Shown here one piece after another: positions 1 to 35,452 of a stretch of 35,452 nt of DNA (position 1 is the first letter of the stretch; each line of letters begins with the position of its first letter). The translations under genes were made by a program, and so were the position numbers. Where the stretch lies: the IMG/VR virus record IMGVR_UViG_3300025141_000351, positions 1 through 35,452 of that record; one strand, written 5' to 3'. This DNA comes from a virus. A model generated the notes under the pieces. The model was not told the origin of the DNA and did no database searches. It worked only from the letters and a program-made list of their open reading frames with translations.

Positions 1-1319
1 CCAGATCCTTGCTCTTTGTGCTCGTTGATAACGTTGTAGTTCTTTCGAATATTCTTAGAAGTATTATTATAGATTGTGTAGAGCAATGAATCAACGATGC
101 TAGATTTGCCACTATAGTTTTTACCAAATATTCCAACAGTTCCAGCAAGCTTAGTAAAGTCCAACTCGTTGCCTTCTCCATAGTTGAAAAGATTATCCCA
201 TTTAAATTTCTTAATTTTCCACGAAACATTTCTAGTTGTCTCCTCATCAGACTCTGCCAGCGCGTTGTACTTCGCGTTAAGAGAGTAAACTTCATTCAAA
301 GTTTTTTCATTAACATTGTACTCTTTTAAATATTCTGCTATAAGTTTTTCTTGCACACTTTGATCACGCAGATTTTCGTGAATAACAGAATCAACCTCTT
401 TATCAACACTTATGCGGCTTCCGCGTTGTGCTCGATTTAAAAAAGAAATAGACTCTGGTTTAAACCGCGTCTTAGCGATATCTACGGCCTTTCTAAAGAT
501 TTCGATGCTCTGGTTGTCCGAGGAAACCAAACGCAGCCTAGCCCCCTCTGGGGGCCTTGTAGCCCTAGGGATTCCGCCGGCGGGGGTGAGGTTGATCGTG
601 ACGAAGGGTTTTGGGTTCTTAAGCTGGTGAAAATCACAAGTAAAGTTGTCTTTATCTTTAATGTCCCAAAGTAAAAAACCTTTGTCTAGCGATTCCCCAA
701 AGTTCTGCTGAATTAGCGAACCGGGATATCGAGCCTTGCCGTGGTCGTCAATAGTCTGATTTGTCTTGTGAATATCGCCAAGAAGGCCATAGTCGAAGTT
801 TCCTAAGAAGTCAAGATCGATCTCGCCGTGTTCCATAATCCAGCCAGTGTCCGTTTTCGATCCGGCGACTGCACCGTGATAGAGTGCGACGTTAGTCTTG
901 TTTAGGTCTGTCGGAGCGGCCCACTTGTCTTGATCAAGAATAGAAAGGACATTAAGCACAATGCCGTTGCCCACATCCACCTCTTTCGTGTACTTGTGGA
1001 AGTGAATGTTCGGATCTTCCAGCGCATCAACAAGTGGTGACACCGCATCAAGGCGACTAGAATTCTTGACATTGCAGTCGTGGTTTCCTAGAATCATATG
1101 TAGCGGAGCAATCTTCGCTAGGCTAGTAAATAGCCACGAAGTCAAGTTGAAATACTCTGGACTTAAATTACATTTGGTATGTGCTGTGTCTCCTGTGTTG
1201 ACAATAATGTCTGGTTTAAGCTCTTCCAGCTTATCAAAAAGCTGCTGAAAGACTTTTCTATATTCATAGTGATACTTGTAGTTCCGCACATGAATATCGC
1301 TAATGTGCGCTATCCTCAT
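1..1319 (-). CDS. Fused SbcD/Mre11 nuclease - SbcC/Rad50 ATPase (3' partial)
   Basis: The minus frame from the ATG at 1319 stays open to base 1 (439 codons read), so the C-terminus is outside the window. Residues 1-185 carry the metallophosphoesterase motifs of Mre11/SbcD/T4 gp47: D8-x-H10, GDTAH at 43-47, GNHD at 78-81, YHG at 147-149 and GDIH at 181-184. A capping and helical segment follows. From about residue 375 the same chain becomes the N-lobe of an SbcC/Rad50/T4 gp46 ATPase, with Walker A GKNYSGKS at 399-406. Family knowledge: the Mre11-Rad50 complex processes DNA ends for recombination; in T4 gp47 and gp46 are separate polypeptides. Here they appear fused. The stop of the primase gene lies nine bases upstream and a GAGG ribosome site overlaps it, so the two are probably translated together. 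Domain calls are firm; the extent of the coiled coil and C-lobe is unseen. Confidence 0.9.
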   Translation of the reverse strand, partial: MRIAHISDIHVRNYKYHYEYRKVFQQLFDKLEELKPDIIVNTGDTAHTKCNLSPEYFNLTSWLFTSLAKIAPLHMILGNHDCNVKNSSRLDAVSPLVDALEDPNIHFHKYTKEVDVGNGIVLNVLSILDQDKWAAPTDLNKTNVALYHGAVAGSKTDTGWIMEHGEIDLDFLGNFDYGLLGDIHKTNQTIDDHGKARYPGSLIQQNFGESLDKGFLLWDIKDKDNFTCDFHQLKNPKPFVTINLTPAGGIPRATRPPEGARLRLVSSDNQSIEIFRKAVDIAKTRFKPESISFLNRAQRGSRISVDKEVDSVIHENLRDQSVQEKLIAEYLKEYNVNEKTLNEVYSLNAKYNALAESDEETTRNVSWKIKKFKWDNLFNYGEGNELDFTKLAGTVGIFGKNYSGKSSIVDSLLYTIYNNTSKNIRKNYNVINEHKEQGS

Positions 1320-1328
1320 TTAATAACC

Positions 1329-2270
1329 TCAAAAATTGATATTGTTTATTAACAGCGACAGGCTATCATTGACCTGTTTGGCGCTATCTTTTCTCTCTTT
1401 AAATTGTTCTCTCGTCATCTCGCCGACATCTTTAAATCCGCTTATATTCATTATATACGCTTCTATGCCATAACGCAAGAGCTTTTCTACAATCGAGTTT
1501 GTTTTGTGTGTTGCGTCCGGATCCAATGCCATATAAATAGTTGAATTGTTTTGTATTATTTTCTGAAACAGCTTAGAGTTTTCTGAAAGCGTTGATCCCA
1601 AAACAGGAACAGAATTCTCGCCTGCAACGATTGCATCAAACGCCCCTTCGACTAAAATTATCGGCCTTGTAAAATCAACATACAGTTCATTAAATATGAT
1701 TTCGCTCTTGGGCACTTCTGGATTTAAATATTTCTTCCAGTTGCCGTCGTATGATCTTGCTATAAAATAATTAATATTTCCTTTCATATCAAACGATGGA
1801 ATAATAATCCGGCCGGCGTATTGACCTTTTGAACAATAGCCGATTTTCCAATAAAGAATATCCTTCTTGCTGATTCGGCGTTTATTCAAATATGATTTGG
1901 CCGAAGTGCTGGAAAGCGGAAGGCCATTGTTCGCAAGTGAAATAAACTCTTTTGGCAAATTCAGCCTTGGGAGTATTACTTCTTTAGGCTCATCGAACAA
2001 GTGTTCTAATTTATCGTCAACCTCTGAAAAGTCCGTGATGTTGTTTAGCTTTTTCCACTCAGTTAGCTGTTGGACGCTGCCATATCTTTTGAAGAGGTAC
2101 AGCAGTGAATTACCAGATGTATCACACACCCAGCATTTAAACTTATTTTTCTTTAAATTGACTGACAGCTTCTTCTTGTGGTGATCACAAAAAGGGCAGG
2201 TAAAAAGATACTCTTCCCCAGAGCGATAGCTTTGGCCGAGTACGTCTTGCAATAAAGAAATCTTAGTCAC
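1329..2270 (-). CDS. DNA primase, CHC2 zinc finger plus TOPRIM (313 aa)
   Basis: Predicted to make RNA primers for phage DNA replication. The N-terminus holds a zinc-binding site, CPFC at 25-28 and CWVC at 46-49, as in DnaG-type primases. The TOPRIM core follows, with the acidic residue in ILVEGAFDAI (E208) and the DxD pair in ALDPDA (D250, D252), then KDVGEM near 280-285. At 313 aa it is close to T4 gp61 (about 340) and far shorter than bacterial DnaG; it lacks an obvious helicase-binding domain or a fused helicase. The start is GTG at 2270: an in-frame stop lies just upstream and no ATG occurs until far inside the zinc/TOPRIM region. No good Shine-Dalgarno site is visible, so it may rely on ribosomes from the resolvase gene 17 bases upstream. 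Function is firm, the exact start slightly less so. Confidence 0.92.
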   Translation of the reverse strand: MTKISLLQDVLGQSYRSGEEYLFTCPFCDHHKKKLSVNLKKNKFKCWVCDTSGNSLLYLFKRYGSVQQLTEWKKLNNITDFSEVDDKLEHLFDEPKEVILPRLNLPKEFISLANNGLPLSSTSAKSYLNKRRISKKDILYWKIGYCSKGQYAGRIIIPSFDMKGNINYFIARSYDGNWKKYLNPEVPKSEIIFNELYVDFTRPIILVEGAFDAIVAGENSVPVLGSTLSENSKLFQKIIQNNSTIYMALDPDATHKTNSIVEKLLRYGIEAYIMNISGFKDVGEMTREQFKERKDSAKQVNDSLSLLINNINF

Positions 2271-2287
2271 ATAATCATTTTACAACA

Positions 2288-2803
2288 TTATTGCTGCTGC
2301 GTCAAGTATGCATATTTTGCCAGAACAATACTGTCTGCCCTGTCGTAAGTACCGGCTTTTGGGTTGCCAGCTTTTGTTAATTCATATTCAAAATCTGAAA
2401 CTGTTTTGTTGATGTGTTCCAAAACAACTTCTTTCGCTTTTGTGCCCCGGGGCACTTTAATGCCGATTTGCTTACGAGCCGTCGTTGCCGAAACATATTC
2501 TGGCTCTAACCCAAAAGTATTATAACACAGCCAACTAACAACGCCATTAAATTTTGAAAGAAGCGTGAGCGTCTTTGCTGATGAAAAGCCGGCCCTAAAC
2601 ATCTGTAATGACTGTTCAATAACAATGTGGGTAATGGGAAACTGTATTCGAATATTTATCAGTTGCCCCCCGATCAGAGACGCTTTATCAAAAAAGTTTT
2701 TAGTTTTGCGAGTGTCCCATGCCTCGCAGAAGACAACACTGCCCTTGTTGTTTATTACGGTCACGCCGGTAATGCTGGTTGAAATATCTAGTCCAAGTAT
2801 CAT
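2288..2803 (-). CDS. RuvC-like Holliday-junction resolvase (171 aa)
   Basis: A small RNase H-fold nuclease of the RuvC type, expected to cut branched DNA during recombination or before packaging. The N-terminal strand MILGLDISTS gives the first acidic residue D6, HIVIEQS gives E63, and the C-terminal YDRADS gives D154 and D157, matching the spacing of the RuvC catalytic tetrad. The segment YVSATTARKQIGI (103-115) resembles the RuvC region preceding the last helix. Length is typical of RuvC (about 170). T4 itself uses a different resolvase fold (endonuclease VII, gp49). The start ATG overlaps the stop of the preceding virion gene as ATGA, with no Shine-Dalgarno site, so translation is probably coupled to the tail gene. 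Primase follows 17 bases downstream. A related phage RNase H-fold nuclease with another junction preference is possible. Confidence 0.87.
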   Translation of the reverse strand: MILGLDISTSITGVTVINNKGSVVFCEAWDTRKTKNFFDKASLIGGQLINIRIQFPITHIVIEQSLQMFRAGFSSAKTLTLLSKFNGVVSWLCYNTFGLEPEYVSATTARKQIGIKVPRGTKAKEVVLEHINKTVSDFEYELTKAGNPKAGTYDRADSIVLAKYAYLTQQQ

Positions 2804-4284
2804 ATATCTAATTTTAACTTAAAAGTGTAATCTTGTCCATTAGTTTTTCGTATTGGGTTAGCTAATTTCGCTATAGCAACAAGTTCTTTGTTTTTATCGT
2901 ATATGCCAATTTTTGAAATAAATGTTTGTGGGGCATAAGAAGCAGAATAGTTATCATACGAACTGGAAATTGTATTATGAATTGAAATATATTTGTTTTC
3001 TTTGTAATAACTAGAGCCGCTCGTTACTCCATGGACGCGTGTATAGTGCCAATCCGTGGCCAAGTTGTTGGTGTTCGCCCACTCGTCTTTTCTGTCAAGG
3101 AATGTTGGGTTGTTACTCCAATTTAAATCATTCTTTTTGGCGTGTGCCAACATTGTAATAACAGGAATCTTTTCCGTTCCTTGGAACTCTAATGAATAAG
3201 ATGAACTTGTCGGGCCATAATGTGCATCATCTTCTGTTGGTGAAATAACAAAAGACTTGTATGCTCCAAAATAACCCCACTTGGGATTGTCAACCATCCA
3301 ACTAGCAACGCCGTCCGCGTGTGAGCCCGTTGGACTCATATAGCCGTCTACCAAATTATCATCTAGATTATAGCTGGCTGTGATTAATAAAACGCCCTCA
3401 TTGTACAGCGCCATGCCGATGACACTGCCTGTAGCAGCTTCGTTGCCGCGATATGTTTCTACCAGTTCTCCATTTTTTCTTATGTCTTGGGCTCTAGCTA
3501 ACAAAGAGCCGGTGTAATAAAACTTTAGATCTATGCTTCCTTTTTTAATCTTATTGCCATAAAAAATCTTTGGAATAACAATAAGGTTTGTCAAATCATT
3601 AACTGGAATTGATTGTGTCAGTGGGTGAGCTTGAGGTTTCACACCACCAACGTTAATATTTTTACCATACTGCGCTAAAGAGTGCGGTGGTATACCGCCG
3701 TTCTTAAGAATGTACGTATCAAAGTCATAGTATGGGCTTAAATATTTATAATAATCAAAAGTATTTTTAAGTGCCACAACCTTTCTAACGGTCTTGCTAG
3801 AGGTTGAACCCGAGTATATAAGGTACCCGTCATTATCAGTGTCTGCATCGCCGCTTGTATCTGGCTTGGCCTTAATCAACTCTCTGGCAATGGAAGCAGT
3901 CAAGGGATACGGTATAGACATGTCAGTGCCGGCCGGAACTAACTTCGCGCCAAGTTGTGAAAATTTCACCGACTTATAAGCCACGTCATCTACTTTGTTT
4001 TCACCCTTGGTAAAACTACCCGATATCAAATAATCATTGAACCCCTCATCACCCGGGACAGCATTGGCTGTAAGACGATCAACATTCATTTCATAAAGAG
4101 AGATGGCGCCAGTTATAACGTTATGCCCTTCAGAGACGCGTCTATTTATGTGCGCGGCATTTAAATGAAATGAAAATATATACTTTGGATATGTTTTTAA
4201 GACATTGCGAAAAACATCATTCTCCGTAAAAGAATACGGATGGACGGCCGTTCGGATGTTCTTTGTTGGAGAATATGCAGTCAT
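2800..4284 (-). CDS. Virion structural protein with shared C-terminal module (494 aa)
   Basis: Function not known; position and composition (beta-rich, many Ser/Thr/Tyr/Asn) suggest a tail or baseplate component. The last ~115 residues, starting near NWSNNPTF, end with IGIYDKNKELVAIAKLANPI and a KLKLD tail. The neighbouring 396-aa protein ends with the same module (VGLYHSDGALMAVGKLSEPI, VRLD), so the pair share a domain, perhaps for docking to a common partner or self-association. No signal peptide or membrane helix is visible. A GGAGG ribosome site lies 11 bases before the ATG at 4284, and the stop overlaps the resolvase start by four bases. I read it as a late structural gene; a tail-fibre or wedge-like role is inference. 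Confidence 0.7.
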   Translation of the reverse strand: MTAYSPTKNIRTAVHPYSFTENDVFRNVLKTYPKYIFSFHLNAAHINRRVSEGHNVITGAISLYEMNVDRLTANAVPGDEGFNDYLISGSFTKGENKVDDVAYKSVKFSQLGAKLVPAGTDMSIPYPLTASIARELIKAKPDTSGDADTDNDGYLIYSGSTSSKTVRKVVALKNTFDYYKYLSPYYDFDTYILKNGGIPPHSLAQYGKNINVGGVKPQAHPLTQSIPVNDLTNLIVIPKIFYGNKIKKGSIDLKFYYTGSLLARAQDIRKNGELVETYRGNEAATGSVIGMALYNEGVLLITASYNLDDNLVDGYMSPTGSHADGVASWMVDNPKWGYFGAYKSFVISPTEDDAHYGPTSSSYSLEFQGTEKIPVITMLAHAKKNDLNWSNNPTFLDRKDEWANTNNLATDWHYTRVHGVTSGSSYYKENKYISIHNTISSSYDNYSASYAPQTFISKIGIYDKNKELVAIAKLANPIRKTNGQDYTFKLKLDI

Positions 4285-4302
4285 GCGACACAGATCCTCC
4301 GT

Positions 4303-5493
4303 TTAATAGTCAAGTCTTACGCGAATTGTAAAATCACTAGCGTCTGTCTTTTTGATTGGCTCTGATAATTTACCAACAGCCATCAGGGCACCATCAGAAT
4401 GGTATAAACCAACTGTGGTAATATACGAAGCTGCCGAGTCGTCAACATATTGCTTTACTCTAATTTTTCCATTTGCATCAATATAGGTCGGATTTGAACT
4501 ATAATTAAACTCAGAAGCGTTGGCACGACAGAAATAAACAGTTGAGTTAAGCTCAATTGTGTTCTTGAAGCTTATGCTACTTATTCTTCTCCTGAACCCA
4601 TCACAAACAGCATCAATCGAAGCTGAAATGGAGGCACTAGCAACGTTATTGTGGCCGCCATTGCCGTCATAATCGCCGGCCGAAGAAGAAACCAGATCTA
4701 TTCCGTTGGAAGTGGCACCGAAGACGCCTCCTCCGTTTGCATGGTTGGCCCAAGCGCCTGACAATTCTAGTGCCACCACGCCGGCTTGATAATAAATTAA
4801 GCCAACCGCATCAGCATCAGTGGGGTCATATGACTGGCCGGCAGAGGCAGAATAAATTATGCCATACTCGCCGGCCGGTGAATTTGTATAAACCGACGAG
4901 CCGGAATCCGAAAGGCGAACCGGGAATTCATCAAAAACTGAAAACGACGATTTGTCATTCCAACTTCCAGTACCAACATACATCTCAAACGTACCCTTGG
5001 CAATTTCGTCCTTTGCAAGCATTCTAGAAAAATTCATGAAAAGTGCGGTTTGCAATTTTTGCGCTTGGCTTGAAGTCGCCGGTTGGGCAAGATGATCAAA
5101 CTGCATAATAGCGCCGGTCACGTCATGGCCGACTAAGACTTGCGCCATTTGTTGATATATGTTTTGCTTATCAGTTTGCTGGGAAACAATATCACTAACA
5201 GTTGACTCCAAAGGCGCATCGTGCGACCAGTTTGGCGAAACACCAAATGTTAAATCAAAAATCTGATTTGCCGAAGAACTCAAGTGTGGATAATCATAAA
5301 CAGATTGAAACATACCGTGTGTATACTTCTTAATATTAGTTTCGCCCACGTAAATTCCATAGGTTGTAGTCACGGTACCGACTGATGAGGTATATGCAAC
5401 AATGGACCCAGTTATTGGAATCGACTCGTGTAATTTTGTTTTAAAACTTTTAATGTCTTTTGATTTGTCTATTGATTTAAAAGTTTGTGCCAT
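4303..5493 (-). CDS. Virion structural protein with shared C-terminal module (396 aa)
   Basis: A presumed tail/baseplate protein of unknown exact role. The middle is rich in Ser, Ala, Gly and Asn, including an SASISAS stretch, as is common in exposed virion proteins. The C-terminal ~75 residues start at FNYSSNPTYID and end with VGLYHSDGALMAVGKLSEPI and VRLDY, matching the end of the 494-aa protein encoded next. Outside this module I see little similarity between the two, so they look like different proteins sharing a terminal domain rather than a simple duplication. The GGAG ribosome site about seven bases before the ATG at 5493 is good. It sits 18 bases upstream of its partner gene and 32 bases after the 313-aa structural gene, apparently in one transcript. 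Confidence 0.7.
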   Translation of the reverse strand: MAQTFKSIDKSKDIKSFKTKLHESIPITGSIVAYTSSVGTVTTTYGIYVGETNIKKYTHGMFQSVYDYPHLSSSANQIFDLTFGVSPNWSHDAPLESTVSDIVSQQTDKQNIYQQMAQVLVGHDVTGAIMQFDHLAQPATSSQAQKLQTALFMNFSRMLAKDEIAKGTFEMYVGTGSWNDKSSFSVFDEFPVRLSDSGSSVYTNSPAGEYGIIYSASAGQSYDPTDADAVGLIYYQAGVVALELSGAWANHANGGGVFGATSNGIDLVSSSAGDYDGNGGHNNVASASISASIDAVCDGFRRRISSISFKNTIELNSTVYFCRANASEFNYSSNPTYIDANGKIRVKQYVDDSAASYITTVGLYHSDGALMAVGKLSEPIKKTDASDFTIRVRLDY

Positions 5494-5525
5494 TTTTATT
5501 CTCCGTTCTTTTTAAAAAATTTCTT

Positions 5526-6467
5526 TTAAGTTAGGCCTACGTGTGCCAAGAATCTTATCGGTATATCTAATGACATGCCTGTTTTCCATCCATCGACTCT
5601 AACAATAGTATCTATCGCCAATCCGTTAGCAGAGTTCGGAAAAACACTTGTCAGTGTGTTGCCAAACTCGTAAAAATAAGCAGCGCTGGTGGCCAAATTA
5701 TCAGAAGCAACAATTGTGAACCAAAACCGGCCGCCGCGGGGGCCAGCGTGTTCAGAGCTAAGTTTCTTTGCCGGCCGAGGTTGCCAGCCGGCTTCAGTTT
5801 TTGGTACCACATAAGTTGCGATATAATCATCATCAACATAACTCTTATCGACCACGTTACCATCTGGGTCTACTATAGTGCCAAATCGATCATCAATTTG
5901 AATTATATATGTGTCTTCTTCTAGTTCTGCCGGGAGGTTCTTGCTATAAAGCCCGCCGGTGCTGCTTATAATTCCCTGATCGATTACAATAACCGTGTTT
6001 GCTGCATCAGCCGCGCTGGCGCCTTTAATAAAGCCGGCAACGGGCCATGAGCCGCTAACTTCATCATACGCACCGCCGTCGCCCGTGGTTAAAACAACGT
6101 ATCTTCCATCATTTGGGGTTGCAGCGAAAGGCAGGCCGCGGTCAACGCCGCTCTCGCTGGATTGTCTGACGCGTAAATTTGGTAAGTATAAATAATCTTT
6201 ATTCGCGGGGAGCGATACCAATTTATGTTTTAACGCCGACCCATTGTCAGTGATCGCCTCAAGAACGGGTGTCTTGAGAATATTAAGATCCTTATAGGCG
6301 GTTGCATTATCATGATTATAAAGCTGATAATTAATTTCATCATCAGCAAAGGCATACATATCAATACTAAATTTTTTCTGCCCAGCGCCGCCTGCCATGC
6401 GGCGGCGGCCTTCGTCAGTTAATACGGCATCTAAAATAATGTCTCCGTCATTAGGTAAAAAACTCAT
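5526..6467 (-). CDS. Virion structural protein, VLTDEGRRRMA-type N-terminus (313 aa)
   Basis: Exact function unknown. The first ~45 residues (DGDIILDAVLTDEGRRRMA, then YAFADDEINYQLYN) align by eye with the start of the 331-aa protein at 12139-13134 (VIDLVLTRRGRELFS, then YYAFFDDEILYDKAFG). This points to a shared N-terminal domain. The rest is beta-rich with charged loops, and neither cysteine clusters nor membrane segments are seen. In environmental phages I associate this N-terminus with baseplate or tail structural proteins, but I cannot confirm that here. Start at 6467 has an AGGAG site at close spacing; a second AAAGGAG lies further upstream in the 64-base gap, the widest in the window. 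Confidence 0.72.
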   Translation of the reverse strand: MSFLPNDGDIILDAVLTDEGRRRMAGGAGQKKFSIDMYAFADDEINYQLYNHDNATAYKDLNILKTPVLEAITDNGSALKHKLVSLPANKDYLYLPNLRVRQSSESGVDRGLPFAATPNDGRYVVLTTGDGGAYDEVSGSWPVAGFIKGASAADAANTVIVIDQGIISSTGGLYSKNLPAELEEDTYIIQIDDRFGTIVDPDGNVVDKSYVDDDYIATYVVPKTEAGWQPRPAKKLSSEHAGPRGGRFWFTIVASDNLATSAAYFYEFGNTLTSVFPNSANGLAIDTIVRVDGWKTGMSLDIPIRFLAHVGLT

Positions 6468-6531
6468 TCCACTTCTCCTTTTAAACCTGCTCCTTTATAA
6501 TTAGTATTTTTTTATAAAAAGCACTTTTTAT
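6468..6531 (-). promoter_or_regulatory. Widest intergenic gap: AT palindrome and two tandem RBS-like sites
   Basis: This 64-base gap is the largest untranslated spacer in the window. On the minus strand it starts with a short perfect inverted repeat, ATAAAAAG-TG-CTTTTTAT, continues through an A/T-rich stretch, and ends with two purine-rich sites, AAAGGAG and AAAAGGAG. Only the second is well placed for the ATG at 6467. The hairpin has no GC-rich stem and no following U-tract, so it is a poor terminator. A promoter or an mRNA-processing site is possible, but no clear -35/-10 pair is seen. Confidence 0.3.
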
Positions 6532-9500
6532 TTATTTCACTCCAGAACGCACAACTTCACCGTCATCCAGTATAATATCATATGATGCATCACTAGTAGA
6601 CGTGATTTTACGTTTTCTGAAAGTGATATTTAAATCTACTCTTCTTTTGGTTTTGGTCGAGGTTATTCTTAATTTGTATTTGGGGAGCTTCACTTTGTCA
6701 TTGAAGAATTCCTCCCGATTTGACAGATGTTGATTTAACTCGTGCTCAAAAGTCGACTCTTCTTCATACCCCAAATCACCATTTTTTTGTGGCGCAACTT
6801 GTAAAAACGAAGGGTCGATTCTTAATTTTTCTTTAAAGAAAATGCTCTTCTTTCGCTTAGCCTTTTCAATATCCGGAAAGTCTTTAATCTCCACAGACTC
6901 AACTACCGGCATTATAACGCCACCTTCGTCAACAAGCTCTACCGAATATACAACTGAAGAATAAGATATCTCGTTGTTTTCGCCGAGTACTCTTGCCATA
7001 TAATAATATTTTTGATTTGGCTTTAATTCATCAATAATGTGGGCAGTATCCCACGCCTCGCCAGTGGGCATATATTTTTTGCCGGTGGCGGCCTCCTGCT
7101 CCTGCCCAGAGACCCACTTTGCCTGATTTACGCCGGCGGGCGGGTTCAATACTTTATAGGCGTTTGTAGTGGGAACATCTTTGTTATATGTTCCAAAATC
7201 ATCATAGCTTTGAGGCATTTCGGTGGTGCGGTAGAGTAGGAAATTTTTGGCTTTAAATTTCCCAGTAAACATAACCATTTCATCTTCTAAGTGATCCGTA
7301 TCTTTTGGATCAAGCGCTGGGACGTTCTCTTCCCAGCTAAACTTTTTACGCTCGTCTTTTGTGGTTTCTTTAATTACATTGCCTAGGCCCTTCTCAAATA
7401 AAATGAGAATTTTATCATTTACTCCTTTATAGGGATAAATGTGTAAAAGCGGCGGTCGAGGTGGCATAGTTTTTACAGGTTTGGGCGAATATGCTACAGT
7501 TTGATTTTTTGGATCAAATTCATCTTCGTCTGTCATATCCCAACTTTGCGGCTTAAGAAGCGGGACTTCGACAAACCTCATTGACGGCTCTTCTTCTATG
7601 AGCGCAGAAAAATCGAACTCTTGTGATTCACTTTTCCATTTCCCTTCGCCAAATTTTGCCATACCGGGGGCTTTGTTCGGATGAGTCTTGCTCCACATTA
7701 ATGGGTATTTTTCGAATGCTTCCTCGGCGGAATCTAAGTTAATGGGGCCGGCCTTGGTACTATCGCCGGCGGGGTCAACATACCAAACGCATTTCGGATC
7801 TTTTTTGCAGCCGGCACACCCAGACATAAGAATAGGCTTCTCTTCCGATTTCACATCTTTAGTCAGCCATTTACAATCCGGATAACCTTCTGGTTCTTTA
7901 TAATATTCTATACTTGGCAATTTGCACTCTATGTTCCGATATCGGTACCTTTTTCCATACACCAGAACAACTGCATAAAGTCGATATGAATACTTTTCAT
8001 CATATTTAATTTGAGTATCAATATATTCATGCATACTAGGGGCAGAGAAAACAATGTTGCCATCTTGATTATATTGTAGGCCCAATTGGGCAACGCCGGT
8101 CCATTCATGATTAGGAAAAACATAAAAATTAGAAACGATTCCGTCTCCTAGGGCGCCTGCGGCGCGTTTTACGATTTTATAAGCAACTATTTCATTTCTT
8201 GCAAACGCACCCAGACTTTTAGCCTCTCCGTAAGTAACATAGGGCGAAATTCCAAGACTAGCAAAAGCCCGGTTGGCCATGCTGAGCAAATTAAAGCTGT
8301 CGGGCTTGCTCTTTTTAAAATCTTTAATTGAACCAAACCCAAGTCTCCGATCCTGCCATGTACTAAGATCTTTAAGCTCTGCATCGCCCGGGCCGTAAAT
8401 ATATTGTTTCAAAGAAATATCTGACTTAAACTGGCTGTCTTTTAGTTCCTTTGCCTTCTCCATATCAGTCGGAGGAGTGCCTGCATAATCACCATAACTT
8501 TGTAGTTTAACCGCGTGGGGCAATTTATAATCAGCAGACTCGTAGATGTAGCCCTCTATTTCATTTTTTTCGTTGGCAATGAGTTTATTTGTATGCTGTC
8601 TAAACGCCCCATGGGTTAAAGCCGCGAAGCCTCTTCCCTCCACCATGTGGCCCAACATAATTGGAGCTTGTCTTGTCACGGGGTCTTCTTGGCCAAGAAC
8701 GCCAAACTGAGGAGTAAATTGTATAGCATTATAAAAAGGATAATCTATTTTTTCCTTTAATTCAATTTTGTCCACCTCTGGATTGCTTAGCGTGTCAGCC
8801 GCAATTGCAATATTAGTGGGAGTTTTATAATTCGCACTGTATTGGCATATGTTGTTGGCGTCTTTACCCATCGAGCCGGCGCCATGACTGGGCTGCATAT
8901 GATTTTCATAAAACATTTGAAGGTTTGCTTCATTGATTGATGCATCGTGATGACACTTGCTATAACTATGAATATTGTGAACAACCCCGAAGCGCCATGG
9001 ATAATTGGGATAAGTTATATCCGTTTCATATGACCTGTACAAAAAATTATAATCATAAAACCACTTTGATTTATCCATTGTGACTTTCATTAATTTGTGA
9101 GTTTTGCTCCACTCAGCCGCTTCTTCTTTGGCCGACAGTTCAAAGGGCATAACCGCCCAATTACGAGAGGCGCCGTTTGGTTTACCATCCATCTTTTCTA
9201 AATAATGCCAAGTCATCTTAGCATCGCCAGTTGTCAGCGGCGGCATTATCTTACCAAATATTTTATCTTTAATAGCCCCAAGTTGAAGGCTTGTATAGCC
9301 GCTGTACTTTCCAAAGAAAAAATTGCTGTTAGGATCAGCGTCTAGACCTTCATACTCCTGTGCTACCGGTCTCATATATTCTGGTACATTAACCAACGTT
9401 ACATTTGCCGGCCGGGTGGGGTTGTCGTCGTAACGAATGGTTGTTCCAAATTTATTTACAGTTTCCGGCTCACCTTGCATTCCGCGTATTTCCCAGTTTA

Positions 9501-10020
9501 GGCGAGGTACTGGTGCGTCAGTAGCTGATATTGAATCGATAGCAGACCGGAAAGCGGTGGCCCACTCAAGCGCCGCTTTGAGTGCATTTTTGTCGGCGGT
9601 TGTGTGTGGTGCATCGGATACAGCATCAAGCGCGTCTTTGGCAGCTAACTGCGCCGCAATTGCTGCATCGCGATTGGCTACAACAACCTGCACCTCTGAG
9701 TCTGGAAAGCTTCCAAAAACTTGCGCTCTGAATTGTTCAAATTGCCACGGGCCGCCGGGCAGCACTTGTTCGGCCATCCACGATGGCACGCTAGCCGGGG
9801 AGAGCGGCGACTTGCTGGCAAAATTGATTCCCGGGTTTGGAAGATAGAAATTCGGCGGTAGCGCTCCGTCAGGTCGCGTCTGTGAGGGCTCCGGATCAAT
9901 TGCCCAGATCCTGTTTGTATAAAATCTAATTGGATCTGAAGCCTGTCCAGATCCATCAGCGCGATCTACATAATGATCGTGGAAAAAAACATTTGCTTTT
10001 TTTGATATTTTTTTACTCAT
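6532..10020 (-). CDS. Large virion protein with two Fn3-like segments (1162 aa)
   Basis: Predicted tail/baseplate protein; no enzymatic motif seen. The N-terminus is Pro-rich and polar, and residues 120-180 are Ala-rich and probably helical. Two stretches look like fibronectin type III folds: about 612-693 (VAYKIVKR to YSYRLYAVVLVYGKRYRYRN) and about 928-1030 (FLLYRTTE to ELKPNQKYYYMARVLGENN). Near residue 732 a small cluster GCAGCKKDPKC could bind a metal or form a disulfide. The C-terminal ~65 residues are basic and strand-like (KYKLRITSTKTKRRVDLNIT). The ATG at 10020 shares a base with the preceding stop (TAATG) and has only a weak GAG upstream, so translation is probably coupled. A receptor- or partner-binding role is inference from the modules. 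Confidence 0.7.
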   Translation of the reverse strand: MSKKISKKANVFFHDHYVDRADGSGQASDPIRFYTNRIWAIDPEPSQTRPDGALPPNFYLPNPGINFASKSPLSPASVPSWMAEQVLPGGPWQFEQFRAQVFGSFPDSEVQVVVANRDAAIAAQLAAKDALDAVSDAPHTTADKNALKAALEWATAFRSAIDSISATDAPVPRLNWEIRGMQGEPETVNKFGTTIRYDDNPTRPANVTLVNVPEYMRPVAQEYEGLDADPNSNFFFGKYSGYTSLQLGAIKDKIFGKIMPPLTTGDAKMTWHYLEKMDGKPNGASRNWAVMPFELSAKEEAAEWSKTHKLMKVTMDKSKWFYDYNFLYRSYETDITYPNYPWRFGVVHNIHSYSKCHHDASINEANLQMFYENHMQPSHGAGSMGKDANNICQYSANYKTPTNIAIAADTLSNPEVDKIELKEKIDYPFYNAIQFTPQFGVLGQEDPVTRQAPIMLGHMVEGRGFAALTHGAFRQHTNKLIANEKNEIEGYIYESADYKLPHAVKLQSYGDYAGTPPTDMEKAKELKDSQFKSDISLKQYIYGPGDAELKDLSTWQDRRLGFGSIKDFKKSKPDSFNLLSMANRAFASLGISPYVTYGEAKSLGAFARNEIVAYKIVKRAAGALGDGIVSNFYVFPNHEWTGVAQLGLQYNQDGNIVFSAPSMHEYIDTQIKYDEKYSYRLYAVVLVYGKRYRYRNIECKLPSIEYYKEPEGYPDCKWLTKDVKSEEKPILMSGCAGCKKDPKCVWYVDPAGDSTKAGPINLDSAEEAFEKYPLMWSKTHPNKAPGMAKFGEGKWKSESQEFDFSALIEEEPSMRFVEVPLLKPQSWDMTDEDEFDPKNQTVAYSPKPVKTMPPRPPLLHIYPYKGVNDKILILFEKGLGNVIKETTKDERKKFSWEENVPALDPKDTDHLEDEMVMFTGKFKAKNFLLYRTTEMPQSYDDFGTYNKDVPTTNAYKVLNPPAGVNQAKWVSGQEQEAATGKKYMPTGEAWDTAHIIDELKPNQKYYYMARVLGENNEISYSSVVYSVELVDEGGVIMPVVESVEIKDFPDIEKAKRKKSIFFKEKLRIDPSFLQVAPQKNGDLGYEEESTFEHELNQHLSNREEFFNDKVKLPKYKLRITSTKTKRRVDLNITFRKRKITSTSDASYDIILDDGEVVRSGVK

Positions 10021-12125
10021 TAAATGTTACTCAACACAAAATACTTATTTGTAATTACTTCTCTATTCTTAATTCTAACCAAATTAAAACCGGAATCTAA
10101 AATTGAAGCAGCACCTATATTTTCCCATATGGGCTGAAAGCCGATTAAATTTTTATTAGTAGAATAGCCTGTTAATATTTCCAACTCCACAAAACCGCTG
10201 AGTGCGGCTCCTAAAACTATTTCCTCTTTCAAAAAAGTTTCTTTATACGCCGTTTCCTTGCTATATCTCGTATTAGTAATCATTGTATTACTAAAATTAG
10301 CTGGTGATTTTGACAACTCGCTATATTCTGTATCCGTTCCAGTAGTTGCGAATAATATGTCCTCTTTAAATGTTTTTATTTGGTACAGTGGCGGCCTTGC
10401 TGATGTAGTGATAGAATCAGCTTGTTGGATCGGCGTGGTTAAAAGATTTTGAATTTGTGTTATAGACAAGTGTCTAAGACCAGTGGGCGACTCGCCGGCT
10501 CCGTCGACTAAAATTGGTGACTCCTTATCGTCGTTCGCCGAAATCTTTATATTGGCTTTTTCTGAAAAGAAGACATTAGTTCCTTTGTTTTTTGAATTCT
10601 GTGCCATCTTTATAGTGCCATCAACATATTGATCTTTTTTAAGCACCATTTCTTGTTCCACTACAGCTAAAAATTTATTTAATAAAAACAAAACATCATC
10701 AATATTTTCCGGAGCAATGCTCAAACTAGCATCTGTAGCTAGCCTGTGAACAAAAGCAAAACTACGTGGAAGGCCGCCGGCACCCATCAATGTATGTTCG
10801 TGTGGGGGCAAGCCCGGGCTGCCGAATTCATCTTTGCATTTCGGGTAACAAGAGCTTTGGGCTGTCGCGACGGCGGCGGCGACAAGATCGTGTTGATGGC
10901 AGATTTCCTCTGCCAGTGGGCTGCAAGCCAACAAAGAAGTGCCACTGCCATCCGGGTTCATTGTATATACGTGCTTGTGGCCGTTATCTTCGCTAGTGTA
11001 TGCATTATACCACAAGGCCGCCAGACTTATAATTTCTGCAAAGCTTTTCTTTGCAGAGTCTATACCCACATTTCCACTTTTAATAAAAAGCAAATTTTCA
11101 CGAATAGTTTTTAATTCTTCAAATATTTTTCCCACCTTATTGCGTGAAAGATCTTCAATGGTTATTAAAAATTCATACTCATAGGCGCGCCTTCGAAGGA
11201 AATTTCCATCTCTAGCAACAAATGAAACAATACCCATGTTATTTGATGTATTTAAATCTACCCTCTTTAAAGTGATTTTTTCCGAAGGGTCTTCTGATAT
11301 GTTTTCTCTTTTTTTGTTTTTAAATTTATATTTAATAATTTGCACATCTTTTATACTAGAATTAAGCTCTTCAGTTGTTAATAAATTGGCATTCCAAGAG
11401 TTCTTTTTTAAAATGGTGTTAACATCAACAGATATTATTAATCCTAAAGTATCGTCATCATATGGCGTTGTATAAAACCTAATCAATGGAGCCTCAAGTA
11501 AAAATCTCGGCTTCTCTTGAATCCGGCGGCCCTGTTCCCCGTCTAGGCCCACTCTTAAATCATAAATTGGAAATTCAGATTCTAAGGCCCTTCCATCATG
11601 AGAATAGTTTACGATCCAGCTTGAAGATTTCTTATCCTCTTTGTTAAAAAATATAAAAATACCATGAAAGCATGTGTCAACAATAAAGTTGTCAACCTTA
11701 ATGCTTGTAAGTTCTGATGTTATTCCGCCCGTTATTAAAACAATATCTTTCCCGCCCAACTTAACTTTTTGATTTTTTAAATGCTTTCCGAGGGAATCAG
11801 AAAAAAATACTTTTTTCCATTCTTTAGTCGGATTATCTCGTTTAAATTCATGAAAAACATCACTATTCGAACTATCGAACGCTAAAAACTTATAATCATA
11901 TTCTCCGCTTTCTGCTAAATCTTTATCGAGCCTAAAATTTATAGTACAATTTTTATCATCTATTGTTACCTTTGTTGTCTCAAAAGATAGTATAGAATTC
12001 GGATCTTCATTAAAATAATATTCTTCAACATCCATAGAAGAAGAAACAAAATATTGTGTGGAAGAAGTAGCCGATTTGGTCGACACAGTTGACGTTGGCA
12101 TGATCGGCTGAGAGTGGTACGACAT
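10020..12125 (-). CDS. Virion protein with three His-x-His motifs (701 aa)
   Basis: Probable tail or tail-fibre-associated protein. Residues 380-445 contain three His-x-His pairs, GHKH (383/385), CHQH (410/412) and PHEH (442/444), separated by cysteines including the SCYPKC pair. Such pairs bind zinc or iron in trimeric phage fibre and spike tips (for example T4 gp12), so a metal-stabilised region is plausible. The N-terminal third is beta-rich and charged; the C-terminal third is Thr/Ser/Ile-rich. The frame is open from an ATG at 12197, but that start has no ribosome site and would overlap the previous gene by 59 bases. The ATG at 12125 has AGGAG ten bases upstream and lies just after the previous stop, so I use it. 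It ends in TAATG with the 1162-aa gene. Confidence 0.75.
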   Translation of the reverse strand: MSYHSQPIMPTSTVSTKSATSSTQYFVSSSMDVEEYYFNEDPNSILSFETTKVTIDDKNCTINFRLDKDLAESGEYDYKFLAFDSSNSDVFHEFKRDNPTKEWKKVFFSDSLGKHLKNQKVKLGGKDIVLITGGITSELTSIKVDNFIVDTCFHGIFIFFNKEDKKSSSWIVNYSHDGRALESEFPIYDLRVGLDGEQGRRIQEKPRFLLEAPLIRFYTTPYDDDTLGLIISVDVNTILKKNSWNANLLTTEELNSSIKDVQIIKYKFKNKKRENISEDPSEKITLKRVDLNTSNNMGIVSFVARDGNFLRRRAYEYEFLITIEDLSRNKVGKIFEELKTIRENLLFIKSGNVGIDSAKKSFAEIISLAALWYNAYTSEDNGHKHVYTMNPDGSGTSLLACSPLAEEICHQHDLVAAAVATAQSSCYPKCKDEFGSPGLPPHEHTLMGAGGLPRSFAFVHRLATDASLSIAPENIDDVLFLLNKFLAVVEQEMVLKKDQYVDGTIKMAQNSKNKGTNVFFSEKANIKISANDDKESPILVDGAGESPTGLRHLSITQIQNLLTTPIQQADSITTSARPPLYQIKTFKEDILFATTGTDTEYSELSKSPANFSNTMITNTRYSKETAYKETFLKEEIVLGAALSGFVELEILTGYSTNKNLIGFQPIWENIGAASILDSGFNLVRIKNREVITNKYFVLSNI

Positions 12126-12135
12126 TAACTTTTTT

Positions 12136-12140
12136 CTCCT
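12136..12140 (-). promoter_or_regulatory. Ribosome binding site fixing the start at 12125
   Basis: AGGAG on the minus strand, ten bases before the ATG at 12125 and overlapping the stop codon of the 331-aa gene. It favours this start over the in-frame ATG 72 bases upstream, which has no such site and lies inside the previous gene. Confidence 0.75.
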
Positions 12141-13134
12141 ATCCGCACTCGGTGCCGGGTTTGATCGTAGATGGTGTGGCCAGTGCTGAGTTGTCATAAA
12201 TATATTTTATATCTAATTTTTCGTCCACGTCTTTATCTGTTATAACATTAAAATAATATTCAACAGTTTCTGGGGTGTGCTCTTCTGATGAAAAATACAA
12301 GCGCTTTAGTGTGGGCGCTGGGTTGTCGGCGTCAGTCCCATGTGCATAATCATATTCGAATATTTCCAATGTAAAGTTTTCTGAATCAGATTCGTCAACA
12401 TTTTCTTCTTTTATAGAAAAAACAAAATTATCAGAAGATCTTCTTTGCAGTACCGCATATTCATCGCTGTCTAAAATTTTTCCTTTTGTTCTTAAGCTGG
12501 CAATGATCGCTGGGAAGTCAATACTGGACAAAGTTACATAATCACAATATAATTGTATTTGTGGTATTCTTTCGCCAAAATACTCCGAAGCCCACTCTTT
12601 GACGGCGCCGGCTTTTATCATTCGATCTTCTTCGAAAGGAATAAATTTAACTGAAGGAATAACATTTTCAACAACATCGCCTCCCGTTAATTTGCCGGCG
12701 GTTGGATATGTTGCTTTCGCGCCGGTTGCGGCACCAAAGGCGGCGCTGCCAGATATATAACCTTCAGCAACTTGTATATTCCAAGCTGGCTTATAACTCT
12801 TAAAATTGCTTGATTTGCCAAGCGGCTTAAACCAGTGGTTGTTATAACGAAAATCGGCACCTCGGCCAGCATAATTTTTTTCCGTGCCGGCAAGAGAAGC
12901 CGTCCACTCACACTGAGTCTTGAGTATGACGGCGTTTCTTATTCTTGACTCAGCCTCGTTTTGTTTTTCTTCCAAACTTGTAGCATGATCTGATCCAAAA
13001 GCTTTGTCGTATAAAATTTCATCATCAAAAAAAGCATAATAGTGTGGATTAAAGCCTTCAACAGAAAACAATTCTCTGCCTCGCCTTGTTAAGACTAAAT
13101 CAATTACCTCTTCTTTTTTGTTTAAAAATTCCAT
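12139..13134 (-). CDS. Virion structural protein, VLTRRGRELFS-type N-terminus (331 aa)
   Basis: Function unknown. Its first ~45 residues (EVIDLVLTRRGRELFS, YYAFFDDEILYDKAFG) match the N-terminus of the 313-aa protein at 5526-6467; the remainder is different. The shared segment has an alternating hydrophobic pattern ending in a DDEI-x-Y core, which suggests a small folded docking domain reused on two virion proteins. The C-terminal half (EYYFNVITDKDVDEKLDIKY) is acidic and beta-rich. The ATG at 13134 follows the preceding stop as TAATATG with no Shine-Dalgarno site, so it depends on coupled translation. Placement among giant tail proteins supports a baseplate or tail assignment, but the exact role is not known. 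Confidence 0.72.
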   Translation of the reverse strand: MEFLNKKEEVIDLVLTRRGRELFSVEGFNPHYYAFFDDEILYDKAFGSDHATSLEEKQNEAESRIRNAVILKTQCEWTASLAGTEKNYAGRGADFRYNNHWFKPLGKSSNFKSYKPAWNIQVAEGYISGSAAFGAATGAKATYPTAGKLTGGDVVENVIPSVKFIPFEEDRMIKAGAVKEWASEYFGERIPQIQLYCDYVTLSSIDFPAIIASLRTKGKILDSDEYAVLQRRSSDNFVFSIKEENVDESDSENFTLEIFEYDYAHGTDADNPAPTLKRLYFSSEEHTPETVEYYFNVITDKDVDEKLDIKYIYDNSALATPSTIKPGTECG

Positions 13135-13135
13135 A

Positions 13136-16100
13136 TTATGCTTCGGTCGCAGATCCTGTTACGATAGATTTATTTTCAACCTGCAAAGTCACCTCTAACT
13201 TCCCCATCTCGGCCAACGAAAAATAATCATAAGGCCAATTATAACTGAATTTTGGAGTTTTATAGTGATACTTTGAAGTAACACCAGTATATTTTTCATA
13301 TGTCTCGTAATAATTAGTTTGCGCCTTATATTTAATTTTAAAGATTTTAAATCTCAAATCAGAGGGTAGCTTACCCTCTAGGCCTGCGAGACGCAGCATT
13401 TCAGGGGAAATCATTTCGCCGTCCTTTATCGGGTGGCTAATCTTTATTTTAGTAAGAGTGGCGTCCTGACTAGCCGATCCCTTATTAAAATTGTTTTCCC
13501 AATATTGTTGCAAATCTGTTTTATTAGCAAGCACAGTTGTTTCGAATATATACATAGCAAAAGGCTGCATAGTTTTTCTCACAAAATAATCATAAGCGGT
13601 TACTAAAGGTTCGGTGGACTCATCTCTTGTTTTGACAAAATCAAATTGCGGAATCATAACGTATTTCCTCATCTTATTAATGAGATCAACTATTGAATTT
13701 AAACTCTGTTCTGCCGTTTTGTCCTCCTTAACAATACTATATGCTTCTTCAAATTGCTCAATTGGAATATTAAGAAACTGCTCAATACCCTGTTTATTAG
13801 TATAAAAAGGTATAGCAACGATTGCCTCTTGCAATACTTTTTTGGCCTTAGCTTCGCCAATTCTCTTCTCGCCAAGTTCGAAGCCGGCCATGTCAACTAA
13901 TGAACCAGTTGTAATATTATCAGATAAATCAGAAGATTTTACTTCAAGAAATAACCCTTCGGTTTTCTTAGTAAAGTCTTTACCCTGCTGCTGCCAGATG
14001 CTAGGAAACGGGGAATTATAATCATCAATTGATGGTATGAGCCCGTTTTCTCCTTCATATGCATAATTTCGAATAAGACTTTCCCACTTAGGGGCAACAG
14101 TCCATCTATCCTCATTATCTAAACCAAATATATTAATACTAGAAGACAAAGGCATCGCGCCGGCTGGAGTGCTGCCAAGAGCATTCTCCATGCCTACGTT
14201 CACAAATGTAAATTCTGAATTGTTTGCAATGTCGCTAACAGTAAATGCCCCTTTCAAAAATCTCTCTGGTTCTGAGGCCGCGATTACGGTTGGATCAAAA
14301 ACAATCCTCATATATGACTCATTTTCGCCCATACTCATTGTTGGATTTAGAGATGCGCCCGTGCAGCACTTTTGGCCTTCGACGCAAACAGTAGCCCAAC
14401 CTGATCCTAAAAATGCTGATTTATCTGCATCGTCGGGATCAAGCAGATTCGTCGGGCTTGAAGCCCAGTAGGGCGGCACATGATGAACATAGGGATAAGC
14501 TCCAAACCAATGTGCAGCAGTACTTTGTGCCCACGCACCCTTCTTCTTTATAAAAACATCCATCGCATATTTCTTGATATATGAAGTGTCTGTTGAGTCT
14601 GTTACTCCATTGGCTACCTGTTCTAACGACATATTATTGTCACCGCCGGTCCATAGTTTCTCCCCTGCCATCTTCTCTTGCCACTGTGAAAGCGGCTTGC
14701 TTTTAATTGTTGTTACATTTTGAGTAAAAAAGTCAATTGTTTCTGCAAAAAAGTTATGAGCCATCTTTTCATACACGCCGTCTGTCGCACCAATCGAGCC
14801 TGTGCTGTCTATTGGATTTTCAGGATCCCAATCAAACATTGTTGTTGCTTGATAAATTGGATTAAATTGATTACGCTTTACTTGTTGTGAATAGTGCGCT
14901 GGTTCAAGAATAGCTTCGAAGGGCATGCGATTTTCGTATACATCATGACAGCCGCCTGTTGGCGCTGTTGCTGATTGATTTTGCGTCATATCAACAAAAG
15001 GATAATCAACAGCAATGCCGGCTTTAATAGAGTTATACATAATCCCGGGTGCATAAAATGGAGCCAACACAGTTCTCCACGATTTCTGCGATCCGGTCAA
15101 AGATGCTTCATTTCCATATGATTGACTAAACTGTTCCGCAAGATCCAAAGTGCGATATACTGGATAAAATTCTTTTCTTGGTCTAAATTTGACTAATACA
15201 TCCATAGTCAACTCAATGGCGGTCGGTTCATCATAATGTTGTCGAAAAGTATCCAAATTATTAATCTTGTCAGAATGACTATAAGTTTCTAAATGTAACA
15301 CACCGCTGCCGATCTGGTTATTATCATATACTCCATCAACACGAAGTGTATATGCACCTTTGCCATAATAATCCGTTTCAACTTCACTGTCTATAGTCCT
15401 AATATATTCTGATATTCTAAACTCTGGAAGAATCGAATAGCCTAGAGTTTTTGCCCGAGTTGCTAAATCTGCTGCCCACTTAGCATATGACTCTGGAAAT
15501 GGAGGATAGCCTCCTGTCTCGCCACCGCCGATCGGGAAATAATTAACTGTTACTTCAGACTGTGGCCGGCAATGGCCATAAAATCTACCAAACTTTGCAT
15601 TGACTTCACTGCCGGTTGCAGCTACCGGGCAGGCGCCGCCGTCTGCGCCATACGTGTTCGCCAAGAAGCATGTGTCAAACCTCATTAGCTCGCCAGACTT
15701 CTCCTCTGACGGTGTTGAAGCAGTTACAACCTCCATAGGCCATGAACTGGCTAATATAGTATCTCCTTGCGAGTTGACTCTATAAGATATTCTATCATTT
15801 TGGTCGTCGCTCCAAAATGATTCTTGTATATTAATCCCACCTTCTGATCTTGGCCATGGCGAGCCATATTCAGAATAATAATCCCGAGTACGGCGCCAAT
15901 AATCCCTATTCACAGTAATACTCTTACCAACATTTTCATCACGAGGATAAACAGTTTCAGAATAATTCACCAAAGTCCATGGCCGATCGGCCATTTTTAC
16001 AAATTTTGAATTATCATAATTTGGTATAATATCAAACTCATCATTAAAATCATTCATTCGATTGAGTGGCGTAAATTCGGCTGAGCCCGGACCTACGACC

Positions 16101-18793
16101 CAATAGCCCTCTTCATATGATTCTTTTGTGAAAAAGTGGTATTTGTTACCAAAAGGTATATCTATTGAAAACTCTTTTCCATCTTTGATTAAATTAAATT
16201 GTGTTGGCGAATGCTTAGTGGTGATTGGGGTTTGGTTAATTCTATAGCGCCTTGTAACCTTTCTAACCTTTTGGTTGTCGTAATCAAGCGACACATGCAG
16301 GTTTTCATAAATGTTGTTTCTTCGAAGAACTTTAGCAACTGGATGTTCCCCCGTGCGAAGTTGTTTCCACGATGGATATCCATAAGGGCCATTATAATTT
16401 TGATATATATATGCCAGCACGGAGTCGGTTTGCGATGGGTTTGTAAGATTAAACATATTGGGATGAACATATGTTGTGCCGGCATGGTTGAGCGCAAGCA
16501 ATGTATTTGGTTCTGCAAGCATTGTATTCTCATCAAATTCTAAAATTTGAATATCTCCAACAATAACAGCATTCATCCCAACAAAGTCGAGTATTGTTTC
16601 TTGTTCTTGACCTTCGTTATAAACAGTTATCAAAGGGCCCTCGCTTTGACTTACAAATGGTATACCCTCAAGTAAAGTGTCGGCGGCCAGCACTTGTGCG
16701 CGGCTGGCGTTATAGAAGTCGTGATAATCAAAGCCAAAAAATGGATTATACATAGAAGATGTTAAATTGGTTATAGTTTCTAAATCTGAAGAAACTGCTC
16801 CGTCTGGAGCAAACGTATATACTGACGCGTCTCTCACCCACTTGTATTGTAACTCTGTTCTTGGTATTTGCCGGTTAACAAACCAATTGTCATATGAAAT
16901 GCTAGCACTGGTCGCAACAACATCCGTTGCATCCGGTGCTGCAAAAAATTTATTAGCCTGTCGCAATAGGTTTCTGGGCGTTTTGTGATATGAGGCGCTC
17001 ATTGGCGTCGATGAATCATAGCCGCCACTTAAAGAGTGTCTGGTATACAAAGTGTCTAAAGACTTTCTTGCATTATAATTTCTCCATGGCAGAGCGTTAT
17101 ATGGAGAATACTGTCCCGCTTCAATGTCTAAATACGCCGTTGAACTCTCCAATATCCCGCCCGGGGCTGAAAATCTTTCAACAATAACATGATCATTAAC
17201 GACGCTGTTGACGCTACGATCTGGCAAAGCGTAGTCTATAACGGGAACGTCTGCCGACCAACTGACAAAAGTTGAATTTGTTTCTGTTACAGAAATTTCC
17301 CCTCCGCGAGTAATAAATCTATTATTTACATCTCTACCAGAAGTTTGTACAATTTCATATGAAGAACTATAGTTTCCAATGCTATGATGCTGATTAGCTG
17401 AAGCTGAAACAGTTCGAATATTTCTAATATTTACAGGGCGTTTTGCATACCCCCCTCTTGTATATTTTCCTATAGGTTTGTTCAGGTCATATGTGCCATT
17501 AACAATTCTAGGGTTGCCGATCGTAATTAGATTGTTGGCTGTATCAACGCCGACTCTATAGCCTTCGCTCCGGTCGTTAGACCCGGTTACAAGCAGCTGT
17601 CCGTGTCTGTATTGGTAGCCACCAACAGTTTCTTCTGTCCACGGGCCCTGTAGCGGCACCTCCCCATAAGAATCTAAGTGCATATTTTCTAATGAAATAT
17701 TATACGCCAGACCAGTTAAATCGTTTGAAGCGGTTATAGAAGAACTAAAAACCGTGAAAGGCAATCTTTCTTGTCTGTAATATTCTCTTTCTGAATCTCC
17801 CAAAGAGGATCCGTCATAACACCGCATACGCATTTTTCGTCTAGGATCAACATAATCTAGTGTAATCTGATCTAATCCATTATCAACTGCCTTAAATGGC
17901 AATCCGTAATCGTCATCTACAGATGAAGTGTAAAATTCAGCATAAATCCCATCAGCAGGGTACCCACTAATTGTTTTCTCTTCTTCATATTTTCCATAAA
18001 TATAATTTACATTTTGTTTTCTTTTGGGGTTTGAGCCCGGGCCGTAAGTCTGGTAAATTTCATAAGAGTCTTTCACGGGCCTAGAGTGTTCTCGCTGCAG
18101 CGCTCTAATTTGATTGTGTCGGATTTGGACTCTATTCTGTGCTATGCCGCGGTGGCCACCGCCGCCGACAAAGGCGGCGGATCCAGCCACCAAATTGGCG
18201 TGGCCGCTTATACTAATATTGTTAGCCTCAGAGCCGCCGGCGAGGGCTTTAATCGTCTTGGATGTGGCCGCAGCACCGGAAGAGGCTGTAAGGGCGCTGA
18301 CGCCGCTAGACGGCTTGCTGGCGGCGCCGCCTGTGGTGATTCCAGAGCCATATTTAATATTGCTAGCATCGACAACACCATTAATTGCATCAACAATTTT
18401 ATTTAATGTGCTGGTTGTATCGCCCTGAATCTTTACGTGGATTTGAGTCGAACTCGGCGAACCTAAACTAGTCATAGTAAAAATTCTTATTGTATCGCCC
18501 GTGCCTGCGGCTGAGACTGGAACACCAATATCAAGATAAATTCCATTTGAATGAGCGGAGCATATCAAGCAATCTATACACTTTGCGTTGTAAATAAAAG
18601 GCTCTCTATCTCGTTCGGCTCTGTACTTCCACCAAAAACCGTGCTTTCTTTCATTTCCGGGCGCACCGGTCGAAGATGTGTGCACAGAAGATTCTACATA
18701 TGATATCCGCTTATTGCCATCATATATACTAAGGTTTCCGATTCCTACTGTCTTCTCAAAATGAGGATCTTTATTTTTTACATTACCCGCCAT
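13136..18793 (-). CDS. Giant virion protein, tail/baseplate (1885 aa)
   Basis: The largest gene in the window and of unknown precise function. The protein is Tyr/Asn/Ser-rich and beta-like, typical of phage fibres or baseplate periphery. Near the N-terminus there is a C-x2-C-x2-C cluster (C72, C75, C78). Residues about 90-200 form an Ala/Gly/Ser-rich segment with TLNKIVDAINGV and EANNISISG, reminiscent of small beta domains found in flagellar hook-associated and phage adhesin proteins; its DNA (about 18130-18350) is visibly richer in G+C than its surroundings. The C-terminal ~350 residues are more charged. The frame extends to an ATG at 18910, but only the ATG at 18793 has an AGGAGGG site, and it joins the previous stop as TAATG. 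The extra 39 residues are Arg/His/Thr-rich shadow sequence of the upstream gene. Confidence 0.78.
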   Translation of the reverse strand: MAGNVKNKDPHFEKTVGIGNLSIYDGNKRISYVESSVHTSSTGAPGNERKHGFWWKYRAERDREPFIYNAKCIDCLICSAHSNGIYLDIGVPVSAAGTGDTIRIFTMTSLGSPSSTQIHVKIQGDTTSTLNKIVDAINGVVDASNIKYGSGITTGGAASKPSSGVSALTASSGAAATSKTIKALAGGSEANNISISGHANLVAGSAAFVGGGGHRGIAQNRVQIRHNQIRALQREHSRPVKDSYEIYQTYGPGSNPKRKQNVNYIYGKYEEEKTISGYPADGIYAEFYTSSVDDDYGLPFKAVDNGLDQITLDYVDPRRKMRMRCYDGSSLGDSEREYYRQERLPFTVFSSSITASNDLTGLAYNISLENMHLDSYGEVPLQGPWTEETVGGYQYRHGQLLVTGSNDRSEGYRVGVDTANNLITIGNPRIVNGTYDLNKPIGKYTRGGYAKRPVNIRNIRTVSASANQHHSIGNYSSSYEIVQTSGRDVNNRFITRGGEISVTETNSTFVSWSADVPVIDYALPDRSVNSVVNDHVIVERFSAPGGILESSTAYLDIEAGQYSPYNALPWRNYNARKSLDTLYTRHSLSGGYDSSTPMSASYHKTPRNLLRQANKFFAAPDATDVVATSASISYDNWFVNRQIPRTELQYKWVRDASVYTFAPDGAVSSDLETITNLTSSMYNPFFGFDYHDFYNASRAQVLAADTLLEGIPFVSQSEGPLITVYNEGQEQETILDFVGMNAVIVGDIQILEFDENTMLAEPNTLLALNHAGTTYVHPNMFNLTNPSQTDSVLAYIYQNYNGPYGYPSWKQLRTGEHPVAKVLRRNNIYENLHVSLDYDNQKVRKVTRRYRINQTPITTKHSPTQFNLIKDGKEFSIDIPFGNKYHFFTKESYEEGYWVVGPGSAEFTPLNRMNDFNDEFDIIPNYDNSKFVKMADRPWTLVNYSETVYPRDENVGKSITVNRDYWRRTRDYYSEYGSPWPRSEGGINIQESFWSDDQNDRISYRVNSQGDTILASSWPMEVVTASTPSEEKSGELMRFDTCFLANTYGADGGACPVAATGSEVNAKFGRFYGHCRPQSEVTVNYFPIGGGETGGYPPFPESYAKWAADLATRAKTLGYSILPEFRISEYIRTIDSEVETDYYGKGAYTLRVDGVYDNNQIGSGVLHLETYSHSDKINNLDTFRQHYDEPTAIELTMDVLVKFRPRKEFYPVYRTLDLAEQFSQSYGNEASLTGSQKSWRTVLAPFYAPGIMYNSIKAGIAVDYPFVDMTQNQSATAPTGGCHDVYENRMPFEAILEPAHYSQQVKRNQFNPIYQATTMFDWDPENPIDSTGSIGATDGVYEKMAHNFFAETIDFFTQNVTTIKSKPLSQWQEKMAGEKLWTGGDNNMSLEQVANGVTDSTDTSYIKKYAMDVFIKKKGAWAQSTAAHWFGAYPYVHHVPPYWASSPTNLLDPDDADKSAFLGSGWATVCVEGQKCCTGASLNPTMSMGENESYMRIVFDPTVIAASEPERFLKGAFTVSDIANNSEFTFVNVGMENALGSTPAGAMPLSSSINIFGLDNEDRWTVAPKWESLIRNYAYEGENGLIPSIDDYNSPFPSIWQQQGKDFTKKTEGLFLEVKSSDLSDNITTGSLVDMAGFELGEKRIGEAKAKKVLQEAIVAIPFYTNKQGIEQFLNIPIEQFEEAYSIVKEDKTAEQSLNSIVDLINKMRKYVMIPQFDFVKTRDESTEPLVTAYDYFVRKTMQPFAMYIFETTVLANKTDLQQYWENNFNKGSASQDATLTKIKISHPIKDGEMISPEMLRLAGLEGKLPSDLRFKIFKIKYKAQTNYYETYEKYTGVTSKYHYKTPKFSYNWPYDYFSLAEMGKLEVTLQVENKSIVTGSATEA

Positions 18794-21700
18794 TATGACC
18801 CTCCTGTTGGTACGCCACCGGGTAGTGCACCGCCGCCGCCTGTGCCGCCGCCTGAAGTGCCGGCAGATTTGCCCGGCGGATATTTGCAGCACTTCTTGGG
18901 TGCGCAGCACTTATATTTTTTAGTAGTAGCGTTGTTATTAATCTCTTTCCACGCATTTGGATTCATCGCCTGCCAGTCGGCGCCGAATTGGCCGCTGTAT
19001 GGACTATTCTTGGCCTTGTCGTCACAACAGTATTCATACATACATTTACTTGGATCGTGGACGGTTCTTTTATGAGAAACATAGTTCATAGATTTCGTAC
19101 CCGGAAACGGGCTGGGGGCGCCGGGCGGCAGGCTGGCCGCGGCTGGTAGAAATCCATCATCTTTGCACGCCGGGAATAAACATAGTGCGTTGTCTGCCGA
19201 GGTCGGCTCCTTTGGGGTTTTTCCATATTTATCTTTGCCAAAGTTTGAAGCTTTGGCAATTGTATTTCCACTTTTGTCTTTTAATTCTCTTTGCTTACAA
19301 ACAGAATTATGCTTACATAAATTTTGATCATGCTGTACACACTGATTACCATACGTATTTTGATGCTCTTTGTAGTTTGAGGCTTTTTTGTCTTTGCAAC
19401 ACTTGTATTTGCACCTCTTTGAATCGGGTACATTTATTAAGTCCGTGCCATTGCGGAGGTTTGGATCGCCACTCTTGGGGCAGCCTGTTATTTTGCAGCA
19501 ATGGTTTGATTTATTATTTTTTGTACAAGGCTTTGTATTCGGATCAGAATCATAGTTAACAACTTCTAACCCAGCAGCTTTCTCTTGTGTAGACAGAACT
19601 TTTTTGCAGCCATACTTATATTCACACAAATCTGGATTACATTTACTACATTCGTTTCCGGTCAGCGGGTTCTTCTTATCCCAGTTTCCGACTTTTTTGC
19701 ATGTATTTTTCGCGGTGGGATCACAACAGCCAACAACATCTTTGTATTTGCAACAATCCTTACATACGCCCGGGCCGCAGCCTTGAGGTACGTTATCTGC
19801 TACCTCTTTTACCTTCTTCCAATAATTTGTTGCGGCGCTATCATAACAACCCTCTAAATATTTACATTTTTCATTATCCTTTTCTTTAGCTTTCGGATCA
19901 TAATTAGAAGCACATTTATCAGTGCAGCCGGATTTATATTTACACGGGCCAGCATCGGTGGCGCACGGATCATAATTTAATGCATTTTTGTCCCTACACC
20001 CGTAAAAGACACAAGACCCAGGTGTGTGCACATCCGCCTCCGGATCATAATTATCTGCAAAGCGGCCTTGGCCGCCGAGATTTCCCTGTGTGCACAAAGC
20101 TTCGCCGGGCCATTGCTTACAGCCTTTAGTTTTCGGCTTTGACGGCGGCTGGTGCTTTTTCACGGGGTTGTTGTTTTTTGGCTTACTTTTCTCTTTTGTT
20201 TTTGTTTCGCCGTTTTCATCACCGCCGCCGCCGGTGGGAACCACATCAATAATTATTTCATCGTCGGATTGCCAATTTAGATCGGTAGGTATTATATTAT
20301 TATGATCATAAATGAGGACGGCGACCTCTATATCTTCACCAAGATCAACGTTGCCCGGAACCCCAGGTATAACTTGCTGTATGCCGGGGTCATCAAAATT
20401 AACTTCAGTCTCTTTTAAGACATCAACAGTCGGGTCGTCGTCTGTTTCATAATTGTTGTTTGGATCGAGCGGAATGCCTATCCATGGCGGCTCAGTAGGT
20501 CCAGTGTGGCCGGCATCGCCGGGGCTCGGCATAGTCAGAAAAAGTGGCGCTGGGTACCGGTATTTATTGCGTGACAACACATGATTTTCAACAATAGTTC
20601 GCACTTCTTCAGAAGCGTTTGCCGAAGCTGGAATTAAATTAGCCACCGCCGTATCAAGCGCGTTGTCCAGCCATTTATATAATTCTACAAACTTCTCTAT
20701 GTTGGTCACTTCCTCAATCTTATCAAAAAACAAGTGTCTAAGTTTTTCTAACCCTTTATACTTGCCTCTATAGCGATTTACTGGTTCGCCAATTTGATTA
20801 TTAAAATCATCAATAGAGGCAAAGAAATTCAACATTCTTCTAGATATTATTTCGTACATACTTGCTTCTATCGAAAAGAAGTGTTTAACAGGCCTAGACT
20901 CTCTAGTAAAAAAGAGATCGTCTGTAGATAAAATATTTACGAGATCGCTAGAATATAAATTCTCTGGCTGCAATTGCCTATTGGTTGGAATGAATTCAAA
21001 AGTAGTTGGCAACTTACTAGCTGTAAAGCCGTAACCCTTGGCTGTGTGGTTGGCTTTGGCGTGGGCGCCGAAGTTGCCATAGCTATCTCGCAATGTCGCC
21101 GATCCAGAGGAAACATCTCTTATTAAAAATTCACCACTTGAATCCGCTGTTAGCGTCGTTTCGAAATCCCAATTGAGGGCCAGCGCTTCAGCTTTAGGAA
21201 TGTGGCCGGTCGCGGTGCCGGCTGAAGATGATAAAACACTTTGAGCCGGATTCAATCTGCCAAAGTTATTTGGATCTTTGGCATGATACTGCATTTCTTC
21301 ATCAGAAATATAATCATGCCACACTCGCAAAGAAGAAAAACGAACATCAGACTTTACTGAAACGCTTCCAGTAAAGCCATCTCTGTGAGCGCCAACAAAG
21401 AATCTTTTGTTAGAGCCGGTTATAAAATCGCCAGCAGTGTCTGTGGAGATAGAAGATGACAAAGAAAACTCATCTAGCACTTCTCCCAAATAATTGTTAA
21501 TGCCATAAAAATCTAAATAAAATCCAGAAGAGGTAATCACATTTGAAGAAATTGGATAATTCGTAGGCCTGACCCTAACGGCGAAATTCCATTTTGAATT
21601 ATCATACACTTTCGCGCTAGATTCTCCGTCTTGTGGATATGTACTAGTACTAATCTCTGGCAAGAAGCCGGTTGAACTTGTTAGCCTAAAATAAACACGT

Positions 21701-23925
21701 TCGCCGTTGTCAACTTTAACGGCTTGGACCTGAAAGTCTCTGTCTGGGCTGCCAAACAATGAATCAGTATCGTCCATGCTCGCCGTAGAACTATGGCAGC
21801 CGAACAAAGAAACTGTTGTCAATAGTGATAAGTCTGACGAACCGGTGTGATTTGAAGTAGGAAGTTTTGGAAAAATAACTTCTGCCTCTGCGCTAAATGG
21901 CACATAAAGATCCGAAGACGCAGAAATAAATCCGTAATCACTTGAAGAGCTAGGATACTGATATATCACCGCAGATCTATCCCCAGATCTACTGTTGAAA
22001 CCAGTAAAATCAATTACCTTCTTTTTTGTAGCCACTGATTCATGCGTATTTTTTAATTCGTATTCAACGTTGTCGCCATATAAATTGAGCCTGAACAAAT
22101 CATCATCTACGCCAAAGCAGCGAAATAGGTTGCGAAAAGCTTTTTCAGTGCCCTTTGATTTATTAATATATGAAAGATTGTTATATATGTTTTTGTATAT
22201 TAAATTTTTAACATTGTGAAGCTTTTCTTCATATAATTTCTTTTCGCCTCGGGCCAAAATTTGCTCAATTACTTTAGATTGCAAAAATATCTCAGGCGGG
22301 TCAAACCCCGTAGATGTTAATAATTTTTTATTATGCGGTATTGGCTTTATGCTACCAGAAGCATAATATGGTTCTTTAAGTCGATTTATATGACTTATTT
22401 GTCCATACAAGGTGTCTAAGTAGCTGGCCACCATTTGCAATAAGTTTGCCAACGTTTCGCCAGTTTCACCATCTTCGTCTCTTATCCACTGAGGCATTGA
22501 ATTATAAAGGCTAGCATTGTTTGCTGCATCGTGCTGTGAACCACTAGTTTCCAGATCTGTTATAAGTGCTTGTACATCTGAATGACTGCTATAAACAACC
22601 GGGCTTCCTTTTTCTTCATCGGTGGCTCCGGAATCAACCATCGCCGACCCTGTATGTCTAGCGCCGGAAGAGTAACCGACCCACTGCCCATTTGAAACGC
22701 GCCCTGAATAATCTAAAACAAGATCGTCATCAAGCGCTGCAGTAGTAGAACCTAAGATGCCTTCATTAAATTTATAATAAAGGCCCAAGTCGACCAAGTT
22801 GCTGTCTATACTGCTGCTATAATAATATTTCGCCTTATCTGTGTTAGTTCCGCCGGCGACATTGGTAAAATAATTACGACCTATTTCCTGTGCGCTTCTT
22901 GCTGTTTTCCAAAAACGAAAATCATCAAGCGAGCCAGAAAGCTTACCATAGCCAAGATAACTTGTAGCACTGGTTAAGCCACCACCTATAGCGGCAATTG
23001 TTGCTATACTAGAACCAGTTAAGTGGTGGGCAAGGGCCAAGTCTGCGCCGAGATCGCCGGTCGCTGACACAGACTTATAAACGCCGTCGACATAAAGCTC
23101 AACTTGGTAATAATTGTCGTCAGATATAGAAAAAACAATCGCATAGTGATGCCACAAACTATCAGCAATGGTTGTCAAGCCAGTGTCTAAAGAAGCTGCG
23201 ATTTGAGTAGTATATCCAGTCGGCCAGCCGGTGGCCGGATATGCTACAGCATAATAAGAAACTTTTAAATTGCCGGGCGATGTCGAATCAGTGTAGATAA
23301 ACAGCCTTCTCTCGTCGTCAACATTTTTTATGTAAAAAACACATTCGTTTTGCGTTTCAGTTGATGCATTTAGGAATACATCCTTTTTTAGCCAAAATTC
23401 AACCGTGGCGCCATTAGACCAATTAACTTCTAAATTGCTTGTTTGGTTGACCTCTGTGTCATAAATATTATCTTTATGTGGGCCGCCATACGCTAAAATA
23501 TATTCAGGCGTATCTGTTTGTCCAAAGCCGCTTACCAACGTGCTGGTGCCGTCCCACGTAGTCGCCGCGGCGCCGAACGTTACATATCCAGTTTTTTTCG
23601 GATAATTATTATCAAAAACATATTGTTCTAGCGGAGTTAATTCATTATAAAATTTAAGCTGCTCGGCTTTTGAGCCGTCATATGGGTATTGGTTATAAAT
23701 TCTCTTTATTGCATTTGTATAATATTTACTGGCTAAACCAAACTTTGCAAAATTAGCAGGATCACTATAATCTACATCTGGTAAATATTGACTTTTATCT
23801 TTGGAATATTCTTTTACTAATTCCGGAGACTCAACATCCGTAAACAATTCCGCTAACGTCTTCTTTGTTAAGCCACGGGTACCTGCTAATTGCTTCTTGT
23901 GTTTATCAAGATATTTTTTAGTCAT
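18793..23925 (-). CDS. Giant LamG-containing tail protein with Cys-rich repeats (1710 aa)
   Basis: Likely a baseplate/tail-fibre protein that binds surface glycans. It starts with a charged region (YNQYPYDGSKAEQ, ELTPLEQYVFDNNYP) that looks like an assembly domain. A LamG/concanavalin-like domain follows at about 150-360 (ATVEFWLKKD, LWHHYAIVFS, GSLDDFRFWKTARSAQEI), with a second degenerate one at about 640-880 (WNFAVRVR, SSLRVWHDYISDEEM). Residues ~980-1150 are helical and charged. After a Pro/Lys linker, residues 1268-1682 hold about eleven degenerate Cys repeats (separate entry). The last 28 residues are Gly/Pro/Ser-rich. The ATG directly follows the previous stop (TAAATG) with a GGTGG site. 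Coming two genes after gp6, it could stand where T4 has gp7, but that is only positional. Glycan binding is inferred from the fold. Confidence 0.78.
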   Translation of the reverse strand: MTKKYLDKHKKQLAGTRGLTKKTLAELFTDVESPELVKEYSKDKSQYLPDVDYSDPANFAKFGLASKYYTNAIKRIYNQYPYDGSKAEQLKFYNELTPLEQYVFDNNYPKKTGYVTFGAAATTWDGTSTLVSGFGQTDTPEYILAYGGPHKDNIYDTEVNQTSNLEVNWSNGATVEFWLKKDVFLNASTETQNECVFYIKNVDDERRLFIYTDSTSPGNLKVSYYAVAYPATGWPTGYTTQIAASLDTGLTTIADSLWHHYAIVFSISDDNYYQVELYVDGVYKSVSATGDLGADLALAHHLTGSSIATIAAIGGGLTSATSYLGYGKLSGSLDDFRFWKTARSAQEIGRNYFTNVAGGTNTDKAKYYYSSSIDSNLVDLGLYYKFNEGILGSTTAALDDDLVLDYSGRVSNGQWVGYSSGARHTGSAMVDSGATDEEKGSPVVYSSHSDVQALITDLETSGSQHDAANNASLYNSMPQWIRDEDGETGETLANLLQMVASYLDTLYGQISHINRLKEPYYASGSIKPIPHNKKLLTSTGFDPPEIFLQSKVIEQILARGEKKLYEEKLHNVKNLIYKNIYNNLSYINKSKGTEKAFRNLFRCFGVDDDLFRLNLYGDNVEYELKNTHESVATKKKVIDFTGFNSRSGDRSAVIYQYPSSSSDYGFISASSDLYVPFSAEAEVIFPKLPTSNHTGSSDLSLLTTVSLFGCHSSTASMDDTDSLFGSPDRDFQVQAVKVDNGERVYFRLTSSTGFLPEISTSTYPQDGESSAKVYDNSKWNFAVRVRPTNYPISSNVITSSGFYLDFYGINNYLGEVLDEFSLSSSISTDTAGDFITGSNKRFFVGAHRDGFTGSVSVKSDVRFSSLRVWHDYISDEEMQYHAKDPNNFGRLNPAQSVLSSSAGTATGHIPKAEALALNWDFETTLTADSSGEFLIRDVSSGSATLRDSYGNFGAHAKANHTAKGYGFTASKLPTTFEFIPTNRQLQPENLYSSDLVNILSTDDLFFTRESRPVKHFFSIEASMYEIISRRMLNFFASIDDFNNQIGEPVNRYRGKYKGLEKLRHLFFDKIEEVTNIEKFVELYKWLDNALDTAVANLIPASANASEEVRTIVENHVLSRNKYRYPAPLFLTMPSPGDAGHTGPTEPPWIGIPLDPNNNYETDDDPTVDVLKETEVNFDDPGIQQVIPGVPGNVDLGEDIEVAVLIYDHNNIIPTDLNWQSDDEIIIDVVPTGGGGDENGETKTKEKSKPKNNNPVKKHQPPSKPKTKGCKQWPGEALCTQGNLGGQGRFADNYDPEADVHTPGSCVFYGCRDKNALNYDPCATDAGPCKYKSGCTDKCASNYDPKAKEKDNEKCKYLEGCYDSAATNYWKKVKEVADNVPQGCGPGVCKDCCKYKDVVGCCDPTAKNTCKKVGNWDKKNPLTGNECSKCNPDLCEYKYGCKKVLSTQEKAAGLEVVNYDSDPNTKPCTKNNKSNHCCKITGCPKSGDPNLRNGTDLINVPDSKRCKYKCCKDKKASNYKEHQNTYGNQCVQHDQNLCKHNSVCKQRELKDKSGNTIAKASNFGKDKYGKTPKEPTSADNALCLFPACKDDGFLPAAASLPPGAPSPFPGTKSMNYVSHKRTVHDPSKCMYEYCCDDKAKNSPYSGQFGADWQAMNPNAWKEINNNATTKKYKCCAPKKCCKYPPGKSAGTSGGGTGGGGALPGGVPTGGS
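18799..18805 (-). promoter_or_regulatory. Ribosome binding site fixing the start at 18793
   Basis: AGGAGGG on the minus strand, five bases before the ATG at 18793. It lies inside the end of the 1710-aa gene, whose TAA shares a base with this ATG, giving a coupled start. It rules against the ATG at 18910, which would overlap the upstream gene by 118 bases. Confidence 0.85.
18880..20124 (-). repeat. About eleven degenerate Cys-rich protein repeats
   Basis: Residues 1268-1682 of the 1710-aa protein repeat a pattern close to GC-x-D-x2-A-x-NYDP-x-A, then C-x-Y, at intervals of about 24-50 residues. The clearest copies are GCRDKNALNYDP, GCTDKCASNYDP, GCYDSAATNY and CKDKKASNY; others are looser. 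I count about 40 cysteines in about 415 residues. At the DNA level the NYDP codons recur as ggatcataatt on the plus strand (near 19893, 19966 and 20042), but the copies are otherwise diverged, so this is an old protein repeat, not a recent DNA duplication. Similar GC-x-D-x2-A-x-NYDP motifs occur in secreted proteins of environmental bacteria and in some aquatic phage proteins, by memory. Confidence 0.85.
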
Positions 23926-26247
23926 TTATTCCACCCGAAACTTGAACAACTCTTTCTGTTCAACATATTCATTATTTGTCTTATAAATAAATTTAATCCC
24001 ATACATGTAGTCTTTTTGTAACATGGACATATCTAAATCAAAATAATTTCCTTGGGAATCATATGATAATAAAGTTTCTGATGTGCTTCCCGTGCCGAAT
24101 CCAATTACTTCATAATCATCCGCAACTCTTGTTATTTTATAATAAGCATCCTCAATTACTGTATTATTAGCAGTTGTTGACGCCTTCGTATAAATAGTTG
24201 GATTCCAATCTTTGTCGCGGACGTAAAGCCTGAAGCGAGCTTCTTCATTAGTAGAATAAGCTGACTTTAAATTTGTAATCTTCGTTACATATAAAGGCCT
24301 CGGATTATAATTTGATGCCGAGTGTGTCTTAACAGTAACTGCTGACCCAGTATGATAATTGACTGTGGCAAACGAATATGAGCCGCCACCAGTGCCACTG
24401 GACTGCGTATGCCAAACCGGATAAATTGTAGTAGCAGAAGCTGTATAAACAAAGGATGCCGTATATATGCCCGTACTATGTAAGCCCCCAGTAATGGCCG
24501 TGTCTCCGGTTGCTGTTACTACGCTTCCGCTCAAACTTGATGCCGGCAGAGGTGCTGCACCATAACCCAAGCTTGATGTGTGTATTCCCAATAGAATTGT
24601 GCTGCCTGACAGTGAACTAATGTTTGTAAGTTTTCCCTTATAATAATTATAAAGATAAAAGGTGTTAATATTTCCTTCGTCCGGTGCCAAAGAACTGCTA
24701 GCATAGAAATTAGCTGAATCATCTTTTAACGCAGAGTCCCACCTAGCCTCAAGGATTGGTCGCTTAAAGAAGAATTCACTTCCTCTGCCGAAAAACTTTT
24801 TGGTGTAATAGCTGCGAGTTGCAGTTTCATGAGAGCCTGTTAAATATAAGCCAACGCCGTAATTGGCGCGGCCGGTCGAGGTGTTGTTATAGTTTTTAAT
24901 CCACTCCTCAACCAAATATGTAATATCAACCTCTAAATCTTCTGTGCCCTCTGAGAAGTACTGAGTGTAATTCATAAACGAGCTTGTCTGATAAGTGCCG
25001 CCTGCGTCAGCCCAATACAGATCTGTGGTTGTACAAGTGCCGGGAGTGTCTGTGGAAAAAGAGCCGGCGGCAAGACTTGTTCCAGTGCCCGGATGTTTGG
25101 CGGTAGAGCCGCCGTGATCTTGAATTGTTGTAGTGGTGTCTATCATGTTGATGTCGACACCGGACGTTTCAAATCTCCACCAAGCAACTAAATCTGTTGC
25201 GGTCGACTTGTAAACCGTGTGAAACCTCAAATCTTCTGGGCAGCCACTATTATAAAGCTCTGTTACTTCTGCCTGAGTTAATTCTTTTTTCCAAACAGAG
25301 ATTTCATCTAACAAACCATCATGATAATTATTACTTCCATTGTTCCACTTGCCAATCCAAACTGGCTGTGCTGTATTTTGCATAGCAGTATAACCCGCTG
25401 CGTCCGAAGTGCTACTAACAGTAACTGATTCGCCGTCTTTATAAAATTTAACACCCGCCGATGAATCGGTGCCGTCATATGTAACAACCAAATGATACCA
25501 CGTTGCCGTAGTAACTGTGCCCGCTGCAGTAGTGGCGCTATTTGATTTATCCTCATCTTCATCATATGTTTCAAAATGAAGGTGGCCATCGGCTTGGACG
25601 ACGAACGCCCACTCTCGTAATGTGCTACCTTGGTCATATTTGCTTAAAATGGGAGAGCCGTTTGTTAGATTGTCCGCTTTAATCCACGCGCTAATTGAAA
25701 AAGCTGAATCTTCATCGCCGTTTGTTGCGGTAGTTGCATCTGAAAATGTAAAGTCGTCATGAACCGCGACTGTAACAAAATCCGGATCAGAGCTGACTAA
25801 ATTGAGAGATCCCTGACTTACCGACCCAGTTGTTCTAGCATTCCACGTTGCGCCATAACCGCTATTCCCCAAGCCGGGATCGGTATAGCCGTTCATGTCA
25901 AGGCCATAACCCTCGTCCCATGACTGTGATACGGCTGCTGCAACCATTGTATACCCTCTGGGCAGCGTTTCAGAATGTTCAGCGTTAAATGTTCTTAGAA
26001 CCCAGTTAACGCTGCCAGAAGCCGGAATCTTGCCATTTGTTCTATCTGTATTAATATCTGGAATGTCAAACTCTAACAAGGCCCTAGAAGCTTCGCTAGA
26101 AGTCTTAGAGGCTTGAGCATATATACTAAAAACTTCTAATACGTCTGCGGCACCCATGTTGGAGTCTGAGCCGCGCTTTGAAAGGCCGGCCTTATAAGCA
26201 TTCGTTATAGTTGTGTCTTTATTCGCAATATATCTTTTAACACCCAT
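23926..26247 (-). CDS. Tail protein with LamG lectin-like domain (773 aa)
   Basis: Presumed tail-fibre or baseplate protein with a sugar-binding fold. The N-terminal ~130 residues (MGVKRYIANKDTTITNAY, SRALLEFDIP) resemble DNRLRE/CBM-like beta domains found on phage and secreted proteins. Residues about 180-330 form a well-preserved LamG_3/concanavalin-type jelly roll: FSISAWIKADN, TWYHLVVTYDGT, VKFYKDGE and GLLDEISVWKKELTQAEV. The C-terminal half is beta-rich, including EEARFRLYVRDKDWNP. No catalytic residues are evident. The ATG shares a base with the gp6 stop (TAATG), tying its synthesis to the wedge protein, and its own stop abuts the 1710-aa gene. The fold is firm; the ligand and virion position are inference. 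Confidence 0.82.
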   Translation of the reverse strand: MGVKRYIANKDTTITNAYKAGLSKRGSDSNMGAADVLEVFSIYAQASKTSSEASRALLEFDIPDINTDRTNGKIPASGSVNWVLRTFNAEHSETLPRGYTMVAAAVSQSWDEGYGLDMNGYTDPGLGNSGYGATWNARTTGSVSQGSLNLVSSDPDFVTVAVHDDFTFSDATTATNGDEDSAFSISAWIKADNLTNGSPILSKYDQGSTLREWAFVVQADGHLHFETYDEDEDKSNSATTAAGTVTTATWYHLVVTYDGTDSSAGVKFYKDGESVTVSSTSDAAGYTAMQNTAQPVWIGKWNNGSNNYHDGLLDEISVWKKELTQAEVTELYNSGCPEDLRFHTVYKSTATDLVAWWRFETSGVDINMIDTTTTIQDHGGSTAKHPGTGTSLAAGSFSTDTPGTCTTTDLYWADAGGTYQTSSFMNYTQYFSEGTEDLEVDITYLVEEWIKNYNNTSTGRANYGVGLYLTGSHETATRSYYTKKFFGRGSEFFFKRPILEARWDSALKDDSANFYASSSLAPDEGNINTFYLYNYYKGKLTNISSLSGSTILLGIHTSSLGYGAAPLPASSLSGSVVTATGDTAITGGLHSTGIYTASFVYTASATTIYPVWHTQSSGTGGGSYSFATVNYHTGSAVTVKTHSASNYNPRPLYVTKITNLKSAYSTNEEARFRLYVRDKDWNPTIYTKASTTANNTVIEDAYYKITRVADDYEVIGFGTGSTSETLLSYDSQGNYFDLDMSMLQKDYMYGIKFIYKTNNEYVEQKELFKFRVE

Positions 26248-28040
26248 TATACTATCACCCCAACAATATCTTGATCTGGGAATCTCAACTCAAGAATCAT
26301 ATCTTCAGGCACCATAATAAATCTCCCATCGCCTGTTATGTTTTTTTCAATATCATAGTTTACAGAGCTATAGCTCGTGCCAGTCCTTCTAACAATATTT
26401 ACAGTTTTAACGTCAATAACTTCTGGTAAATCATTCAATATTCTATACACATCTGAAATATAAAAAGGTACCCCAAAGAAAAACTTTTCTTTATATTCTT
26501 CTTTGAGTGCCTCAATTGATACAGACAAAATTTCTGAAGGTTCCTTATCTAATACGCCCACCAACTCAAATTCAATACCAAAATTAACAATCCTTCCATC
26601 TAAAACATCAATTGTGTCGTTTATCATTCTATGTTGATTGAGCCAAATCTTAAGATTTTTCTTAAGTGTAGAAGACGCCAAACTCAAATTTCTAGAAGAG
26701 TCCTCAGAAACCACGTATAAGTTTAAATTTCTTTTAAAAGAGTCTTTATCCTGCAAAATATTCGCTCTTTTGATCGCGCCGAATTTGCCGGGCATCCTGT
26801 ATATCATACTTAAATAATCTTGTTTTGTGACTGCGCGATTTTGTGAAGCATACGCATCAATTGCTCGCATTCGGATCTCTTCTGGTGTCATAGCAGCGAT
26901 TTGGCCGGTAACCGGCTCATCATTATAAACAGAAATTGAATCGCGGATCGAGCTTTGATTCGCCGAACTAACATTGCTCACTGTATAGGAGAGAACCGGC
27001 GAACTGATTCCGTTTATGCTGCCAATTGGTAGATTTACATCTTCTGCTGTTTGTCTACGACAAATGACTGTGAGCGTGCCATCTGGAGGTACTACGCCAA
27101 ACTTCTCGGTTGATAACATAATGTTAGGATCAAATGATTCATCTTTATAATAATTTTTTGCATATTGCTTAAGGGCGGCCGTCGCTGGATCTGGAAATTT
27201 TTCTTCTTGTAGGGTGGTCTCCGAACCATAACCAAACTGCAAGATTGTTTCGCCGGCGATCGTATGTTCCACAACAAAGCGCCGAGGGCTATGCATCTCT
27301 CTCAAAACATATGGTGCGTTTTCTTTGTCGCTATTTTTTCTATTCCTTATGGCTTTAAAAATAACATTTTGGGATAAATAATCAACTTCGTGGTATTCGT
27401 GTCCTTCCGAATCAATCACTGAAATAATCTCTGAGACTTTTTCAGTATCCAACGCCACCTTCATAAATTTTTGGTATGCGCCAATTTCTACAAATTCAGT
27501 CTCTAAAGCGCCGGAAAATACTTCCCCATATGCCTTAAAAACATAGCTTATTGGCTGACCATTGGCGTCTACTTCCGCGCACTTTATTTGTACATCATCT
27601 CTTGAAAAATCAATATCTTCACTCAGCACAAACGAAGCGCCGTTTCTTGCAGTCAAAGTTGAGCCGGCGTGTAATATAGGAATTAGATCTTCGTCAGGCG
27701 CCGCAGTGCCACTAGCAGCCGGGACAGTTACATAAAAGGTGCATATACAGGTTGATGAGGCTGAGCCGGGATATTTAAAGCCCATTTGCTTCGCCAATCT
27801 TAAAATATTCTGCGTTTCAATTGCTGAATCTAGAAAAGATTCATTTGCTTGGTAATCAACATAAAATGAAAGAACGTCTCCAACGTGAGCAACCATATCA
27901 AAAAGCAAAGATCCGAACGAAGCCTCATTAAAATCTTTATATGTTTCCGGATAATAAACTTTTGCATAATTTACTAGATCGTCTTTTATGCTAGCAAAGT
28001 CGCGGCTTGTATATCTAATCGGTGGTGTCTTTTTGGCCAT
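26247..28040 (-). CDS. Baseplate wedge protein, gp6-like (baseplate J family, 597 aa)
   Basis: Structural subunit of the baseplate wedge, related to T4 gp6 and Mu/P2 gpJ-type proteins, which form the inner ring around the tail hub. Visible hallmarks are the N-terminus IRYTSRDFASIKDDL, the segment SFGSLLFDMVAHVGDVLSFY followed by YQANESFLDSAI, and the core of the baseplate J fold near residues 390-425 (NRAVTKQDYLSMIYRMPGKF, GAIKRA). The C-terminus (PFYISDVYRILNDLPEVIDV) also fits. Length is slightly below T4 gp6 (660). It follows the gp25-like gene by eleven bases, the conserved order in contractile-tail systems. AGGA overlaps the gp25 stop and serves the ATG at 28040. High confidence from motifs and context together. 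Confidence 0.93.
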   Translation of the reverse strand: MAKKTPPIRYTSRDFASIKDDLVNYAKVYYPETYKDFNEASFGSLLFDMVAHVGDVLSFYVDYQANESFLDSAIETQNILRLAKQMGFKYPGSASSTCICTFYVTVPAASGTAAPDEDLIPILHAGSTLTARNGASFVLSEDIDFSRDDVQIKCAEVDANGQPISYVFKAYGEVFSGALETEFVEIGAYQKFMKVALDTEKVSEIISVIDSEGHEYHEVDYLSQNVIFKAIRNRKNSDKENAPYVLREMHSPRRFVVEHTIAGETILQFGYGSETTLQEEKFPDPATAALKQYAKNYYKDESFDPNIMLSTEKFGVVPPDGTLTVICRRQTAEDVNLPIGSINGISSPVLSYTVSNVSSANQSSIRDSISVYNDEPVTGQIAAMTPEEIRMRAIDAYASQNRAVTKQDYLSMIYRMPGKFGAIKRANILQDKDSFKRNLNLYVVSEDSSRNLSLASSTLKKNLKIWLNQHRMINDTIDVLDGRIVNFGIEFELVGVLDKEPSEILSVSIEALKEEYKEKFFFGVPFYISDVYRILNDLPEVIDVKTVNIVRRTGTSYSSVNYDIEKNITGDGRFIMVPEDMILELRFPDQDIVGVIV

Positions 28041-28051
28041 TGTTTGAATTC

Positions 28052-28432
28052 CTACGTATTAATTAGTTCTAATGATAGTTGATCTGGTGTTGATAGTGGT
28101 CCTATAAAATATTGAATTGCTACCTTTAAAGTGTATGTGTCTTCGATAAAACTAATATCAACGTTCATTAAATCTATAAATGGTAAATATCTGCTTGTTT
28201 GTTGTGCTACTCTTTCATGAATAGCCGAAATTGTTTCTTCAGTTAAGCTTTCAAAAAGAAATCGATGCAAGCCCACTCCAAAATTTGGATCCATGATTCT
28301 TTCGCCCGGGTTAGTTAAAATTAAATTTTTAAAATTTTGCTTAACCGTTTCTTTTAATGTTTTAGTTAATTGATACGGGCCATCTTCCTTATTATATTGA
28401 AGCGGTAATTTAACAGATATTCCAGTTGACAT
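28052..28432 (-). CDS. Baseplate wedge protein, GPW/gp25-like (126 aa)
   Basis: A small wedge protein of the GPW/gp25 family, related to T4 gp25 and to TssE of type VI secretion; it links the baseplate inner ring to the sheath start. The family signature is clear at residues 40-62 (TNPGERIMDPNFGVGLHRFL), including the conserved Pro-Gly-Glu-Arg. The N-terminus with an LxxTLKETVKQN-type helix and the C-terminal strand TLKVAIQYF fit as well. Its length matches T4 gp25 (132). The family was long called lysozyme-like, but no lysozyme activity is implied. It starts after a 51-base AT-rich spacer, with only a weak GAG-type ribosome site, and is followed by gp6. Confidence 0.95.
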   Translation of the reverse strand: MSTGISVKLPLQYNKEDGPYQLTKTLKETVKQNFKNLILTNPGERIMDPNFGVGLHRFLFESLTEETISAIHERVAQQTSRYLPFIDLMNVDISFIEDTYTLKVAIQYFIGPLSTPDQLSLELINT

Positions 28433-28483
28433 TATTTTATTTTCTCACTCTATTAATTAATTAGTAATTAAAGCTTATTTTAT

Positions 28484-30376
28484 TCAACTAAGAAAATCAG
28501 TCTCGCATTTTTCTGGTGGCGGCGCTGGTGTTGTGGGCGCGGCGGCCATTGCTGGCTCAACCCAGCCGGCGCCATGTATAGTGTTTGCCAAGGCTGCATC
28601 TATCTCATTTTCCGGGTGGAGTATGTTGGTCCATTTAAATGCTCCGGGGGCGTTTTGCCAAAAGAAAGTTTTGTCTCTGGAGGGCCCGCCAGTTGGGGTT
28701 TGAAGATATCCGTGATCTCTATTGAGGCCTTCGATGTCTTGTTCTCTGGCCGGCAAGGTCCACTGCATGCTGTCGCCCTTGCCCTCGCCGAAGCTAATGC
28801 TATAGTCGATGTTGGTGTCCAAAAACTTTATAAAAGTTCCCGGGACTGTCGTTAAATATCTATTAAAGATGTGCGACACTGCATTAAATGTCATCTCGTG
28901 GGCTGATGTGGCCGATGTGTCGATGCCCCTATGAGATTTGCTCACAGGTTCCCACAAATTATAAGGCTTTTGTTGATGTGCGAAAGCAGTCCGATCCCAT
29001 CTGCCTTCCGGTTCGTGGCCGCCGACGAATGGGCGCTTCATGGCGTCGTTACGGCGGCGCGCATACAAATGGAAAGAACTTAAAGGATCTATATTGTTCT
29101 GAGCATCAGAAATGTGATTATAATAATATTTTGTATCTTTGCCTTTCTTCTTTAGGGGGATACCATCTTTCGGCCACATCACACCAAACTTCTTCAAGCT
29201 TTTAGGATCTGAAGATCTGCCCCTTGTAAGTGCATAAAAAAGAGCTTCTGGAGTTAATGTTTCGGCGGTCGAATCACTGTTATAAAATGCCGGCGAAAGC
29301 TCCAAAACCTTTTTTTCATGAAATTGATCTGATTTTAGCCCTTTGTGCGGAATATTACCCTGACCCAGACTAAGTGCAAAATCAGCAATTTTGGTTGGAT
29401 GCCAACCAGCACCATTATTCTTTGATTTTTTTGACCAAGAAGTCAAATATTTCACGCTAGTTAAGTCCTTAATAGGATAGAGGCGCCGCTTGGCTTCTTC
29501 CTCGGGCCCCGTCGCAGCCCAGTCGTACTGCGTGTGATCGCCCCAAAGAACTAAGTCCGGAAATGCATGTGTAAAATAGTTTTGCACGGCGGTGCGGTGG
29601 CCCGTCGTTAACGCGTCGTGTGTTGGGGGGGCTGATAATTGCGGAGCAAATCGTATAAAACTCATTGGTAAATAATTTTGATATCCCAACTTATTGGCAA
29701 ATGGATATACGCCTATCTTCGTATTCTTTACGCCGCCGTCTATACTGTCGGCGATTTTGACAGAATAATGGCGCGTCGACCACAACAAGCTTTGCTCCGA
29801 CTTCAGTTGCCAAGCTGTGAAGTATACGCAATTATCAATAATTTGATCATATCCGCCATAAATTTCCCCCTTTGCTTCTAACTTTTCCCACAAATCGTGT
29901 ATTGGCTTTGTGGCATCTGCCCAAAGCTTATTCCATATTTTTATAAGATATTTTTCTCCTTCAGTCTCTAGTGTCTTGGCATATGCGCTGGATAAGATGG
30001 CAATGTCTTTAAGTGATTTATTGCTGGATTGATCTTTTTCATCTTTAAAATAAATTTTGCCGACACAAACAGCCGCCATAAGATAATAATACCATGGTGT
30101 TGTATTATAAAAATATTCTGTCCAGTTTTTTCTTTCATCTTCTTGGCAGCCGAACCTTGTTCCGTTACTACACAACCCCTCTTTATCAAGCTTCAATTCT
30201 CTTCTAAACTCAATAAATAAAGTGTCTCTTAGGCCATGGCCGCCGTCTTTGCCCCAGACCTCAAGCGGCAGCAGCAATTGAGGCAAAAACTTAAGTTCTC
30301 TGAACAGGAAGACGCGCATGCGCTCATTAATAAGAATGTGCATCATTGTTTTTGTATATCCGGATTTAACTTTCAT
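28484..30376 (-). CDS. Hypothetical protein, baseplate-region (630 aa)
   Basis: I do not recognise this protein. It is aromatic-rich (many Trp, Tyr and His), for example NTTPWYYYLMAA near the N-terminus, YFTAWQLKSEQSLLWSTRHY in the first half and WDRTAFAHQQKPYNLWEP in the second. It ends with a Pro/Ala-rich tail (PAMAAAPTTPAPPPEKCE). No membrane segment, signal peptide or known enzyme motif is seen. The N-terminus contains helical, Met/Leu-rich sequence (MMHILINERMRVFLFREL). A GAGG site eight bases before the ATG at 30376 supports the start. It lies between the 1108-aa protein and gp25, so a baseplate or hub-proximal role is likely by context only. Confidence 0.68.
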   Translation of the reverse strand: MKVKSGYTKTMMHILINERMRVFLFRELKFLPQLLLPLEVWGKDGGHGLRDTLFIEFRRELKLDKEGLCSNGTRFGCQEDERKNWTEYFYNTTPWYYYLMAAVCVGKIYFKDEKDQSSNKSLKDIAILSSAYAKTLETEGEKYLIKIWNKLWADATKPIHDLWEKLEAKGEIYGGYDQIIDNCVYFTAWQLKSEQSLLWSTRHYSVKIADSIDGGVKNTKIGVYPFANKLGYQNYLPMSFIRFAPQLSAPPTHDALTTGHRTAVQNYFTHAFPDLVLWGDHTQYDWAATGPEEEAKRRLYPIKDLTSVKYLTSWSKKSKNNGAGWHPTKIADFALSLGQGNIPHKGLKSDQFHEKKVLELSPAFYNSDSTAETLTPEALFYALTRGRSSDPKSLKKFGVMWPKDGIPLKKKGKDTKYYYNHISDAQNNIDPLSSFHLYARRRNDAMKRPFVGGHEPEGRWDRTAFAHQQKPYNLWEPVSKSHRGIDTSATSAHEMTFNAVSHIFNRYLTTVPGTFIKFLDTNIDYSISFGEGKGDSMQWTLPAREQDIEGLNRDHGYLQTPTGGPSRDKTFFWQNAPGAFKWTNILHPENEIDAALANTIHGAGWVEPAMAAAPTTPAPPPEKCETDFLS

Positions 30377-30392
30377 TTTATATGCCTCTTAT

Positions 30393-33300
30393 TTATTTGC
30401 CTGGCGGCGCGGGTGGACCAATAAATGCGCCGACGCATATATTGCCGGTACATTTGTTGGGATAACACTCGGGATCGATTTTACAGGGCGCGCCCAAAGG
30501 TTTAATAGCTCGACACTTACCGTTCGCGCAAAACCAATTGCTGTTGCCGGCATCCGCTGTGCAATCAGAATCATTCCAACAATCAGTCGCCATAGTTTTT
30601 GCAAGCTCTTCGATTGGTGCATATGTAGCTTCTGGCTTGGTTTCTTCATTAATTTTATTAATCTTTAAAGCCGCTTTTTGCAGCTTATTCATAAGCCCTA
30701 TGAACTCTGTATCATCCACCTCTGAATTATCCTCGTATAGTTTAGTTAATTTTTTGATTTCTTTTTTGCCATAACGAGATATCATTTTTTCTGGTGATAC
30801 TTGTTTGTGCCAATAGTCGTTCTTGCTCCATTCGTTGCGATGGAAGCCAAATGCGCCGTCAGTAAAGAAATTTATTTCTTCTTCAGGTGGTGCGTTTAGT
30901 CTTGTATCGAACTCTTCGCCCGGATTATTTCCTTTATAATATTTTGGCTCTAAAAACGGCAAAAACCCTTGCAAGAAGGCCTTTCTTAAACGAGTCATAT
31001 AAAAGGGATCTGGTATGCCTAAGCCGGTAATGGGATCTTTGGCAGTGATGTTCTGGCGGTGCACAAGGGAACATAGAAGTATGTTGTTCTTTGCGCCGGC
31101 GGCATTGCCTGTTTTTTCTATCTCTTTGAGTGCGGTTTTGGTTTTGGCCGGCTTCGAAGGGCCGGTCCAGGCCGCACCATCGAGGTTCCAGTGTTTCCAA
31201 TTAAACGTTGGATCTGTTGCATCTTTAGCCACCAAATACGGTACATGATACTCTTCGGGATTCCCTGTTTTATATGAATTTTCTATCTTCTTTAGTGGTC
31301 GAAATTTCCAAAAATCTGAACTCAACTTATTTGATGTTGTTTTTATAAAGGGATTATCTTTTTCATTGTTATTTATTGGCTTCCCTTCGTTGGCATGCCC
31401 GGGCCCATATTTTATTCCGTTGATGGGCCCCAGGCCAATGGTTTTTGAGCCGGGCAAACCGGATTCGGCCTTGTCGAGCCGAAAATAGCCGCCATCCAAT
31501 TGGGAATAGTGAATTATTCCAAAAAACCAAAGCTTCTTCTTTGTATTAAATATATAAAACGTACCGTCCACATCTTGGTACCATATGTGGTTATGTTTTT
31601 CAAGTGCCTCTTGGGCATGCCGCCCTTTACAATAGTAAGTTTTTCCTTCGATACCATACGCCCAGCCGCTGGGCTGGCCATAACGGCGGTTGTCGCCGCG
31701 AAGACTTATTTGACTAATTTGTAAATCGCCTGGGCCATACCCAGACACTTTTTTGCCTTCCTTAATAGGTATACAAGAGCGGCGCTGTGATTGCCAGCCG
31801 CGTGTGCTAAACTTCGGATCGATCCACTTTTTTATATACTCTTTGCCATGTTGCTGCATAAATCCGTGGCCGGGTTCATAAACCATAAGAAGAGGCTGGT
31901 GGTGCGCGGGGTCGAACGATTCTTCATAAAAGTCAGCCGGGTGGCCGGATCTATGAACGCTTAAAAAATGGTGCGTGTTCAGATAGCCTCTCTCAATAGT
32001 TCTCGGAGGACCGTGCTCGTCCTTTGAGCCTTGAAAGCGATAATCATATATGTGTCTTAAAAATCTCCACTTGCTAACGTCTGGATTACCTCTCTTGAGA
32101 TATGGTTCTTTTTCTGATCTATTTTCTAATAAAATAAACTCTTTAATTCGCATTTCCAGAAGACCTACGTGCTTCCCCATACCACTCCTAACCGCAGGAC
32201 CAGCCATGGTGCTGGTTAATTTGGCTAAGTCAATCTTTTCTAAAATATTAAAATCGGGATCCAGTAGATCACACATATTGTTAATTGCGTCTAGCGTGTT
32301 CTTGGTTACACTATCTCTAATTTCACAAACTTCCGGAGGGCACTGTTGCGGTGCAGAGTCGTTTGTAAATGAAAGCATGTCAATGTAGCTGCCTAAAAAC
32401 TGCCAAAATTGTAAAATTCCATTTTCAGATTCTAAATTTAAATCTTTTGCGCTGGCAAGATCTTTAAAGTTTGTTAACACAGTACAGGTTGCATCACCCA
32501 TAAACAACATAATAATATCTCGTTGTTTTATCTTTTCATTCTGATATACCGCTGTCAAGTATTGCCTAATGTGGGTAGTGGCCTCTTCTTTTGTTATAGA
32601 CGTTGAAACATACTTACGAAGCCATGCCTCTTCAAAGGCCGCATGCGCAAGGTATTTTAAGGGGTCGACTTTCTGTAGCTCTGGGCCGTTTAATGTTTTA
32701 TCTCCCAAAAATGTTCCAACTTCAAGCTTTGCGGGATCATAATCCACCAAGCCCTCAAGCCAAGCATTTTCCGACATATATATGCCCTCAGCAACAAAAT
32801 TTAATGTAGCTTCAATAAGAAGGCAAAAAACAACACAAACAGCCTCGACTATCATCGTCTCTATAAGCCTCATCATACAATCTTCGAAACTTGTACAAGG
32901 TAATTTGAAATAAGGTAATGGTGGAATTTTTAAACTATTCTCTAAACCGGACGGGCTCATAAGATCAACTTCTTTCTTAGTAAGCAGTTGCTCTAGTTGA
33001 CCTCCGCACTTAATCTGCTCAACTAATGTGGCCTGACCGACCTTTACATCTGCTAAGCCGGCGCCCATTTCTCCCAACATTGCAGTTAATATTTTCATCA
33101 AATAATACTGTACGGGGACTATATTTATAAGCCGGTCGACTTTGGGCGTTACACATTCATTAATGCTGCTCGGACTTGATAAAGCTGCAATTAGGTCAAA
33201 TATATCTGCAGCCACCCCAAATGGTCCTTCGCCGTAACCGCCCTCTTTGCACGTACCCATTACTTCCGGTATTTGCTCACCCTTTTCATTTTTTCTTGCC

Positions 33301-33719
33301 TCTTCGTACCCAGAGCAAGCCGATATGCCATGAAGTTCAAAACTTTTACATTCATAAGAACTTTTGCAATCTTCGCCGGCATCCTCGCCGACGAGCTTTA
33401 AAGCCTTTTTTGATATAGGGGGCCAGCACGTTTGCATACCCTGTGAAAGAAGCTTCTCAAAATCCGGCGAATCGTCATCACCAGCTTTACTATTATCTTC
33501 AGGATCGTTAATCTTAGCCAGTTGTGTCTTACACATTTCCTCTGCATTTGAGCCGGCTTGACGCGCAATCATTGAACTCATAGAGTTCAATATATTCGAA
33601 GCCGCAGTTAGCCCCATTACCGAATAACGGCCAACGGTGGTAATTTTCTCAACTGCCGAATCAGCAGATGCAAATGCTTCAGCTTTTTTCTTTTCAGCTT
33701 TTTCTGCCGGGTCTGTCAT
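30393..33719 (-). CDS. Large baseplate-region protein with C-terminal 8-Cys module (1108 aa)
   Basis: Function unknown. The N-terminal ~110 residues are Ala/Lys-rich and helical, followed by a Cys-bearing loop (DCKSSYECKS, about 117-126). Residues 284-312 form a strongly hydrophobic stretch (IVEAVCVVFCLLIEATLNFV) that could be a buried helix or a membrane-active segment. The middle is aromatic-rich (HIWYQDVDGTFYIFNTKKKL), in the style of the 630-aa neighbour. Residues 1046-1097 hold eight cysteines with spacings of 5, 10, 4, 9, 5, 4 and 4, like a two-lobed secreted knot, followed by a Pro-rich end. A TAGGAA site 12 bases upstream serves the ATG at 33719. A tail-tip or hub role is plausible, since it precedes gp25-gp6, but is inferred from order alone. 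Confidence 0.7.
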   Translation of the reverse strand: MTDPAEKAEKKKAEAFASADSAVEKITTVGRYSVMGLTAASNILNSMSSMIARQAGSNAEEMCKTQLAKINDPEDNSKAGDDDSPDFEKLLSQGMQTCWPPISKKALKLVGEDAGEDCKSSYECKSFELHGISACSGYEEARKNEKGEQIPEVMGTCKEGGYGEGPFGVAADIFDLIAALSSPSSINECVTPKVDRLINIVPVQYYLMKILTAMLGEMGAGLADVKVGQATLVEQIKCGGQLEQLLTKKEVDLMSPSGLENSLKIPPLPYFKLPCTSFEDCMMRLIETMIVEAVCVVFCLLIEATLNFVAEGIYMSENAWLEGLVDYDPAKLEVGTFLGDKTLNGPELQKVDPLKYLAHAAFEEAWLRKYVSTSITKEEATTHIRQYLTAVYQNEKIKQRDIIMLFMGDATCTVLTNFKDLASAKDLNLESENGILQFWQFLGSYIDMLSFTNDSAPQQCPPEVCEIRDSVTKNTLDAINNMCDLLDPDFNILEKIDLAKLTSTMAGPAVRSGMGKHVGLLEMRIKEFILLENRSEKEPYLKRGNPDVSKWRFLRHIYDYRFQGSKDEHGPPRTIERGYLNTHHFLSVHRSGHPADFYEESFDPAHHQPLLMVYEPGHGFMQQHGKEYIKKWIDPKFSTRGWQSQRRSCIPIKEGKKVSGYGPGDLQISQISLRGDNRRYGQPSGWAYGIEGKTYYCKGRHAQEALEKHNHIWYQDVDGTFYIFNTKKKLWFFGIIHYSQLDGGYFRLDKAESGLPGSKTIGLGPINGIKYGPGHANEGKPINNNEKDNPFIKTTSNKLSSDFWKFRPLKKIENSYKTGNPEEYHVPYLVAKDATDPTFNWKHWNLDGAAWTGPSKPAKTKTALKEIEKTGNAAGAKNNILLCSLVHRQNITAKDPITGLGIPDPFYMTRLRKAFLQGFLPFLEPKYYKGNNPGEEFDTRLNAPPEEEINFFTDGAFGFHRNEWSKNDYWHKQVSPEKMISRYGKKEIKKLTKLYEDNSEVDDTEFIGLMNKLQKAALKINKINEETKPEATYAPIEELAKTMATDCWNDSDCTADAGNSNWFCANGKCRAIKPLGAPCKIDPECYPNKCTGNICVGAFIGPPAPPGK

Positions 33720-33733
33720 GTTGTGAATCGTTC

Positions 33734-34801
33734 CTAGTTTGTCTTGTTTTTGTCGCTTGCAAAGCTACCCTGTGACATAGGAGATGTATTAACTCTTAAT
33801 AGCGCTTTGTTAATCTCTGCATATGCCGAATCAATCAATTCATATATTTGGCTCGGCATGCCAGATGCCCAAGATGCAACAGCATCTGGTGAGGGTGTGG
33901 TATAATATAGCATTGCGGGGTGAGTGTGAAATGCCAATTGGCCGTCTCTCTTGACGGCGCGCCTTGCTATTTTGTCCACTGCCGACTTAAGCTCGCTTAT
34001 ACGATCTATTATGCCATCTAAAGCTTTTTCTAGTTTTCGCGACTTAACTAAAGGCTCTAAGGTGTCAGCGGCCTCTGGATTTTTTGCATAATCTGATATT
34101 GCATTGCCCCAAATAAGATTTACGCCCATATGTTCAGTGTTCTTTGCGCCGGCTGCAATGGTGCTAGATTGCGGTAGGCCACCATAAATATTAACTGCCT
34201 GTCTGCCTACTAATTGTACAACATCTGCATATGCCGTAACATCCGACATTCCAGCCCACTCCATGGAGGATCCACCGAGGTTAGGTGCCTTCAAAGCAAA
34301 TTTGGCTTGAGGATTTCCCCTTTGATTTAAATAAAGGCCGGCGGCGTCTTCAATTGGAGTATAGCTATGATATTTTAATTCATCTGCCTCTTCGAAAGCA
34401 CCCAATCTTTCCCCCTTCGACAAGGGCCTGTGAAATATTTCACCAATCTTGTTTAAGCCATCGGGGTGCTCATCGTTAGCCTCGCCAAGGAGGTGCCCCC
34501 TGATGCCGGCAACGATATGGATTCTAGAAGCAAAGTCGCCGCCGCCAGTATTTCGTGGGCCGCGGTCGACCCATGTATATTCCGGGTTGTTGTCCATTAT
34601 AATTGCTGCGGCGCCGTCAGGGTTCTGAATGACTTTTCTATCTGCTTTCTGCAAAAAATCAGGCTGCACTCTAAATCCTCGATCGCCATTAACGCCAGTC
34701 ATATACTGATCTGATCCGCTCAAGTTTTTAAGTATGTCCTCTCGATGCTCCCTCTTGGCAGCGGAAAGCTTTGTCGCATCATAACACTTACCTATTGACA
34801 T
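33734..34801 (-). CDS. Putative baseplate/tail-spike-type structural protein (355 aa)
   Basis: Of unknown exact role. It has Gly-rich strand repeats in the centre: RIHIVAGIRGHLLG (about 92-105), TAYADVVQLVGRQAVNIYGG (about 188-207) and GVNLIWGN. This pattern of short repeated strands resembles beta-helical or OB-linked baseplate parts. A helical, coiled-coil-like region follows (LEKALDGIIDRISELKSAVD), then FHTHP and a TTPSP motif near 293-303. I associate this arrangement with a family found in large environmental myophages, placed upstream of gp25. The start at 34801 has a textbook GGAGG site nine bases upstream. Spike or hub-associated is my best guess; there is no visible lysozyme or peptidase signature. 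Confidence 0.68.
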   Translation of the reverse strand: MSIGKCYDATKLSAAKREHREDILKNLSGSDQYMTGVNGDRGFRVQPDFLQKADRKVIQNPDGAAAIIMDNNPEYTWVDRGPRNTGGGDFASRIHIVAGIRGHLLGEANDEHPDGLNKIGEIFHRPLSKGERLGAFEEADELKYHSYTPIEDAAGLYLNQRGNPQAKFALKAPNLGGSSMEWAGMSDVTAYADVVQLVGRQAVNIYGGLPQSSTIAAGAKNTEHMGVNLIWGNAISDYAKNPEAADTLEPLVKSRKLEKALDGIIDRISELKSAVDKIARRAVKRDGQLAFHTHPAMLYYTTPSPDAVASWASGMPSQIYELIDSAYAEINKALLRVNTSPMSQGSFASDKNKTN

Positions 34802-34803
34802 TT

Positions 34804-35452
34804 TTATTTACCTCCCTGCAACCAATCGGTCGTGAGTGCAATGACGCCTGATGGATCGCCGTGCAGAAGTTTGGTCGCGGCAACTGCGGCAGTATAACCC
34901 GAGATCCGAGGCGGCGCCTTTGCTGCTTTGGCCTTCGCTTTGACCCGGCGCTTTTGTTTTGGCTTAGGCTTCTTTTTCACCTTTGGAAAAATCGGATTAT
35001 CTTTAAAGCTGGGCATTCGAACAAATTTCGGATTTTTAAAATCTTCATCAAAAACAAAAATTATATGAAACCCTTTAGACTTCAAGGCTTTATCACCTAG
35101 GCCAGATATATCAACAGTAAGAAAGTTGTATTCCCAATCTTCGCTAATTATAGCTTCCCAATATGCATCGGGCGGGCCCAAGTTTATTTCATAGCCCGGT
35201 TTCTTCGAAGTAAAATAAGGAACTTCAACTAAAGCATAAGTTGGCATACTTTTTGATTCAGTCGGAAGATTCCCTTGAAGTCTTAATTTTTCTTGTGTTT
35301 CGTCTCCATAGAAACAACTAAATGATTGTCCCAACACCCTTCTTATAGTTCCAAAGAATTCTTTGTTTTGTGGTTTTGGCTTATCAACATCGTCAACCAT
35401 TTTCCTTACGACTTGCCACAAGTCTACATCTGGCGGCCGTTGCTTGCGCGCC
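34804..35452 (-). CDS. Hypothetical virion-region protein, basic C-terminal linker (probably 5' partial)
   Basis: I do not recognise this protein. The frame is open to the right edge, and the residues before the first ATG (RPPDVDLWQVVRK) look like real coding sequence, so the gene probably starts outside the window. If it starts inside, the ATG at 35400 is the candidate (198 aa), but its AAGGA site sits only about three bases away, which is too close; a TTG at 35421 is also weak. The chain has a folded beta region (YALVEVPYFTSKKPGYEINL, FHIIFVFDEDF), then a Lys/Pro-rich stretch (VKKKPKPKQKRRVKAKAKAA), then a short helical end. It ends two bases before the 355-aa gene, whose GGAGG site overlaps its stop codon. 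Confidence 0.65.
   Translation of the reverse strand, partial: ARKQRPPDVDLWQVVRKMVDDVDKPKPQNKEFFGTIRRVLGQSFSCFYGDETQEKLRLQGNLPTESKSMPTYALVEVPYFTSKKPGYEINLGPPDAYWEAIISEDWEYNFLTVDISGLGDKALKSKGFHIIFVFDEDFKNPKFVRMPSFKDNPIFPKVKKKPKPKQKRRVKAKAKAAKAPPRISGYTAAVAATKLLHGDPSGVIALTTDWLQGGK
34811..34815 (-). promoter_or_regulatory. Strong ribosome binding site for the 355-aa gene
   Basis: GGAGG on the minus strand, nine bases before the ATG at 34801 and a few bases inside the end of the preceding gene. Together with the two-base spacing between the genes it indicates coupled but independently strong initiation. Confidence 0.75.

Follow-up and report, generated by a model that had tools for sequence, protein, structure and literature searches.

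A genuine and conserved Mre11-Rad50 (SbcD-SbcC) gene fusion in a group of uncultured tailed phages

The gene at the contig end and its neighbours

The stretch of DNA analysed here, called the window, is the entire 35,452 nt viral record IMGVR_UViG_3300025141_000351. Positions 3-1319 of its minus strand form a single stop-free open reading frame of 439 codons that starts with ATG and runs off base 1. From this frame, its domain matches and full-length relatives, we identify it as the first 439 codons of an Mre11-Rad50 (SbcD-SbcC) fusion gene that the contig end truncates before its 3' part. A reading made from the sequence alone had described a complete metallophosphoesterase passing in frame into a Rad50-type head, in a gene cut by the window edge; both statements hold, and every motif that it named is in place.

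Residues 1-295 (positions 435-1319, minus strand) make up the Mre11/SbcD part, with phosphoesterase and capping domains and the motifs D8-x-H10, GDTAH (43-47), GNHD (78-81), YHG (147-149) and GDIH (181-184). A helix-loop-helix at residues 320-357 (249-362, minus strand) comes just before the junction, and the Rad50/SbcC head begins at residues 366-439 (3-224, minus strand) with Walker A sequence GKNYSGKS at residues 399-406 (102-125, minus strand). Pfam, PHROGs and NCBIfam independently agree on this order of phosphoesterase/SbcD first, then the beginning of a Rad50/SbcC head. Metallophos was matched with an E-value of 4.4e-13, AAA_23 with 1.4e-5 (slightly short of its cut-off), PHROG 100 (SbcD) over residues 1-346 with 4.5e-37 and PHROG 77 (SbcC) over residues 298-437 with 1.7e-13. 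These Pfam and PHROG values exclude chance as the source of the matches to both domains.

Upstream, on the same minus strand, lie genes for a DnaG-type primase (1329-2270; PHROG 47, E 3.3e-48), which ends 9 bases before the fusion gene, and for a RuvC-like Holliday junction resolvase (2288-2803; PHROG 159, E 1.9e-11). In one relative, L010, a primase-sized gene (9050-9991) and the fusion gene are found in the same order and spacing, and terminase and portal genes follow within ~3 kb downstream of the fusion gene. T4-type baseplate wedge proteins are encoded elsewhere in the window, and judged by its gene content the genome is that of a contractile-tailed phage. Its baseplate genes, together with the terminase and portal neighbours in L010, rule out a giant-virus origin. 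Neither SbcC nor SbcD was matched in the Flavobacterium immuto phage, which is close to the window by its baseplate. The window also encodes a 1710-aa structural protein (18793-23925, minus strand) with a laminin-G-like domain and, at its C-terminus, a repeat rich in cysteine (GC..xNYDPxA..C.Y), and searches of the window for Rfam families and tRNAs found none.

There was no match in PLSDB that would indicate plasmid-borne copies, and a genome scan for cellular copies returned only a few MAG contigs, at least one of which (L098) is visibly phage-like. This is a 2.8-Mb WOR-3 MAG chromosome (CP070664.1) that carries a truncated fused gene, containing a stretch of Ns, beside genes for a primase and a RuvC-like protein of the same type of phage, and it may represent a prophage or a misassembly. 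A Bacteroidales MAG contig (L102, 4971-5822) carries a 284-aa Mre11-like frame with no Rad50 directly attached, near primase-like and RuvC-like genes, and is possibly a non-fused relative.

Full-length relatives and the reality of the fusion

A first-round search found nine viral contigs encoding relatives that span all 439 residues. The closest of these (L002) is 91% identical, and its frame extends to 1052 amino acids through a coiled coil, a hook, the signature SGAEK and the Walker B sequence IILDEP; in all nine contigs the frame is free of stops to 1036-1065 residues. A profile search gave at least 600 candidate stretches, 580 of them encoding relatives, and the best 80 of at least 580 were kept (among them three from first-round contigs, one truncated at the edge of its locus and a number of near-duplicates). 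The fused frame measures ~1030-1080 residues across the loci of both rounds (9/9 and 80/80). Among nine large relatives, every genome matches SbcD once and SbcC once, both within the same gene.

Downstream of the part that the window covers, the relatives continue with a coiled coil, a two-cysteine hook, the signature motif, Walker B and an H-loop. The sequence-only reading had expected a coiled coil, a CxxC zinc hook, an ABC signature and Walker B to follow in frame. Coil, signature and Walker B do so in 9/9 and 80/80 loci; two hook cysteines are likewise present, but most members lack the classical CxxC spacing. The observations that it had named as speaking against a fusion, namely a stop or frameshift, an error joining two genes, or a missing coil or Walker B, were encountered in none of the 80 further loci.

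Purifying selection on the junction is strong. Between the window and four close relatives, dN/dS is 0.016-0.082 in the helix-loop-helix and linker and 0.033-0.185 in the Rad50 start, with synonymous sites at or near saturation in several of the four comparisons. These data bear on a rival explanation, that a sequencing error or assembly join erased the stop between adjacent genes. Fusions of accidental appearance do occur, as in Listeria phage LMTA-57, where one frame of 1009 aa has a linker like read-through and the relative P100 has separate annotated genes at this place. In the family described here, however, all 80 loci kept (the best 80 of at least 580 relatives), which are mostly 44-52% identical to the query, have both parts in a single frame, and selection acts across the junction, where synonymous change has reached or approached saturation. 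We therefore reject an artefact for this family as exceedingly improbable. The fusion is genuine and conserved, and is widespread within one group of uncultured tailed phages.

Several individual loci have peculiarities of their own. The linker in the fused SbcD-SbcC frame of LMTA-57 (L014, 2905-5934) resembles the intergenic stretch of related phages, and this frame may reflect an error or a recent fusion. Behind the gene, two loci (L091, 6935-7902; L076, 9150-9359) repeat its final ~65-70 codons, from Walker B to the end; in L091 a GIY-YIG-like endonuclease frame lies between both copies, which looks like a trace of homing at the Walker B region. In the 484-kb uncultured phage LR756508.1 (L015, 3944-8166), a frame of ~305 aa with several CxxC pairs interrupts the Mre11 part between GDIH and GSLIQQN, and is probably an intron or intein-like insertion.

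Conserved residues and predicted structure

None of the 81 sequences (with the best 80 of at least 580 relatives as source) departs from the metal-site residues D8, H10, D44, N79, H80, H148, D182 and H184, nor from G404 and K405 of Walker A. Signature residues S964 and G965, Walker B residues D994 and E995, and H1027 of the H-loop do not vary in 74 of 74 relatives. The full Mre11/SbcD motif series (DxH, GDxx(D/H), GNHD, H and GxxH) is thus present, and the Rad50/SbcC series (Walker A, coiled coil, signature, Walker B and H-loop) is complete in the relatives; the window itself holds Walker A only. Motif II reads GDxxH and motif V reads GDIH, with Asp standing where Pyrococcus has His206. The GDxxH form and the Asp replacement are both found also in Mimivirus R555 (PMC3175470).

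An AlphaFold model of the L002 protein, built from a 74-row alignment, has a mean pLDDT of 83.8 and a pTM of 0.49, a low value that leaves the placement of the domains, including that of the helix-loop-helix on the coil, not established, while secondary structure and domain folds are. Residues 1-295 of the model match the nuclease and capping domains of Staphylococcus aureus SbcD (7dog_A; Z 25.0, rmsd 3.4, 271 aligned), and the fold of both domains is present. Residues 367-1052 match E. coli SbcC (7yzo_D; Z 30.8). The best viral structural matches are full-length giant-virus proteins, for example Tupanvirus A0A6N1NVE8 (1318 columns, 22% identity).

Model helices at residues 320-334 and 338-357 form the helix-loop-helix, which is followed by a linker of ~8 residues and by the first Rad50 strand at residue 366. 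In the model, this element is located where Mre11 carries its Rad50-binding helices, with which it ordinarily holds the base of the Rad50 coil. Because the helix-loop-helix is retained just before the junction, docking of Mre11 has probably not been lost but takes place in cis. The earlier suggestion that fusion removes the need for a separate docking of the Mre11 helix is accordingly not favoured. Its companion proposal, that fusion forces a 1:1 stoichiometry, does follow from a single chain, but separate Mre11-Rad50 complexes are already 2:2.

Coiled coil and hook

Coil helices occupy approximately residues 546-904 of the model, or roughly 170 residues per arm. The tip of the coil in the relatives (that of the window's gene falls past the contig end) has the pattern PC-x6/7-C in 70 of the 81 members and C-x2/3-C in 10. 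We consider this two-cysteine tip to be a putative zinc hook, with a spacing unlike the classical CxxC in most members. A similar VPC-x7-C tip is seen in the separate, non-fused SbcC of Moorella phage MTATph1, which indicates that this type of hook is not tied to the fusion. Cysteine spacing in phage Rad50 hooks varies widely, even within one family, with C-x2-C, C-x3-C, C-x6-C and C-x7-C all represented (L017, L032, L043, L085, L094, L095 and others).

Between close relatives the coil and hook are 16-73% identical, compared with ~79-97% for the other parts (heads and nuclease). It is doubtful, though conceivable, that coil and hook constitute an exchangeable or fast-diversifying cassette, its hook taking the PC-x6/7-C form in some members of the family and other cysteine spacings in others. 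If so, the coil tip would be the adapting part of the protein, for example towards partners or host defences. Coiled coils drift fast, and low identity of the coil is therefore no proof by itself of cassette exchange.

Proposed function and alternatives

We propose, with a probability of roughly 0.88, that the gene joins a phage Mre11/SbcD nuclease to a Rad50/SbcC ATPase in a single chain of ~1050 residues that docks in cis, forms a homodimer and processes DNA ends for RecA-dependent replication. Two copies would pair via their Mre11 domains and, with ATP, via their Rad50 heads, giving the two-plus-two complex as a homodimer. The helix-loop-helix of each chain would dock on the base of its own coiled coil, with the short linker merely tying the parts together. 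ATP binding would shut the heads over the nuclease, and hydrolysis would open the nuclease to DNA ends or hairpins for resection, while the hook at the coil tip may join molecules or ends. The resulting single-stranded DNA would pass to a RecA-like recombinase of the phage, to be used in recombination-dependent replication and the repair of ends, comparable to the task of gp46/gp47 in T4. Such a T4-like role in end processing is suggested by the primase and RuvC genes upstream, by the terminase and portal genes downstream in L010, and by the presence of RecA in most large relatives (seven of nine; the two without it are 58-kb and 67-kb records that are probably fragments).

A conserved single frame could still yield separate products, by an internal start or by protein cleavage, and the working complex would then be an ordinary one of two proteins. 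A methionine does occur within window residues 336-369 in 36 of the 81 members, but the other 45, including the window, have none in this interval and no conserved internal methionine start is seen, which makes such an arrangement quite improbable. Alternatively, the protein might act against the host or competitors, by breaking down host DNA or excluding plasmids or rival phages, rather than in replication. LmuB-like SMC nucleases act in such exclusion, and PADLOC models of LmuB (E 1.7e-19) and mad3 (E 8e-22) show moderate similarity to the fusion protein. These matches, however, map to the ATPase of Rad50/SMC type that all of them share, and the recognizable neighbours are primase, RuvC, terminase and portal, with RecA in most large relatives. 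We consider this defensive or offensive function unlikely, and retain end processing for replication as our preferred reading.

Comparison with known systems

The organization as separate proteins that the sequence-only reading cited for T4 and bacteria does apply to T4-type gp47/gp46 and to SbcD/SbcC, but fused forms have been known since 2011. Yoshida, Claverie and Ogata (2011; PMC3175470) described an Mre11/Rad50 fusion in Mimivirus R555 and twelve further sequences, one of them from Bacillus phage 0305phi8-36. They also found many homologues in aquatic metagenomes, some adjoining primase genes of phages, and proposed a phage origin for many of them, although the marine fusions were traced on short scaffolds only (PMC3175470). 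In our full-text literature search for later fusion reports this paper was the only dedicated study found, and a search for single-polypeptide Mre11/Rad50 in bacteriophages found nothing. The window gene belongs to this already known kind of fusion and is not unprecedented. Full-length fused genes on contigs with primase, RuvC, terminase, portal and baseplate genes now give direct support to the 2011 conjecture of a phage origin (PMC3175470).

Compared by its description (PMC3175470), R555 likewise carries Mre11 N-terminally and Rad50 C-terminally in one chain, retains the helix-loop-helix and has a short linker, besides sharing the two motif departures noted above. One frame, nuclease first, and a helix-loop-helix with short linker are all found in the present family, and the primase adjoining the window fusion recalls those beside the environmental viral homologues of R555. 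The two differ in size, R555 having 1351 residues as against ~1050 here, which implies a shorter coil, and in host genome, a giant virus versus a tailed phage. A small tree of Mre11 domains, made for counting fusion events, left 12 of 17 forks open, with long branches meeting and some rows poorly cut.

The search for further fused phage proteins that the earlier reading had advised was productive, yielding fused genes in Microcystis phage Mel-JY01 and Thermus phage phiLo. The closest isolate in the phage collection has ~30% identity over the full length. The Mel-JY01 protein (WWT39521.1, annotated as 'AAA domain containing protein') is a fused, full-length match of 30% identity with a primase upstream, and the baseplate protein of this phage is among the nearest relatives of that in the window. 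Its hook is CKHCC, as against C-x7-C in the window's relatives, and the kinship is only distant.

T4-type gp47/gp46, for example in Synechococcus phage ACG-2014h, are also a phage Mre11/Rad50 pair in the order nuclease then ATPase and likely have the same role. In ACG-2014h they are two genes with a small gene between, and its Rad50 is shorter (576 aa) with a CPTC hook, whereas one frame covers both parts in all 80 loci examined here (best 80 of at least 580). E. coli SbcD/SbcC have the same folds and probably the same logic of an ATP-gated nuclease, but are separate proteins, and the scores obtained with the canonical SbcC and SbcD models of NCBIfam fall far below their curated cut-offs (TIGR00618, 54.8 against 478.5 bits; TIGR00619, 38.8 against 77.65 bits). 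The fusion leaves the view of how Mre11-Rad50 works unchanged, although a single chain of only ~1050 residues could suit structural work. The uncommon spacing of the C-x6/7-C hook and the strong variation of the coil add only minor points to the fusions already known.
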